Of a stretch of DNA of 64,000 bases, positions 1 through 64,000 are shown one piece after another. The stretch covers positions 1,488,001-1,552,000 of the forward strand of contig NZ_CP095187.1 of NCBI RefSeq assembly GCF_022965755.1, written 5' to 3'. The first letter of the stretch is position 1; each line of letters starts with the position of its first letter. A program made the translations under genes and the position numbers. This DNA is from Pseudoxanthomonas sp. F37 (lineage in GTDB: Bacteria > Pseudomonadota > Gammaproteobacteria > Xanthomonadales > Xanthomonadaceae). Under the pieces are notes generated by a model. The model was not told the origin of the DNA. It saw nothing but the letters and a program-made list of their open reading frames with translations, and did not search any database.

Positions 1-604
1 ACTCGCGCAGGAAGGCTTCGAAGCGGCCGACTTCGAAGAAATAATGTTCCGAATCGCGGATTTCCGGCGTGCTGCCCGACAGGATGGACGTGGGCTCCTT
101 CAGATCGGTCGGTGCGTACGTCGCGCCACAGACTTCGCAGTTGTCGCCGTACTGGTCGGCCGATCCGCAGTTGGGGCAGATGCCCTTGATGTAGCGGTCC
201 GGCAGGAACATGCCCTTGGCCGGATCGTAGAACTGCGCCACCGTGCGGCGGCTGATGTGCCCGCCGGCCTCGAGGCGCTGGTAGAACAGTTCCGTCAGTT
301 CGCGGTTGGCGGCGGAGTGGGTCGAGTCGTAGTGGTCGAACGCAACGCCGAACGCGGCGAAGTCGCGCTCGTGGCTGGCCTGGATGCCGGCGATGAAGGC
401 CTCGGGCGTGACGCCGGCCTTCTCCGCCGCCAGCATGATGGGCGTGCCATGGGTGTCGTCGGCGCAGACGAAGTACACCGTATCGCCCCGCATCCGCCGC
501 GCGCGCACCCAGATGTCGCCCTGGATGTAGCCCACCAGATGGCCCAGGTGGAGCGGACCATTGGCGTAGGGCAGGGCATTGGTGACGAGGGCGGTGCGGC
601 TCAT
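1..604 (-). CDS. metG: methionyl-tRNA synthetase, N-terminal part (runs off left edge)
   Basis: Charges tRNA-Met and tRNA-fMet with methionine in the cytoplasm. The frame opens [16 protein letters not shown] and is uninterrupted to the window edge, giving about 201 N-terminal residues of a class I synthetase. The HIGH-type motif is HLGH (residues 19-22), and a zinc-knuckle pattern CPNC...CEVC is visible around residues 145-160. I chose the ATG at 604 because it aligns with the usual family start; an in-frame ATG at 613 is possible. The C-terminal KMSKS region lies outside. In E. coli metG and mrp are divergent neighbours; here two accessory genes separate them. Confidence 0.95.
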
Positions 605-676
605 GACGGGCATCGTGACGGGGGATGGCGATTATCGCACGGACCGGGAAGGGGCCTTTCCGCTGCCGGAAACGCA

Positions 677-703
677 GCGGGCCCGGCGCATGGCCGGGCC
701 CGC
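677..703 (-). terminator. hairpin downstream of the DUF2147 gene
   Basis: A perfect 11-bp GC stem (arms 677-687 and 693-703, loop GCATG) sits between the DUF2147 stop and the metG start. On the minus strand it is followed only by a short T-poor tract, so it would be a weak intrinsic terminator. It could also bear on metG transcription. Confidence 0.45.
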
Positions 704-725
704 ATCAGGGAAAAGTGCGCGACGC

Positions 726-1166
726 TTACTGGCGGATCCAGGTCTGCGATTTGCAGAGGAAGGCGATGCAGCCGGACACCTCCAGCTTCTTGCCGCCGTC
801 GACCAGCTCCATCTTCGACTTGTACACCTTGCCCTCGTCGGGCTTGAGGATGGTGCCGCCGGCGTACTCTCCGCCGCCCTCGGCCTTCATGCCGCGGATG
901 ATCTCCATGCCGGTGATCGGCTTGTTCCGGCGGTCGTCCTTGCACTTGTCGCAGGTGGGGTTCGGCTTGCTGGGGTTGATCAGCTCGACGATGCGGCCGC
1001 TGATCGTGCCATTGGCGGCCTGGGTGATCTCGACGAAGGACTTGGGCTTGCCGGTCTCGCTGTCGATGGTCTTCCAGCGGCCGACCACCGGGTCGGCGGC
1101 GGAGGCCACCAGCGACAGGGCCATCAGCGGAGCGGCCAGGCAGGCGGCCATCAGGGTCTTGCGCAT
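726..1166 (-). CDS. DUF2147-type exported protein
   Basis: Predicted 146-residue periplasmic protein of unknown function. Residues 1-23 form a signal peptide (MRKTLMAACLAAPLMALSLV, cleavage near ASA-AD). The rest reads as a DUF2147 domain: GRWKTIDSETGKPKSFVEI, then a CDKCKDD cysteine pair, GMEII and a terminal GCIAFLCKSQTWIRQ. A strong ribosome site (GGGAGGGGAAT) precedes the ATG. It lies downstream of the TonB-dependent receptor but past that gene's terminator, so it is probably a separate transcript. The family assignment is good; the function is not known. Confidence 0.85.
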   Translation of the reverse strand: MRKTLMAACLAAPLMALSLVASAADPVVGRWKTIDSETGKPKSFVEITQAANGTISGRIVELINPSKPNPTCDKCKDDRRNKPITGMEIIRGMKAEGGGEYAGGTILKPDEGKVYKSKMELVDGGKKLEVSGCIAFLCKSQTWIRQ

Positions 1167-1304
1167 ATTCCCCTCCCAGGGATTCAGGTCAGGCCCGACG
1201 GCGACGCCGCCGGGATGCGGCAGTTATACCGCATCCGCTGGCGTATGGAAGGGCTGCACAAGCCCGGCACCGTACTTCAGGGGCCGGTTGACTGAAGCGA
1301 ACTT

Positions 1305-1330
1305 AAAAAAAACCCCGCCTTTCGGCGGGG
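1305..1330 (-). terminator. intrinsic terminator of the TonB-dependent receptor gene
   Basis: On the minus strand a 7-bp stem CCCCGCC-GAAA-GGCGGGG (1313-1319 / 1324-1330) is followed by eight Ts (1305-1312). It lies about 30 bases past the receptor stop codon. This is a textbook rho-independent terminator. Confidence 0.92.
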
Positions 1331-1359
1331 TCTGAAACGCTACAGGCTCTTCGGAGGCC

Positions 1360-4182
1360 TTACTTGGCGCCGAAGGCGTACTTCATTTCCATATAGATGG
1401 CGCGGCCGAACACATTGAAATTGGAGCTGTTGTACGGAGCACCCGTGCTGCCCGGATAGGTTGCGTCGAAGGGCGGCATCTTGTTGAACACATTGTTGAC
1501 GAGCAGCGACAGGTCGAGCCCCGGCAGCGGCGAGTACGAAACGCTCGCGTTGTACAGGGTGAACGAACCCAGCTTGCCCGAAAGCGGGTTGTCGTAACCC
1601 ACGACAGATGCACGGTAGTTCGGAGTCTTGTCGATCCAATTGGCGTACAGCGTGGTGCTCCAGTTGCCCTTGCTCCAGCTGGCCGACAGGTCCGCCTTGC
1701 GCTTGGGATCGGTGCTCCAGGTGGGGTCGTTCAACAGGTCGATGAGGTCATCACCCTCATACTGCTGGTATTCGTGACTGATCTTCTGCGTATAGTTGCC
1801 GCGGAACGACAGGTCGCCGAATGAGCCGATGTCGATGCCGTAGTTGACGCCGAACGTGAAGGCCTCCAGTTGCTGGCGCGACACGTTGATCTTCGGTGTG
1901 AAGATCTCGGTGATGGCGCCGTTCACGTTGCGCGTGATCTGCGACAGCGTGTTGACGCACAGGGGCGAGTTGATGTCATCCAGACCGGTGCGGCAGCGAT
2001 ACTCTTGCAGGGTCAGGCCGTTTGCACTCTGCTGTGTCACCTCGTCGCGGATGTCCCAGTTGTGGTAATCCAGGGTCAGGGACAGGCGATCCAACGGCGC
2101 CCACACCGTACCTACGCTCCAGACATCGGCGTTGATCGGCTCCAGGTCGAGGCTGCCCGATTGGGTGCCGAACACCTGGCGGTTCGAAAGCGCAGCGGGG
2201 CAGAGGTCGGCGGCGTCTTCGGGCGCGATACCCAGCTGGCTGCAGCCGTAGTAGTCGATCACGAAGGTGTAGAAGCCGCTCACGCCCTGATACAGGTCAG
2301 AGAGTGTGGGGGCGCGGAATGCGGTGCCGTACTTGCCGCGGAAAAGCAAAGTTTCGAGCGGGCGGAACTCCAGGCCGACGCTATAGGTCGGCTTGTCGAT
2401 CGTCCGGCCGCTGGCTTCGAATGCGTCGTAACGACCCGAGAGCGATACCGTCAACATGTCCCACAGCGGGAGACGCAGTTCGCTGGTCACCGCGTAGCGA
2501 TCGCGCTCGCCACCACCGGATACCGCTGTCGTGCCCCATACGGAGCCATCCAGATAACCCGGGGCGGGATCGTAATCCCAGCTCTGCTTGCCGGCCTCCA
2601 CCACTACGGCCAGACCCGCTTCGCCGCCCGGCAGCGTGAACAGTGAACCGTTGGTCACTTGCGCGCGCAGCATGTTGTCCCACGTACGGCTCTTGCTGAG
2701 CGCGTAGCCCGTGAAGCTCTTGAAGTCCTCGGGCGACATCGGCTGATAGAAGGCCGCATAGTCAGGCTGGAAAACAGGATAGGCGCCGTAGTAGGGGTCC
2801 ATTCCCAGTTGCGGACCCAACACGCGGTCCTGGAAGTACTGGTTGATGGCATCGGCCCAGCGGACGAAGCCGTTCTCATCGAGCTTGTACTCGGTGCGGG
2901 TGAAGCCCACGTCGTAGTCCCACGCGGATGCGCCGAACGTGCCCTTGGCTCCGAACGTGAGGTGATACGCCGTCGACGAATCCTTGCTCATCGTGCTGGC
3001 GAAGCCGCCAGGGCCCATGTCTTCCGGCGAGAACGCGCGTTGCAGGTTGAAGAAGTTGTCGTAGTCCGGGTCGTAGTAGTAGCCCCATTCCACGCTGGTG
3101 CCCCACCAGGTGTAGTTCGAGCCGACGTGGTACTTGACATGTTCTCGGCTATAAAGGGCGTCCGCATACAGCTGAAGGTTGTCGTTCACGTCGAAGGTGA
3201 CGTGTCCGTAGACCTGGGTGGCTTCCTTGGAGTTGCGCAGCGTGCGGTAGCCAGGGGTATAGAACGAGCCGCAGTAGTTTTCGTCGCCGAAGCCGGGACG
3301 CGTCTGCAGGCCTTCCGTGCCGCCGAACTGGCCGGTCACGTTGGCGCAGTTCGCCGGATCGAGGAATGCGTAGCTGGTGAACGGACTGAAGACCAGATAG
3401 TCGCGGCTGGCCAGCGGGGCACTGGTGCCGTTGGTGTTGTACTGCTTGGTCAGATCGCGCTGATAACCCCAGATGGGATCGCGGTCCTCATACTGGAATC
3501 CGACCAGCGCATTGAGGCGGCCGTCTTCGCTCGAGAATCCATCCGCGAGGCTGAAGCGGACGCTGTCGCCACCGCCTTCACTGTACCAGCCGCCTCGCAG
3601 GCTGAAGGCGGCCCCATCCATCTGCTTCTTCAGAATCACGTTGATCACGCCAGCGATGGCGTCCGATCCGTAGAGCGAGGACTGTCCACCAGGCAGGATC
3701 TCGATACGATCAATCAGGTCGATCGGAATGCCGCTGATGTTGTTGAAAGTGTCGCTGCCATTGTAGAGCGCGGGGTAGTTCGCCATCGGCCGGCCGTCAA
3801 TCAGGTACTTAACGTACCCCGGCGGCAAACCGAACATGCTGAGAGTTTCGGCACCCTGGGTGAAGGATGCGGAAGACTGCGAGCCCTGCACGCCGCCCGT
3901 GGAAAACGAGCTCTGCTGCAGCACATCGGAAACGCTGTTGAAACCGCGGGCCTGGATGTCCTCTGCCGTGATGATGGTCACCGGCGTGAACGTTTCCAAC
4001 TGTGTCTGCGGGATCAGCGAGCCGGTCACCACGACCTTATCCAACTCGGTGGCCCGAGGTGCGTCGGCCTGCTGTTGGGTCGATTCCTGTGCGACGGCGG
4101 CTCCCGCGAACGGAATCAATGCCGTAAACAGGGCCGCAGTCAAACGACTGCGCTTGAGCGCATTCTTGTTGCGAACTGACAT
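1360..4182 (-). CDS. TonB-dependent outer-membrane receptor
   Basis: Outer-membrane beta-barrel for energy-dependent substrate uptake; 940 residues. Residues 1-32 look like a signal peptide ending AVAQ. A TonB-box-like ELDKVVVTGS follows near residues 46-55. The plug domain holds PVTIITAEDIQARGF, LIDGRPM, DRIEILPGGQSSLYGSDAIAGVINVI; the rest is aromatic-rich barrel ending EMKYAFGAK. The plug features (VTGS start, LPGGQSSLYGSDA) resemble the large TBDR sets of xanthomonads. The substrate cannot be read: no carbohydrate, siderophore or B12 genes are adjacent. A perfect CRP/Clp-type palindrome lies about 155 bases upstream, suggesting catabolite or cyclic-nucleotide control. The gene has its own terminator. 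Confidence 0.93.
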   Translation of the reverse strand: MSVRNKNALKRSRLTAALFTALIPFAGAAVAQESTQQQADAPRATELDKVVVTGSLIPQTQLETFTPVTIITAEDIQARGFNSVSDVLQQSSFSTGGVQGSQSSASFTQGAETLSMFGLPPGYVKYLIDGRPMANYPALYNGSDTFNNISGIPIDLIDRIEILPGGQSSLYGSDAIAGVINVILKKQMDGAAFSLRGGWYSEGGGDSVRFSLADGFSSEDGRLNALVGFQYEDRDPIWGYQRDLTKQYNTNGTSAPLASRDYLVFSPFTSYAFLDPANCANVTGQFGGTEGLQTRPGFGDENYCGSFYTPGYRTLRNSKEATQVYGHVTFDVNDNLQLYADALYSREHVKYHVGSNYTWWGTSVEWGYYYDPDYDNFFNLQRAFSPEDMGPGGFASTMSKDSSTAYHLTFGAKGTFGASAWDYDVGFTRTEYKLDENGFVRWADAINQYFQDRVLGPQLGMDPYYGAYPVFQPDYAAFYQPMSPEDFKSFTGYALSKSRTWDNMLRAQVTNGSLFTLPGGEAGLAVVVEAGKQSWDYDPAPGYLDGSVWGTTAVSGGGERDRYAVTSELRLPLWDMLTVSLSGRYDAFEASGRTIDKPTYSVGLEFRPLETLLFRGKYGTAFRAPTLSDLYQGVSGFYTFVIDYYGCSQLGIAPEDAADLCPAALSNRQVFGTQSGSLDLEPINADVWSVGTVWAPLDRLSLTLDYHNWDIRDEVTQQSANGLTLQEYRCRTGLDDINSPLCVNTLSQITRNVNGAITEIFTPKINVSRQQLEAFTFGVNYGIDIGSFGDLSFRGNYTQKISHEYQQYEGDDLIDLLNDPTWSTDPKRKADLSASWSKGNWSTTLYANWIDKTPNYRASVVGYDNPLSGKLGSFTLYNASVSYSPLPGLDLSLLVNNVFNKMPPFDATYPGSTGAPYNSSNFNVFGRAIYMEMKYAFGAK

Positions 4183-4335
4183 GTGGTGAATCCCCTAAAC
4201 TGTCAATGGATGCGGCCCAATGGACTGGTCCTTCAGCTCCAGCCGCACAGAAGCGTCCTCGTGATCCGACGTTAACATGGGATTAACGGCGATGCCCCTA
4301 GCACGGAAACATGTTACAGGCGTTACTTCTCGAAG

Positions 4336-4351
4336 TGTGACATAAGTCACA
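4336..4351. promoter_or_regulatory. perfect CRP/Clp-type palindrome TGTGA-N6-TCACA
   Basis: TGTGACATAAGTCACA matches the CRP consensus half-sites exactly with the canonical 6-base spacer. The xanthomonad CRP homologue Clp recognises the same class of site. It lies in the divergent region between the TonB-dependent receptor (start 4182) and mrp (start 4364), only 12 bases before the mrp start codon. It could activate the receptor from a distance or interfere with mrp. Confidence 0.7.
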
Positions 4352-4363
4352 AATTGGACGGAA

Positions 4364-5422
4364 ATGGACTCGGAACTGGAATCGCTGTCTCAGATTGAGC
4401 TGCCGGGATTGCCGGCAAACCTGAACCGCTGCTTGCGGTGGGATGTGGCGCTGGGCCCCTCGGGTGCCGCGGTTTCGTTGCATGCCGGGTTCCCCGTGGA
4501 GCAGCTGCGGGGCGTCATCGAGCCCTTGGTGACCGCCGCGCTGGCGGCGCGGGGGCAACGGCTGGCGTCGCTGGCGCTGGCGTCCCGAATCGTCCCCCAC
4601 GCCGTCCAGGGCAGCCTCGCCCCCCACCCCCGGGTCCGCAACGTCATCGCGGTCGGTTCCGGCAAGGGCGGGGTGGGGAAGTCGACCACGGCGGTGAACC
4701 TGGCGCTGGCGCTGGCGGCCGAGGGCGCCCGCGTGGGGCTGCTGGATGCCGACGTCTACGGCCCCAGCATCCCGGCCATGCTGGGCCTGTCGGGGCGCCC
4801 GGAGAGCCCGGACAACAAGTCCATCGAGCCGATGCGGGCGTTCGGGGTGGAGGCCATGTCCATCGGCCTGCTGGTCGACCAGGACACGCCGATGATCTGG
4901 CGCGGGCCGATGGCCACCTCGGCGCTCATGCAGCTGTTCAACGACACGCTGTGGGGCGACCTGGACTATCTGCTGATCGACCTGCCGCCTGGCACGGGCG
5001 ACATCCAGCTGACCTTGGCCCAGAAGATCCCGGTGGCCGGTGCGGTCATCGTCACCACGCCGCAGGACATCGCCACGCTGGATGCGAAGAAGGCGCTGAA
5101 GATGTTCGAGAAGGTGGACGTGCCGGTGCTGGGCATCGTCGAGAACATGGCGGTCCACACCTGTTCCAGCTGCGGCCATGTGGAGCACCTGTTCGGCCAG
5201 GGCGGCGGAGAGCGGATGGCCGCGCAGTACGGCGTGCCGCTGCTGGGCTCGCTGCCGCTGGACATCGCCATCCGCGAGCAGGGCGACGCCGGCCAGCCGG
5301 TCGTGGTCGCCGCGCCCGATTCGGCGGTCGCGCAGGCCTACCGGCAGACGGCGCGGGTCATGGCCGCCACCCTGGCGCAGCGTCCGCGCGCGCCGCTGTC
5401 CATCGTCTCCTCGCTGGTCTGA
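4364..5422 (+). CDS. mrp: Mrp/ApbC family iron-sulfur carrier ATPase
   Basis: P-loop NTPase thought to carry and deliver 4Fe-4S clusters in the cytoplasm; 352 residues. The deviant Walker A is GSGKGGVGKST (98-108), Walker B-like LLIDLPPGTGD is near 203-213, and the cluster-bridging pair is CSSC (267-270). The N-terminal 90 residues are a degenerate DUF59-like region. The ATG at 4364 has a poor ribosome site and the CRP-type palindrome ends 12 bases upstream. dcd follows after 93 bases, an order also seen in other gammaproteobacteria. Confidence 0.94.
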   Translation: MDSELESLSQIELPGLPANLNRCLRWDVALGPSGAAVSLHAGFPVEQLRGVIEPLVTAALAARGQRLASLALASRIVPHAVQGSLAPHPRVRNVIAVGSGKGGVGKSTTAVNLALALAAEGARVGLLDADVYGPSIPAMLGLSGRPESPDNKSIEPMRAFGVEAMSIGLLVDQDTPMIWRGPMATSALMQLFNDTLWGDLDYLLIDLPPGTGDIQLTLAQKIPVAGAVIVTTPQDIATLDAKKALKMFEKVDVPVLGIVENMAVHTCSSCGHVEHLFGQGGGERMAAQYGVPLLGSLPLDIAIREQGDAGQPVVVAAPDSAVAQAYRQTARVMAATLAQRPRAPLSIVSSLV

Positions 5423-5515
5423 GGCCCGGCGAAGACGGCGGGCAGGGGCCCGTCCTACAATCCCCCGTCCGCCGCGCGCCGCCGCGCGGCCTTCGCCCAC
5501 CAGACCAGGATTTGC

Positions 5516-6103
5516 ATGAGCATCAAGAGCGACCGTTGGATCCGCCGCATGGCCGAGCAGCAGGGCATGATCGAGCCGTTCGAGCCGGGCCAGGTGAAGT
5601 TCGCCGACAAGAGCGGGGCCAACGGCCAGCGCATCGTCAGCTACGGCACCTCCAGCTACGGCTATGACGTGCGCTGCTCGCGCGAGTTCAAGGTGTTCAC
5701 CAATATCAATTCCACCATCGTGGACCCGAAGCACTTCGATCCGAAGAGCTTCGTGGACATCGAGGCGGACGAATGCATCATCCCGCCCAACAGCTTCGCG
5801 CTGGCGCGCACCGTGGAGTTCTTCCGCATCCCGCGCGATACGCTGGTGGTCTGCCTGGGCAAGAGCACCTACGCGCGCTGCGGCATCATCGTCAACGTCA
5901 CCCCGCTGGAGCCGGAGTGGGAAGGGCACGTGACGCTGGAGTTCAGCAACACCACGCCGCTGCCGGCGCGCATCTACGCCAACGAGGGCGTGGCGCAGAT
6001 GCTGTTCTTCCAGTCCGATGCCGACGACGTCTGCGAGACCAGCTACAAGGACCGCGGCGGCAAGTACCAGGGCCAGACCGGCGTAACGCTGCCGCGCACC
6101 TGA
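5516..6103 (+). CDS. dcd: dCTP deaminase
   Basis: Deaminates dCTP to dUTP for thymidylate synthesis; 195 residues, close to the family length. Family signatures are [10 protein letters not shown] (45-53), [11 protein letters not shown] (active-site Ser117 and Arg121) and [13 protein letters not shown] (catalytic Glu142). It starts [12 protein letters not shown], typical of proteobacterial Dcd. A TACAAT -10-like hexamer at 5454-5459 may give it its own promoter in the 93-base gap after mrp. Confidence 0.96.
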
Positions 6104-6133
6104 GTCGGCAAATGTTAATAGCCAGAGATCTAC

Positions 6134-6183
6134 AGACATGAGAGTGTCTACGTGACGACCTGTTTTGGTTGTCATGTTTGACA
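6134..6183. promoter_or_regulatory. two short inverted repeats upstream of the GG-leader peptide gene
   Basis: Two dyads precede the small gene at 6206: AGACA-N6-TGTCT (6134-6149) and TGTCA-TGTT-TGACA (6170-6183). They share the GACA/TGTC half-site. The region is AT-rich against its surroundings. They could be operator sites; no regulator is encoded next door, so function is inferred only. Confidence 0.35.
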
Positions 6184-6205
6184 TCTCACATAATAAGGAT
6201 CTTAT

Positions 6206-6397
6206 ATGAGGCAGCTAGATAGATGGGAATGCATCCGAGTCGCTGGCGGAGATTTTTTTGACACAGCGGGCACGGCGATTGGCATGTTTCAAGATGCGGC
6301 GGCTGTGAGCGGAAACGGTGGTTTGCTACTTGTGTCTGCGGCGATTGATGTCGGAAAGGTGGCAATTGTCGTGGCTGGGACGTTTCTGCTTGACTAG
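6206..6397 (+). CDS. putative double-glycine-leader peptide (microcin / class II bacteriocin-like precursor)
   Basis: A 63-residue product with a good ribosome site (AAGGA six bases before ATG). The first 15 residues, MRQLDRWECIRVAGG, carry the GG-leader positions of microcin V exactly: M1, R2, L4, E8, V12, G14, G15. Such leaders are removed by C39-peptidase ABC exporters. The predicted 48-residue core is hydrophobic, with 16 Gly/Ala, a GxxxG motif (GTAIG), a single Lys, and an acidic end (FLLD). GC of 6121-6420 is about 49% by hand count, far below the neighbours, and codons such as CTA, AGA and repeated TTT occur; both suggest acquisition. No exporter, peptidase or immunity gene is recognisable nearby. 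I see the leader pattern; antibacterial activity is inferred. Confidence 0.6.
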   Translation: MRQLDRWECIRVAGGDFFDTAGTAIGMFQDAAAVSGNGGLLLVSAAIDVGKVAIVVAGTFLLD

Positions 6398-6417
6398 TTT
6401 ATTGTGACTGTAGAGTG

Positions 6418-6443
6418 CTCCTCGTCCTTCTGGGGGCGAGGAG
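6418..6443 (+). terminator. possible hairpin terminator after the GG-leader peptide gene
   Basis: CTCCTCG (6418-6424) pairs with CGAGGAG (6437-6443), with further C-G pairing inside. It lies 20 bases after the peptide stop codon. The tail (TTACAAG) is T-poor, so it would be a weak terminator or a 3'-end stabilising hairpin. Confidence 0.4.
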
Positions 6444-6491
6444 TTACAAGACGGCAGCGCGCGGTCTGTGTAGTGGCACATCTCGAGAACT

Positions 6492-6899
6492 TCACTTAAG
6501 CCACTCTATCCATTCTTGGATCTTGGTCTCCAGCATGGCGGGCGCGTGGCGTACCGCACTCCCGTTGCCCCACACCGGCCCCGGCCATGCGGCATCGCCT
6601 GCATGACGTCCCACCAGATGCACGTGCAGCTGGCGCACGATGTTGCCCAGCGCGCCGATGTTCAGTTTCTCCACGCCGGCCTGCGCGCGGACCAGTTGCC
6701 CGGCCTGGTTGATCTCCGCGAGCAGCAGGCGCTGCTGGCCGCCCTCCAGGTCCAGCCATTCGCTGATGCCGTTCACGCGGGGCACCAGCACCAGCCACGG
6801 AAAGCGCGTGTCATCCATCAGGCGCACCTGCGACAGCGGGCCGTCGGCGACGAAGACGCTGTCGGCGGCCAGGCGGGGGTCCAGGACGAAGTCGGTCAT
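6492..6899 (-). CDS. HIT-domain nucleotide-binding protein
   Basis: 135-residue protein of the histidine-triad superfamily, which usually hydrolyses or transfers nucleotidyl groups. The motif region is NIVRQLHVHLVGRHAGDAAWPGPVWG (88-111, in pieces: LHVHLVG at 91-97). The first two motif histidines (92, 94) are present and the third position is Val96. Its ATG overlaps the stop of the dienelactone-hydrolase gene in an ATGA, so the two are translationally coupled. The substrate is unknown. Confidence 0.85.
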   Translation of the reverse strand: MTDFVLDPRLAADSVFVADGPLSQVRLMDDTRFPWLVLVPRVNGISEWLDLEGGQQRLLLAEINQAGQLVRAQAGVEKLNIGALGNIVRQLHVHLVGRHAGDAAWPGPVWGNGSAVRHAPAMLETKIQEWIEWLK

Positions 6900-7555
6900 G
6901 CGAGGTTCCGTGCGAAGAAGTCCAGCGTGCGTTCGCGGGCAAGGCGCGCGCTGGCGGGATCGTAGTCGGCGCGCAGGTCGCAGTTGAAGCCGTGGCCCGC
7001 CGGGTAGGTGAACAGCGGCATCTGCGGCAGCGCATCGCGGTGGGCCTGGACCATCTCCGGCGGGATGGAGGCATCGCGCTCGCCGAAATGGAACATCACC
7101 GGCGCCCTTGGCGCCTCGGCCAGGAAGGGCAGGTTGCGCGCACCGTAATAGCTCACCGAGGGCAGGCCCAGCCGCAGCGCGGCCAGCAGGGCAACCGTGC
7201 CGCCCCAGCAGTAGCCCACCGTCCCGACCCTGCCGTGGCCTGCCAGCGCGTCGGCCGCGGCGCGGGTGATGTCCACGGCGCGCTCCAGGCCCAGGGCGGT
7301 GATCAGCGCCTTCCCGCGCGCGATGCCGCCGGCGTCGTAGTCCAGTTCCACGCCGGTTTCCAGCGGGTCGAAGTAGGCCGGCGCAAGCGTCACGTACCCC
7401 TCCCGCGCGAAGCTTTCCGCCACGGTGCGGATGTGCGGATTGACACCGAAGATCTCCTGCACCACGACCAGCGCGCCACGCGGCGTTCCCGCGGGATCGG
7501 CCCGCCAGGCATGGATGCGGCCATGAGGGGACTCGAAAGGCAGCCAGTGGCCCAT
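6896..7555 (-). CDS. dienelactone hydrolase family protein
   Basis: Cytoplasmic alpha/beta hydrolase of 219 residues. The expected Cys-Asp-His triad is visible: GYCWGG (Cys116), ERDASIP (Asp161) and AGHGFNC (His188). VVVQEIFGVNPHIR near residues 30-43 is the family's N-terminal block. A good ribosome site (AGGAGCGCCTCC) supports the ATG at 7555. No aromatic-degradation genes are adjacent, so a chlorocatechol-pathway role is not supported; general ester or lactone hydrolysis is safer. Confidence 0.92.
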   Translation of the reverse strand: MGHWLPFESPHGRIHAWRADPAGTPRGALVVVQEIFGVNPHIRTVAESFAREGYVTLAPAYFDPLETGVELDYDAGGIARGKALITALGLERAVDITRAAADALAGHGRVGTVGYCWGGTVALLAALRLGLPSVSYYGARNLPFLAEAPRAPVMFHFGERDASIPPEMVQAHRDALPQMPLFTYPAGHGFNCDLRADYDPASARLARERTLDFFARNLA

Positions 7556-7663
7556 GGAGGCGCTCCTGTCGTGGGGAGGGATAGTGTAGGCGGGCCGGGC
7601 GCAGGGCGGCGCGCGGACCGCACCGTCTGAACGGCCCGGCGGGGTCGGCCGACGCACGGGGGC

Positions 7664-7669
7664 TATAAT
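7664..7669 (+). promoter_or_regulatory. -10 hexamer TATAAT ahead of rimO
   Basis: A consensus TATAAT stands out in GC-rich DNA 33 bases before the rimO ATG. No clear -35 is visible at the right distance. It is the only obvious promoter element in the divergent DLH/rimO gap. Confidence 0.55.
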
Positions 7670-7702
7670 CCGCGGCCCCGTACACGCCGCCGCCGTACTC
7701 CC

Positions 7703-9064
7703 ATGTCCCTGCAGAACCCCAAGGTGGGCTTCGTCAGCCTCGGCTGCCCGAAGGCCCTGGTCGATTCCGAGCGCATCCTCACCCAGCTCCGCGTGGAGGG
7801 ATACGACATCGTGCCGACCTACGATGCGGCGGACGTGGTGGTGGTGAACACCTGCGGCTTCATCGATTCGGCGGTGGCCGAGTCGCTGGACGCCATCGGC
7901 GAGGCGATGAACCAGAACGGCAAGGTCATCGTCACCGGCTGCCTGGGCAAGCGCCCGGAACAGATCCGCGAGCAGTACCCGGACGTGCTGGCGATCAGTG
8001 GTCCGCAGGACTACCAGAGCGTGATGGAAGCGCTGCACGAAGCGTTGCCGCCGAGGCACGATCCGTTCGTCGACCTGGTCCCGGACTACGGCATCAAGCT
8101 GACGCCGCGCCACTACGCCTACCTGAAGATTTCCGAAGGCTGCAACCACCGCTGCAGCTTCTGCATCATCCCGTCGATGCGTGGCGACCTGGTGTCGCGG
8201 CCGGTCGACGACGTGCTGCGCGAGGCCGAGCGGCTGGTGCGCGGTGGCGTGAAGGAACTGCTGGTGGTCTCGCAGGACACCTCCGCCTACGGCGTGGACC
8301 TGAAGTACGCCGAACGCGAATGGCGCGGCAAGGCGTACCAGACGCGGATGAAGGCCTTGTGCGAAGGCCTGGGCGAGCTCGATGCCTGGGTGCGCATGCA
8401 CTATGTCTACCCGTACCCGCACGTCGACGACGTCGTCCCGCTGATGGCCGAGGGCAAGGTGCTGCCCTACCTGGACATCCCGTTCCAGCACGCCAGCCCG
8501 CGCATCCTCAAGCTGATGAAGCGGCCGGGTGCGGTCGACAGGACGCTGGAGCGCGTGAAGCGCTGGCGCGCGATCTGCCCGGACATCACCCTGCGTTCCA
8601 CCTTCATCGTCGGCTTCCCCGGCGAGACCGACCAGGAGTTCGAGGAACTGCTGCAGTTCCTGGACCAGGCGCAGCTGGACCGCGTGGGCGCATTCGCCTA
8701 TTCGCCGGTCGAGGGCGCGGCCGCGAACCTGTTGCCGGACCCGGTGCCGGAAGAGGTGAAGCAGGAACGCCTGGCGCGCTTCATGGAGAAGCAGGCGGAG
8801 ATTTCCGCCGCGCGCCTGGAAGCGAAGGTCGGCACGGTGCAGCAGTGCCTGGTGGATCTGATCGAAGACGACATCGCGGTGGCGCGTTCGAAGGCCGATG
8901 CGCCTGAGATCGACGGCCTGGTGCATATCCAGAACGGCGGCGAAGCGGGCCTGCGCGTGGGCCAGTTCGTCGACGTGGAGATCACCGAGAGCGACGAACA
9001 CGACCTGTTCGGCGACGCCATCGTCGCAACGGCGGGCCGGCCGCTCGACGTCAAGGTGCTGTGA
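7703..9064 (+). CDS. rimO: ribosomal protein S12 methylthiotransferase
   Basis: Radical-SAM enzyme that adds a methylthio group to the conserved aspartate of ribosomal protein S12; 453 residues. The N-terminal MTTase domain has cluster cysteines at C15 (LGCPK), C51 (NTCGF) and C80 (TGCLG). The radical-SAM motif is CNHRCSFC (147-154), and a C-terminal TRAM domain ends [19 protein letters not shown]. The start at 7703 gives [17 protein letters not shown], as expected. The downstream DUF3025 gene overlaps its stop in a GTGA. Confidence 0.97.
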
Positions 9065-9888
9065 CCGCGCCGGCGACCGGCGCCCACGCCGGCGGTGGCC
9101 GGCGCCGCTTTGTCGCCCCCTTGCGCGAGGACGTGGATGCCGCGTCCTTCCGGCATCCCTTGTTCGAGGAATACGGCGACTTTCTCGATCTGGCGACGGC
9201 CGCGCCCTGGCCGTCGATCGAAGAGCTCAATGCGCGGATGCCGGCCTCCGGGCCCCGCTTCGTGATGCAGGATGCGGCGCTGCTCGCCGACGGGCTGCAC
9301 TACGAGGCACGCCTTGCCCAGGGATGCATCGCCACGCGGCCGGAGAACTGGCACGACCTGTTCAACGCGATGGTCTGGATGCGTCACCCGGGCCTCAAGC
9401 GCGCGCTCAACCAGCAGCAATGCCGGCATATCGCCAGGATGGGGGCGCGCGAGCGCAGTCCTGCCCAGCAGGCATTGACGCAGTTCGATGAGAACGGGGT
9501 CATCGTGCAGGTGCGCGGAACGGCGCTGCTGGATCTGTGGGACTGGCACGACTGGACGGGCCTGTTCCATTCGAACGCCGCGCGCTGGCGCAGCGGCGAC
9601 ATCGCCGTGGTTGCGGTGGTGGGACATGCGCTGATGGAGCAGATGCTGGTGCCGGGACGTCTGCTGGTCGGCAAGTGCGTGGTCGTGCCGGGCGGTTCGC
9701 TGGATCCTGTCGCGCGCGTGGCCGCATCGATTTCGGATGGCGCCATTCTCGCCACGCCGGCCGCGCTGCGCCCGCTGCCCCTGGCCGGCATTCCGGGCTG
9801 GCACGCGGGACAGAGCGAGGCGTTCTATGCGCAGACGGATTACTTCAGGCCGCTACGCGAGGGCCGCGTGTATCCGCCACCGTGGTGA
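9061..9888 (+). CDS. DUF3025-type protein
   Basis: 275-residue protein of unknown function, probably cytoplasmic (no signal peptide or membrane helix). Family-like blocks are [27 protein letters not shown] and LFHSNAARW; a late [13 protein letters not shown] is followed by an aromatic tail. The GTG start overlaps the rimO TGA (GTGA), so translation is coupled to rimO. The coupling suggests co-expression but does not tell function. Confidence 0.8.
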
Positions 9889-9891
9889 GCG

Positions 9892-10395
9892 TCAGCCCGC
9901 GTAGCCGACATCCACCAACACGAAGTGGGTAACGCCGCCAGGCAGTTCCACGGCGAATTCGTCGTCGATGCGCTTCTTCAGCAGCGCGCGCGCCATCGGC
10001 GAGTCGATGCTGATCCAGCCGCGGGCCGCATCGGTCTCGTCGGGGCCGACGATGCGGTAGCGCGACACCTCGCCGCTGGCGAGGTTCTCCAGTTCGACGG
10101 TGGCGCCGAAGAACACCACGTCGGGATCGCTGGGTGCCGTGTCGACCACGCGCAGCACTTCCAGGCGCTTGCTGAGATAGCGCACGCGGCGGTCGATTTC
10201 GCCCAGTTGCTTCTTGCGATAGGTGTATTCCGCGTTCTCGGAGCGGTCGCCCTCCGCCGCCGCAGCGGCCAGCGCCTTCACCACCTCCGGACGCCTGACG
10301 CGCCACAGGTCGTCCAGTTCCGCCTTGAGGCGGTCGTGGCCCGCGCGGGTGATCAGGGCGGTGCTCTTCTCGCCCGGCGGCCGCCAGCGCGACAC
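9892..10395 (-). CDS. greB: transcription elongation factor GreB
   Basis: Rescues backtracked RNA polymerase by stimulating transcript cleavage; 167 residues. The N-terminal coiled coil carries the catalytic acidic tip GDRSENAEY (Asp50, Glu53), and [20 protein letters not shown] distinguishes GreB from GreA. The C-terminal FKBP-like domain includes [15 protein letters not shown]. The start is GTG at 10395, two bases after the TGA of the NlpE-like gene, implying co-translation. It is convergent with the DUF3025 gene, three bases apart. Confidence 0.95.
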
Positions 10396-10396
10396 C

Positions 10397-10804
10397 TCAG
10401 CGCTCCCCGGCAGCCGCGTCCGCGCGCCGCAGCGTGCGTCCGCGCGGATCCTCGACCGGCTCGATGCAGCTGCCTGAAGTGAGCACCAGCAGGTCTTCCT
10501 GGTGGATGGCGAACTCCTGCGCGGGCTGGCCGTGGTCCGGCACGAGCTGCACGCAGGTGCCGTTCCATGTCACCGACCAGCGCCCGGCGCTCACCGGCGC
10601 AGCCCGCAGGTCGTCCTGGCAGTGCGCCTGCAGGGTGTAGCGTCCGTCGGCGCGCAGGTCCAGCAGCACGTCCTGCATCACGCAGCCGGTGGATGGCAGG
10701 CTGCCGAAGAACGGACCGGCGAAGCTCGCCGGGGTCGGGTTGGCGGCGGCGGCCACCAGCGACACGGCGATGCCTGGCAGGACGAAAGGCCACTTCATGC
10801 GCAT
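10397..10804 (-). CDS. NlpE-like small exported protein
   Basis: 135 residues with an N-terminal signal-like segment ([20 protein letters not shown]). The body resembles the NlpE N-terminal fold: [46 protein letters not shown]. Four cysteines (GCVMQD, HCQDD, TCVQL, SCIEP) could form two disulfides. No lipobox cysteine is visible, unlike E. coli NlpE, so it is probably periplasmic. It sits between the DUF853 ATPase gene (4 bases) and greB (1 base) in a likely operon. The fold assignment is tentative. Confidence 0.6.
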
Positions 10805-10808
10805 GCGA

Positions 10809-12311
10809 TCAGCGGCGCCCGCCGAAGAGGCCGCCCAGGATGCCGCGCACGATCTGGTTGCCCAGCTTGGTGCCGATGGTGCGCGTGGTCTGCTTGGCCA
10901 TTGTCTCGATCATGCCCTGGCGGCGCCTGGTGCCGAACACCGCGTCTTTGACCGACTGGCCGAAGCCGCCCGCGTCCGGATCGTCCTTCTCCGTCTTCGC
11001 CGCCGGTGCGTTGGCGGCCTGCGCCGCGGTTTCCGCGCGCTTGGCGAGCATTTCCGCGGCGGATTCGCGGTCCACCGGCGTGTCGTACTTGCCGCCGACA
11101 GGGCTGCCGTTGCGCACCTGCTGGCGCTCGGCTTCGTTGATCGCGCCCATGCGGCAGCGCGGCGGCGACACCAGCGTCTGCTGCACGGGCGATGGAATGC
11201 CCTTGTCCTGCAGCGTGGACACCAGCGCCTCGCCGGTGCCGAGCTTGGAGATGGCCTGGGCCACGTCCAGCTTCGGGTTCGGCACGAACGTTTCCGCCGC
11301 GGTCTTGACCGCCTTCTGGTCGCGCGGGGTGAAGGCGCGCAGCGCGTGCTGCACGCGGTTGCCCAACTGGCCGAGGATGTCGTCCGGCACGTCGTCGGGG
11401 AACTGCGAGCAGAAGTACACGCCCACGCCCTTGGAGCGGATCAGGCGCACCACCTGTTCGATGCGCTGCTGCAGGGCCGGCGGGGCATCGTCGAACAGCA
11501 GGTGCGCTTCGTCGAAGACGAACACCAGCTTGGGCTTGTCCAGGTCGCCGACTTCCGGCAGCGTCTCGAACAGCTCCGACAGCAGCCACAGCAGGAAGCT
11601 GGAGTACAGGCGCGGCTTCAGGATCAGCTGGTCCGCCGCCAGGATGCCGATCACGCCGCGGCCGTCGGTGTCCGTGCGCATCAGGTCGGCCAGTTCCAGT
11701 GCCGGCTCGCCGAAGAACATCTCGCCGCCTTCCTGTTCCAGCCGCAGCAGCGCGCGCTGGATGGCGCCCACCGACTGCGTGCTGACCAGGCCGTAGCTGG
11801 TGGAGATGTCCTTGCGCTCGGCGGCGACCAGGCCCAGCAGGGCGCGCAGGTCTTCCAGGTCGAGCAGCAGCAGGCCGCGGTCGTCGGCCAGCTTGAACAC
11901 GATGTCCAGCACGCCGCTCTGGGTGTCGTTGAGTTCCAGGATGCGCGAGAGCAGGGTGGGGCCCATCTCGCTGACGGTGGTGCGGACCGGATGGCCCAGC
12001 CGGCCGTACAGGTCCCAGAAGATCACCGGGTTCGCGCCGGGCGCGTAGTCGGTGATGCCGATGTCCTTCGCGCGCTGCACGACCCGTTCGCTGCCGTCGC
12101 CGGCTGTCGCCAGTCCGGCCACGTCGCCCTTCACGTCGGCCATGAACACGGGCACGCCCATGCGGGAGAAACCCTCGGCCAGCGTCATCAGCGTCACCGT
12201 CTTGCCGGTGCCGGTGGCGCCGGCCACCAGGCCGTGGCGGTTGCCGAACTTCGGCTGCAGCGTGACCGGGATGTCGTCCGTGATGCCCTTGCCCAGCAGG
12301 ATCGGGTCCAT
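10809..12311 (-). CDS. HerA-like DUF853 family ATPase
   Basis: 500-residue cytoplasmic P-loop ATPase of the HerA/FtsK-related DUF853 family; role not established. Walker A is GATGTGKT near residues 31-38; Walker B is LVFVFDEAHLLF about 250 residues later; QFPDDVPDDILGQLGNRVQHALRAFTP is a family block. The C-terminus is Gly/Arg-rich (ILGGLFGGRR). I chose ATG 12311 (MDPILLGKGITDD), which has GAGG seven bases upstream, over an in-frame TTG at 12317. It appears to lead the NlpE-like/greB transcript. Confidence 0.92.
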   Translation of the reverse strand: MDPILLGKGITDDIPVTLQPKFGNRHGLVAGATGTGKTVTLMTLAEGFSRMGVPVFMADVKGDVAGLATAGDGSERVVQRAKDIGITDYAPGANPVIFWDLYGRLGHPVRTTVSEMGPTLLSRILELNDTQSGVLDIVFKLADDRGLLLLDLEDLRALLGLVAAERKDISTSYGLVSTQSVGAIQRALLRLEQEGGEMFFGEPALELADLMRTDTDGRGVIGILAADQLILKPRLYSSFLLWLLSELFETLPEVGDLDKPKLVFVFDEAHLLFDDAPPALQQRIEQVVRLIRSKGVGVYFCSQFPDDVPDDILGQLGNRVQHALRAFTPRDQKAVKTAAETFVPNPKLDVAQAISKLGTGEALVSTLQDKGIPSPVQQTLVSPPRCRMGAINEAERQQVRNGSPVGGKYDTPVDRESAAEMLAKRAETAAQAANAPAAKTEKDDPDAGGFGQSVKDAVFGTRRRQGMIETMAKQTTRTIGTKLGNQIVRGILGGLFGGRR

Positions 12312-12447
12312 GTGCAACCTCGCGTGGTGATGGCGGGAATTCTAGCCGCTGGAAACCGCATGCGGGATAAAGAGATGCGACGTCCTGCCTTGCCCGCGGC
12401 GGGCGGCCAGGGCTACCCTCCCGACTCACACTCTGGATGCATGCCTG

Positions 12448-14028
12448 ATGTCGTTTGCGGTTCCTGCCTGTCTGCGTCACTGGCCCGTCGCGGCCGCCCT
12501 GTCCCTGCTGCTGGTAGCGCCCGCCTCAATGGCGCAGCGCGTCTCGGCGCGCGATCGCGCGGCGGCGGAGGCGCTGGAACAGCGCATGGCCGCTGCGGAG
12601 AAACGCTATCGCGATGGCCTGGTGCTGGTGGCCAACAGCGATCCGCGCGGAGCGACCGAGAGCGATGCCGCGCTCGAGGACATGGAAGACGTGCTGGCGG
12701 CGTGCGTGCAGCAGCGCGGCTGCCAGGTGCCGACCCTGCTGGCCACCTACAAGCGCCTGCTGAAGGGCAATGCCGATGCGCAGGGCGCGGAGGGCGAAGG
12801 CGAGGGCGAGGCCATCGATGCGCTGGACGACGGCAGCGACCACGCGGTGCCGGTGGGCACGGCGATGCCGGAGACGGCGCGCACCGCGGCGCTGCTCAAC
12901 GACCAGCGGCACGCATTCGACCGCATGGTCGAGTACAACCCGGCGGTGCAGGCCGGCATCCGCCGCTGGCTCACCGACATGCGGCCGGCATTGATCGACA
13001 GCTACGAGAACTACCAGAACATGCGCGCCGAGCTGTATCCGGCGTGGGAGCGCAGCGGCCTGCCGGAAGCGTTGCTGTTCGGCATCATGGCCAAGGAGTC
13101 CAATGGCCGGGTGCATTCCACCTCGCGCGCCGGCGCGGCGGGGCCCATGCAGTTCATGTTCCATACCGGCGCCCGTTTCGGGCTGGGCCGCGACGCCAGT
13201 GGCTTCGATACCCGCTACGACCCGTATGCCTCGGGCCAGGCCAGCGCGGACTACATGAACGAACGCATGCGCAGCCTCAACAACAACATCGAGCTGGCGC
13301 TGGCCGCCTACAACGGCGGTGAAGGGCGCGCGGCGCGCGTGTATCGCGAGAACAGCGGCCTGGGCTTCTGGGACGACGTGGTCTACAGCCAGTTCCCCGG
13401 TGAAACGCGCGACTACGTGCCCATGGTGATCGCGGCGGCGTGGCTGTTCCTGCATCCGCGCCAGTACGGCCTGGAGTTCCCGAAGGTCAACGCGCAGCCG
13501 GCACCGCTGAAACTGGCACGCGATGCCTCGCTCTACGAACTGACCATCTGCCTGGGCAACGGCGGCACCCGCGAGGGGTACATGCGCACGTTGCGCAACC
13601 TCAACCCCCGTTACCAGCCGGAAGCGTGGATCCCGGCCGGCACGACGCTGAAGGCCAATGCGCGCATCGCCGGCCTGTACGCCCGCCATTGCGTGAACGG
13701 ACCGCGTGCGGAGCTTGCCCGGACGCTGGTGAGCGCCGATCCGGCCGCCGCGATCCGGCGCGGGGCACGGGCCGGCAACGTGGCCGTCGGCGACGTCACG
13801 CCGGTGGCCGGCGTTCCCACCACCGTGGCCACCGGCGAGCCCAAACCGGCCGAGCCCAAGGCCAGACAGGTACGCGAATACCGGGTGGCGAAGGGCGACA
13901 CGCTGGGACGCATTTCGCAGCGTTTCCAGTGCGATCTGAAGAAGCTGGCCCGGGCCAACAAACTGAAGGCGCCGGCCTACGCCGTGCGACCGGGGCAGGA
14001 GCTGAAGCTGGAAGGCTGCGGGAAGTAG
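12448..14028 (+). CDS. LysM-containing lytic transglycosylase (MltD-type)
   Basis: 526-residue exported peptidoglycan lyase. A signal peptide covers about residues 1-30 (ALSLLLVAPASMAQ). The SLT domain shows LFGIMAKESNGRVHSTSRAG with catalytic Glu in KES, then GPMQFM, DPYASGQASADYM and LALAAYNGGEGR. A single LysM domain lies at the C-terminus (YRVAKGDTLGRISQRFQC ... VRPGQELKLEG). The stop codon TAG belongs to a GTAG-REP hairpin, so the gene ends inside the repeat. It is most likely monocistronic. Confidence 0.93.
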   Translation: MSFAVPACLRHWPVAAALSLLLVAPASMAQRVSARDRAAAEALEQRMAAAEKRYRDGLVLVANSDPRGATESDAALEDMEDVLAACVQQRGCQVPTLLATYKRLLKGNADAQGAEGEGEGEAIDALDDGSDHAVPVGTAMPETARTAALLNDQRHAFDRMVEYNPAVQAGIRRWLTDMRPALIDSYENYQNMRAELYPAWERSGLPEALLFGIMAKESNGRVHSTSRAGAAGPMQFMFHTGARFGLGRDASGFDTRYDPYASGQASADYMNERMRSLNNNIELALAAYNGGEGRAARVYRENSGLGFWDDVVYSQFPGETRDYVPMVIAAAWLFLHPRQYGLEFPKVNAQPAPLKLARDASLYELTICLGNGGTREGYMRTLRNLNPRYQPEAWIPAGTTLKANARIAGLYARHCVNGPRAELARTLVSADPAAAIRRGARAGNVAVGDVTPVAGVPTTVATGEPKPAEPKARQVREYRVAKGDTLGRISQRFQCDLKKLARANKLKAPAYAVRPGQELKLEGCGK

Positions 14029-14115
14029 CGTGCGCCCTGCGCACGATCACGCGATGCGCGTCGCGCGCCTGCGGCCTGCCATGCATCGCCGCGACGTGCG
14101 CAGGGCGCACGCTAC
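14025..14115. repeat. inverted pair of GTAG-headed REP hairpins
   Basis: Two 21-bp arms (14025-14045 and 14095-14115) are perfect reverse complements, 49 bases apart. Each arm is itself a hairpin: GTAG, then CGTGCGC-CCT-GCGCACG. A GTAG head plus stem-loop is the hallmark of the SMAG/REP family of Stenotrophomonas and related bacteria, which RAYT transposases mobilise. The left arm supplies the stop codon of the transglycosylase gene. Confidence 0.85.
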
Positions 14116-14132
14116 GGCGCGGGGCTGTTCCT

Positions 14133-14975
14133 TTAGCGCAGCTTGGCCAGCGCTTGACCCAACCGCACGGGTGATTCGGCTTTCAAACCTGGCGCCAGTT
14201 CGGCCACCCCCGGCGGCAGCAGCACGATGACGGTGGAGCCGTAATTGAACCTCGCCATTTCGGCAAACCGCTCCAGCGTGATGCCCTTGCCACGGTAGTC
14301 CTTGCGCGTGATCGCGCTGCCGTAGGCGGGGATTTCCTCGCCGCTCCACACGGTTTCAACGCCGGAGACCAGCAGTGCGCCCACCATCACCGACACCATG
14401 GGGCCGAAGTCGGTGTCGAAATGGCAGACCAGGCGCTCGTTGCGGGCGAACAGGCGCGGCACGCGCGCCACCGCATCGGTGCCCACGCTGAAGAGCCGTC
14501 CGGGCACGTGCACGGTTTCGCGCAGCGTGCCGGTCCATGGCATGTGCACGCGATGGTAATCGCGCGGCGACAGGTAGACGGTGGCGAACAAGCCGTTGCG
14601 GAACGGCTCGGCGGCCGCGGCGTCGCCCAGCAGTTCGGCGGCGGTGAACGACTGCCTCTTGGCCTGGAAGATGCGGCCGTCCTCGATGGCGCCGCACTGG
14701 CTGATGTGGCCGTCGGCGGGCATCAGCAGGGCGCGCGGATCGGGATCGGCCATGCGGGCGCCGGGCTTCAGCGCGCGGGTGAAGAAGGCATTGAAGCTGG
14801 GGTATGAACGCGGGTCGGGATTGGCGGCTTCGGCCAGGTCCACGTTGAACTTCCGTGTCACCGTATCGATCAGCCAGCGGCTGGTCGCGGGCGAGGTGGA
14901 ATACGCCAGCCGGCGCGCCAGCGAGGACAGCAGGCGATGGGGCAGGACATACGTCAGCGACGTCAGCAGGCTCAT
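14133..14975 (-). CDS. psd: phosphatidylserine decarboxylase proenzyme
   Basis: Membrane-associated pyruvoyl enzyme making phosphatidylethanolamine; 280 residues. Motifs are [30 protein letters not shown] and the self-cleavage site, read here as YGST near residues 245-248 instead of the common LGST; the serine that becomes pyruvoyl is kept. The ATG at 14975 overlaps the sco stop (ATGA), so the two are co-translated. It converges on the transglycosylase gene across the REP pair. Confidence 0.95.
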
Positions 14976-15625
14976 TTCGACGAGGCCCCGGTCAGTGCGC
15001 GCATGTCGGAGGCGATCGCCTGGGGCTGGAACGGCGGCCGGATCAGGCCGGCCAGCTGGCCCTGGGGGTCGAGTACGGCGATGGCCGAGGAGTGATCCAT
15101 GCTGTAGTCGTTCGGGTTCTGGTCGTAGCCCTTGCCGGGCACCTTCATGAACACGAAACCCAGCGACTTGGCGAAGTTTTCCAGCGCCGGGATGTCGGCC
15201 GTGGCCGCCAGCGTGTCGGGATGGAAGGCATGCGCGTACTCGCCGATGCGGGTGGGCGTGTCGCGCTCGGGGTCGACCGACACGAACAGCACGCGCGGGC
15301 GGGTGGAGTCCGGCAGGTCCTTCCACTGCGCCTGCGCCTGGGCCAGCTCGGCCAGGGTGGTGGGGCAGATGTCCGGACAGAAGGTGAATCCGATGAACAC
15401 CAGCGTCCAGTGGCCTTTCAGCTCGCCATCGGCCAGTTGGGTGCCGTCGGACTGCCGCAGCGAGAACGGCGGCAGCGGACGCGCCTGCGGGAACAGGGTG
15501 ACGGCCTGGGTGGGGGGCCATGGGGTCGCCGGCGTGACCGGGCCGAAGAATTTCTGTGCGGCCAGCAGGCCCAGGCCGGCGGCCAGCGCCAGGACGAGGA
15601 TGAGGCCGATCTTCTTGTTGAACAT
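14972..15625 (-). CDS. SCO1/SenC family copper-binding protein
   Basis: Membrane-anchored thioredoxin-fold protein for copper delivery to cytochrome c oxidase; 217 residues. An N-terminal helix ([20 protein letters not shown]) anchors it facing the periplasm. The copper ligands are CPDIC (83-87) and His178 (MDHSS). The ATG at 15625 is chosen because the preceding in-frame region lacks a hydrophobic start. It is divergent from prmB, whose TATAAT lies about 90 bases away. Confidence 0.92.
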
Positions 15626-15715
15626 GTGCTGGGAAGTCCCACGAGGGAGGGGCTTGGCCGTTGGACCGTGGTCGGCATGGACGGCAGGAGGAGGCCATGA
15701 TACCGGGGCAGCCTC

Positions 15716-15721
15716 TATAAT
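15716..15721 (+). promoter_or_regulatory. -10 hexamer TATAAT ahead of prmB
   Basis: A consensus TATAAT 40 bases before the prmB ATG, in the divergent gap with sco. No good -35 element is seen. Confidence 0.5.
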
Positions 15722-15761
15722 CGGCGGCACTCGCCGTTCCGGCGTCTTCCCCCGCCTTGCC

Positions 15762-16690
15762 ATGACCGCCGACGTCGCCGCCGAACTGCATACCATCATC
15801 GACCTGATCCGCTACGGCGCCAGCCGCTTCAATGCGGCCGGACTGACCTTCGGCCACAGCTACGACAACGCCCTGGACGAGGCCTCGCACCTGGTGCTGC
15901 ACACGCTGCACCTGCCGCCGGACCTGGGCCCGGCCTACGGGCAGGCGCGCGTCACCACGCCGGAGAAGGCGCAGGTGCTGGCGCTGTTCCAGCGCCGCGT
16001 GGAGGAGCGCATTCCGGTCGCGTACCTGACCGGCGAGGCCTGGTTCGCCGGCCTCAGCTTCAAGAGCGACGCGCGTGCGCTGGTACCGCGTTCGCCCATC
16101 GCCGAACTGATCGAATCGGGCTTCGAGCCCTGGCTGGGGGGCGCGAAGTGAACCGCGCCCTCGACCTGTGCACCGGCTCGGGTTGCATCGCCATCGCCAT
16201 GGGCCACTACCACCCCGACTGGCAGGTCGACGGCGTGGACATCAGCGACGATGCGCTGGCGCTGGCGGCCGAAAACAAGGCGCGCCTGCACGCGGACAAC
16301 GTGCATCTGGTCAAATCCGACCTGTTCGCCGGCCTGACCGGGCGCCACTACGACCTGATCGTCACCAATCCGCCCTACGTCACCAACGACGAGACCGACG
16401 CACTGCCGAAGGAATACTCCTTCGAGCCGGAGCTGGGCCTGCGCGCCGGCGACGATGGCCTGGACCTGGTGCTGAAGATCCTGCGCGATGCGCCGCTGCA
16501 CCTGAGCCAGGACGGCCTGCTGATCTGCGAGGTGGGCGAGTCCGAGCATGCGCTGGTGAAGCTGCTGCCCGATGTGGAATTCGCCTGGATCGAGTTCAAG
16601 GTCGGCCAGATGGGTATCTTCGCCGTCGAATGCGCCGAGCTGATCCGCCACAACGCGCGCATCGCCGCGTTGGCCGCCGCCCGCAAATAA
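15762..16690 (+). pseudogene. prmB: 50S ribosomal protein L3 glutamine methyltransferase, split by a -1 frameshift
   Basis: Methylates a glutamine of ribosomal protein L3. The reading frame is broken: 15762-16151 encodes the N-terminal helical domain ([15 protein letters not shown] ... [14 protein letters not shown], 129 residues) and 16148-16690 the catalytic domain ([18 protein letters not shown] motif; VTNPPYV, NPPY motif; 180 residues). The sum of about 309 matches full-length PrmB. The break lies at G6 (16136-16141); a -1 slip there (G-GGG-GGC) restores [12 protein letters not shown] exactly. The second part also has a GTG start overlapping the first stop (GTGA). It may be a sequencing error, a true mutation, slippage, or two coupled polypeptides. 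Confidence 0.85.
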
Positions 16691-16830
16691 GGCGCCGGAA
16701 CCGCCTTGCCACGCCTGCAGCGGTTGCGCCTGCAACCGTCGCGGCCCGCGTTGGCGCACTGCACAACAGGGTGGCCGGTATGCGATGCTTGAAGGCCCGG
16801 CACAGGTAGTTCCCACCCGCGGAGCGGCGC

Positions 16831-17934
16831 TTGAGCAGCAACAGTTTCGGAAAACTCCTCACCGTCACCACGTTCGGCGAATCGCACGGGCCGGCGATCG
16901 GCTGCGTGGTCGATGGCTGTCCGCCCGGGCTGGAGATCGCGCCCGAGGAATTCCGCCGCGACCTGGAGCGCCGCGCCACCGGCAAGTCGAGGCACACCTC
17001 CGCGCGCCGCGAGGCCGACGAGGTGGAGATCCTCAGCGGCGTGTACGAGGGCCGCACCACCGGCACGCCGGTCGCGCTGCTGATCCGCAACACCGACCAG
17101 CGCAGCAAGGACTACGCCGACATCGCGCGGCAGTTCCGCCCCGGCCACGCCGATTACACCTACTGGCAGAAGTACGGCATCCGCGACCCGCGCGGCGGCG
17201 GCCGCTCATCCGCGCGCGAAACCACCATGCGGGTGGCGGCGGGCGTGATCGCCAAGAAATGGCTGCAGCAGCGTTACGGCGTGAGCGTGCGTGGTTACCT
17301 GTCGCAGCTGGGACCGATCACGCCCGAGGGCTTCGACTGGAATGCGGTGGAGGACAACCCGTTCTTCTGGCCGCATGCGGCGCAGGTACCGGCGCTGGAA
17401 GCCTACATGGATGCGCTGCGCAAGTCGGGCGATTCCATCGGCGCGCGCGTCAATGTCGTCGCCGACGGCGTGCCGGCGGGGTGGGGCGAACCGATCTACG
17501 GCAAGCTGGACGGCGAGCTCGCCGCCGCGCTGATGAGCATCAACGCGGTGAAGGGGGTGGAGATCGGCGACGGCTTCGCCGCGGTCGCCCAGAAGGGCAC
17601 CGAGCATCGGGACCTGATGACGCCCGAAGGCTTTCTGTCCAACCATGCCGGCGGCATCCTCGGCGGCATTTCCACCGGCCAGCAGGTCACCGCCTCCATC
17701 GTGCTGAAGCCGACCTCCAGCCTGCGCCTGCCGGGCGCGACGGTGGACGTGGACGGCCATACCGTGGACGTCGTCACCACCGGACGGCACGACCCCTGCG
17801 TGGGCATCCGCGCCACGCCCATCGCCGAGGCGATGATGGCGCTGGTGCTGATGGACCAGGCGTTGCGCCATCGCGCGCAGTGCGGCGATGTCGGCGATGT
17901 GCCGCCCCACGTTCCCGGCAGCGTCGATGGCTGA
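16831..17934 (+). CDS. aroC: chorismate synthase
   Basis: Last step of the shikimate pathway (EPSP to chorismate, using reduced FMN); 367 residues. Signatures are [51 protein letters not shown] and, late, [17 protein letters not shown]. The start is TTG at 16831 with GGAG six bases upstream; no ATG or GTG fits the conserved N-terminus. The next gene starts inside its last codons (8-base overlap). Confidence 0.96.
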
Positions 17935-18967
17935 GCTGCGGCCGCGCGTCTGGGTGTCGCAGCCGCTGTTCGACGACATCGTCGGGCGGCTGGCGGCGCA
18001 TTTCGACGTGCGGGCTACGGCCGACGTGACCGAACACAGTCCCGAGGCCATCGCCGAAGCGCTGCGCGGCAGCACCGGCGCGCTGGTGACCTTGAACGAA
18101 CGCATCGGCCCCCGGGAAATCGCCGGTGCGGAGCAGCTGCGCGCCATCGCCAACGTCGGCGTGGGCTACAACAACCTGGATGTCGCGGCGCTGACGCAGG
18201 CCGGTATCGTCGCGACCAACACCCCGGACGTGCTGACCGAGACCACCGCCGATTTCGGTTTCGCCCTGCTGATGGCCACCGCGCGCCGCATCACCGAGGC
18301 CGAACGCTGGCTGCGCGACGGCCAGTGGCGGCAGTGGTCGTTCGGTACGCTGCTGGGTGCGGACCTGCACGGCAGCACGCTGGGCATCGTCGGCATGGGC
18401 CGGATCGGGCAGGGGATCGCCCGCCGTGCACGCGGCTTCGGCATGCGCGTGCTGTACCACAACCGCAGCCGCCTGCCAGAGCTCGTCGAGCGTGAGTGCG
18501 GCGCGACCTATGCCGGCTTCGACGATCTGCTGGTCCAGGCCGACCACGTGATCCTGGTGTTGCCTTACTCGCCGCAGGTCCACCACCTGGTCGATGCCGC
18601 GGCGCTGGCGAAGATGAAGCCCACCGCCACGCTGGTGAACATCGCCCGTGGCGGGCTGGTCGATGAAGCCGCGCTGGCCGATGCGCTGGCCGGCGGCCGC
18701 CTCGCTGCCGCCGGCCTGGACGTGTACGAGGGCGAACCCGCCGTGCGTCCGGAACTGCTGGCCCTGCGCAACGTGGTGCTGACCCCGCACATCGCCAGTG
18801 CCAGCCTGGCCACGCGCCGCGCCATGGTGTCGCTGGCGGTGGACAACCTGATCGCCGCGCTGGGCGAAGGGCCGGACGCGGGCCATCCGCCGTCGCCGGT
18901 CAATCCGGACGCGCTGGCTACCGCCTCGACCATCAACACCATCATCGCCAAACGACAGGGAGCCTGA
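17927..18967 (+). CDS. D-isomer-specific 2-hydroxyacid dehydrogenase (glyoxylate/hydroxypyruvate reductase-like)
   Basis: 346-residue NAD(P)-dependent cytoplasmic dehydrogenase. It shows [10 protein letters not shown], the Rossmann stretch [20 protein letters not shown], and the catalytic Arg-Glu-His set: [19 protein letters not shown] and LTPHIASAS. It resembles GhrB/glyoxylate reductase; the exact substrate cannot be told from sequence. The ATG at 17927 lies inside aroC's last codons, so it is probably co-transcribed with aroC. Confidence 0.9.
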
Positions 18968-19042
18968 GGCACGTCCGCAGGTTCCCCGAACACAGCCTCC
19001 CTGTCCGCTGTCTTCAACCGAAATCTTTCGCGAATCCTTTCC

Positions 19043-20068
19043 ATGAGCAACCAGAACCGTAGCTTCACCGTCGCTGTCGTCGGCGCCACCGGCGCCGTCG
19101 GCGAAACCATGTTGTCCATCCTGGCCGAACGCCACTTTCCGGTCGGCAAGCTCGTCCTGCTGGCCTCGGCGCGTTCGGCCGGCACCCAGGTCGATTTCAA
19201 GGGCCAGAAGGTCGACGTGCTCGACCTGGAAACCTTCGACCCGACCGGCGTGGACATCGCCCTGTTCTCGGCTGGCGGCAGCGTATCGAAGGAATACGCG
19301 CCGAAGTTCGCCGCCGCCGGTGCGGTGGTGATCGACAACTCCTCCACCTTCCGCTACGACGCCGACGTGCCGCTGGTGGTGTCCGAGGTCAATCCGCACG
19401 CGGCGAAGCACCGTCCGCGCGGCATCATCGCCAACCCCAACTGCTCGACCATGCAGCTGATGCCGGTGCTGGCGCCGATCCACCGCGAGTACGGCATCGA
19501 GCGCATCAACGTGGCCACCTACCAGTCGGTGTCGGGGGCCGGCCGTTCCGGCCTGGAGGAACTCGGTCGCCAGACCGCGCAGTTGCTGGCCTTCCAGGAC
19601 ATCGAGCCGAAGAAGTTCCAGGCGCAGATCGCCTTCAACCTGATCCCGCACATCGACGAGTTCCAGCCCAACGGCTACACCAAGGAAGAGATGAAGCTGG
19701 TCTGGGAGACCCGCAAGATCCTCGAGGACGACAGCATCCAGGTCAATCCCACCGCCGTGCGCGTGCCGGTGTTCTACGGGCACTCCGAGGCCGTCAACAT
19801 CGAGACCAGGAAGAAGATTTCGCCGGAACAGGCCCGTGAACTGCTGCGCGCCGCGCCCGGCGTGGAAGTCGTCGACGAGCCCAGGGCGGGCGGCTATCCG
19901 ACGCCGGTCACCCATGCCTCGGGTCGCGACCCGGTGTTCGTCGGCCGCATCCGCGAGGACTTCTCGCATCCGCGCGGCCTCAACCTGTGGGTGGTGGCCG
20001 ACAACATCCGCAAGGGCGCGGCCCTGAACGCCGTGCAATTGGCCGAACTGGTGGCGAACGGCGGCTGA
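19043..20068 (+). CDS. asd: aspartate-semialdehyde dehydrogenase
   Basis: Second step of the aspartate family pathway (lysine, threonine, methionine, diaminopimelate); 341 residues. NADP-binding VVGATGAVGETML opens the protein; the catalytic Cys lies in IIANPNCSTMQL; GAGRSG and the late SGRDPVFVGRIREDFSHP complete the family pattern. The region before the ATG is pyrimidine-rich with no clear Shine-Dalgarno. fimV and truA follow, as in pseudomonads. Confidence 0.97.
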   Translation: MSNQNRSFTVAVVGATGAVGETMLSILAERHFPVGKLVLLASARSAGTQVDFKGQKVDVLDLETFDPTGVDIALFSAGGSVSKEYAPKFAAAGAVVIDNSSTFRYDADVPLVVSEVNPHAAKHRPRGIIANPNCSTMQLMPVLAPIHREYGIERINVATYQSVSGAGRSGLEELGRQTAQLLAFQDIEPKKFQAQIAFNLIPHIDEFQPNGYTKEEMKLVWETRKILEDDSIQVNPTAVRVPVFYGHSEAVNIETRKKISPEQARELLRAAPGVEVVDEPRAGGYPTPVTHASGRDPVFVGRIREDFSHPRGLNLWVVADNIRKGAALNAVQLAELVANGG

Positions 20069-20106
20069 GCGGCTATAGTCGTGCCCGGGAAACATGGGGA
20101 AGGGCC

Positions 20107-21861
20107 GTGAAACCGAAGCACAGACCTCGGACGGCAGCACTCCGCCTGGCCGGCATGATCGGGCTGGGGCTGGCATTGCTGAGCAATGCCGCCCTCGCGC
20201 TCGGCCTGGGGGAGATCAAGGTCAAATCGCAACCCGGCCAGCCGCTGCTGGCCGAGATCCCGATCATTTCCAGCGAGCCGGGCGAGCTGGAACAGCTGCG
20301 TGCGCGCCTGGCCTCGCCGGTGACGTTCGAGCGCGTCGGCCTGCCGCGCCCGCAGGGCCTGGTCAACGAACTGGACTTCAGCGTCGCGCTGGATGAAGCC
20401 GGACGCCCGGTGGTGCGCGTCACCAGCCGCACGCCGGTGGACGTGCCGGCGGTCAATTTCCTGATCGAAGTGGACTGGGGCCAGGGCCGGCTGGTGCGCG
20501 AGTACTCCGCGCTGGTCAGCGCGCCGGGCACGCTGGCGGCGGCCGGACAACCCGTGATCGATGCGCCGGCCGCCGCGCCGGCGGACACCATCGCGCGCCC
20601 GGTCGCGCCTGCCGTGGCCACCGTGCCGGAACCCGCGCCGGCCGAGCAGGCGCCACCGCCCGCGCCCACGCGTCCGGCGCCCGTGCCTTCTTCGCCGGCA
20701 CCTGCGGTCGCGGCCACGCCGCCCGCGCAGGTCGCAGCGGGCGATGCGCTGGCGCCCGTGCGCCGCGGGCAATCGCTGTCGCAGGTCGCGGCGCCGCTGG
20801 CGCGCGCGCAGGGCTACACCCTGGACCAGGCGATGGTCGCGCTGCTGCGCGCCAACCCCGAAGCCTTCATCAACGGCAACATCAATCTGCTCAAGCAGGG
20901 CGCGGTGCTGCGCGTGCCGGAGTCGGCCCAGGCGCAGGCCATCCTCGAGGACGAAGCCGCCGCCCTGGTGCGCAGCCAGATCGCCGAGTGGCGACGCGCG
21001 CGCGCGCCCATTCCGCAGCCGGCCGCCGTGGTGGACCCGGCGCCTGCGGCGACCGCCGCGCCGTCGGCACCGCCCGCGCCCGTGGCCGGCGCGCGCCTGG
21101 AAATCGCTCCCGCGGCCACTGGCACGTCGGGTTCTGGAACGCAGTCCGGCGTGAGCGCCGGCGGTGAGGGCGAGATGTTGGCGAACGAACAGTTGCAGCA
21201 GTCGAAGGAAGACCTGGCCGCGCGCGAAGCCGAGGTGCAGGAACTGCGCTCGCAGGTGGCGGAACTGGAAAAGCTCAAGGCCCAGCAGGAGAAGCTGCTG
21301 GCCATGAAGGACAGCGACCTGGCCGCCGCACAGCAGCGCCTGGCGCAGGCCAATGGCGGCGAAGGCGGCATCCCGGTCTGGGCGTGGGCGGGCTTCGGCC
21401 TGCTGTTCGTCGGCGCACTGGCGTGGGGCTTCGCCCAGCGCCGCCAGCGAACGTCGCCAGCGCCGGTGCCGCGCAATCCGGTGTTCGGCCATGCGCCGGC
21501 GGACAGCCGGGCCGCGGAACTGGCCGCGGCGATGCCGCAGGCGGCCACGCCCGACGCCGAGCCCGCCCCCAGTCCCGTGCTGGAGCCGGCGGTCAGCGTA
21601 CCGGTCGCCGCCGCGCCGAAGTCGCCGCCGAAACCTGCGCCCGCGGTGGGCCCCACCTGGCATGCCGGCAGCGGCCCAGCGCCTGCCGCTGCGCCGGCAT
21701 CGCCGCAGCCGCCTGCCGGTCGTGATCGACTGGAACTGGCCGTGGCCTACCTGGACCTGGGCGATGTGGCGACCGCACGCGACCTGTTGAACGAGGTCGT
21801 GGCCGGCCAGGACGCGACGGCGCGCGACGAGGCGCTGCAACTGCTGCGCGAGATCGGATGA
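20107..21861 (+). CDS. fimV: FimV/HubP-type polar protein
   Basis: 584-residue inner-membrane protein that in related bacteria binds peptidoglycan at the pole and organises type IV pili. Order: signal sequence (MIGLGLALLSNAALA), FimV N-terminal domain (GLGEIKVKSQPGQPLLAEIP), Ala/Pro-rich linker, LysM-like block (VRRGQSLSQVAAPLARAQGY), coiled coil (SKEDLAAREAEVQELRSQVAEL), membrane helix (VWAWAGFGLLFVGALAW), a second Ala/Pro linker, and a C-terminal TPR-like helix pair (LAVAYLDLGDVATARDLLNEVV). The GTG at 20107 has a GGGGAAGGG ribosome site. It is shorter than Pseudomonas FimV. Confidence 0.9.
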   Translation: MKPKHRPRTAALRLAGMIGLGLALLSNAALALGLGEIKVKSQPGQPLLAEIPIISSEPGELEQLRARLASPVTFERVGLPRPQGLVNELDFSVALDEAGRPVVRVTSRTPVDVPAVNFLIEVDWGQGRLVREYSALVSAPGTLAAAGQPVIDAPAAAPADTIARPVAPAVATVPEPAPAEQAPPPAPTRPAPVPSSPAPAVAATPPAQVAAGDALAPVRRGQSLSQVAAPLARAQGYTLDQAMVALLRANPEAFINGNINLLKQGAVLRVPESAQAQAILEDEAAALVRSQIAEWRRARAPIPQPAAVVDPAPAATAAPSAPPAPVAGARLEIAPAATGTSGSGTQSGVSAGGEGEMLANEQLQQSKEDLAAREAEVQELRSQVAELEKLKAQQEKLLAMKDSDLAAAQQRLAQANGGEGGIPVWAWAGFGLLFVGALAWGFAQRRQRTSPAPVPRNPVFGHAPADSRAAELAAAMPQAATPDAEPAPSPVLEPAVSVPVAAAPKSPPKPAPAVGPTWHAGSGPAPAAAPASPQPPAGRDRLELAVAYLDLGDVATARDLLNEVVAGQDATARDEALQLLREIG

Positions 21862-21879
21862 CGGGCGCGGAGTGATGTC

Positions 21880-22683
21880 GTGACGCGCTATGCGCTGGGC
21901 GTCGAGTACGACGGCGGCGGTTTCCTGGGATGGCAGCGGCTGAGCAAGTCCGGCACGCCGGACGACACCACCACCGTGCAGGCGGCGCTGGAGAACGCGC
22001 TGTCGTCGGTGGCCGATGCCCAGGTGGACACGGTCTGCGCCGGCCGCACCGATGCCGGGGTGCACGCGCAATGCCAGGTGGTCCACTTCGACAGCGACGC
22101 CGCGCGCACGCCGCGCGGCTGGTTGCTGGGCGCCACCGCGCGCCTGCCCCCCGCGGTCTGCGTGCGCTGGTGCCAGCCGGTGGCCGGTGATTTCCATGCG
22201 CGCTTCTCTGCGCGCGCGCGGCGCTATCGCTACACGCTGGTGAACCGGTTGGCGCGGCCGGCGCTGGAGCGCCAGTACCTGAGCTGGGAAAAGATGCCGC
22301 TGGACGCCGACGCCATGCACCGCGCCGCCCAGGTGCTGGTGGGCGAGAACGATTTCAGCGCGTTCCGCACCGTGCACTGCCAGTCGCCGCACGCCATGCG
22401 CAACCTGCACGCGATCTCGGTCGAGCGCCAGGGCGAGCGCGTGGTCGTCCAGGTGCAGGCCAATGCGTTCCTGCACCACATGGTGCGCAACATCGTGGGT
22501 TCGCTGCTGGTGGTGGGGCGTGGCGAACGGCCGGAGGGCTGGATCGGCGAACTGCTGGCGGGCCGCGACCGCACCGTCGCCGGGCCGACGGCGCCGCCCG
22601 ATGGGCTGGTGTTCGTCAGTCCACTGTATCCGGCCGAATGGGGCCTGCCGTCGGAAGTGACCCTGCCTGCCGCCATGGGCTGA
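21880..22683 (+). CDS. truA: tRNA pseudouridine(38-40) synthase
   Basis: Makes pseudouridine at positions 38-40 of the tRNA anticodon arm; 267 residues. The catalytic Asp is in [30 protein letters not shown] and [14 protein letters not shown] are family blocks. The GTG start gives [19 protein letters not shown], the expected N-terminus. It lies 18 bases after fimV and 22 before trpF in the asd-fimV-truA-trpF run. Confidence 0.96.
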
Positions 22684-22705
22684 GCCGCCGGGTTACCCTT
22701 GCGCC

Positions 22706-23338
22706 ATGCATACGCGCATCAAGTTCTGCGGGCTGACCCGCGCCGAGGATGTCCGCTTGGCGGTGGAACTGGGCGCGGACTACATCGGCCTGGTGTTCGC
22801 GCCGCGCAGCCCCCGTCGGCTGCTGCTGGGCCAGGCGCGCATGCTGCGCGAGCTGGTGCCGGAGGAAATCGGCGTGGTGGCGCTGGTGATGGACAACCCG
22901 CGCAACGAGATCGACCAGATCATCGAATCCCTGCAGCCGGACCTGTTGCAGTTCCACGGCGCCGAGGACGATGCGTTCGCCGGTTCGTTCCCGCGGCCGT
23001 TCTGGAAGGCGATCGCGATGGGCGGGCAGGACGGGGGCGCCTTCGCCAGCCTGGCGGCCTATCCCAGCGCGAGCGGCTTTCTTTTCGACGGCCACGGGGC
23101 GGGCGAGCAGGGTGGCAGCGGGCAACGGTTCGACTGGCGGCAGATGCCGGCGGTCAGCGACCGGCCATGCCTGCTGGCCGGCGGCCTGTCGCCCGACAAT
23201 GTCGGGCTTGCGCTGCGCACTGCGCGTCCGTGGGGCGTGGATGTGTCCAGCGGCATCGAGACCGCGCCCGGCGAGAAGGATCCGGAGAAGATGCGACGCT
23301 TCGTCGATGCGGTCCGCACCGCCGACACCCGCGGCTAG
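22706..23338 (+). CDS. trpF: phosphoribosylanthranilate isomerase
   Basis: Third step of tryptophan synthesis; 210-residue TIM barrel. It shows IKFCGLTRAEDV (catalytic Cys near residue 7), GLVFAPRSPR, LLQFHGAEDD, LAGGLSPDNV and DVSSGIETAPGEKD. Its TAG and the stop codon of the convergent LysR gene overlap by four bases. That regulator separates it from trpBA. Confidence 0.96.
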   Translation: MHTRIKFCGLTRAEDVRLAVELGADYIGLVFAPRSPRRLLLGQARMLRELVPEEIGVVALVMDNPRNEIDQIIESLQPDLLQFHGAEDDAFAGSFPRPFWKAIAMGGQDGGAFASLAAYPSASGFLFDGHGAGEQGGSGQRFDWRQMPAVSDRPCLLAGGLSPDNVGLALRTARPWGVDVSSGIETAPGEKDPEKMRRFVDAVRTADTRG

Positions 23339-24225
23339 CCCGCGGACAGCAGGTCGCGGCGCAGCCAGTCGGCCAGCAGGGGGATGCGCGCATCCGGATT
23401 GCCGCGCGCGGCGCACAGCGCCCAGGTTCCGCCGGTGTCGGCGAACCCCCAGGGCGCGACCAGGCGCCCGCTGTCCAGGTCGGCCTGTACCAGTTCTCTG
23501 GGTGCGATGGCGACGCCCAGGCCGGCGGCCGCCGCCTCCAGCAGATAGGTCAGGTGATCGAAACCGGTGCCCAGGCGCGGTGCGTCCGTCAGCTGCTGCG
23601 ACGCCAGCCAGCGCGGCCAGGCCTGCGGCCGCGAGGCGGTGTGCAGCAGCGGTTCGTCCAGCAGCGCGCGCGGCGGACCCTTGCGCAAGGCGTCGAACCG
23701 TGCGTGACGGGGGCTGAGCACCGGGCCGATCCGCTCGGGCGCCAGCGGCCAGACCTGCCATCCCGGGGGCCACGGCGCTTCGCCCAGGAACAGGGCGGCA
23801 TCCAGCCCCGCGGCCGCGAGGTCCATCGCGCCTTCCTGCGCGGACAGATGGAGGGTCAGGTCGGGCAGGTCCGCCGCCAGGCGCTCCAGGCGGGGAATGA
23901 CCCAGCGCGCCAGCAGGCTGCCCGGGCAGCCAAGCACCAGTGCCGGCGCGCGCGGACCGCGCTGCAACGCGGTCCAGCCCGCCTGCAGCACGCCGAACGC
24001 TTCGCCCGCACTGTCGCGCAGGCGATGGCCATCGCCCGTCAGGGCCAGGCCCCGCCCGTCGCGGACGAACAGCGGACGGCCCAGCGCGTCTTCGAGCGCG
24101 CGGATATGCCGGCTGACGGCACCATGGGTGACGTGCAGCTCGGTGGCGGCCTGGCTGACGCTGCCCAGGCGGGCCGCGGCCTCGAAGGCACGAAGGGCAT
24201 TCAACGAAGGCAGGGAGCGGCTCAT
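23335..24225 (-). CDS. LysR-family regulator, TrpI-like by position
   Basis: 296-residue LysR-type regulator. The N-terminal helix-turn-helix covers about residues 6-65 (LRAFEAAARLGSVSQAATELHV, THGAVSRHIRALED), followed by an effector-binding domain. It is divergent from trpB with a 95-base gap, and a perfect 15-bp palindrome begins four bases before its start codon. This matches the Pseudomonas trpI-trpBA layout, where TrpI activates trpBA with indoleglycerol phosphate. The sequence is also GcvA/AmpR-like (N-terminus LPSLNALRAFEAAARLGS), so the trp role rests on context. Confidence 0.88.
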   Translation of the reverse strand: MSRSLPSLNALRAFEAAARLGSVSQAATELHVTHGAVSRHIRALEDALGRPLFVRDGRGLALTGDGHRLRDSAGEAFGVLQAGWTALQRGPRAPALVLGCPGSLLARWVIPRLERLAADLPDLTLHLSAQEGAMDLAAAGLDAALFLGEAPWPPGWQVWPLAPERIGPVLSPRHARFDALRKGPPRALLDEPLLHTASRPQAWPRWLASQQLTDAPRLGTGFDHLTYLLEAAAAGLGVAIAPRELVQADLDSGRLVAPWGFADTGGTWALCAARGNPDARIPLLADWLRRDLLSAG

Positions 24226-24228
24226 TCT

Positions 24229-24243
24229 GTGAGTTTAACTCAC
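24229..24243. promoter_or_regulatory. LysR-box palindrome GTGAGTT-T-AACTCAC
   Basis: A perfect 15-bp dyad containing the LysR consensus T-N11-A (24230/24242). It abuts the LysR start codon and lies 78 bases before trpB. Likely the operator for autoregulation and for trpBA activation. Confidence 0.7.
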
Positions 24244-24320
24244 GGGTTTGTCCGGAATAGTCGGTTTTCGCGGAGATGACGGTGCGATAACGTGAGGCAT
24301 CGCTTCCCCGGAACCTCGCC

Positions 24321-25532
24321 ATGCAGCCCGTCACCGACTTCCACGCCTACCCGGACGCCCGCGGCCACTTCGGCCGTCACGGCGGGCGCTTCGTCGCCGA
24401 AACCCTGATCGGTCCGCTGCAGGAACTGGCCGCCGCCTACGACACCGCCCGCGTCGATCCGGCCTTCATCGCCGCCTTCGACAAGGACCTGAAGCATTAC
24501 GTCGGCCGGCCCAGCCCGATCTATCACGCCGAGCGCCTGAGCCGCGAAGTCGGCGGCGCGCAGATCCTGCTCAAGCGCGAGGACCTGAACCACACCGGCG
24601 CGCACAAGATCAACAACACCATCGGACAGGCGCTGCTGGCCAGCCGCATGGGCAAGAAGCGGATCATCGCCGAGACCGGCGCCGGCCAGCATGGGGTGGC
24701 CAGCGCCACCGTCGCCACCCGGCTGGGGCTGGAATGCGTGGTCTACATGGGCGCTACCGACATCGAGCGCCAGAAGATCAACGTCTACCGGATGAAGCTG
24801 CTCGGCGCGACCGTGGTGCCGGTGACCAGCGGTTCGGCCACGCTGAAGGATGCGCTGAACGAGGCCATGCGCGACTGGGTGACCCACGTGCACGACACGT
24901 TCTACATCATCGGCACCGTCGCCGGCCCGGACCCGTATCCGCGCATGGTGCGCGACTTCAACGCCGTGGTCGGCCGCGAGGCGAGGGCGCAGATGCTGGC
25001 CGACTACGGCCGCCTGCCGGACGCCATCACCGCCTGCGTCGGCGGCGGCAGCAACGCGATCGGCCTGTTCCACGCCTTCCTCAACGACGCCAGCGTGCGC
25101 ATCGTCGGTGCCGAGGCCGCCGGCGACGGCATCGGCACCGGTCGCCATGCGTCTTCGCTGTCCGCCGGCCGCGTCGGCGTGCTGCATGGCAACCGCACCT
25201 ACGTGATCTGCGACGACGACGGGCAGATCATCGAGACCCACTCCATCTCCGCCGGCCTGGATTACCCGGGCGTCGGTCCGGAGCACGCCTTCCTGAAGGA
25301 CAGCGGGCGCGCCGAGTACGTCGGTGTCACCGACGAGGAAGCGCTGGCCGCGTTCCATCGCCTGACCCGCACCGAGGGCATCCTGCCGGCGCTGGAGTCC
25401 AGCCACGCGGTCGCCCAGGCGATCAAGCTGGCGCGCGAACTGCCCAAGGACCACCTGGTGCTGTGCAATCTGTCCGGCCGTGGGGACAAGGACGTGCACA
25501 CCATCGCCGCCCGCGAGGGGATCAGCCTGTGA
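24321..25532 (+). CDS. trpB: tryptophan synthase beta chain
   Basis: PLP enzyme joining indole and serine to tryptophan; 403 residues. The PLP lysine is in [11 protein letters not shown]; the ammonia/serine site is [11 protein letters not shown]; the phosphate-binding loop is [10 protein letters not shown]. It starts [22 protein letters not shown], typical for TrpB. The trpA GTG overlaps its TGA, so the alpha-beta complex is made in step. Confidence 0.97.
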
Positions 25533-26326
25533 GCCGCTTCGAAGCCAAGTTCGCCCAACTCACGGCCGCCGGCCGCAAGGCCCTGGTCCCGTTCATCACC
25601 GCCGGCGATCCGTCGCTGGAATCCACGGTCCCGGTGATGCATGCGCTGGTCGATGCGGGTGCGGATGTCATCGAACTGGGCGTGCCTTTTTCCGACCCGA
25701 TGGCCGACGGCCCGGTCATCCAGCGCAGCTCCGAACGCGCGCTGGCCCGCGGCGCGGGCCTGCGCTACGTGCTGGAGGCGGTGGAGGTGTTCCGCCAGCA
25801 GGATGACACCACGCCCATCGTGCTGATGGGCTACCTGAACCCGATCGAGATCCACGGGGCGGAGCGCTTCGCCCGCGAGGCGGTCGCCGCCGGTGTGGAT
25901 GGCGTGTTGCTGGTGGACCTGCCGCCGGAAGAAGCCGAGGAGACCCGTGCGGTGTTCAACCGGGAGGGGCTGGCCCTGATTGCGCTGGCATCGCCGACCA
26001 CCTCGTCCGAGCGCCTGCGGATGCTGTGCGGGACCGCGCAGGGCTACCTGTACTACGTCAGTTTCGCCGGGGTGACCGGCGCCTCCGAGCGATTGGATGC
26101 GACCGCGGCCGGCGAACGCCTGAAGCTGCTGCGGGGAGCCTCCCGCGCGCCCGTGGTGGCCGGATTCGGCATCAAGGACGCCGACAGCGCCCGCGCGATG
26201 GCGGCCGATGCCGACGGCGTGGTGGTGGGCAGCGCGCTGGTGGCCGCGCTGGCGGAAGCCGGCGATGAAGCGCCCGCGCGCGCGGCGGCGTTCCTGGCGC
26301 CGTTGCGGGCGGCGCTGGACGGCTGA
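25529..26326 (+). CDS. trpA: tryptophan synthase alpha chain
   Basis: Cleaves indole-3-glycerol phosphate and channels indole to TrpB; 265 residues. Catalytic Glu is in [16 protein letters not shown] and Asp in [20 protein letters not shown] and [13 protein letters not shown] are the phosphate-side loops. It starts at a GTG overlapping the trpB stop (GTGA). Confidence 0.97.
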
Positions 26327-26413
26327 GCCACCGTACGGTCGTGCATGGACGACTGAGCTAAACTGCCGCGCTAATCCATTGGGCCCCTCCCGGGGCAGGC
26401 AGCAAGACCACGC

Positions 26414-27303
<890 letters not shown>

Positions 27304-27307
<4 letters not shown>

Positions 27308-28653
27308 GCCGCAAATACTTCGGTACCGACGGCATCCGTGGGCGCGTCGGCACCAGCCCCATCTCCGCCGATTTCGTGCTGCGCCTGGGCAACGCCCTGG
27401 GGCGCGTGCTGTGCGAGAAGGCGGGCGATGCGCGTCCGGTGGTGGTGATCGGCAAGGACACCCGCATCTCCGGCTACATGTTCGAAGCCGCGCTCGAGGC
27501 CGGGCTGGTGGCCGCAGGCGCCGACGTGCAGCTGATGGGACCCATGCCCACGCCGGCGGTGGCGTTCCTGACGCGCACGCTGGGTGCCGATGCCGGCATC
27601 GTGATAAGCGCATCGCACAACCCGCATTACGACAACGGCATCAAGTTCTTTTCCGCCGAGGGCGAGAAGCTGGACGATGCGACGGAGCTGGCCATCGAGG
27701 CCGCGCTCGACGCACCGTTCTTCACCGCCGAATCCGAGAAGCTGGGCAAGGCGATCCGCACGCGCGACGCGGTCGGCCGCTACATGGAATTCTGCAAGGC
27801 CAGCGTGCCGCGCCGTTTCGACCTGAAAGGCCTGAAGGTGGTGCTGGACTGCGCGCACGGCGCCACGTACCACATCGCGCCGCTGCTGTTCCGCGAACTG
27901 GGTGCCGACGTGGTCACCATCGGTGCCGAGCCCAACGGCGTCAACATCAACGACGGCGTCGGCTCCATGCACGTGGAGAACCTGGCCGCCAAGGTGCGCC
28001 AGACCGGCGCCCGCCTGGGCATCGCCTTCGATGGCGACGGCGACCGCGTGCTGATGGCCGACGGAGCCGGCACGCCGGTGGATGGCGACCAGCTGATCTA
28101 CCTGCTGGCGCGCGACTGGCAGGCCAGCGGGCGGTTGCGCGGGCCGGTGGTCGGCACGCTGATGACCAACTACGGCCTGGAGCGCGCACTGGCCCAGCTG
28201 GAAATCCCGTTCGTCCGCACCAAGGTGGGCGACCGCTACGTGCACCAGGCGCTGGTCGAAGGAAATGCGGTGCTGGGCGGCGAAGCCTCCGGCCACCTGC
28301 TGTGCCTGGACCGCACCACCACCGGCGATGCCATCATCGCCGCACTGCAGGTGCTGGAAGCCCTGCGCCGCCGCCGGCAGACGTTGCGCGAGGCCCTGGA
28401 CGGGCTGACCATGCTGCCGCAGAAGACCGTCAACGTGAAGCTGGCCAACGGCAGCCGGCCGACCGAGGCCGCCAGCGTGCAGGCGGCGCTGGCGCAGGCG
28501 CAGGCGGCGGTGTCCGGGCGCGGTCGTGCGTTCCTGCGTCCCTCCGGTACCGAGCCGGTCGTGCGCGTCACGGTGGAAGCCGATGACGATGCGCTGGTGA
28601 AGAGCACGCTGGAAACGCTCGCCGAGGCCGTGCGCGCCGCCGCGGCGGCTTGA
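27304..28653 (+). CDS. glmM: phosphoglucosamine mutase
   Basis: Converts glucosamine-6-phosphate to glucosamine-1-phosphate for peptidoglycan and LPS; 449 residues. The phosphoserine loop is [12 protein letters not shown] (Ser104), the Mg site FDGDGDR, the sugar loop GEASGH and the phosphate loop [11 protein letters not shown]. It is coupled to accD by ATGA, unlike pseudomonads where folC follows accD and glmM follows folP. Confidence 0.96.
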
Positions 28654-28727
28654 GCCGGATCAATGAACTTCCGGCGCGGCGATGGTCCCATGGCCTCCCG
28701 CGCCTTTTCCCTGTTGGAGCAGATTGC

Positions 28728-29666
28728 ATGAGTGCCCGAATCCCCACCCTGGACATCACCCGTTTCGATACCGACCGGGATGCATTCGTCGCCGAGCTCG
28801 GTGCGGCCTATCGCGAATGGGGCTTCGCCGGCATCCGCAACCACGGCATTCCGCAGGCGCGCATCGATGCCGCGTACGACGTGTTCAAGCGCTTCTTCGC
28901 CCTGCCGGAGGAAGTGAAGAAGCAGTACCACGTGCCCGGTGGCGGCGGCGCGCGCGGCTACACGCCGTTCGGCGTGGAGACCGCGAAGGACTCCAAGCAT
29001 TTCGACCTGAAGGAGTTCTGGCACATCGGCCGCGAGATTCCCGACGATTCGAAATACCGCGACGTCATGCCGCCAAACCTGTGGCCGGCGGAAGTTCCGG
29101 GTTTCAGGGAACACGGCTACGGCCTGTACCAGGCGCTGGACCAGCTGGGTTCGCGCGTGCTGTCGGCGCTGGCCCTGCACATCGGCCTGCCGGAGGATTA
29201 CTTCGCCGACAAGACCGACTCGGGCAACTCGATCCTGCGCCCGATCCATTACCCGCCGATCACCGCCGACGACATCCCCAACGTGCGCGCCGGTGCGCAC
29301 GAGGACATCAACCTGATCACGCTGCTGGTAGGGGCCAGCGCGGCCGGGCTGGAAGTGCGCTCCAAGCAGGGCGAGTGGGTACCGTTCACCTCCGATGCCG
29401 ACACCATCGTGGTCAACATCGGCGACATGCTGCAGCGCCTGACCAACCACGTGTACCCGTCCACCACGCATCGCGTGACCAATCCGCCGGGCGAACAGGC
29501 GCGCCAGCCGCGTTACTCGGTACCGTTCTTCCTGCACCCGAACCCGGACTTCCTGATCGACGTGCTGCCGTCCACGGTCACGGCCGACAATCCGAAGCGC
29601 TATCCGGAGGCGATCACCGCGCAGGGGTACCTGGAAGAGCGCCTGCGCGAGATCAAGCTGAAGTAG
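28728..29666 (+). CDS. isopenicillin N synthase family 2OG-Fe(II) oxygenase
   Basis: 312-residue non-heme iron oxygenase. The iron triad is His191-x-Asp193 (AHEDINLITLL) and His248 (STTHRV); the 2-oxoglutarate pair is Arg262-x-Ser264 (PRYSVPFF). The N-terminal DIOX_N-type domain includes WGFAGIRNHGIP. Substrate unknown; such proteins in proteobacteria are rarely antibiotic enzymes. ATG 28728 is chosen because upstream in-frame sequence is unlike the family. It sits 74 bases after glmM. Confidence 0.9.
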   Translation: MSARIPTLDITRFDTDRDAFVAELGAAYREWGFAGIRNHGIPQARIDAAYDVFKRFFALPEEVKKQYHVPGGGGARGYTPFGVETAKDSKHFDLKEFWHIGREIPDDSKYRDVMPPNLWPAEVPGFREHGYGLYQALDQLGSRVLSALALHIGLPEDYFADKTDSGNSILRPIHYPPITADDIPNVRAGAHEDINLITLLVGASAAGLEVRSKQGEWVPFTSDADTIVVNIGDMLQRLTNHVYPSTTHRVTNPPGEQARQPRYSVPFFLHPNPDFLIDVLPSTVTADNPKRYPEAITAQGYLEERLREIKLK

Positions 29667-29782
29667 CTGAAGCGCCGTGATGGGTGATTCGGGAGGCGTG
29701 ATGGGCAACCGCCAGAGCAGCAGCGAAGCGGTCAAGCGTGGCGCTCTGCTCCGACGGATCACCCGTCACGAATCACCCGTCG

Positions 29783-29887
29783 CGAATCACTAATCACGAA
29801 TCACGAATCACTAATCACTAATCACGAATCACGAATCACTAATCACTAATCACGAATCACTAATCACGAATCACGAATCACGAATCA
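29783..29887. repeat. tandem heptamer array, 15 units of C(G/T)AATCA
   Basis: Fifteen uninterrupted 7-base units, each CGAATCA or CTAATCA; in order the second base is G T G G T T G G T T G T G G G. Two degenerate longer copies (CACGAATCACC types) precede it at 29761-29782, and an inverted CGAATCACCC copy lies at 29682-29691. It fills the gap between the oxygenase gene and the convergent SDR. No coding potential is seen. Confidence 0.9.
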
Positions 29888-29897
29888 CGGGTTCGCG

Positions 29898-29944
29898 GGT
29901 TCGCGGCGCGTGCGCTCCTAAAGGGGGCGTACGCGCCGCGAACC
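29898..29944. repeat. long hairpin overlapping the SDR 3' end
   Basis: A perfect 14-bp stem (29898-29911 with 29931-29944) plus further pairing toward a small loop. It encodes the last residues of the SDR on the minus strand, including its TAG. It may serve as a bidirectional terminator between convergent genes, or be a REP-like insertion that created the present C-terminus. Confidence 0.7.
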
Positions 29945-30748
29945 TCTGGCCATCAGGCCCATCGCCACGCGGTGCGGCAGCAGCTTCACGATGGCGTGCA
30001 TCAACCGGTAGCGCCAGCCGGGAATCACCAGGATGTCGCCGCGCTCGTTGCCTTCGATGCCGGCGCGCGCCACCTCCGTCGCCTGCAGCCACATCGTCGG
30101 CGATACCCGCATGCGCGACCGGGTGCCGGTGACGTCATGGAATTCGGAATAGGTGAAGCCCGGGCACAGCGCGGTCACGTGGACCCCGTGGTCGGCGTTC
30201 TCCAGTGCCAGCGCCTCGCTGAACTTCAGCAGGAAGCTCTTGGCCGGTGCGTACAGGGTCTGCCCGTCGGCGGCCGGCATCAGCGCGGCGAACGAGGCCA
30301 CGTTGAGGATACGCCCGCGACCGTCGGCGCGGATCGACGGCAGTAGCCGCCAGGTCAGTTCGCAGATGGCGGTCGTCATCACCTGCAGGAAGGCCGCATG
30401 GTCGGCCCAGTCGCTGCTGCGGTAGCGTCCCGGCATGCCGTAGCCGGCGTTGTTGACCAGGATGCGGACCCTCACCCCGCGCCGGTCCAGTTCCTCCACC
30501 AGTGCGGCCGGTGCGGCGGGATGGGCCAGGTCGGCGGCCACCACCTCCACCGCCACCTGCACCCGCAGTTCCTCCGCCAGGGCCTGCAACCGGTCCGCGC
30601 GCCGGGCGGTCAGCACCAGCGGCACGCCCCGGCGCGCATACTCGCGTGCGATCCGCTCGCCGATACCGCTGGAAGCGCCGGTCACCAGGGCGTAGCCGGG
30701 AAGCGGGGCAGGGGAGGCAGACGGCATGCGGGAGGCCTGTGCGGACAT
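29918..30748 (-). CDS. short-chain dehydrogenase/reductase
   Basis: About 276 residues with a Rossmann fold: NAD(P) motif TGASSGIGERIA, NNAGYG, catalytic Ser in LNVASFAALMP and Tyr-Lys in LYAPAKSFLLKF. The C-terminus after the core is basic (HRVAMGLMARGSRRVRPL) and is coded by a hairpin repeat, so it may not be ancestral. Start at 30748 is uncertain; an ATG at 30727 is also plausible and neither has a strong ribosome site. Substrate unknown. Confidence 0.85.
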   Translation of the reverse strand: MSAQASRMPSASPAPLPGYALVTGASSGIGERIAREYARRGVPLVLTARRADRLQALAEELRVQVAVEVVAADLAHPAAPAALVEELDRRGVRVRILVNNAGYGMPGRYRSSDWADHAAFLQVMTTAICELTWRLLPSIRADGRGRILNVASFAALMPAADGQTLYAPAKSFLLKFSEALALENADHGVHVTALCPGFTYSEFHDVTGTRSRMRVSPTMWLQATEVARAGIEGNERGDILVIPGWRYRLMHAIVKLLPHRVAMGLMARGSRRVRPL

Positions 30749-30835
30749 GGAAGCGGGAAAGATAGCGCGGCCGGTAGGTGCCCCGCCCAACATCGGCTAG
30801 ACTGCGCGGCCCCGAACTGGACAGGAATTGGTCTT

Positions 30836-31594
30836 ATGCGTCGCAAGCTCGTGGCCGGCAACTGGAAGCTCCATGGCACCCGTCAGTTCGCCACGGCACT
30901 GATGGACGAACTGGTCGCGGGCCTGCCGCTGGAGGGCGTGGACCTGCTGGTCCTGCCGCCGCTGCCCTATCTGGGCGAACTGATCCAGGACTACGGCGAC
31001 CGTGGCGTGGCTTTCGGCGCGCAGGACGTCAGCAGCAACGAGAAGGGCGCCTATACCGGCGAAGTCTCGGCGTCCATGCTGGTCGACGTGGGCGCGCGCT
31101 ATGGCCTGGTGGGCCATTCCGAGCGCCGGCAGTACCACAACGAGAGCAGCGAATTCGTGGCCCGCAAGTTCGTCGCGGCCAAGCACGCGGGCCTGATCCC
31201 GGTGCTCTGCGTGGGCGAGACCGAACAGCAGCGGCGGGACGGGCAGACCGAGTTCCGCATCCTCAAGCAACTGGAAGCCGTGTTCGACCTGGCCGGCCCG
31301 CGGGCCTTCGATCGTGCCGTCATCGCCTACGAGCCGGTCTGGGCCATCGGCACCGGGCTGACCGCCACCCCGGCCCAGGCGCAGGCCGTGCATGCCTTCA
31401 TCCGTGGCGAAGTGGCCGCGCGCGATGCTAGAATCGCCGATTCGTTGCCCCTCCTGTACGGGGGCAGCGTCAAGCCCGACAACGCCGCGGAACTGTTCTC
31501 GCAGCCCGATGTCGATGGAGGGCTGGTGGGCGGTGCTTCGCTGGTCGCCCGGGATTTCCTGGCCATCGCGCGAGCGGCGGCCGGCCGGGGCTGA
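30836..31594 (+). CDS. tpiA: triosephosphate isomerase
   Basis: Interconverts DHAP and glyceraldehyde-3-phosphate; 252 residues. Active-site residues: Lys in AGNWKLHG, His in VGHSERRQY, Glu in AYEPVWAIGTG; the phosphate loop is LYGGSVKPDN. A TAGACT -10-like hexamer precedes it at 30798-30803. secG follows after 59 bases. Confidence 0.97.
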   Translation: MRRKLVAGNWKLHGTRQFATALMDELVAGLPLEGVDLLVLPPLPYLGELIQDYGDRGVAFGAQDVSSNEKGAYTGEVSASMLVDVGARYGLVGHSERRQYHNESSEFVARKFVAAKHAGLIPVLCVGETEQQRRDGQTEFRILKQLEAVFDLAGPRAFDRAVIAYEPVWAIGTGLTATPAQAQAVHAFIRGEVAARDARIADSLPLLYGGSVKPDNAAELFSQPDVDGGLVGGASLVARDFLAIARAAAGRG

Positions 31595-31653
31595 CCCCGG
31601 CAAGACCGGCTCCCCAGGGGCCCGACGACTCAACCGGTTGAGACTGATTCCAA

Positions 31654-32100
31654 ATGTGGATGCTGATCCTGAATGTGGTGTACGTGCTGGTGGCCATCGC
31701 CATCATCGCGCTGGTGCTGATGCAGCGCGGCTCCGGTGCCCAGGCGGGCTCCGGCTTCGGCGCGGGCGCCTCCGGCACGGTGTTCGGCGCGCGCGGCGCG
31801 TCCAATTTCCTCTCCAAGAGCACCAAGTGGCTGGCCATCGCGTTCTTCGGCATCAGCCTGTTCATGGCCTGGTATGCCACGCACAGCGCGCGTCCGGCCG
31901 CACAGCAGAACCTGGGCGTGATGTCGCAGCTGCCTGCCGCGCCCCAGGCGCCGGTGGGTGAACTGCCCAAGCCGTCCACCGTGCCCAGCACGCCGATCCA
32001 GCCGACGCCCGCCGCGCCGGCCGGCGCTGCCCCCGCTGCGCCGCAGCAGGCCGCGCCCGCGGGCGAACAGGCTCCGGTGACGCCACCGCAGGGCGGCTGA
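31654..32100 (+). CDS. secG: preprotein translocase subunit SecG
   Basis: Small inner-membrane subunit of SecYEG; 148 residues. Two helices are visible (LNVVYVLVAIAIIALVLMQ and WLAIAFFGISLFMAWY) around the SecG loop GSGAQAGSGFGAGASGTVFG. The C-terminus is an Ala/Pro/Gln-rich tail of about 70 residues, making it longer than E. coli SecG (110). tpiA-secG-tRNA-Leu is a common gammaproteobacterial order. Confidence 0.95.
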   Translation: MWMLILNVVYVLVAIAIIALVLMQRGSGAQAGSGFGAGASGTVFGARGASNFLSKSTKWLAIAFFGISLFMAWYATHSARPAAQQNLGVMSQLPAAPQAPVGELPKPSTVPSTPIQPTPAAPAGAAPAAPQQAAPAGEQAPVTPPQGG

Positions 32101-32107
32101 GCCCGGA

Positions 32108-32113
32108 TACAAT
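32108..32113 (+). promoter_or_regulatory. -10 hexamer TACAAT ahead of tRNA-Leu
   Basis: TACAAT lies 35 bases before the tRNA 5' end, just past the secG stop. A -35 is not obvious, since the site overlaps the secG tail; the tRNA may also be read through from secG. Confidence 0.4.
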
Positions 32114-32147
32114 GGCGGGGCGCGAAGAGCGCCACGCAGGTTTCAAT

Positions 32148-32232
32148 GCCCAGGTGGCGGAATTGGTAGACGCACTACCTTGAGGTGGTAGCGACGAAAG
32201 TCGTAGGGGTTCGAGTCCCCTCTTGGGCACCA
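32148..32232 (+). tRNA. tRNA-Leu(GAG)
   Basis: 85 bases folding as a class II tRNA with encoded CCA. The acceptor stem is GCCCAGG/CTTGGGC, the anticodon stem CTACC/GGTAG with loop TTGAGGT, the anticodon GAG at 32182-32184, a variable arm CGACGAAAGTCG, and a T arm GGGGTTCGAGTCCCC. It decodes CUC/CUU. Confidence 0.97.
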
Positions 32233-32270
32233 TCACCGGCGCGTCCGCGGCAACGCGGTCGCGCCACGAA

Positions 32271-32296
32271 AAACCCGCCTTGAGGCGGGTTTTTTC
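32271..32296 (+). terminator. intrinsic terminator after tRNA-Leu
   Basis: AAACCCGCC (32271-32279), loop TTGA, GGCGGGTTT (32284-32292) followed by a T-rich run to 32296. It separates the secG/tRNA-Leu transcript from the nuo operon. Confidence 0.92.
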
Positions 32297-32330
32297 TTTC
32301 GTCCGCGCGCGGCGAAAGCGCGGGTAATCG

Positions 32331-32360
32331 TTTACTACCTAGTTCACCAACCGTTACAAT
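32331..32360 (+). promoter_or_regulatory. candidate sigma-70 promoter of the nuo operon
   Basis: TTTACT (32331-32336), an 18-base spacer, and TACAAT (32355-32360) follow the tRNA-Leu terminator. The 32233-32538 gap otherwise holds only the terminator and a GC-rich leader of about 170 bases with no recognisable gene. Confidence 0.6.
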
Positions 32361-32538
32361 CCCGCCGATTCATCGGATGCCCGGTACGTGTTGCGGAAGG
32401 GCGTCCGCGGAAGCTGGGCCGGGCGGTTTCGCCGCGGGCCGGTCGCGGCACGCGACGCGGCCAGGCGGGCGATCGAACCCCATGCATGCCGGACCGCGCC
32501 CCCGCGCGTCGGCGGATAGGACAAGAAGAGACAAGCGA

Positions 32539-32885
32539 GTGCTGGCCAACTACCTGCCCACCCTGTTGTTCCTGATCGTCGCCACCGGCATCGGCATCGC
32601 GCTGATGGTGGCCGGACGCTTCCTGGGCCCGCGTCGCCCCGACGCGCAGAAGCTGTCCCCGTACGAATGCGGCTTCGAGGCCTTCGAGGACGCGCGCATG
32701 AAGTTCGACGTGCGCTACTACCTGATCGCCATCCAGTTCATCGTGTTCGATCTGGAAATCATCTTCATTGTTCCGTGGACGCTGGTGTTCCAGGAGCTGG
32801 GCCCGCGTGCGCTGGTCACGATGGGCCTGTTCGTGGGCATGCTGTTCCTCGGCTTCGTTTACGTTTGGAAGAAGGGAGCGCTCGA

Positions 32886-32895
<10 letters not shown>
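32539..32895 (+). CDS. nuoA: NADH-quinone oxidoreductase subunit A
   Basis: Membrane subunit of complex I at the junction with the peripheral arm; 118 residues and three helices. The signature [22 protein letters not shown] carries the quinone-site loop cysteine. The start is GTG at 32539 ([13 protein letters not shown]). First gene of a 14-gene operon; it overlaps nuoB by ten bases. Confidence 0.95.
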
Positions 32896-33440
<545 letters not shown>

Positions 33441-33481
33441 TCCGTCTCCCCCCGATCCCTTTCCAGAGCACGCCACGCCCC

Positions 33482-34222
33482 ATGGCTGAGCAAGCTGCAA
33501 ACTTCACCGACCGGTTGCGCGCGCGCTTCGCCGACGCGACGGTCAGCGTCGCCGAGCCGCGCGGCGAAATCACCCTTGAAGTGCCGTCCGCGTCCTGGCA
33601 CGCCGTGGCGCTGGCCCTGCGCGACGAGTTCGGCTTCGAGCAGGCCGTCGACATCAGCGGCGTGGACTACCTGGGCTACGGCAGCGCCGAGTGGGATACC
33701 GCCGACGTGTCGTCCGAGGGCTTCAGCCGTGGCGTCGAGGGCTTCGGTCCGGGCCGCTTCAACTGGGAGCAGCGTCCGCGCGACGCCGCCCGCCCCAACC
33801 GCTTCGCCGTGGTGCTGCACCTGCTGTCGTACCAGCACAACCGCCGCGTGCGCGTGCGCTGCTTCGCGCCCGACGACGGGCTGCCGGTCGTCGCCTCGCT
33901 GTGCGACGTGTGGCCGGGCCTGAACTGGTTCGAGCGCGAGGCTTTCGATCTGTACGGCATCATCTTCGAGGGCCACCCGGACCTGCGCCGCATCCTCACC
34001 GACTACGGTTTCGTCGGCCATCCGTTCCGCAAGGACTTCCCGCTGATCGGCAACGTGGAAGTCCGCTACGACGAAGAGAAGAAGCGCGTGGTGTACGAGC
34101 CGGTCACCTCGGTCGAGCCGCGCGTCGGCGTGCCGCGCGTGATCCGCGACGATGCGCGCTACCAGACCGCTGCCGGCGAACTCGCCGCTTCACAGACGGC
34201 AGCGCGTGAGGGCAAGGCATGA
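33482..34222 (+). CDS. nuoC: NADH-quinone oxidoreductase subunit C
   Basis: Peripheral-arm subunit next to NuoD; 246 residues. The 30-kDa subunit signature is [29 protein letters not shown], followed by [12 protein letters not shown]. It is separate from nuoD, not fused as in E. coli; the nuoD ATG overlaps its TGA. Confidence 0.96.
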
Positions 34223-35523
34223 GCAATCCGCAATCCGGCACCGCGTTCGCCAGCAATCCTGCCGAAGCCAAGCAGGAAATCCGCAACTACACGCTGAACT
34301 TCGGCCCGCAGCATCCGGCCGCGCACGGCGTGCTGCGCCTGATCCTGGAGATGGACGGCGAAACCATCGTCCGTGCCGACCCGCACGTGGGCCTGCTGCA
34401 CCGGGGTACCGAGAAGCTGGCCGAGTCCAAGCCGTTCAACCAGTCGATCGGCTACATGGATCGCCTGGACTACGTGTCCATGATGTGCAACGAGCACGCC
34501 TACGTGCGCGCCATCGAGACCCTGCTGGGTATCGAGGCGCCGGAGCGGGCGCAGTACATCCGCACCATGTACGACGAGATCACGCGCATCCTGAACCACC
34601 TGATGTGGGTCGGTTCCAACGCGCTCGACCTCGGCGCCATGGCGGTCATGCTGTACGCCTTCCGCGAGCGCGAGGAGCTGATGGACTGCTACGAGGCGGT
34701 CAGCGGCGCGCGCATGCATGCGACCTACTACCGTCCGGGCGGCGTCTACCGCGACCTGCCGGACCGCATGCCGAAGTACAAGGAATCGCCCTGGCGCAAG
34801 GGCAAGGCGCTCAAGCAGTTCAACCAGGCGCGCGAAGGCTCGCTGCTGGACTTCCTGGAAGACTTCACCAACGAGTTCCCCAAGCGCGTCGACGAATACG
34901 AGACCCTGCTGACCGACAACCGCATCTGGAAGCAGCGCACCGTCGGCATCGGCGTGGTCGCGCCGGAGCAGGCGCGGGCGTTGGGCATGACCGGCGCGAT
35001 GCTGCGCGGTTCCGGCATTGCCTGGGACCTGCGCAAGAAGCAGCCCTACGCGAAGTACGACGCGGTGGATTTCGACATTCCGGTCGGCGTGAACGGCGAC
35101 TGCTACGACCGCTACCTGGTGCGCGTGGCCGAGATGCGCCAGTCCAACCGCATCATCAAACAGTGCGTGCAGTGGCTGAAGGCCAACCCCGGCCCGGTCA
35201 TGGTGCAGAACTTCAAGGTCGCCCCTCCCAAGCGCGAGGAGATGAAGGACGACATGGAAGCGCTGATCCACCACTTCAAGCTCTTCAGCGAAGGCTACTG
35301 CGTGCCGGCCGGCGAGACCTACGCCGCGGTCGAGGCGCCGAAGGGCGAGTTCGGCTGCTACCTGGTCTCCGACGGCGCCAACAAGCCCTTCCGCGTGAAA
35401 CTGCGCGCGCCGGGCTTCGCGCACCTGTCCTCGATGGACGAGATCGTGCGCGGCCACATGCTCCCCGACGTCGTCGCGATGATCGGTACTTATGACCTTG
35501 TCTTTGGTGAGGTGGACCGATGA
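34219..35523 (+). CDS. nuoD: NADH-quinone oxidoreductase subunit D
   Basis: 49-kDa subunit forming the quinone pocket with NuoB; 434 residues, hydrogenase-large-subunit fold without metal ligands. Motifs: [37 protein letters not shown] stand-alone subunit; ATGA overlaps with both neighbours. Confidence 0.97.
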
Positions 35524-36047
35524 GGGCCACGGGTAATTTCGAAGCGGCGCAGAACGTCGATCCGCTGGTGGCGCTGAGCGCCGAAACGCGCGCGCACATC
35601 GACCATTGGCTGACCAAGTTCCCGCCGGACCGCAAGCGGTCGGCGGTGCTGCAGGGCCTGCATGCGGCCCAGGAGCAGAACAACGGCTGGCTGACCGACG
35701 AACTGATCGCCGCGGTCGCCAAGTACCTGGACCTGCCGCCGGTTTGGGCCTACGAGGTCGCCAGCTTCTACTCGATGTTCGAGACCGAGAAGGTCGGCCG
35801 CAACAACGTGGCCTTCTGCACCAACATCAGCTGCTGGCTCAACGGCGCCCAGGACCTGGTTGCGCACGCGGAGAAGAAGCTGGGTTGCAAGCTGGGCGAA
35901 TCCACGGCCGACGGCCGCGTGTACCTGAAGCGCGAAGAAGAGTGCGTGGCCGCGTGCTGCGGCGCGCCGGTGGTCGTGATCAACGGCCACTACCACGAGA
36001 AGCTCACCCCGGCGAAGGTCGACGAGCTGCTGGACGGGCTGGAGTAA
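35520..36047 (+). CDS. nuoE: NADH-quinone oxidoreductase subunit E
   Basis: 24-kDa subunit with 2Fe-2S cluster N1a; 175 residues, thioredoxin-like C-terminal half. Ligand cysteines lie in FCTNISC and [12 protein letters not shown]. It follows nuoD with a 4-base overlap and precedes nuoF by four bases. Confidence 0.96.
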
Positions 36048-36051
36048 GCAC

Positions 36052-37431
36052 ATGGCAGGCCATTCCCCAGATTCGAACAAGCATGGTTCAGAAGGCTACG
36101 GCCCGGTCGGCCCGGCTCCCAAGGAGCACCAGGCCGTCTACACCACGCTGCATTTCGACAAGCCCTGGTCGTACGAGAACTACCTGAAGACCGGCGGCTA
36201 CGCCGCGCTGCGCAGGATCATCGAAGAGAAGATCCCGCCGGCCGACGTCGTCGAGATGGTCAAGCAGTCCGGCCTGCGCGGCCGCGGCGGCGCGGGCTTC
36301 CCGACCGGCCTGAAGTGGAGCTTCATGCCCAAGGGCGACATGCAGAAGTACATCCTTTGCAACTCGGACGAATCCGAGCCGGGCACCGCCAAGGACCGCG
36401 ACATCCTGCGCTACAACCCGCATGCGGTGATCGAGGGCATGGCCATCGCCTGCTACGCCACCGGTTCGACCGTGGGCTACAACTACCTGCGCGGCGAGTT
36501 CCACCACGAGCCGTTCGAGCACCTGGAAGAAGCCACCGCCGAGGCCTACAAGCACGGCTGGCTTGGCAAGAACATCCTCGGTTCGGGCGTGGACATCGAC
36601 CTGTACAACGCCCTCGGCGCGGGCGCCTACATCTGCGGCGAAGAAACCGCGCTGATGGAGTCGCTGGAAGGCAAGAAGGGCCAGCCGCGCTTCAAGCCGC
36701 CTTTCCCGGCCAATTTCGGCCTGTACGGCAAGCCGACCACCATCAACAACACCGAGACCTATGCGTCGGTGCCCGCCATCGTGCGCAACGGCGCCGAGTG
36801 GTTCATGAACCTGGGCAAGCCGAACAACGGCGGCTGCAAGATCTTCTCGGTGTCCGGCCACGTCGCGCGTCCGGGCAACCACGAGATCCGCCTGGGCACG
36901 CCGTTCGCCGAGCTGCTGGAGCTGTGCGGCGGCATGCGCGAGGGCCGCAGGCTCAAGGCCGTCATTCCGGGCGGTTCCTCCATGCCGGTGCTGCCGGGCG
37001 AGGTGATGATGGGCCTGACGATGGACTACGACGCCATCCAGAAGGCCGGTTCGGGCCTGGGTTCGGGCGCCGTCATCGTGATGGACGACACCACCTGCAT
37101 GGTGCGTGCCTGCCAGCGCATCGCGCGCTTCTACTACAAGGAAAGCTGCGGCCAGTGCACGCCGTGCCGCGAAGGCACCGGCTGGATGTACCGCATGCTG
37201 ACCCGCATCGCCGAACAGAAGGCGACCCTGGACGACCTGCACATGCTCAAGGCCGCCGCCGGCCAGATCGAAGGCCACACCATCTGCGCCTTCGGCGAGG
37301 CCGCCGCATGGCCGGTGCAGGGCTTCCTGCGCCATTTCTGGAACGAATTCGAATACGCGATCGTCAACAAGCGCTTCCTGGTCGACGACCAGCGCGCCGG
37401 CACGGTCATTGAGAGCAAGGTGGCCGCATGA
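36052..37431 (+). CDS. nuoF: NADH-quinone oxidoreductase subunit F
   Basis: NADH- and FMN-binding subunit with cluster N3; 459 residues. FMN/NADH loop [30 protein letters not shown]3 ligands in [15 protein letters not shown] (Cys366, 369, 372) and HTICAFG. An N-terminal extension of about 25 polar residues precedes the conserved part. The nuoG ATG overlaps its stop. Confidence 0.97.
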
Positions 37432-39662
37432 GTGCGCAGCCCGTCAACCCGAACCTGCCGCCGGACCACGTCACCGTCTTCATCGACGGCGTGGAGCTGG
37501 CCGCACCGAAGGGTTCGATGATCATCCAGGCCGCCGACAAGGCGGGCATTCCCATCCCGCGCTTCTGCTACCACGAGAAGCTGCCGATCGCGGCCAATTG
37601 CCGCATGTGCCTGGTGGAGGTGGAGAAGATGCCCAAGCCGGCGCCGGCCTGCGCCACGCCGGTGATGGATGGCATGAAGATCGCCACGCGCAGCGACAAG
37701 GCGCTGAAGTCGCAGCGCAACGTGATGGAATTCCTGCTGATCAACCATCCGCTGGACTGCCCGATCTGCGACCAGGGCGGCGAGTGCGAATTGCAGGACC
37801 TGTCGCTGGGCTATGGCCGTTCGGTCAGCCGCTTCCAGGAACGCAAGCGCGTGGTGCCGGACGAGGACATCGGTCCGCTGGTCGCCACCGAGATGACCCG
37901 CTGCATCCAGTGCACGCGTTGCGTGCGCTTCACCGCGGACATCGCCGGCACCTACGAACTGGGCGGCATGTACCGCGGCGAGAACCTGCAGATCGGCACC
38001 TACGACGGCAAGCCGCTGACCACGGAACTTTCCGGCAACGTCATCGACGTCTGCCCGGTGGGCGCGCTGACCAACAAGGTGTTCCAGTTCCGCGCCCGGC
38101 CGTGGGAACTGATCGCGCGCGAATCCGTCGGCTTCCACGATGCGATGGGCTCCAACCTGTTCCACCACGCGCGTCGCGGCCAGGTGCTGCGTACCGTGCC
38201 GCGCGAGAACGAAGCGGTCAACGAGTGCTGGCTGTCCGACCGCGACCGTTACTCGCACCAGGGCCTGTATGCCGAGGACCGCGCGGTGAAGCCGCTGCAG
38301 AAGGTCAACGGCGAGTGGCGCGAAGTGTCCTGGTCAGAAGGCCTGTCCGCCGCAGCCGAGATCCTGCGCGCGCAACGTGGCGACAGCCTCGGCGTGCTGG
38401 TGCATCCGGCCGTGTCGAACGAGGAGGGCGGCCTGCTGGCGAAGCTGGCCGAAGGCCTGGGCACCGGCAACCTGGACCATCGCATCAGCAATCGCGATTT
38501 CTCCGACGGCGCCGTCGCCGAACCGTTCGCGCTGCCGCTGGCGGAGATCGAGCAGGCCGATGTCATCGTCCTGTTCGGCACCCACATCCGCCATGAACTG
38601 CCGCTGCTGCACCAGCGCATCCGCAAGGCCGTCCGCAAGGGCGCCAGGGTGCACGTGGTCAACCCGGTGGATTTCGATTTTGCCTTCAGCGTGGCCGGCA
38701 AGCGCATCGTCGCGCCGTCGCAGCTGGCCGGCGCCCTCAACGACGCCGCGTTGCGCGATGTCGCCAAGGCCGCCAATCGCGCGGTCGTGATCGTCGGCGG
38801 GATTGCCGAGAACCATCCGCAGGCCGCTGCGTTGCGTGCCGCCGCGGGCGACTTCGCCGCCGCGACGGGCGCCTCGCTGTGCCGCATCCCGCAGGGTGCC
38901 AATGCCGTGGGCCTGGCGCGCCATGGCGTGCTGCCGAGCGCGCGCGACGTGGCCGGCATGTTCGCCCAGCCGCGCAGCGCCTATGTCATCTACGGCATCG
39001 AGCCGGGGCTGGATTTCGCCGACACGCCGGCCGCCACGAAGGCGTTGGCATCGGCGAAGGTGGTGGCCTTCAGCCATTTCGCGTGCACCTCCACGCGCGA
39101 TGTCGCCGACGTGATCCTGCCGATCGGCGCGTTGCCCGAGATCGAGGCCACGCTGACCAACCTGGACGGGCGTGAACAACGCACGCAGGCCTCCGGCAAG
39201 CTGCCGGGTGAGGCACGCGAGGGCTGGAAGGTGCTGCGCGCCCTGGGTGGCGAACTGCAGCTGGCCGGCTTCGAGTTCACCGATGCGGCCGGGATGCGCG
39301 ACGCGATCGGCCACACGAAGCCCGTCGCCATCGCGAAATCCGCCGCACCTGCAGCGGATGCCCAGGGCCTGGAACTGGCCGTCAGCGCGGCGATCTACCG
39401 CACCGACGGTACCGTCCGTCGTGCCGAGGCGCTGCAGGCGCATCCCCTGAATGTCGGTGCCCGCATCGTGCTGAATCCGGCCGATGCGCAGGCCGCCGGC
39501 GTGGCCGATGGGCAGGTCGCCAAGGTGGGCAACGGTCTTGGCACCGCGGCACTGCCGGTGGTGGTGGACGCCCGCGTCGCCGCGGGCGCGGCCTGGATCG
39601 AAAGCGGCTACGGCGCCACCGCGCCGCTGGGCGCCGGACGCGTGACGGTGGTGAGCGCATGA
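37428..39662 (+). CDS. nuoG: NADH-quinone oxidoreductase subunit G
   Basis: 75-kDa iron-sulfur subunit; 744 residues. N1b: [21 protein letters not shown] (in pieces, Cys-x11-Cys-x2-Cys) with a later Cys; N5: [19 protein letters not shown]4: [10 protein letters not shown] and CPVGAL. The following molybdopterin-type domain lacks the CxxC...C ligands of the N7 cluster found in E. coli, and the protein is shorter (744 against about 908). ATGA overlaps at both ends. Confidence 0.96.
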
Positions 39663-40750
39663 ACGAACTCCTGATCAACGCCGTCGGCCCGCTGCGCGAG
39701 TGGTTCTTCGGCCTGGGCGACATCGGCATGGTGCTGTGGATCGTGCTGAAGATCCTGGTGATCGCCATGCCGGTGATCATCTCGGTCGCGTTCTACGTGG
39801 TGTGGGAGCGCAAGCTGATCGGCTGGATGCACGTGCGCCACGGGCCGATGTACGTGGGCATGGGCATCTTCCAGGCCTTCGCCGACGTCTTCAAACTGCT
39901 GTTCAAGGAAATCATCCAGCCCAGCAGCGCGCAGAAGGCGATGTACGTGATCGCGCCGCTGATCGTGCTGGCGCCGGCGTTCGCCGCGTGGGCGGTGGTG
40001 CCGTTCGACTACCGGCTGGTGCTGTCCAACGCCAACGCCGGCCTGCTGTACCTGCTGGCGATGACCTCGCTGGGCGTGTACGGCATCATCATCGCCGGCT
40101 GGGCGTCGAACTCGAAGTACGCGTTCCTGGGCGCCATGCGCTCGGCGGCGCAGGTGGTCAGCTACGAGATCGCGATGGGTTTCGCGCTGGTGGGCGTGCT
40201 GATCGCCGCCGGCAGCCTGAACCTGACCGACATCGTGATGGCGCAGGCCGGCAACGCCGGTTTCTTCGAATGGTTCTGGCTGCCGCTGTTCCCGCTGTTC
40301 ATCGTGTACTGGGTGTCCGGCGTCGCCGAGACCAACCGCTCGCCGTTCGACGTGGTGGAAGGCGAATCGGAGATCGTGGCCGGCCACATGGTGGAGTACT
40401 CGGGCGCGGCGTTCGCGCTGTTCTTCCTGGCCGAATACGCCAACATGATCCTGGTCAGCTTCCTGGTGTCGCTGTTCTTCCTGGGCGGCTGGCTCAGCCC
40501 GCTGCAGGGCTGGATCACCGCCGACGTGTCGCCCTGGATCGACTGGATCTGGACCGGCGGCTGGCCGTGGCTGCTGCTGAAGGTGCTGTTCTTCGCCAGC
40601 GCCTACATCTGGTTCCGCGCCAGCTTCCCGCGCTACCGCTACGACCAGATCATGCGCCTGGGCTGGAAGGTGTTCATCCCGCTCACGATCTTCTGGATCG
40701 CGGTGACGGCGTTGCTGGTGTTCTTCGGCGTGTTCGAGAAGGGTGTGTAA
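39659..40750 (+). CDS. nuoH: NADH-quinone oxidoreductase subunit H
   Basis: Membrane subunit lining the quinone channel; 363 residues, about eight helices. Conserved loops: [49 protein letters not shown] and [18 protein letters not shown]. It overlaps nuoG by four bases. Confidence 0.97.
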
Positions 40751-40753
40751 GAC

Positions 40754-41242
40754 ATGAGCAAGGTTGTGCACTACTTCAAGAGCCTGATGCTGCTGGAGCT
40801 GCTCCAGGGCCTGTGGCTGACGCTGAAGTACACCTTCAAGCCGAAGTACACGCTGATGTACCCGATGGAGAAGTTCCCGCAGTCGCCGCGTTTCCGCGGC
40901 CTGCACGCGCTGCGCCGCTATCCGAACGGCGAGGAGCGCTGCATCGCCTGCAAGCTGTGCGAGGCCGTGTGCCCCGCGCTGGCGATCACCATCGACTCGG
41001 CCCCGCGCGAGGACGGCACCCGCCGCACCACCCGCTACGACATCGACCTGTTCAAGTGCATCTACTGCGGCTTCTGCGAGGAAAGCTGCCCGGTGGACTC
41101 GATCGTGGAAACGCACGTGCTGGAGTACCACTTCGACAAGCGCGGGCAGAACATCGTCACCAAGCCGCAGCTGCTGGCGATCGGCGACCGGCTGGAAGCC
41201 GAGATCGCCGAGCGCCGCGCCGCCGACGCCGCCTTCCGTTGA
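40754..41242 (+). CDS. nuoI: NADH-quinone oxidoreductase subunit I
   Basis: 8Fe-8S ferredoxin-type subunit with clusters N6a and N6b; 162 residues. Two CxxCxxCxxxCP motifs are [12 protein letters not shown] (about 63-74) and [12 protein letters not shown] (about 102-113). [18 protein letters not shown] precedes the first. It sits three bases after nuoH. Confidence 0.97.
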
Positions 41243-41252
41243 GGTCCGAAGC

Positions 41253-41906
41253 ATGGATTGGGTCCTGATCAGTTTCTACGCCTTCGCCACCGTCGCGGTC
41301 GTCGCCGCCGGCGCGGTGATCAGCGTGCGCAACCCGGTGCATGCCGTGCTGTGCCTCATCCTGACGTTCTTCTCGGTGGCCTGCACCTGGCTGCTGGTGG
41401 GGGCCGAGTTCCTGGGCGTGGCCCTGATCCTCGTCTACGTGGGCGCGGTGATGGTGCTGTTCCTGTTCGTGGTGATGATGCTCGACATCGACATCGTGAA
41501 GATCCGCGAGGGCTGGGTGAAGTTCCTCCCGATCGGCCTGCTGGTGGCGGTGGTGATGCTGGGGCAGATGCTGGTGCTGATCGGCATCAAGGCGCGCACG
41601 GCCACGCCGTTCCCGGACAATGCCGCCTCGGCCGCCGCGGAGGTGTCCAACACCGCCTGGCTGGCGCGCACGCTGTTCACCGAGTTCCTGCTGCCGTTCG
41701 AGTTCGCCGCCGTCATCCTGACCGTCGCCGTCGTGGCCGCGGTGATGCTGACGCTGCGCAAGCGCACCGGCACCAAGGCGCAGGACCCGGCCGAGCAGTC
41801 GCGCGTGAAGGCCAGCGACCGCATCCGCATGGTGTCCATGCCGGCCGAGAAGCCGGTGCGTGACGTGCCGGCCGCTGCGCCGGCGGAAGGGGAGGGCAAG
41901 GCATGA
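41253..41906 (+). CDS. nuoJ: NADH-quinone oxidoreductase subunit J
   Basis: Five-helix proton-channel subunit; 217 residues. Helix 3 region [25 protein letters not shown] carries the family's glutamate-less pi-bulge pattern. The C-terminus (residues 170-217) is a polar, charged tail ending [11 protein letters not shown]. The nuoK ATG overlaps its stop. Confidence 0.95.
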
Positions 41907-42208
41907 TTTCCGTAGGCCATCTGCTGGCGCTCGGCGCGGTGCTTTTCTGCATCAGCCTGGCCGGCATCTTCCTGAACCGGAAGAACGTCATCGTCCTGCT
42001 GATGTCGATCGAGCTGATGCTGCTGTCGGTCAACATCAACTTTGTCGCTTTCTCGCGCGAGCTGGGCGACGCCGCCGGACAGATCTTCGTGTTCTTCATC
42101 CTCACCGTGGCCGCGGCCGAGGCCGCCATCGGCCTGGCGATCCTGGTCACCCTGTTCCGCACGCGGCGCACGATCAACGTGGCCGAAGTCGACACGCTCA
42201 AAGGCTGA
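41903..42208 (+). CDS. nuoK: NADH-quinone oxidoreductase subunit K
   Basis: Three-helix membrane subunit, MrpC-like; 101 residues. The channel glutamates lie in [14 protein letters not shown] and [14 protein letters not shown]. It overlaps nuoJ and precedes nuoL by seven bases. Confidence 0.96.
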
Positions 42209-42215
42209 TGCACCG

Positions 42216-44450
42216 ATGACCGGTATGGAAGTCCTCCTCTCCAAGAACGTGCTGCTGGCCATCGTGCTGGCGCCGCTGCTGGGCTCGATCATCGCCGGCC
42301 TGTTCGGCCGCCTGGTCGGCCGCGCGGGCGCGCATACGGCCACCATCCTGGGCGTGGCGGTCAGCTGCGCGCTGTCCTGCTGGGTGCTGTACCAGCTGGT
42401 GGCGCAGGGCGCTTCGCCGTTCAACGAGAACCTGTACACGTTCTTCGAGGTCGGCAACTACAGCGGCCACGTCGGCTTCATGATCGACAAGCTGACGGCC
42501 ATGATGATGGTCGTGGTGACCTTCGTGTCGCTGCTGGTGCACCTGTACACGATCGGCTACATGGCCGAAGACCCGGGCTACCAGCGCTTCTTCAGCTACA
42601 TCTCGCTGTTCACCTTCAGCATGCTGATGCTGGTGATGAGCAACAACTTCCTGCAGCTGTTCTTCGGCTGGGAGGCGGTCGGCCTGGTGTCCTATCTGCT
42701 GATCGGCTTCTGGTTCAAGCGCCCCACGGCGATCTTCGCCAACATGAAGGCCTTCCTGGTCAACCGCGTGGGCGACTTCGGCTTCCTGTTGGGCATCGGC
42801 TGCGTGCTGCTGATGTTCGGCACGCTGGACTACGCCACCGTGTTCGCCAACGCCACGCTGCTGGCGGGCAAGGCCGTGCCTGTATGGAGCGGGGCCGTGT
42901 CCATGTTCGGCCAGACCTGGCAGGTGCTGGACCAGCCGGTGATCTGGTCGATGGCCACGCTGACCTGCATCTGCCTGTTCATCGGTGCCATGGGCAAGTC
43001 GGCCCAGGTGCCGCTGCACGTGTGGCTGCCGGACTCGATGGAAGGCCCCACGCCGATCTCCGCGCTGATCCACGCCGCGACCATGGTGACGGCCGGCATC
43101 TTCATGGTGGCGCGCATGTCGCCGTTGTTCGAGCTGTCGCAGACGGCCCTGGACTTCGTGCTGTTCATCGGCGCCACCACCGCGCTGTTCACCGGCCTGA
43201 TCGGCATCGTGCAGAACGACATCAAGCGCGTGGTGGCGTACTCCACGCTGTCGCAGCTGGGCTACATGACGGTGGCGCTGGGCGTGTCGGCGTACTCGGC
43301 GGCCGTGTTCCACCTGATGACGCACGCCTTCTTCAAGGCGCTGCTGTTCCTGGCGGCCGGCTCGGTCATCATCGGCATGCACCACGAGCAGGACATGCGG
43401 AAGATGGGTGGCCTGCGCAAGTACATGCCCATCACCTGGATCACCAGCCTGATCGGCACGCTGGCGCTGGTGGGCACGCCGTTCTTCTCCGGCTTCTACT
43501 CGAAGGACACCATCATCGAGGCCGCCAAGCACCACCAGCACGTGGCGCACGAGGTGGGCGAGAAGGTGGCCCAGATGGGCGTGATGGCCGCACAGGGGTA
43601 CCACGGGCCGAGCGAGTGGATCGCCACCTACGGTTACTGGGCGGTGCTGCTGGGCGTGTTCGTCACCAGCTTCTACAGCTTCCGCCTGCTGTACCTGACG
43701 TTCCATGGCAAGGAGCGCTTCCGCGATGCGCATGACGGCCATGCCCATGGACATGACGCGCACGACGATCATGCGCACGACGATCACGGCCATGGCCACC
43801 ACGGCGCGCACGAGCCGCACGAATCCCCGTGGGTGGTGACGGTGCCGCTGGTGCTGCTGGCGATCCCCTCCATCTTCGTCGGCTTCTTCACCATCGGTCC
43901 CATGTTGTTCGGCACGGACTGGAGCGGGCACCACGAGGCCACGCCGTTCTTCCTGGGCGCCATCGATTTCCTGCGCCTGGATCCGACCACGGCCATCTCG
44001 GCGCGCGACACCGTGATGTCGTTGAAGGAAGAGTTCTGGCACGGGCCGGTCGGCTACGCGACCCACGGCATGCAGATGCCGCCGTTCTGGCTGGCGCTGG
44101 GCGGCTTCCTGTTGGCTACCTTCCTGTACCTGTTCAAGCCGGAGCTGCCGGGCAAGATCCGCAACAGCACGGTCGGCGCCTTCCTGACCAACATCCTGGA
44201 CAAGAAGTACTGGGCCGACCACCTGTGGATCAACGGCTTCGCCGGCGGTGGCGTCAGGCTGGGCAAGGTGTCGCGCGCGATCGACAGCCACGTGATCGAC
44301 GGCGTTGCGGTCAACGGCACGGCCAAGCTGGTCGACCTGGGCGCGCAACTGCTGCGCAAGTCCCAGTCCGGCTACCTGTACCACTACGCGTTCGCGATGA
44401 TCGTCGGCCTGATCCTGCTGCTGGGCGCGGTCATCAAGTTTTGGCAGTAA
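42216..44450 (+). CDS. nuoL: NADH-quinone oxidoreductase subunit L
   Basis: Distal antiporter-like proton-pumping subunit with the lateral helix; 744 residues. Conserved blocks: FFGWEAVGLVSYLLIGFW (catalytic Glu), MGKSAQVPLHVWLPDSMEGPTP (Lys), LIHAATMVTAG and AYSTLSQLGYM. Residues about 506-535 form a His/Asp-rich insertion with 13 histidines in 30 residues, probably a loop between helices. The C-terminal lateral helix region follows. The ATG at 42216 fits the operon spacing. Confidence 0.97.
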   Translation: MTGMEVLLSKNVLLAIVLAPLLGSIIAGLFGRLVGRAGAHTATILGVAVSCALSCWVLYQLVAQGASPFNENLYTFFEVGNYSGHVGFMIDKLTAMMMVVVTFVSLLVHLYTIGYMAEDPGYQRFFSYISLFTFSMLMLVMSNNFLQLFFGWEAVGLVSYLLIGFWFKRPTAIFANMKAFLVNRVGDFGFLLGIGCVLLMFGTLDYATVFANATLLAGKAVPVWSGAVSMFGQTWQVLDQPVIWSMATLTCICLFIGAMGKSAQVPLHVWLPDSMEGPTPISALIHAATMVTAGIFMVARMSPLFELSQTALDFVLFIGATTALFTGLIGIVQNDIKRVVAYSTLSQLGYMTVALGVSAYSAAVFHLMTHAFFKALLFLAAGSVIIGMHHEQDMRKMGGLRKYMPITWITSLIGTLALVGTPFFSGFYSKDTIIEAAKHHQHVAHEVGEKVAQMGVMAAQGYHGPSEWIATYGYWAVLLGVFVTSFYSFRLLYLTFHGKERFRDAHDGHAHGHDAHDDHAHDDHGHGHHGAHEPHESPWVVTVPLVLLAIPSIFVGFFTIGPMLFGTDWSGHHEATPFFLGAIDFLRLDPTTAISARDTVMSLKEEFWHGPVGYATHGMQMPPFWLALGGFLLATFLYLFKPELPGKIRNSTVGAFLTNILDKKYWADHLWINGFAGGGVRLGKVSRAIDSHVIDGVAVNGTAKLVDLGAQLLRKSQSGYLYHYAFAMIVGLILLLGAVIKFWQ

Positions 44451-44511
44451 CGACCTGACGTGACCGCACCCCGCGGGACGTCCTGGCGAAGAACTCAACG
44501 GATACCACAAC

Positions 44512-46023
44512 GTGTCGAACTGGCCCCTGCTTAGTGTTCTGATCTGGCTGCCCATCCTGGGTGGCGCGCTGGTGCTCGCGCTGGGCAATGCCCGCGCCGG
44601 CGCGGCCCGCTGGCTGGGCTTCGCCGTGGCGGTGCTGACCTTCGTCTTCAGCCTGGGGCTGCTGAGCGGTTTCGACTATGCGAACCCGGGCCTGCAGTTC
44701 GTCGAGAGCCGCGCCTGGATCCCGAGCTTCGACATCCACTACAACCTGGGCGCCGACGGCATCGCCGTCGCCCTGCTGCTGCTCAACACGCTGATCACGG
44801 TGCTGACGCTGGCCGGCGCATGGGGGGCGGTGAACAAGCGCGTGGCCCAGTACGTGGCCGCGTTCCTGATCCTGGAAGGCCTGACCAACGGCATCTTCGC
44901 GGCCAGCGATGCGGTGCTGTTCTACGTGTTCTTCGAGGCGATGCTGATCCCGATGTTCCTGATCATCGGCGTCTGGGGCGGCCCGCGCCGCATCTATGCG
45001 TCGCTGAAGTTCTTCCTGTACACGTTCCTGGGCTCGGTGCTGATGCTGGTGGGCCTGGTGTACCTGTACATCAAGGGCGGCAGCTTCCAGCTGGCCGACC
45101 TGTACGCGATGCCGCTGACCGCGAAGGAACAGACGTGGCTGTTCTTCGCCTTCCTGATCGCGTTCGCGGTGAAGATCCCGATGTTCCCGGTGCATACCTG
45201 GCTGCCGGATGCGCACGTGGAAGCCCCGACCGCAGGTTCGGTGATCCTGGCGGCGATCGCGCTGAAGATCGGCGGCTACGGCCTGCTGCGCTTCAGCCTG
45301 CCGATCGTGCCGGACGCCGGCCACGAGTGGGCCATGTTCGTCATCGTGCTGTCGCTGATCGCGGTGGTGTACGTGGGCCTGGTGGCGCTGGTGCAGGACG
45401 ACATGAAGAAGCTGATCGCCTATTCGTCGGTCTCGCACATGGGCTTCGTCACACTGGGCATCTTCATCGCCTTCAGCCTGGTGCGCGACTACGGCAACCT
45501 GGACGGCGCGCGCCTGGGCCTGCAGGGCGCGATGGTGCAGATGATCAGCCACGGCTTCATCTCCGGCGCCATGTTCACCTGCGTCGGCGTGCTGTACGAC
45601 CGCATGCATACCCGCATGATCAAGGACTACGGTGGCGTGATCAACACGATGCCGTGGTTCGGCGCGTTCTTCATCCTGTTCGGCATGGCCAACTCCGGCC
45701 TGCCGGGCACCAGCGGGTTCGTCGGCGAGTTCATGGTGATCCTGGCCAGCTTCCAGCAGCATCCGCTGATCGCGTTCTTCGCCGCCACCACGCTGGTGAT
45801 CGGTGCGGCCTACACGCTGTGGCTGGTGAAGCGGGTCATCCTGGGCGAGGTGGCCAATGCGCATGTCGCCGAACTGAAGGATGTCTCCCTGCGCGAGGCG
45901 CTGGTGCTGGGTGGCTTCGCCGCCTGCGTGCTGGCGCTCGGCGTGTATCCCAAGCCGCTGACGGACCTGATGGAACCGTCGATCGCGCAACTGGCGATGC
46001 AGCTCGCCAACAGCAAGCTGTAA
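44512..46023 (+). CDS. nuoM: NADH-quinone oxidoreductase subunit M
   Basis: Antiporter-like proton-pumping subunit; 503 residues, about 14 helices. Blocks: FYVFFEAMLIPMFLIIG (catalytic Glu), FAVKIPMFPVHTWLPDAHVEAPTAG (Lys) and LIAYSSVSHMGFV. The start is GTG at 44512, 61 bases after nuoL, the widest gap inside the second half of the operon. Confidence 0.97.
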   Translation: MSNWPLLSVLIWLPILGGALVLALGNARAGAARWLGFAVAVLTFVFSLGLLSGFDYANPGLQFVESRAWIPSFDIHYNLGADGIAVALLLLNTLITVLTLAGAWGAVNKRVAQYVAAFLILEGLTNGIFAASDAVLFYVFFEAMLIPMFLIIGVWGGPRRIYASLKFFLYTFLGSVLMLVGLVYLYIKGGSFQLADLYAMPLTAKEQTWLFFAFLIAFAVKIPMFPVHTWLPDAHVEAPTAGSVILAAIALKIGGYGLLRFSLPIVPDAGHEWAMFVIVLSLIAVVYVGLVALVQDDMKKLIAYSSVSHMGFVTLGIFIAFSLVRDYGNLDGARLGLQGAMVQMISHGFISGAMFTCVGVLYDRMHTRMIKDYGGVINTMPWFGAFFILFGMANSGLPGTSGFVGEFMVILASFQQHPLIAFFAATTLVIGAAYTLWLVKRVILGEVANAHVAELKDVSLREALVLGGFAACVLALGVYPKPLTDLMEPSIAQLAMQLANSKL

Positions 46024-46032
46024 GGAAGAACC

Positions 46033-47496
46033 ATGACGACGCCGATGCCCATCTCCGCCGCCGACCTGCAGCCGCTGCTGCCCGAGCTGACCCTGATCGC
46101 AGGCGCGTTCGCCCTGCTGATGCTCGACCTGTTCCTGGACAACGCCCGCCGCTTCATCACCCATGCGCTGGCGCTGGCCGTCATGGTCGCGGTGGTCTGG
46201 ATGCTGGCCACGGGCGTGGGCGGGCAGGGCGCCGTGTTCAGCGGCATGTTCGTGCGCGACACCCTGGCCGACGTCAGCAAGGTGGTGATCGTCGCGGTCA
46301 GCGCGCTGTCGCTGGTCTATGGCTGGCCCTACCTGCGCGAGCGCAACCTGTATCCGGGCGAGGCGCCGGTGCTGGTGATGTTCGCCACCGCCGGCATGAT
46401 GATGATGGTGTCCGCCGGCAGCCTGGTCATGGTCTACCTGGGCCTGGAGCTGTTGGCGCTGTGCTCGTACGCCCTGGTCGCGCTGAACCGCGACGACGGG
46501 CTGGCCACCGAGGCCGCGATGAAGTACATCGTGCTGGGCTCGCTGGCCTCGGGCCTGCTGCTGTACGGCATGTCGCTGGTGTACGGCGCGACCGGCTCGC
46601 TGCACCTGCCGGCGATCTTCGAGGCCACCGGGGCCGCACTGGGCGGTGGCGGCGACCAGCGCCTGCTGCTGCTCACCGGCGTGGTGTTCATGGTGGCGGG
46701 CGTGGCGTTCAAGCTGGGCGCGGCGCCGTTCCACATGTGGCTGCCGGACGTCTACCAGGGCGCCCCGACGCCGGTGACGCTGTTCATCAGTGCGGCACCG
46801 AAGCTGGCCGCCTTCGGCATGGCGTTCCGCCTGCTGCAGGATGGCGTGGGCCCGGCCGCGGCGCAGTGGCAGTGGCTGCTGGCCGGGCTGGCCGTCGCAT
46901 CGCTGGTGATCGGCAACGTCATCGCGATCGCCCAGACCAACCTCAAGCGCATGCTGGCGTATTCCACGGTGTCGCATGTGGGCTTCCTGCTGGTCGGCTT
47001 TGCCGGCGGTGGCGAAGTCGGCTACTCCGCCGCGCTGTTCTACGCCATCAGCTACGCCATCATGTCGGCGGCGGCGTTCGGCGCGATCATCGTGCTGTCG
47101 CGCCAGGGCTTCGAGGCCGACCGGATCGACGACTTCAAGGGCCTGAACGCGCGCAACCCGTGGCAGGCCGGTCTGGTGCTGTGCGTGATGGCCTCGCTGG
47201 CCGGCGTGCCGCCGTTCCTCGGGTTCTGGGCCAAGCTGGTGGTGCTGGGTGCGGCCGTCAACGGCGGTTTCCTGTGGCTGGCCATCGTCGGCGTGCTGTG
47301 CGCGGTGATCGGTGCGTTCTACTACCTGCGCGTGATCAAGGTGATGTACTTCGACGAGCCTGTCGGCGAAGTCCCGCCCGCGCGCAAGGACCGCGTGGTG
47401 CCGCTGGTGTTCGGCGTCAACGCGCTGGCACTGCTGGCGCTGGGCATCGCCTGGAACCCGATCATGGCGTGGTGCAGGCTGGCGTTCGCCGGCTGA
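46033..47496 (+). CDS. nuoN: NADH-quinone oxidoreductase subunit N
   Basis: Third antiporter-like subunit and last gene of the operon; 487 residues. Blocks: MVYLGLELLALCSYALVAL (catalytic Glu), FKLGAAPFHMWLPDVYQGAPTP (Lys), MLAYSTVSHVGF. All fourteen subunits A-N are therefore present, in order and uninterrupted. Confidence 0.97.
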   Translation: MTTPMPISAADLQPLLPELTLIAGAFALLMLDLFLDNARRFITHALALAVMVAVVWMLATGVGGQGAVFSGMFVRDTLADVSKVVIVAVSALSLVYGWPYLRERNLYPGEAPVLVMFATAGMMMMVSAGSLVMVYLGLELLALCSYALVALNRDDGLATEAAMKYIVLGSLASGLLLYGMSLVYGATGSLHLPAIFEATGAALGGGGDQRLLLLTGVVFMVAGVAFKLGAAPFHMWLPDVYQGAPTPVTLFISAAPKLAAFGMAFRLLQDGVGPAAAQWQWLLAGLAVASLVIGNVIAIAQTNLKRMLAYSTVSHVGFLLVGFAGGGEVGYSAALFYAISYAIMSAAAFGAIIVLSRQGFEADRIDDFKGLNARNPWQAGLVLCVMASLAGVPPFLGFWAKLVVLGAAVNGGFLWLAIVGVLCAVIGAFYYLRVIKVMYFDEPVGEVPPARKDRVVPLVFGVNALALLALGIAWNPIMAWCRLAFAG

Positions 47497-47561
47497 TCCC
47501 GTCACCCGGGGAACCGCAGGTCCGCCAAGGGCCGGCAACGCGCGATGAACGCGATTCCCCA

Positions 47562-47596
47562 CGCCGATCGCCTGCAAGGCTTGCAATAGATCGGCG
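47562..47596. promoter_or_regulatory. nested palindrome overlapping the tRNA-fMet promoter
   Basis: Outer arms CGCCGATC (47562-47569) and GATCGGCG (47589-47596); inner arms TGCAAG and CTTGCA around one G. It covers the likely -35 (TTGCAA). It may terminate nuo transcription or act as an operator. Confidence 0.5.
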
Positions 47597-47609
47597 CATT
47601 CATCATAAT
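47581..47609 (+). promoter_or_regulatory. candidate promoter of tRNA-fMet / rimP-nusA-infB
   Basis: TTGCAA (47581-47586), a 17-base spacer and CATAAT (47604-47609), 11 bases before the tRNA 5' end. Its position matches the E. coli metY promoter that heads the same operon. Confidence 0.55.
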
Positions 47610-47620
47610 CTCGCCTCTGC

Positions 47621-47697
47621 TGCGGGGTGGAGCAGTCTGGCAGCTCGTCGGGCTCATAACCCGAAGGTCGCAGGTTCAAATCCTGCCCCCGCTACCA
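47621..47697 (+). tRNA. initiator tRNA-fMet(CAT)
   Basis: 77 bases with encoded CCA; anticodon CAT at 47655-47657. Initiator hallmarks are the mismatched first acceptor pair (T1 x T72, then GCGGGG/CCCCGC) and three consecutive G-C pairs in the anticodon stem (TCGGG/CCCGA). T arm GCAGGTTCAAATCCTGC. It precedes rimP, as metY does in E. coli. Confidence 0.96.
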
Positions 47698-47790
47698 TGT
47701 TTGTCCGAGGCCGCCTTCATCAGGCGGCCGACGAAAAACCTGGGCACGCAACGACGCATGTTCCCGTCGTTGCACCGACATCCAGCGTAT

Positions 47791-47824
47791 CGGACAAGGG
47801 GCCCATCGGGCCCCTTGTCCGTTT
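47791..47824 (+). terminator. terminator or attenuator in the rimP leader
   Basis: A 14-bp perfect stem (47791-47804 / 47808-47821) with a 3-base loop, followed by TTT. It is 46 bases before the rimP start. Two further hairpins lie between the tRNA and this one, so the leader may regulate read-through into nusA-infB. Confidence 0.65.
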
Positions 47825-47869
47825 CAGCGACCCGTATACCGCACCATCCCCGACAACGGCATCCAATCC

Positions 47870-48487
47870 GTGAGCGAGAAGGCCAACGACATCGCCAACC
47901 TGCTGGCACCGACCGTCCAGTCCCTGGGCGTGGAGCTGCTCGGCATCGAATACCTGCCGGCGCCCGGCGGCGCCACCCTGCGCCTGTACATCGACGTGCA
48001 GGAAGCCGAGCGCGCCACGCGCCACGTCAACATCGAGGACTGTGAGGCGGTCAGCCGCGAGGTGTCCGCGCAGTTGGACGTGGAAGATCCCATTTCCGGC
48101 AACTACACGCTGGAAGTGTCCTCGCCCGGCGTGGACAGGCCGCTGTTCCGGCTGGAGCATTACGCCCGCTTCGTCGGCGAGTCGGCCAAAGTGGTGATGA
48201 AGCTGCCGCAGGACGGCCGCCGCCGCCTGCAGGGCACCATCGCCCGCATCGAAGGCGACCGCGTCGTGTTCGTCGTGGACGGTGCCGAACTGCCGGTGGC
48301 GTTCGATAATATCGACAAGGCGCGCCTGGTCCCCGACTGGGCGGCGCTGGGCCTGGCGCCCGAGAAACCCGGATCCGGTGCCGGCCGCAAGGCCGGTGCC
48401 AAGGCTGGCGGCGCCAAGCGCGCCCCGGCCGGCAAAGCCAAGAAGAAACCCAACCAACCGGCGGCCCGCAAGCCGCGCGCGGAGTGA
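47870..48487 (+). CDS. rimP: ribosome maturation factor RimP
   Basis: Assists 30S subunit maturation; 205 residues. Typical stretches: [62 protein letters not shown]. It carries a Lys/Ala/Gly/Pro-rich C-terminal tail of about 45 residues not found in E. coli RimP. The start is GTG at 47870; nusA follows three bases later. Confidence 0.95.
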
Positions 48488-48490
48488 TCA

Positions 48491-50002
48491 ATGAGTAAGG
48501 AATTGTTGCTGGTCGTGGATGCGGTGGCCAACGAGAAGGGCGTGCCGCGCGAAGTCATCTTCGAGGCCATCGAGGCCGCGTTGGCCTCCGCCGCCAAGAA
48601 GCGCTATCTGGACCAGGACGTGCAGGTGCGCGTGGCCATCGATCCGAAGGACGGCAGTTACGAGACGTTCCGCCGCTGGGAAGTGGTGGCCGACGACGTG
48701 GTGATGGAATCGCCCGATCGCCAGATCCGCCTGATGGACGCCGAGGACGAGGCCGAAGGCGCCGAGGTGGGCGACTGGATCGAAGAGAAGATCGAGAATC
48801 CGGATTTCGGCCGCATCGCCGCCCAGGCCGCCAAGCAGGTCATCGTGCAGCGCGTCCGCGAGGCCGAGCGCGCCCAGGTGGTCGATGCGTGGAAGGACCG
48901 GGTGGGCGAGCTGGTCACCGGCGTGGTCAAGCGCGCCGAGCGCGGCAACATCTACGTGGACCTGGGCGGCAACGCCGAGGCCTTCATCCCGAAGGACAAG
49001 GGCATCCCGCGCGACGTGCTGCGTGCCGGCGACCGCGTGCGCGGTTACCTGTACGACGTGCGCTACGAACCGCGCGGCCCGCAGCTGTTCATCAGCCGCG
49101 CCGCCCCGGAATTCATGATCGAGCTGTTCAAGCTGGAAGTGCCGGAAGTGGGCCAGGGCCTGGTCGAGATCAAGGCCTGCGCGCGCGATCCGGGCGACCG
49201 CGCCAAGATCGCCGTGCTGGCGCACGACACCCGCACCGATCCCATCGGCGCCTGCATCGGCATGCGCGGCTCGCGCGTGCAGGCCGTGAGCAACGAGCTC
49301 AACGGCGAGCGCGTGGACATCGTGCTGTGGAACGACAATCCGGCCACCTTCGTCATCAACGCGATGGCGCCTGCCGAAGTGCAGTCCATCATCGTCGATG
49401 AGGAAAAGCACTCGATGGACCTGGCCGTGGCGGAAGACCGCCTGGCGCAGGCGATCGGCAAGGGCGGCCAGAACGTCCGCCTGGCCAGCCGCCTGACCGG
49501 CTGGCAGCTCAACGTCATGACCGCCGACCAGGTGCAGGCCAAGAGCGAGGCCGAACAGGCCGTCGCCCGCCAGCTGTTCATGGACAAGCTGGAAGTGGAC
49601 GAGGAGATCGCCGCCATCCTGGTCGCCGAGGGTTTCAGCACGGTCGAGGAAATCGCCTACGTGCCGGTCGGCGAACTGCTGGCCGTGGAGGGCTTCGACG
49701 AGGACATCGTGGAGGAACTCCGTTCGCGCGCCCGCGATGCCCTGCTCAACGAGGCGCTGGCCGAGGAAGAAGGCCTGGAGGAGAACCATCCGGCCGAGGA
49801 CCTGCTGGCGCTGGAAGGCATGGACGAGGAGACCGCGTTCGCGCTGGCCGCGCAGGGCGTGCGCACCAGCGAGGACCTGTCCGACCTGGCGGCCGACGAA
49901 GTGGTCGAGTTCGGTATCGAGGGCCTGGACGAGGCGCGCGCCGCCGCGCTGATCCTGGCCGCTCGCGCCGAGGAGATCGCCCGTCTGGAGCGCGGCGCAT
50001 GA
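48491..50002 (+). CDS. nusA: transcription termination/antitermination factor NusA
   Basis: Binds RNA polymerase and modulates pausing, termination and antitermination; 503 residues. Domains in order: N-terminal RNAP-binding (MSKELLLVVDAVANEKGV), S1 (GVVKRAERGNIYVDLGGNAEA), KH1 (GACIGMRGSRVQAVSNELNGERVDIV), KH2 (AIGKGGQNVRLASRLTGW) and two acidic C-terminal helix-hairpin repeats. Confidence 0.97.
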   Translation: MSKELLLVVDAVANEKGVPREVIFEAIEAALASAAKKRYLDQDVQVRVAIDPKDGSYETFRRWEVVADDVVMESPDRQIRLMDAEDEAEGAEVGDWIEEKIENPDFGRIAAQAAKQVIVQRVREAERAQVVDAWKDRVGELVTGVVKRAERGNIYVDLGGNAEAFIPKDKGIPRDVLRAGDRVRGYLYDVRYEPRGPQLFISRAAPEFMIELFKLEVPEVGQGLVEIKACARDPGDRAKIAVLAHDTRTDPIGACIGMRGSRVQAVSNELNGERVDIVLWNDNPATFVINAMAPAEVQSIIVDEEKHSMDLAVAEDRLAQAIGKGGQNVRLASRLTGWQLNVMTADQVQAKSEAEQAVARQLFMDKLEVDEEIAAILVAEGFSTVEEIAYVPVGELLAVEGFDEDIVEELRSRARDALLNEALAEEEGLEENHPAEDLLALEGMDEETAFALAAQGVRTSEDLSDLAADEVVEFGIEGLDEARAAALILAARAEEIARLERGA

Positions 50003-50144
50003 GCGCCGCCCGGGCCCGCCCGGGACGCGGCGCATGAGCCACCCATGAACACCGCCCTGGCACCCGCAGGGCTTAGAATCCCCCCTCTCGAAAAGGGTTG
50101 CCCCTCCACCGCCAGGGGGGCGCAACAAGAAACCTAGGATCCGA

Positions 50145-52790
50145 ATGTCGCAGCAAACCACCATCCGCAAGCTCGCTGAACTGGTCAACACGCCGGTCGA
50201 GAAACTCCTGGAGCAGCTGGCCGAGGCCGGCATGAGCTTCAGCGGTCCCGACCAGGTCGTGACCAGCATGGAAAAAGTGAAGCTGCTCGGCTTCCTCAAG
50301 CGCTCGCACGGCAAGAGCGATGCCGCGACGGATGAGGCTGCGCCCAAGAAGATCACCCTGAACCGCCGCAAGGTGCAGGAAGTGACGGTCGCCGCCGGCC
50401 GCACCAAGACCACGGTGAACGTGGAGGTGCGCCAGAAGCGCACCTATGTGAAGCCGACCGATGCCGAGTCCGTGGCCACCCACTGGCAGAGCGAAGCCGA
50501 CCCCGAGCGCGCGGAGATCCTGCGCAAGCTCGAGGAGTCCCGCCAGCGCAATCTCGAGGAACAGCAGCGCCTGGCCCAGGAAGACGCCAAGCGCGCCGAG
50601 GAACTGGAGCGCCGCCGACAGGAAGAGGCCAAGGCCCGGGCCGAGGCCGAAGCCGCGCGTGCCCAGGCCGAGGCCGAGGCCGCCGCCCTGGCTGCCGGCG
50701 CCACCGCCGTGGATGGGGACCAGACGCCCCGGCCGGCCCGAGCCGCCACCCCGGGGCACCATGTGCCCAAGCAGGTGGTGCGCAAGGAGCCGCCGCGTGC
50801 CGACGACCGCAACGCGGCCGCCGCCAAGCACAAGACCCGCGGCTCGCACGTGATGGTGGCCGGCGTCGAGGACGACGACAGCACCAGCCGTTTCGCCGGC
50901 CAGCTGCACCTCTCGGCCGCCGACCGCGCACGCCGCGGCGCCTCGCGCGGCAAGCCCAAGGCCCCCCGCCGTCACGAGCAGAGCCGTGGCGGTGGCGGTG
51001 CGCACGGGTTCGAACGCCCGACCGCGCCGGTCGTGCGCGAAGTCGCCATCGGCGAGACCATCACCGTGGCCGACCTGGCGCAGAAGCTCGCGCTGAAGGG
51101 CGGCGACGTGGTGAAGGCGCTGTTCAAGATGGGCGTGATGGCCACCATCACCCAGACCATCGACCACGACACCGCCGTCCTGGTGACCGAGGAACTCGGC
51201 CACAAGGCGACCCGCGCCGATGCCAACGACGTGGAAAGCGAACTGCTGGCGCATGCCGAGGAGCAGCAGGGCGAGAAGGTCGCGCGTCCGCCGGTGGTCA
51301 CCATCATGGGCCACGTCGACCACGGCAAGACCTCGCTGCTGGACTACATCCGCCGCACCAAGATCGCCAGCGGCGAAGCCGGCGGCATCACCCAGCACAT
51401 CGGCGCCTACCACGTGGAAACCCCGAAGGGCGTCATCAGCTTCCTGGATACCCCGGGCCACGCCGCGTTCACCGCGATGCGCGCCCGCGGCGCCAAGCTG
51501 ACCGACATCGTGGTGCTGGTGGTGGCCGCCGACGACGGCGTCATGCCGCAGACCCGCGAAGCCATCCAGCACGCGAAGGCGGCCAAGGTGCCGCTGATCG
51601 TGGCGGTCAACAAGATCGACAAGTCCGACGCCGACCCGCTGCGCGTGAAGAACGAACTGCTGGCCGAGGAAGTGGTCGCCGAAGAGTTCGGCGGCGACAC
51701 CCAGATGGTCGAGATTTCGGCCAAGACCGGCCAGGGCGTGGACAACCTGCTCGATGCCATCTCCATCCAGGCCGAACTGCTGGAACTGAGGGCCGTGGAA
51801 GAGGGCCGCGCCAGCGGCGTGGTCATCGAGTCCTCGCTGGACAAGGGCCGTGGCCCGGTGGCGACGGTGCTGGTGCAGCAGGGCACCCTGAAGAAGGGCG
51901 ATTACCTGGTGTGCGGCATCCAGTACGGCCGCGTGCGCGCGCTGTTCGACGAGACCGGCGGACAGCCGCCGTCGGCCGGTCCCTCCATCCCCGTGCAGGT
52001 GCTCGGCCTGTCCGGCGTGCCGGAGGCCGGCGACGACTTCGTGGTGGTCGAGGACGAGCGCCTGGCCAAGGACGTGGCGCAGCAGCGCGACGCCAAGCGC
52101 CGCGAGTCGCGCCTGGTCCAGTCCGCCGGCAGCCGCATGGAAGACATCATGGCGCAGCTGGGCAAGGGCGAAGGCCAGCTCAGCCTCAACCTGATCATCA
52201 AGGCCGACGTGCAGGGCTCGGTGGAGGCGCTGCGTCATTCGCTGACCGCGCTGTCCAACGAATCGATCCGCATCAACATCATCAGCTCGGGCGTGGGCGG
52301 CATCACCGAGTCCGACGCCAACTCGGCGGTCACCTCCAAGGCCACCGTCATCGGCTTCAACGTGCGTGCCGACGCCTCCGCGCGTCGCATCATCGAAGCC
52401 AACGGCGTGGACCTGCGCTACTTCTCCATCATCTACGACGTGATCGACCAGGTGAAGCAGGTGGCGTCCGGCCTGCTGGGCGTGGAGATCCGCGAGGAGA
52501 TCATCGGCATCGCCGAGGTGCGCGACGTGTTCCGCAGCTCCAAGTTCGGCGCGGTCGCCGGCTGCATGGTGGTGGAGGGCGTGGTCAAGCGGAACAAGCC
52601 GATCCGCGTGCTGCGCGCCAGCACCGTGGTCTTCGAGGGCGAACTGGAATCGCTGCGCCGCTTCAAGGAGAACGTCGACGAGGTGCGCAACGGCACCGAG
52701 TGCGGCATCGGCGTGAAGGCCTACAACGACGTCCAGCCGGGCGACCAGATCGAGTGCTTCGAGCGCATCGAAGTGCAGCGCACCCTGTAA
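50145..52790 (+). CDS. infB: translation initiation factor IF-2
   Basis: GTPase that places fMet-tRNA on the 30S subunit; 881 residues. N-terminal IF2_N domain ([21 protein letters not shown]), a long charged Glu/Ala/Arg coiled region, a second IF2_N, then the G domain: GHVDHGKT (near 388-395), [14 protein letters not shown]2 C-terminal domains follow. A TAGAAT hexamer at 50074-50079 could give it an extra promoter in the 142-base gap after nusA. Confidence 0.97.
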
Positions 52791-52793
52791 GGC

Positions 52794-52909
52794 GAGGAGT
52801 GAGTGGAGAGGAGTGAGGAACGAGCGAAAGCTATCCGACGATGCTTCACTCACTGCCAACACTGTTGCCTTCCCTCACTTCTCACTCCTCTTCGCTCACT
52901 TCTCACCCC
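52794..52909. repeat. purine/pyrimidine inverted repeat between infB and rbfA
   Basis: A GA-rich half (GAGGAGTGAG at 52794-52803, repeated with variation at 52808-52818) faces a CT-rich half (CTCACTCCTC at 52881-52890) of the opposite sense. The whole gap is asymmetric and has no ribosome site for rbfA, whose ATG is preceded by CTTCTCACCCC. Possibly an intergenic repeat element. Confidence 0.6.
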
Positions 52910-53290
52910 ATGCCTACCAAGTCGTTCCACCGCACCGACCGCGTCTCCGCCCAGCTCCGCCGTGAGTTGGGCACGCTGGTGCACGAGGCCGTGCGCGAGC
53001 ACGGCCTGCCGTCGGTCAGCGTGTCCGACGTGGAAGTCACCCGCGACATGGCGCATGCCAAGGTATTCGTCACCGCGCTCATGCCCGAGCGCTCGGCCGA
53101 GGCGGTGAAGGGCCTGAAGGAACTGGCCTGGGGCCTGCGCATGGAGCTGGCGCGCCGCGTGAAGATGCGGCACGTGCCGGAGCTGCACTTCCACTACGAC
53201 GATTCCGTCGACCGCGGCGAACGCATCGAGACGCTGCTGCGCGACAATCCGCCGGCTGCCGGATCCGACGACGAACCGCGGGATCCGTAA
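52910..53290 (+). CDS. rbfA: 30S ribosome-binding factor A
   Basis: Cold-adaptation factor for 16S rRNA maturation; 126 residues with the KH-like RbfA fold: FHRTDRVSAQLRRELGTLV, VSDVEVTRDMAHAKVFVTAL and VPELHFHYDDSVDRGERIETLL. The ATG at 52910 (MPTKSFHRTDRV) is the family start; the in-frame ATG at 52841 would add residues coded by the repeat. Confidence 0.95.
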   Translation: MPTKSFHRTDRVSAQLRRELGTLVHEAVREHGLPSVSVSDVEVTRDMAHAKVFVTALMPERSAEAVKGLKELAWGLRMELARRVKMRHVPELHFHYDDSVDRGERIETLLRDNPPAAGSDDEPRDP

Positions 53291-53390
53291 GCGGGGCGGC
53301 GCCTGGCCTGCGCACGGTCGGGCCCGCCGCCGTTCCGTTGCGCCGGACGGTCCACGCGCCGGCGTCGTGCCCGGCCCGCGAGCGGCGGTT

Positions 53391-53468
53391 GTAGGAGCGC
53401 GCCATGCGCGCGATGCTCCTGCGCCGCCCATATGTGCGAAGAGCATCCCGGGCATGGCCCGCTCCTAC
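53391..53468. repeat. inverted pair of GTAGGAGC-type REP hairpins
   Basis: GTAGGAGC (53391-53398) starts a hairpin with stem GCGCGC-CAT-GCGCGC; the opposite end reads GCTCCTAC (53461-53468) and starts a related hairpin (GGGCC-ATG-GCCC type) on the other strand. It is the GTAG-headed REP class common in Pseudomonas and xanthomonads. It fills the rbfA-truB gap. Confidence 0.8.
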
Positions 53469-53490
53469 AGTAAGGAATGCGTTCCTCCCG

Positions 53491-54441
53491 ATGGCGTCGC
53501 CCAAGCCCAAGTTCCGCTCCCTTGACGGCATCCTGCTGCTGGACAAGCCGCAGGGCATGAGTTCAAACGGTGCCCTGCAGGTCGCGCGCCGCCTGTTCAG
53601 GGCGGAGAAGGGCGGCCATACCGGCAGCCTGGACCCGCTGGCCACCGGCCTGCTGCCGCTGTGTTTCGGCGAGGCGACCAAGATCGCCGGCCTGCTGCTG
53701 GGGTCGCGCAAGGCCTACGACACGGTGGCCGTGCTCGGGACCACCACCGATACGGACGATGCCGACGGCGCGCCGCTGCGCGAGCGGCCGGTGCCGCCGC
53801 TGGACGCGGCAGTCGTGCAGGGGGCGCTGGCGCCGCTGCTGGGCCGCATCCGCCAGCGTGCCCCCATCTATTCGGCCCTCAAGCAGGGGGGCGAGCCGCT
53901 GTACGCCAAGGCGCGCCGCGGCGAAGCCATCGAGGCCCCCGAGCGCGAGGTGCAGGTCCACGCGATCGACCTGCTCGACCTCGCTCCCGGCCGCATCACG
54001 CTGCGTGTGGAGTGCGGCTCCGGCACCTACGTGCGCAGCCTGGTCCGCGACCTGGGCGAGGCGCTGGGCTGCGGTGCGCATGTCGGGTCACTGCGCCGGC
54101 TGTGGGTGGACCCGTTCAGGAACCCGCGGATGTTCACCCTGGAGTCCTTGCAGGCGCTGGCCGCGGAGGGTGGGGAAGCCGCGCTCGATGCCTGCCTGCT
54201 GCCCATCGAGGCCGGCCTGGCGGGGTTTCCCCGGGTCGACGTGGATGCCGATGGCGCCCGCCGGCTGGGGCAGGGCCAGCGCCTGCGCGGGCAGCCGCCC
54301 AGCGACGGACCCGTGGCCGTGCATGGCCCGGACGGCCGCGTGCTGGGCCTTGCGACGGTCGATCCGGCGGGCGTGCTGGCGCCGCAGCGCCTGTTCACCT
54401 GGACCGCCCAAGCGGCCCTCCCGGCGGGCGGCAGCCAATAA
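53491..54441 (+). CDS. truB: tRNA pseudouridine(55) synthase
   Basis: Makes pseudouridine 55 in the tRNA T-arm; 316 residues. [16 protein letters not shown] opens the protein; the catalytic Asp48 is in [30 protein letters not shown] and [14 protein letters not shown] follow. The ATG at 53491 is the family start; no proper Shine-Dalgarno is seen, the REP pair ending 22 bases upstream. The start could be translated from an unstructured leader. Confidence 0.95.
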
Positions 54442-54445
54442 AACC

Positions 54446-54474
54446 TTGTTTCAAAAGGACCTGGCGGCTACACT
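54446..54474 (+). promoter_or_regulatory. candidate promoter of rpsO
   Basis: TTGTTT (54446-54451), 17-base spacer, TACACT (54469-54474) just past the truB stop and 120 bases before rpsO. An rpsO promoter in this place is known in E. coli. Confidence 0.6.
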
Positions 54475-54594
54475 ACGCCGCCGGTTTCATGCCGGCCTCT
54501 GCAACATTCCCCAGTTTCATCAACGGCGAACCAGGCGGTGCGCGCGGAGGACAGCCCGCGTTCCTGCAGGTCACGCATCCAACGAGAGAACACC

Positions 54595-54855
54595 ATGTCC
54601 GTCGATACCCAGAAAGTGATTGCCGACAACGCCCGCGGCGCCAACGACACCGGCTCCCCGGAAGTCCAGGTCGCTCTGCTGACCGCCCGCATCGAGCACC
54701 TGAGCGGCCACTTCAAGACCCACAAGAAGGACCACCACAGCCGTCGTGGCCTGCTGCAGCTGGTCAACCGCCGCCGCAGCCTGCTGGATTACCTGAAGCG
54801 CAAAGACAACGAGCGCTACAAGGCCCTGATCGAAAAGCTCGGTCTGCGCCGCTGA
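54595..54855 (+). CDS. rpsO: 30S ribosomal protein S15
   Basis: Primary 16S rRNA-binding protein of the small subunit platform; 86 residues. [22 protein letters not shown] and [22 protein letters not shown] are the S15 core. A leader of about 120 bases may hold an autoregulatory RNA structure as in other bacteria, but I could not define one. Confidence 0.97.
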
Positions 54856-54867
54856 TGCAACACCCCG

Positions 54868-54894
54868 CCGCGGCGCAGAGATGCGCCGCGGTTT
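54868..54894 (+). terminator. hairpin between rpsO and pnp
   Basis: A 10-bp stem CCGCGGCGCA-GAGA-TGCGCCGCGG followed by TTT, 13 bases after the rpsO stop. It may act as a partial terminator, or like the E. coli rpsO-pnp hairpins that RNase III and PNPase act on. Confidence 0.7.
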
Positions 54895-55038
54895 GCATTT
54901 CAGGGAACGGAATGCGCTGTACCCGCGGACCGCACCGGGCCCGCACACGCTGAAGCACCGGCCGGCACCCCCGGCCACCCGCGCGCGGCAAGGGTCGCGC
55001 CCGGTCCAACCCGAACAAGGCATCCCCAAGGAAACCAC

Positions 55039-57147
55039 GTGGCAAAGATCACCAAAACCTTCCAGTACGGCAAGCACACCGTCACCCTGGAGACCGGCGA
55101 AGTCGCACGCCAGGCCAGCGGCGCCGTCATCGTCAACGTCGACGACACCGTACTGCTGGTCACCGCCGTCGCCGCCAAGAGCGCGCGCGAAGGGCAGGAC
55201 TTCTTCCCGCTGACCGTCGATTACGTCGAGAAGTTCTATGCCGGCGGCCGCATCCCCGGCGGCTTCTTCAAGCGCGAAGGCCGTCCGACCGAGAAGGAAA
55301 CGCTGATCTCGCGCCTGATCGACCGGCCGATCCGCCCGCTGTTCCCCGAGGATTACAAGAACGAAGTGCAGATCATCGCCCAGGTGATCTCGCTGAACCC
55401 GGAAGTGGATGGCGACATCCCCGCCCTGATCGGCGCCTCCGCCGCGCTGTCGCTGGCCGGCACCCCGTTCCAGGGCCCGATCGGCGCCGCCAAGGTCGGC
55501 TACAAGGACGGCCAGTACATCCTCAACCCGACCGCCAGCGAGCTGAAGGAATCGCAGCTCGAGCTGGTGGTCGCCGGCACCAGCGGCGCCGTGCTGATGG
55601 TCGAATCCGAAGCCGCGCTGCTGTCGGAAGACGTGATGCTGGGCGCCGTGACCTTCGGTCACCGCGAGATGCAGAAGGTCATCAACGCCATCAACGAGCT
55701 GACCGTCGAAGCCGGCACCAAGCCGTCCGACTGGGTCGCCCCGGCCAAGAACACCGCCCTGATCGCCGCGCTGAAGGAAGTCGTCGGCGGCCAGCTGGTG
55801 GAAGCCTTCAAGATCCACGACAAGCTGCAGCGTCGCGACGCCATCGCAGCCATCAAGAAGGACGTCAGCGAACAGCTGGCCGGTCGCATGGAGTCCGAAG
55901 GCTGGGACAAGGCCGAGCTGTCCAAGGAGTTCGGCGAACTGGAGTACCGCACGATGCGCGACTCCGTGCTGGACACCAAGGTCCGCATCGACGGCCGCGC
56001 GCTGGATACCGTGCGCCCGATCGCCGTGAAGGCCGGCGTGCTGCCGCGCACCCACGGTTCGGCCCTGTTCACCCGTGGCGAGACGCAGGCCATCGTGGTC
56101 ACCACGCTGGGCACCGCACGCGACGGCCAGATCATCGACGCGGTCAGCGGCGAGTACAAGGAACACTTCCTGTTCCACTACAACTTCCCCCCGTTCTCGG
56201 TGGGCGAGTGCGGCCGTTTCGGTGCGCCCAAGCGCCGCGAGATCGGCCACGGCCGCCTGGCCAAGCGCGGCGTGCTGGCGGTGATGCCGTCGATGGAAGA
56301 ATTCCCGTACACCATCCGCGTGGTCTCGGAAATCACCGAGTCCAACGGTTCCTCCTCGATGGCCTCGGTCTGCGGCAGCTCGCTGGCGCTGATGGATGCC
56401 GGCGTGCCGGTGAAGGCGCCGGTCGCGGGCATCGCGATGGGCCTGGTGAAGGAAGGCGACCGCTACGTCGTGCTGAGCGACATCCTGGGTGACGAAGACC
56501 ACCTGGGCGACATGGATTTCAAGGTGGCCGGTTCCGCCGAGGGCATCTCCGCCCTGCAGATGGACATCAAGATCGACGGCATCACCGAGGAGATCATGCG
56601 TGCCGCGCTGGCGCAGGCCAAGCAGGGTCGCCTGCATATCCTGGGCGAGATGTCGAAGGCGCTGACCACCCCGCGCGCCGAGCTGTCCGAGTTCGCGCCG
56701 CGCCTGATCACCATCAAGATCCACCCCGACAAGATCCGCGAAGTGATCGGCAAGGGCGGTTCGGTGATCCAGGCCATCACCAAGGAAACCGGCACGCAGA
56801 TCGACATCCAGGACGACGGCACCATCACCATCGCCTCGGTCAACGGCGCCGCCGGCCAGGCCGCCAAGGCCCGCATCGAGCAGATCACCTCCGACGTCGA
56901 GCCGGGCCGCATCTACGAAGGCAAGGTCGCCAAGATCATGGACTTCGGTGCGTTCGTCACCATCCTGCCGGGCAAGGACGGCCTGGTGCACGTGTCGCAG
57001 ATCTCCAACGACCGCGTCGAGAAGGTCAGCGACGCGCTGAAGGAAGGCGACGTGGTCAAGGTCAAGGTGCTGGAAGTCGACAAGCAGGGCCGCATCCGCC
57101 TGTCGATCAAGGCCGTGGAAGAAGGCGAGGGCGTGTCGGCCGAGTAA
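55039..57147 (+). CDS. pnp: polyribonucleotide nucleotidyltransferase
   Basis: Phosphorolytic 3'-5' exoribonuclease of the RNA degradosome; 702 residues. Two RNase PH-like domains (first [20 protein letters not shown]; second [45 protein letters not shown]), then KH ([20 protein letters not shown]) and S1 ([29 protein letters not shown]). The initiator is GTG at 55039. Confidence 0.97.
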
Positions 57148-57174
57148 GCCGCACGACATCGCAAGGCGTGACGG

Positions 57175-57199
57175 AAAAGCGGGCTTCGGCCCGCTTTTT
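57175..57199 (+). terminator. intrinsic terminator of pnp
   Basis: AAAAGCGGGC-TTCG-GCCCGCTTTTT: a 6-bp GC stem closed by a UUCG tetraloop and flanked by A4/T5. It lies about 28 bases after the pnp stop and ends the rimP-pnp cluster. Confidence 0.95.
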
Positions 57200-57236
57200 C
57201 TTTGGATGGGGCCGACCCTCTCCAATGAGCGATGTT

Positions 57237-57475
57237 GCTGGCTCTTTCCCCTCTCCCCGTCTGCGGGGAGAGGGGGGGCCGAAAGCCTGCCCCGTAGCTG
57301 ATACGGGGGAGGGTGAGGGGCGATGCCGGAGTCGCGATGTTTCATCGTGCGTGATGCATCGAGTGCTGCTCTCCCCTCGGTCGGTTCGTCTGCTGTGCCA
57401 TTGAGTGCCTTGGCTTCGTCGCCCCTCATCCGGCCTTCGGCCACCTTCTCCCCGCAGGCGGGGAGAAGGATTCAC
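57237..57475. repeat. inverted pair of CTCTCCCCG-type repeats (MITE-like)
   Basis: Two homologous units face each other. The left (57237-57322) has CCTCTCCCCGTCTGCGGGGA, GGCCGAA and GGGTGAGGGGCGA; the right (57415-57475), reversed, has CTTCTCCCCGCCTGCGGGGA, GGCCGAA and GGATGAGGGGCGA. About 92 bases lie between. This accounts for most of the 406-base gap 57148-57553, which has no recognisable gene apart from the pnp terminator. Confidence 0.75.
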
Positions 57476-57553
57476 GCCATGCACGATTGCGCAGGACACA
57501 GCGTCTTCGCGCATGCGAAGAATGCCGACGTGCCGTCGACGATAATGGCGTCC

Positions 57554-58819
57554 ATGAATTCGTCGAATACACGCACCCCCGCGCCAGCATCCCTCTGGTC
57601 CGGCCGCGGCCTGGTGCTGCTCGGCATCGTGCTGTCCGCCTTCAATCTGCGCACGGCGGTGACCTCGCTCACGCCGCTGCTCGACACGCTGGGCGACGCG
57701 TTCGGCTTCGGCGCGACCATGACCGGCGTGTTCGGCATGCTGCCGACGGCGGCGTTCGCGCTGTTCGGGGTGGTCACGCCGGCGCTGGCGCACCGCATCG
57801 GCCTGGAACGGACCGCACTGCTGGCGATGCTGCTGGCCATGCTGGGCCTGCTGCTGCGCAGCGCGGCGGGCGACACGACGGCGCTGGTGGCGGCCTCGCT
57901 GACCGCGCTGGCGGGCATGGGCATCGGTAACATCGTGCTGCCGCCGCTGGTGAAGCGCTACTTCGCCGACCGGGTGGGCACGGTCAGCACGCTGTACATC
58001 TCCGTGCTGCAGGCGGGCACCATCCTGCCGGCGCTGGTCGCGGTGCCGGTGATGGAAGCCGCCGGCTGGCGCATCTCGCTGGGGCTGTGGGCGGTGTTCG
58101 CGGCGGCGTCGGCGGTGCCGTGGTGCCTGGTGCTGTGGCAGGAGCGGCAGCGCAACACGCCCCTGGCGCGCGTGCACGACGCCGCCGTCACCGTCGACGA
58201 CGAGGCGCCCGAACTGGCGGCGCCACGCCCCGCCGGTCGCGCCTGGCGCTCGCCGGTGGCCTGGGGCATGGCGCTGATGTTCGGCATGACCTCGCTGGTG
58301 ACGTACTCGATGTTCACCTGGCTGCCCAAGCTGCTGGTCGAAGCCGGCGCTACGCCCGCGCTGGGCGGCACGATGGTGGCGCTGTTCTCCGCGCTGGGGC
58401 TGGTGGCCTCGCTGACCATGCCGCAGATCGCGGTGCGCATGCGCAATCCCTTCATCGTGGTGGTGGTCTGCGTCGGCTTCTATGCCGTCGCTTTCGCGGG
58501 TCTGCTGCTGGCGCCGATGGCGGCGCCCGCGCTGTGGGTGGCCTTGTTGGGCATGGGGCCCAGCACGTTCCCGCTGTCGCTGACCCTGATCAACCTGCGC
58601 ACGCGCACACCGGAAGGCTCCGCCGCGCTGTCCGGCTTCATGCAGGGCGTGGGCTACACGCTGTCCTGCGCGGGACCGCTGGCCTTCGGTCTGCTGCACG
58701 AACGCACGCACGGCTGGACCCTGCCGATGGCGTTCCTTGCGACCTGCGTCGGCGCGTTGCTGATCGGCGGCTATCTGGCCTGCCGGCCGCGGTATCTGGA
58801 AGACACTTGGCACGCGTGA
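57554..58819 (+). CDS. MFS transporter, CynX/NimT-like
   Basis: Inner-membrane transporter of about 421 residues and 12 helices. N-terminal helix LLGIVLSAFNLRTAVTSLTPLL is characteristic of the cyanate/nitroimidazole (CynX, NimT) MFS branch, and GSAALSGFMQGVGYTLSCAGPLAFGLLH is the matching late block. Substrate is not predictable; no cyanase gene is present. An ATG at 57545 is an alternative start; GATAAT at 57541-57546 overlaps it and resembles a -10. Confidence 0.88.
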   Translation: MNSSNTRTPAPASLWSGRGLVLLGIVLSAFNLRTAVTSLTPLLDTLGDAFGFGATMTGVFGMLPTAAFALFGVVTPALAHRIGLERTALLAMLLAMLGLLLRSAAGDTTALVAASLTALAGMGIGNIVLPPLVKRYFADRVGTVSTLYISVLQAGTILPALVAVPVMEAAGWRISLGLWAVFAAASAVPWCLVLWQERQRNTPLARVHDAAVTVDDEAPELAAPRPAGRAWRSPVAWGMALMFGMTSLVTYSMFTWLPKLLVEAGATPALGGTMVALFSALGLVASLTMPQIAVRMRNPFIVVVVCVGFYAVAFAGLLLAPMAAPALWVALLGMGPSTFPLSLTLINLRTRTPEGSAALSGFMQGVGYTLSCAGPLAFGLLHERTHGWTLPMAFLATCVGALLIGGYLACRPRYLEDTWHA

Positions 58820-58823
58820 GCAA

Positions 58824-58905
58824 GATGGGTTGAGCCCCAGGCGATACCCATCATCGTGGCTTCAAACTGCTCCTTGATGGGTATCGCTGCGCTCCGCCCA
58901 TTCTG
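58824..58905. repeat. inverted repeat pair with core GATGGGTATCGC
   Basis: Perfect 13-bp arms GCGATACCCATCA (58841-58853) and TGATGGGTATCGC (58875-58887), 21 bases apart, each extended by GATGGGT/CGCCCAT pairs on the outside. It directly follows the MFS stop codon and may act as its terminator; the motif looks like a dispersed xanthomonad extragenic palindrome. Confidence 0.7.
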
Positions 58906-59102
58906 CGAACTTCGACTTTCTGTAAGCGGCGATGTTGTCGAGCGCATGGTTCACTAAGGGAGCCAATGCAGGGGGCGAGGGCGGCCGCCGAACGAAGGAG
59001 CGATTTGCCGCCACCCGGTTTGACGATCACTCGGGCGAGCCCGAATACTTCGCCGGCACGATCACCAGACGCACAGGGAAGATCCATGTTGGGGGAGACG
59101 TC

Positions 59103-59468
59103 TTGAAACCAAAATCGGCCATCTTGGTGGCGGGGGCGCTGTTGTCGCTGGCGGCTGGGGCTGCTGCGCAGTATTTCTATCCGTTCGCAGAAAGCAGCCC
59201 GGTGGACGTTGTATTGACCATCGTCGGCGCGCTGCTGATCTTCGCTTGGTACCGTTTCGATTCCGCGCTGTCGGGATACCGTCGCAGCGCCGGGCTGAAC
59301 GTTGCGATCGTCGCGATCGCCCTCTTGGGGCTCCCCTACTATTTCTTCCGCTCCCGCGGTGCGAAACGCGGCCTCATCGCAACGATCCTGTTCCTGCTGA
59401 CGATAGTCGGCTCCGCCCTGCTGACAATCGCCGGTCGTGCAATCGTGTACTACGGTCTGCAGAACTAG
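59103..59468 (+). CDS. small multi-pass membrane protein, function unknown
   Basis: 121 residues with four predicted helices: ILVAGALLSLAAGAAAQYF, PVDVVLTIVGALLIFAWY, LNVAIVAIALLGLPYYFF and LIATILFLLTIVGSALLTIAGRAI (in pieces). A short charged loop RSRGAKRG precedes the last helix. I chose TTG 59103 because GGGGGAG lies five bases before it; an in-frame ATG at 58932 would add about 57 unlikely residues. No family recognised. Confidence 0.65.
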   Translation: MKPKSAILVAGALLSLAAGAAAQYFYPFAESSPVDVVLTIVGALLIFAWYRFDSALSGYRRSAGLNVAIVAIALLGLPYYFFRSRGAKRGLIATILFLLTIVGSALLTIAGRAIVYYGLQN

Positions 59469-59585
59469 CACGGTCCCGCGACCTCATTTCGGCGGTCCAC
59501 AAGAAGTCATAACGACTTCCGGCAGGGGCTTGCCGGCCGGGGCGGTGCTATCTAGTCGGTTTCCGACACCGCTGGGGAGCACCGC

Positions 59586-60728
59586 ATGACCACCCGTCGT
59601 GACCTGTTCAAGCTGGGCGCGCTGGCCGCCGCCGCGGCCGCGCTGCCGTCGTTCGCCTCCGCCGCCGGCCAGGCCAAGCCCGTGGGCAAGGCCGCCAGGC
59701 CATTGGACATCCTGATCCTCGGCGGCACCGGCTTTACCGGTCCGTTCCAGGTCGAGTACGCGCTCAAGCGCGGGCACAAGGTCACCCTGTTCAACCGTGG
59801 CAAGCGCCCGTCGCCGGAGTGGCCGGCCGCGGTCGAGCAGTTGCACGGCGACCGCAACACCGGCGATCTCGCCGCACTGAAGGGGCGCAAGTGGGACGTC
59901 TGCATCGACAACCCCACCAGCCTGCCGTTCTGGGTGCGCGATGCCGGCCAAGTGCTGAAGGGCAACGTGGGCCATTACCTCTTCATCTCCACCATCTCGG
60001 TGTATGCCGACAGCAGCAAGCCGGGCATCGACGAGAACTCGCCGCTGGCGCAGTACAAGGGCAAGGATGCGATGGCCGAAACGCAGCAGACCCTGCGTGC
60101 GGACATCGAGAACCTCTACGGCCCGTTGAAGGCGCTGAGCGAAGCCGAAGCGCACAAGCAGTTCGGCAAGAACGTCACCATCGTGCGCCCCGGCTATATC
60201 GTCGGCCCGCGCGACGAGACCGACCGCTTCACCTACTGGCCGCACCGGGTGGCGCAGGGCGGCGAGATCCTGGTACCGGGGGATGGCCAAGATCCCATCC
60301 AGATCATCGACGGCCGCGACCTGGGCGAGTGGATGATCCGCCTGGCCGAGGCCGGCACCACCGGCACCTTCAACGCCTGCGGCCCGGACTACCCGCTGTC
60401 GATGGATGCGATGCTCTACGGCTGCCAGGCGGTCACCGGCGGCGGCATGACGCTGACCCACGTGTCGCCGGCGTTCCTGGACGAGCAGCAGGTCGGCCTG
60501 CCCATCTGGGTGCCGTCGAAGGACAACCCGTATGCCGGCTACGGCGCGGTCAGCAACGAACGCGCGATCGCCGCCGGCCTGACCTTCCGCCCGCTGGCGA
60601 CCACCGTGCAGGATCTGCTGGCATGGTTCGGCAGCCTGCCCGCGGAACGCCAGGCCAAGCTGGGCGCCGGCATCACCCGCGAGAAGGAAGCCGAGCTGCT
60701 GAAGGCGTGGCACGCGCGCAAGGGGTGA
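59586..60728 (+). CDS. Tat-exported NAD-dependent epimerase/dehydratase-like protein
   Basis: 380-residue SDR of the extended (epimerase) type with a twin-arginine signal: TTRRDLFKLGALAAAAAALP, cleavage near ASAAG. The cofactor motif is ILGGTGFTG (about 44-52), a catalytic-like Tyr-x3-Lys is LYGPLKAL, and VRPGYIVGPRDETDR is the family's substrate loop. An NAD-binding enzyme exported to the periplasm is unusual; it would have to fold with cofactor before export, which Tat allows. The ribosome site is GGGGAG. Convergent with the DUF1501 gene. Confidence 0.85.
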   Translation: MTTRRDLFKLGALAAAAAALPSFASAAGQAKPVGKAARPLDILILGGTGFTGPFQVEYALKRGHKVTLFNRGKRPSPEWPAAVEQLHGDRNTGDLAALKGRKWDVCIDNPTSLPFWVRDAGQVLKGNVGHYLFISTISVYADSSKPGIDENSPLAQYKGKDAMAETQQTLRADIENLYGPLKALSEAEAHKQFGKNVTIVRPGYIVGPRDETDRFTYWPHRVAQGGEILVPGDGQDPIQIIDGRDLGEWMIRLAEAGTTGTFNACGPDYPLSMDAMLYGCQAVTGGGMTLTHVSPAFLDEQQVGLPIWVPSKDNPYAGYGAVSNERAIAAGLTFRPLATTVQDLLAWFGSLPAERQAKLGAGITREKEAELLKAWHARKG

Positions 60729-60756
60729 GCCTGGGCTCCCTCCTGCAGACGGTGGT

Positions 60757-62238
60757 TCAGCGCTCCCGGCGCACCAGTGTGCGGTCCACCGGGCCGCGGC
60801 GCTGCCAGTCGGGCACGACGCGTCCGGTGGGCGCGTTGTCGGCCACGGTCGTGGTGCCTGTACCGGCGGCCGCCAACGATGGGATCGACGCCGCGGTGGC
60901 GGCCTCTTCCCGCTTCGGCGCCAGGTCGGTGCCCTGCACGATGCCCAGCGGGGCGTAGCCGGTGTAGCCGGGGAACACCTGGCTGAGGTTGGCGTTGCCC
61001 ATGCGGCGGATGAGGATTTCCGACATCACGCGGCGGTAGTCGGTGGTCACCGGCACGTCGCCGAAGGTGGGCGAAAGCGTTTCCGGATTCAGGCCCGGCC
61101 AGTTGCCGTAGAAGCGGCGGCCGTTGACCGCGCCGCCGAGCACCAGCAGCGGGTTGCCGTAGCCGTGGTCGGTGCCGCCATTGGCATTGGCGCGCACGCG
61201 GCGGCCGAATTCGGACTGCACCACCACCGTCACCCGCGCCATCTCGCCGCCGCCGTTGAGTTCGGCATAGAACGCGGCCAGCGCGGCGGAAAGCTCGTTG
61301 ATCTTGTTCTGGTAGTAGTGGTAACCGCTGCCTGCCGTGCCCTGGCCTTCATGCGTGTCCCAGCCGCCCAGGTCCAGGGTGGCATAGCGCAGGCCCAGGT
61401 CGAAGCGGATGGTCTGCGCGATGGTCCACAGCTGCTGGGCGAAACCACCCGTCGGCCAACTCGCTGGCAGGCTGGCATACCCCTGCTGGCCGATCAGGCG
61501 CAGCGCACCGTCGGCGCGGCGGCCGGTGATTTCCATGCCGGTCTGGCCGTTCCACAGCGAGGCGACGGTCTCGGCCACGCCGCGCAGCCCGGCAGGGGAA
61601 TCGGCGCGCGTGCGCTGCCAGCTCCATGCGGTGGTGTTGAGCGAAAAGTCCGACGGGCTGCTCATCGTCAGCGCATCCACCGCGCCCATCAGGCCGGCCG
61701 GCTGGGTGCCGCTGACACCCAGTGCGGGCAGGGTCCCGGTGCCGCCCGGGCGGGTTTCCCATGCGCGCGTCATCCAGCCGGTGGGCGAGCCGTACTTCCC
61801 GGGCGTGCCCAGGTCGATGTACAGCTGCGCGTCGAAATGGCTGCGCGTCACCGTGGTGGCCATGCCGCAGGCGTGCACGATGGCCAGCCTGCCGTCGTTC
61901 CACAGGTCGCGCAGGCCGGTGGCCGAGGGATGCAGTCCGAAGCCCGTGTCCGTGCCGTTCGCCAGCAGCAGCGGCAATGCCCCGTAGGCACCGCTGGTGG
62001 CGATCTGCAGGCTGGGCCGCGCCTCTTCGTAGAAGCCGCGGTCCGCGCCTGTGGTGGGAACGACCAGATTCAGGCCATCCAGCCCGCCACGCAGGAACAG
62101 GTGCACGACGGTGTCGTAGCTGTTCACGGCGGCATCCACCGGATCGGCGAACATCAGCGTGCCGCCGGTGGCGCCGACGATGGCGGCGCTGCCGCAGCCT
62201 TTGACGAACTCGCGCCGGGTCAGTCGTAGATCGCGCAT
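60757..62238 (-). CDS. DUF1501-type exported protein
   Basis: 493 residues with a twin-arginine signal (LTRREFVKGCGSAAIVGATG). Family blocks: VHLFLRGGLDGLNLVVP, RSHFDAQLYIDLGT, LGGWDTHEGQG and VVVQSEFGRRVRANANGGTDHGYGN; the His/Asp/Thr pattern recalls the alkaline phosphatase/sulfatase superfamily, to which DUF1501 is related. It lies nine bases downstream of the DUF1800 gene, so both form one transcript. Substrate unknown. Confidence 0.9.
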   Translation of the reverse strand: MRDLRLTRREFVKGCGSAAIVGATGGTLMFADPVDAAVNSYDTVVHLFLRGGLDGLNLVVPTTGADRGFYEEARPSLQIATSGAYGALPLLLANGTDTGFGLHPSATGLRDLWNDGRLAIVHACGMATTVTRSHFDAQLYIDLGTPGKYGSPTGWMTRAWETRPGGTGTLPALGVSGTQPAGLMGAVDALTMSSPSDFSLNTTAWSWQRTRADSPAGLRGVAETVASLWNGQTGMEITGRRADGALRLIGQQGYASLPASWPTGGFAQQLWTIAQTIRFDLGLRYATLDLGGWDTHEGQGTAGSGYHYYQNKINELSAALAAFYAELNGGGEMARVTVVVQSEFGRRVRANANGGTDHGYGNPLLVLGGAVNGRRFYGNWPGLNPETLSPTFGDVPVTTDYRRVMSEILIRRMGNANLSQVFPGYTGYAPLGIVQGTDLAPKREEAATAASIPSLAAAGTGTTTVADNAPTGRVVPDWQRRGPVDRTLVRRER

Positions 62239-62247
62239 GGCAGGCCC

Positions 62248-64000
62248 TCAGCGGCTCATGAATTCGGGAGTCAGCAGGATCAGCGCCACCAGGCTGCGCA
62301 GGCGCTCGTGGTTGTAGTGCCGTTTCAGGTCGCTGCCCTGCCAGGTGTTGGTGTCGGCGATGACATAGGTGTTGGGGTCGCCGTTCTGCGCCATGAATGC
62401 CACCAGCGCCTGCTTGCGCGCCGCTTGGGGCTGGTAGCCCAGCAGGCGGGTGCACCACCAGGTGACCAGGTTGTTCGCGGTCCAGTTGGCGACCGGCACG
62501 TTGGCGCGCGTGGTGTCGACGATCGGATGCAGCGGTACCTCGCCGTCCCGGGTCTCGGTCAGCCAGCCCAGCACGCGCCAGGTCATGGCGAAGGAGTTGG
62601 AGCCCGACCATGCCAGGCCGGTGTCCGGATACCCGTTCGGTGCCGGCCAGTTGTACGGCGCATGGCCGGTGAAGCCGTACAACCACATGAAGTCGTTGCT
62701 GCGGCCGTGGTCCGGGCGCAGCGTCCAGTCGCCGCCCAGCGCGCGCATCGCCGCCACCGCGGCATCGAAGGGGCGGCGGTTCTTCTGGCCGAAGCTGTTG
62801 ATGAAATCATCGGAGTTCAGGATGTGGCGCATCACCCGTTCGATCTGGTCCGGCGCCTGCCAGTTCGCGCGGAAGATCGCCGCGGCGCTGTCGATCAGCG
62901 CCTGCTTCGGTGTGTCGCTGATGAAGCGTCGGATCAGCTTCTTGCAGATGAACTTGGCCACGCGCGGATGGCTGGCCAGCCGGTCCAGCACGTCGCGGCC
63001 GTCCTTCATCGCCGGCTGTTCGGGATAGATCAGCATGCCGAGCAGGAACTTGGGGCCGGCATCGTGCCAGGACTGCCGGTAGACGAAGGTACCGTCGTTC
63101 TCGCTGGGGAACTGCCAGTGCCCGTTCTTGGCCGACCAGCCGGTGAAGGCCGCCGATGTCTCGTACACATCGATGTCGGTGTAGCCGATCGGGTAGGCCG
63201 GGTCCTCGGGGCAGGGCGGCACCTGGAACGGGTCCATGAAGCCCAGGTAGTTCTCCGCGCCCAGAGTGTGCAGTTCCAGCAGTTCGCGGGCGAAGTTCTC
63301 GTTCGGGCCCGAACGAGAATTGCTGATGTTGTCCAGGTAATAGAGCATCGCCGTGCTCTGCGCCACGCCTTCCAGCATCGTGCGGAAATTGCCCTTGGCG
63401 TTGGCGCGGATCACGTCGCGGTCGTAGTGCACGAACACCGGGCCGACGCTGAAGTCGGTGCCCAGCACGTTGAAGTGGTCGTGCCAGAAGTTCACCAGCA
63501 CTTCGCGCAGCTGCCGGCGCGAGTACACCGCGCGCACGAAGGCCGCGCGCTGCACCTCGTTGGCCGGACGCATGCGGATGCTGTGCTCGGGGTCCGGCAA
63601 CACATGGTCGGCCCACAGCTGGGTCAGCGACTTGCCGAGGGTGGTGTAGCCGGCCGCGTTGAGGCGGTTGCTGACCGCACTGTCGTCGATGGCGTCCCAG
63701 TCCAGCTGCCAGTCCACCCAGTTGGCCAGACGCTGGCGGTCGGTACTGCCCAGTGCGTTGAATTCGGCGATGCTGGCGGCGGTGGCACCATAGCTGAGGT
63801 TGTTCAGGGCCTGCACGGCAAAAGGCGGACGCGCCATCGTCAGCAGGCGCGGATGGGACTGGCCCATCATCACGCGGCCGCCGCTGCCGGCGGCGACGGC
63901 CTCAGGCGCGGGCGTCGTGTCCTTGGGACTGGGCCGTTCGCCGCCCTTCCAGCCGTACAGGCGGTTCAGTCGCTGGCGGACCTGGGCGGTGAGGTCGGCC
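62248..64000 (-). CDS. DUF1800-type protein (5' part beyond right edge)
   Basis: At least 583 residues of a DUF1800 protein: FVRAVYSRRQLREVLVNFWHDHFN, NFARELLELHTLG, FTGWSAKNG and PKFLLGMLIYPEQPAMKDG. The reading frame is open to the right edge (QVRQRLNRLYGWKGGERPSP precedes the GTG at 63871-63873), so the true start and any signal peptide lie outside. It is the first gene of a DUF1800-DUF1501 operon, a pairing common in proteobacteria and planctomycetes but of unknown function. Confidence 0.9.
   Translation of the reverse strand, partial: ADLTAQVRQRLNRLYGWKGGERPSPKDTTPAPEAVAAGSGGRVMMGQSHPRLLTMARPPFAVQALNNLSYGATAASIAEFNALGSTDRQRLANWVDWQLDWDAIDDSAVSNRLNAAGYTTLGKSLTQLWADHVLPDPEHSIRMRPANEVQRAAFVRAVYSRRQLREVLVNFWHDHFNVLGTDFSVGPVFVHYDRDVIRANAKGNFRTMLEGVAQSTAMLYYLDNISNSRSGPNENFARELLELHTLGAENYLGFMDPFQVPPCPEDPAYPIGYTDIDVYETSAAFTGWSAKNGHWQFPSENDGTFVYRQSWHDAGPKFLLGMLIYPEQPAMKDGRDVLDRLASHPRVAKFICKKLIRRFISDTPKQALIDSAAAIFRANWQAPDQIERVMRHILNSDDFINSFGQKNRRPFDAAVAAMRALGGDWTLRPDHGRSNDFMWLYGFTGHAPYNWPAPNGYPDTGLAWSGSNSFAMTWRVLGWLTETRDGEVPLHPIVDTTRANVPVANWTANNLVTWWCTRLLGYQPQAARKQALVAFMAQNGDPNTYVIADTNTWQGSDLKRHYNHERLRSLVALILLTPEFMSR

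What the first reader, a model, noticed from the sequence alone, without database searches (positions are those of the whole stretch)
6206..6397. Orphan microcin-like peptide with a microcin V-type double-glycine leader
The first 15 residues MRQLDRWECIRVAGG place M1, R2, L4, E8, V12, G14 and G15 exactly as in the microcin V leader MRTLTLNELDSVSGG. The remaining 48 residues are hydrophobic, one-third Gly/Ala, contain GxxxG and are acidic at the end. A good ribosome site and AT-rich, foreign-looking codons support a real, acquired gene. It sits alone between dcd and a HIT gene: no C39-peptidase ABC exporter and no immunity gene are nearby, so it could be an orphan bacteriocin, a signalling peptide, or one of a dispersed set sharing a distant exporter.
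Basis: partly seen in the sequence, partly recalled or inferred. Interest (0 to 1): 0.78.

Follow-up and report, generated by a model that had tools for sequence, protein, structure and literature searches.

The report
Stray microcin-like peptide, crippled distant exporter
A lone small gene in a Pseudoxanthomonas-type bacterium looks like the precursor of a secreted, bacteriocin-like peptide; its relatives scatter such genes around the genome and appear to share one distant export machine, but in this strain one part of that machine has been lost.

Summary
The ORF at 6206-6397 is as described: 63 codons, ATG, AAGGA 6 nt upstream, 54% GC in a 68% GC window. It lies in a roughly 390-bp AT-rich insert between dcd and a HIT gene; 29 other same-genus dcd loci examined lack such a low-GC stretch. 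No homologue of the whole peptide was found. Its leader is better than chance: a model of 74 exporter-linked leaders that leaves it out gives 9.9 bits; 9 of 74 left-out leaders and 15 of 61 further, uncurated precursors score no higher, while random ATG-ORF N-termini reach it once in about 220,000. But that model misses it genome-wide at E<=10. The genome holds one related C39-ABC exporter gene, 1.23 Mb away; its HlyD-type adaptor gene is reduced to two fragments and the local precursors are gone. In the genus, 15 of 30 leader hits lie away from an exporter locus, including a second orphan here. Best reading: an orphan double-glycine precursor from a dispersed, exporter-sharing microcin-like repertoire, probably now stranded. 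No recognisable immunity gene; activity untested.

The parts
6206..6397 (+). 63-aa double-glycine precursor ORF
   Evidence: leader statistics
6206..6250 (+). 15-residue leader MRQLDRWECIRVAGG
   Evidence: compare consensus MRELxxxExxxVxGG of 74 exporter-linked leaders; 9.9 bits with itself left out
6251..6394 (+). 48-residue hydrophobic core; predicted two helices with a break around residues 36-37
   Evidence: AlphaFold2 on the single sequence, mean pLDDT 70.9, pTM 0.40, weak
6195..6199 (+). ribosome-binding site AAGGA, 6 nt from ATG
   Evidence: sequence
6170..6183 (.). palindrome TGTCATGTTTGACA, possible operator
   Evidence: only match in the window, expected 0.03; absent from the upstream regions compared (84 exporter-linked precursors and 18 loci read on the minus strand; dispersed plus-strand ones not compared)
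6415..6447 (+). strong 3' hairpin, terminator-like but with a poor T tail
   Evidence: 66-nt stretch 6395-6460: -28 kcal/mol, z -3.4; the consensus scan found no terminator
6104..6491 (.). AT-rich insert between dcd and the HIT gene
   Evidence: gap is 15-27 bp in 3 relatives; lowest 300-bp GC downstream of dcd 0.48 here against 0.58-0.68 in 29 relatives

Best explanation
The gene encodes a double-glycine-leader precursor of the microcin V type. Inferred mechanism: a C39-ABC exporter (PCAT) cuts after G15 and, with a HlyD/CvaA-type adaptor and TolC, releases the 48-residue hydrophobic core, which probably inserts into membranes of related bacteria. In Pseudoxanthomonas such precursors sit both beside and far from an exporter locus, so the exporter appears to serve scattered single-gene cassettes in trans. 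This gene is one such cassette. Because the adaptor gene at this strain's only closely related exporter locus is reduced to fragments, the peptide is probably not exported now and the gene is likely a stranded or recent relic. Shown: ORF, leader similarity, insert, exporter remnant, dispersed relatives. Inferred: cleavage, export, killing, stranding.
For: Leader better than chance. 84 precursors with leaders of this class collected from 54 exporter-locus stretches of 51 genomes of the family; not every stretch yielded one, and they were not curated by hand. Their genes are also low in GC (mean 0.56 against locus 0.63) and the window's core length, hydropathy and Gly/Ala content lie inside their ranges. 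In 38 same-genus genomes, leader hits occur in 12 of 13 exporter-positive and 1 of 25 exporter-negative genomes (Fisher 6e-8; many of these hits were in the training set); counting only dispersed hits outside the training set, 7 of 13 against 1 of 25 (9e-4). A dispersed and an exporter-linked precursor share core sequence (17 of 49 positions, E 2e-10 for the pair). Own exporter gene: C39, membrane and ATPase domains, no stops, pairwise dN/dS 0.10-0.14 against five relatives.
Against: With its own leader left out, the whole-genome model misses this ORF at E<=10; the earlier E=0.0084 came from a model that contained it. A first PSSM from 13 genus leaders put it at chance level. Under the 84-leader PSSM it scores below every left-out leader (12.4 against 14.2 or more, though collection was cut at 13). 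W7 was in none of 143 leaders, C9 in 4. Core similarity to the precursors is no better than for shuffled cores. No recognisable immunity gene, no shared upstream sequence, no consensus promoter. No intact adaptor of this type in the genome.
Confidence: 0.68

Rival explanations
1. Chance: an AT-rich insert holds an ORF for an unrelated small hydrophobic peptide, or no product at all, and the leader resemblance is coincidental.
For: Unbiased genome search misses it; no homologues; narrow PSSM at chance level; core similarity as for shuffles.
Against: About 1 in 220,000 random ATG starts score as high; clear ribosome site and 3' hairpin; GC, length and composition within the range of exporter-linked precursors.
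Confidence: 0.17
2. An exported double-glycine peptide that acts as a signal or on the producer itself rather than as a bacteriocin.
For: No recognisable immunity gene; double-glycine leaders also serve signalling peptides (general knowledge); gonococcal bacteriocin-like Nap peptides mediate autolysis (PMC11798529: title, start of abstract and passages seen).
Against: No receptor or regulator gene beside it (only dcd and HIT); hydrophobic Gly/Ala-rich core resembles membrane-active peptides (inference).
Confidence: 0.1
3. An intracellular membrane toxin or small membrane protein of type I toxin kind, not exported.
For: Hydrophobic two-helix model; orphan position; exporter probably not working.
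Against: Leader anchors would then be unexplained. No antisense RNA was sought, so this is weakly tested.
Confidence: 0.05

Closest known systems
Microcin V (colicin V) and other class II microcins
   Same: 15-residue leader with M, R, L, E, V, G, G in register (microcin V leader as quoted in the finding); hydrophobic Gly/Ala-rich core; a PCAT in the genome
   Different: no adjacent immunity or export genes recognised, adaptor gene fragmentary, no Pfam match at E<=10, activity unknown
Predicted class II microcins of Xanthomonas (PMC13174018; abstract, section 16 and passages seen)
   Same: same bacterial family, predicted precursors with double-glycine signals
   Different: their candidates had PCAT and adaptor proteins identified in the same genome; here the adaptor is fragmentary and the gene lies far from the exporter. 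Their sequences were not compared with this one.
Exporter-linked precursors of Pseudoxanthomonas found here (for example in L112-L116, L119-L122)
   Same: same genus, leader class, low GC, similar core size
   Different: they lie beside the exporter; no core similarity to the window peptide beyond that of shuffled cores

Membership tests
Class II microcin | 15-18-residue double-glycine leader | tested here: met
   low but within the range of exporter-linked leaders
Class II microcin | C39-peptidase ABC exporter in the genome | tested here: met
   one C39-ABC at G000:C1:2722191-2724287, 1.23 Mb away; the conserved Cys, His and Asp positions are visible in the alignment; its native first residues are lost
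Class II microcin | membrane fusion (adaptor) protein of the exporter | tested here: not met
   only residues 1-25 and 246-289 remain at the locus; five further matches at 28-32% identity elsewhere
Class II microcin | cognate immunity gene nearby | tested here: inconclusive
   besides this ORF, three ORFs of 51-63 codons touch the insert (6186-6365 -, 6326-6481 -, 6415-6606 +); each is antisense to this ORF or to the HIT gene and none was judged plausible, but immunity proteins share little sequence to test for and no transmembrane prediction was run
Class II microcin | antibacterial activity of the core | not testable with these tools
   needs an experiment
Class II microcin | match to curated microcin or bacteriocin models | tested here: not met
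   Pfam none at E<=10; NCBIfam only a weak lactococcin G-alpha hit, 15.4 bits against cut-off 37; the other precursors scanned also fall below the cut-offs
Double-glycine precursors of Xanthomonadaceae PCATs | leader of the MRELxxxExxxVxGG class at the N-terminus | tested here: met
   but missed by the genome-wide search when left out of the model

The most novel reading that the evidence does not exclude
Pseudoxanthomonas keeps a dispersed arsenal of single-gene double-glycine peptide cassettes, without recognisable immunity genes, served in trans by one exporter; cassettes move alone into intergenic slots, and genomes that lose the exporter (this one, and G012, which has leader hits but no exporter match at E<=1e-60) keep stranded precursors. 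One branch of the arsenal carries a core module shared with a LysM protein encoded close by.
Probability: 0.3. Interest if true: 0.6.

Novelty: new member of a known kind. Interest (0 to 1): 0.42.

Why it matters
Microcin surveys that look for precursor and complete exporter together would undercount scattered orphan precursors. A strain that keeps precursors while its exporter decays would show how such systems are gained and lost, and whether lone precursors need immunity.

Tried and rejected
DNA matches of the cassette in 395 family genomes, our own included: 35 genomes including ours matched at E<=0.1; the other matches are short. Several overlap the leader codons. All fetched loci were scanned by script for a leader at the match, but two of them (L075, L077) have short flanks and their match place was not located by that script; five loci (L068, L070, L075, L077, L081) were also read for leader-like motifs, and no leader peptide was recognised there; L068 reads WECSLVAGVDF only in the wrong frame of another gene. 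Shared upstream sequence: the best similarity to other precursors' upstream regions was reached or beaten by 176 of 200 shuffles. Core homology: best E 0.008, between the 5th and 25th percentile of shuffled cores. Stand-alone C39 peptidase at 2.06 Mb: no ABC part and next to a repeat-rich protein, so not taken as the exporter. A first script misread the gap for 15 minus-strand loci; redone. A 13-leader PSSM was replaced by 84-leader and HMM models; its unfavourable result is reported. The genome-wide E=0.0084 is set aside because the model contained the query. In one search our own copies (L025, L055) were left out of the background loci. PHROGs and PADLOC were not searched. Term searches for prior reports: (listings); none of those listings showed a paper on Pseudoxanthomonas microcins.

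Full report
Observation. The ORF 6206-6397 is real as sequence: ATG, 63 codons, AAGGA 6 nt upstream, a strong hairpin after the stop. It lies in an AT-rich insert between dcd and a HIT gene. dcd was found in 37 of 38 genus genomes and loci were given for 30, our own plus 29. The lowest 300-bp GC downstream of dcd is 0.48 here and 0.58-0.68 in the 29 others; three relatives have a dcd-HIT gap of only 15-27 bp against about 390 here (HIT stop codon counted in the gap); HIT was not found in the fetched stretch of 13 of the 30 loci. The insert is thus particular to this genome in the sample.

Homologues. None was found for the whole peptide: 100 genomes including our own, best foreign E 0.039; genome contigs, 595 pattern stretches, none confirmed at E<=1e-3; plasmids and phages, none at E<=1; DNA in 395 family genomes, only short hits, those inspected showing no leader peptide.

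Exporter. PF03412 finds two C39 loci in the genome. One is a stand-alone peptidase beside a repeat-rich protein. The other is a PCAT, 90% identical to that of G008 over that protein's residues 6-700, with C39, membrane and ATPase domains. Pairwise dN/dS is 0.10-0.14 for ours against five relatives and 0.08-0.13 among the relatives compared. Aligned with the G008 locus, our locus lacks most of the HlyD-type adaptor gene, the precursor region and the first codons of the PCAT. An adaptor search of the whole genome finds only the two fragments (residues 1-25 and 246-289) and five matches at 28-32% identity elsewhere. Export by the normal three-part route is therefore doubtful. A GTG codon with AAGGA upstream could still start the PCAT (sequence; inference). 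The genus is Pseudoxanthomonas, inferred from contigs whose lengths equal those of genus genomes G019, G008 and G022 and which are named Root630, PXM03 and Gammapro3.

Leaders. From exporter loci of the genus (14 stretches, 12 genomes) and family (40 stretches, 39 genomes) an iterated model collected 84 precursors; the HMM used 74 of their leaders, consensus MRELxxxExxxVxGG. They are low in GC and short, with cores of 20-97 residues. They were not curated by hand. The window leader scores 12.4 bits under the 84-leader PSSM, below all 84 leave-one-out scores (lowest 14.2, but the collection was cut at 13); chance is about 1.9e-6 per start codon at window composition. One random start in 328,811 reached it; in 528 kb of real sequence the only hits were this ORF (three copies of its locus) and 13 exporter-linked peptides. 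Under the HMM of 74 leaders without it, it scores 9.9 bits; 9 of 74 leave-one-out leaders and 15 of 61 further precursors from named loci score no higher; a few of the 61 look spurious. Random ATG starts reach 9.9 bits once (two nested starts) in 125,998 and never in 94,238; in 765 window starts only this ORF does, and in 3,465 starts of 77 other loci only the second orphan does. Against it: the same model run genome-wide reports only the second orphan and misses this ORF at E<=10, and a first 13-leader PSSM gave chance-level odds.

Dispersed set. In 38 same-genus genomes the leader model (75 leaders, the window's among them) gives 30 hits in 13 genomes. By position, 15 lie within a few kb of a PCAT and 15 do not, including the window ORF and a second orphan at G000:C1:154943-155113. 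Exporter-positive genomes (about 45% identity or more to our PCAT) number 13; 12 have leader hits, against 1 of 25 others. Weaker ABC hits of 29-34% were counted as negative. Many exporter-side hits were in the training set; dispersed untrained hits alone occur in 7 of 13 against 1 of 25. Some genomes are drafts, so distance cannot always be proven. A dispersed peptide of G036 shares its core with the exporter-linked peptide of G008; a second comparison is weaker.

Interpretation. The evidence favours an orphan double-glycine precursor of a microcin-like repertoire that uses an exporter in trans. It works like a class II microcin precursor in its leader; I do not file it as a class II microcin, because the adaptor and curated-model features were tested and not met, immunity is unresolved and activity is untested. 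A single-sequence model suggests two helices, 6-35 and 38-62, at modest confidence (pLDDT 70.9, pTM 0.40). Literature seen: passages of PMC9746304, PMC10233263 and PMC11798529; passages and section 16 of PMC13174018; other papers only as listings.

Noticed in passing
G000:C1:154943-155113 (-), L172, L174: Second orphan double-glycine peptide; its core begins with a module (ADFSDVTATVTSTEQIV) that resembles the N-terminal repeats of a LysM protein 0.7 kb away. Similar module in leader peptides of G008, G022 and G033.
   Followed up: partly
L023:6189-8500 (-): Exporter locus with the adaptor gene reduced to two fragments; the first lies in the same 817-residue open frame as the PCAT, the second in another frame.
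   Followed up: partly
L182, L189, L200: Dispersed leader peptides with similar cores (FAPVLVAIGIALLSGCATTGGLRKGE and the like) in G012, G036 and G013.
   Followed up: no
L024 about 8800-11568 (-): Stand-alone C39 peptidase near a Gly/Asn-rich repeat protein, possibly a functional-amyloid type system (recalled, not tested).
   Followed up: no
window 6170-6183: Palindrome TGTCATGTTTGACA just upstream of the gene, unique in the window.
   Followed up: partly
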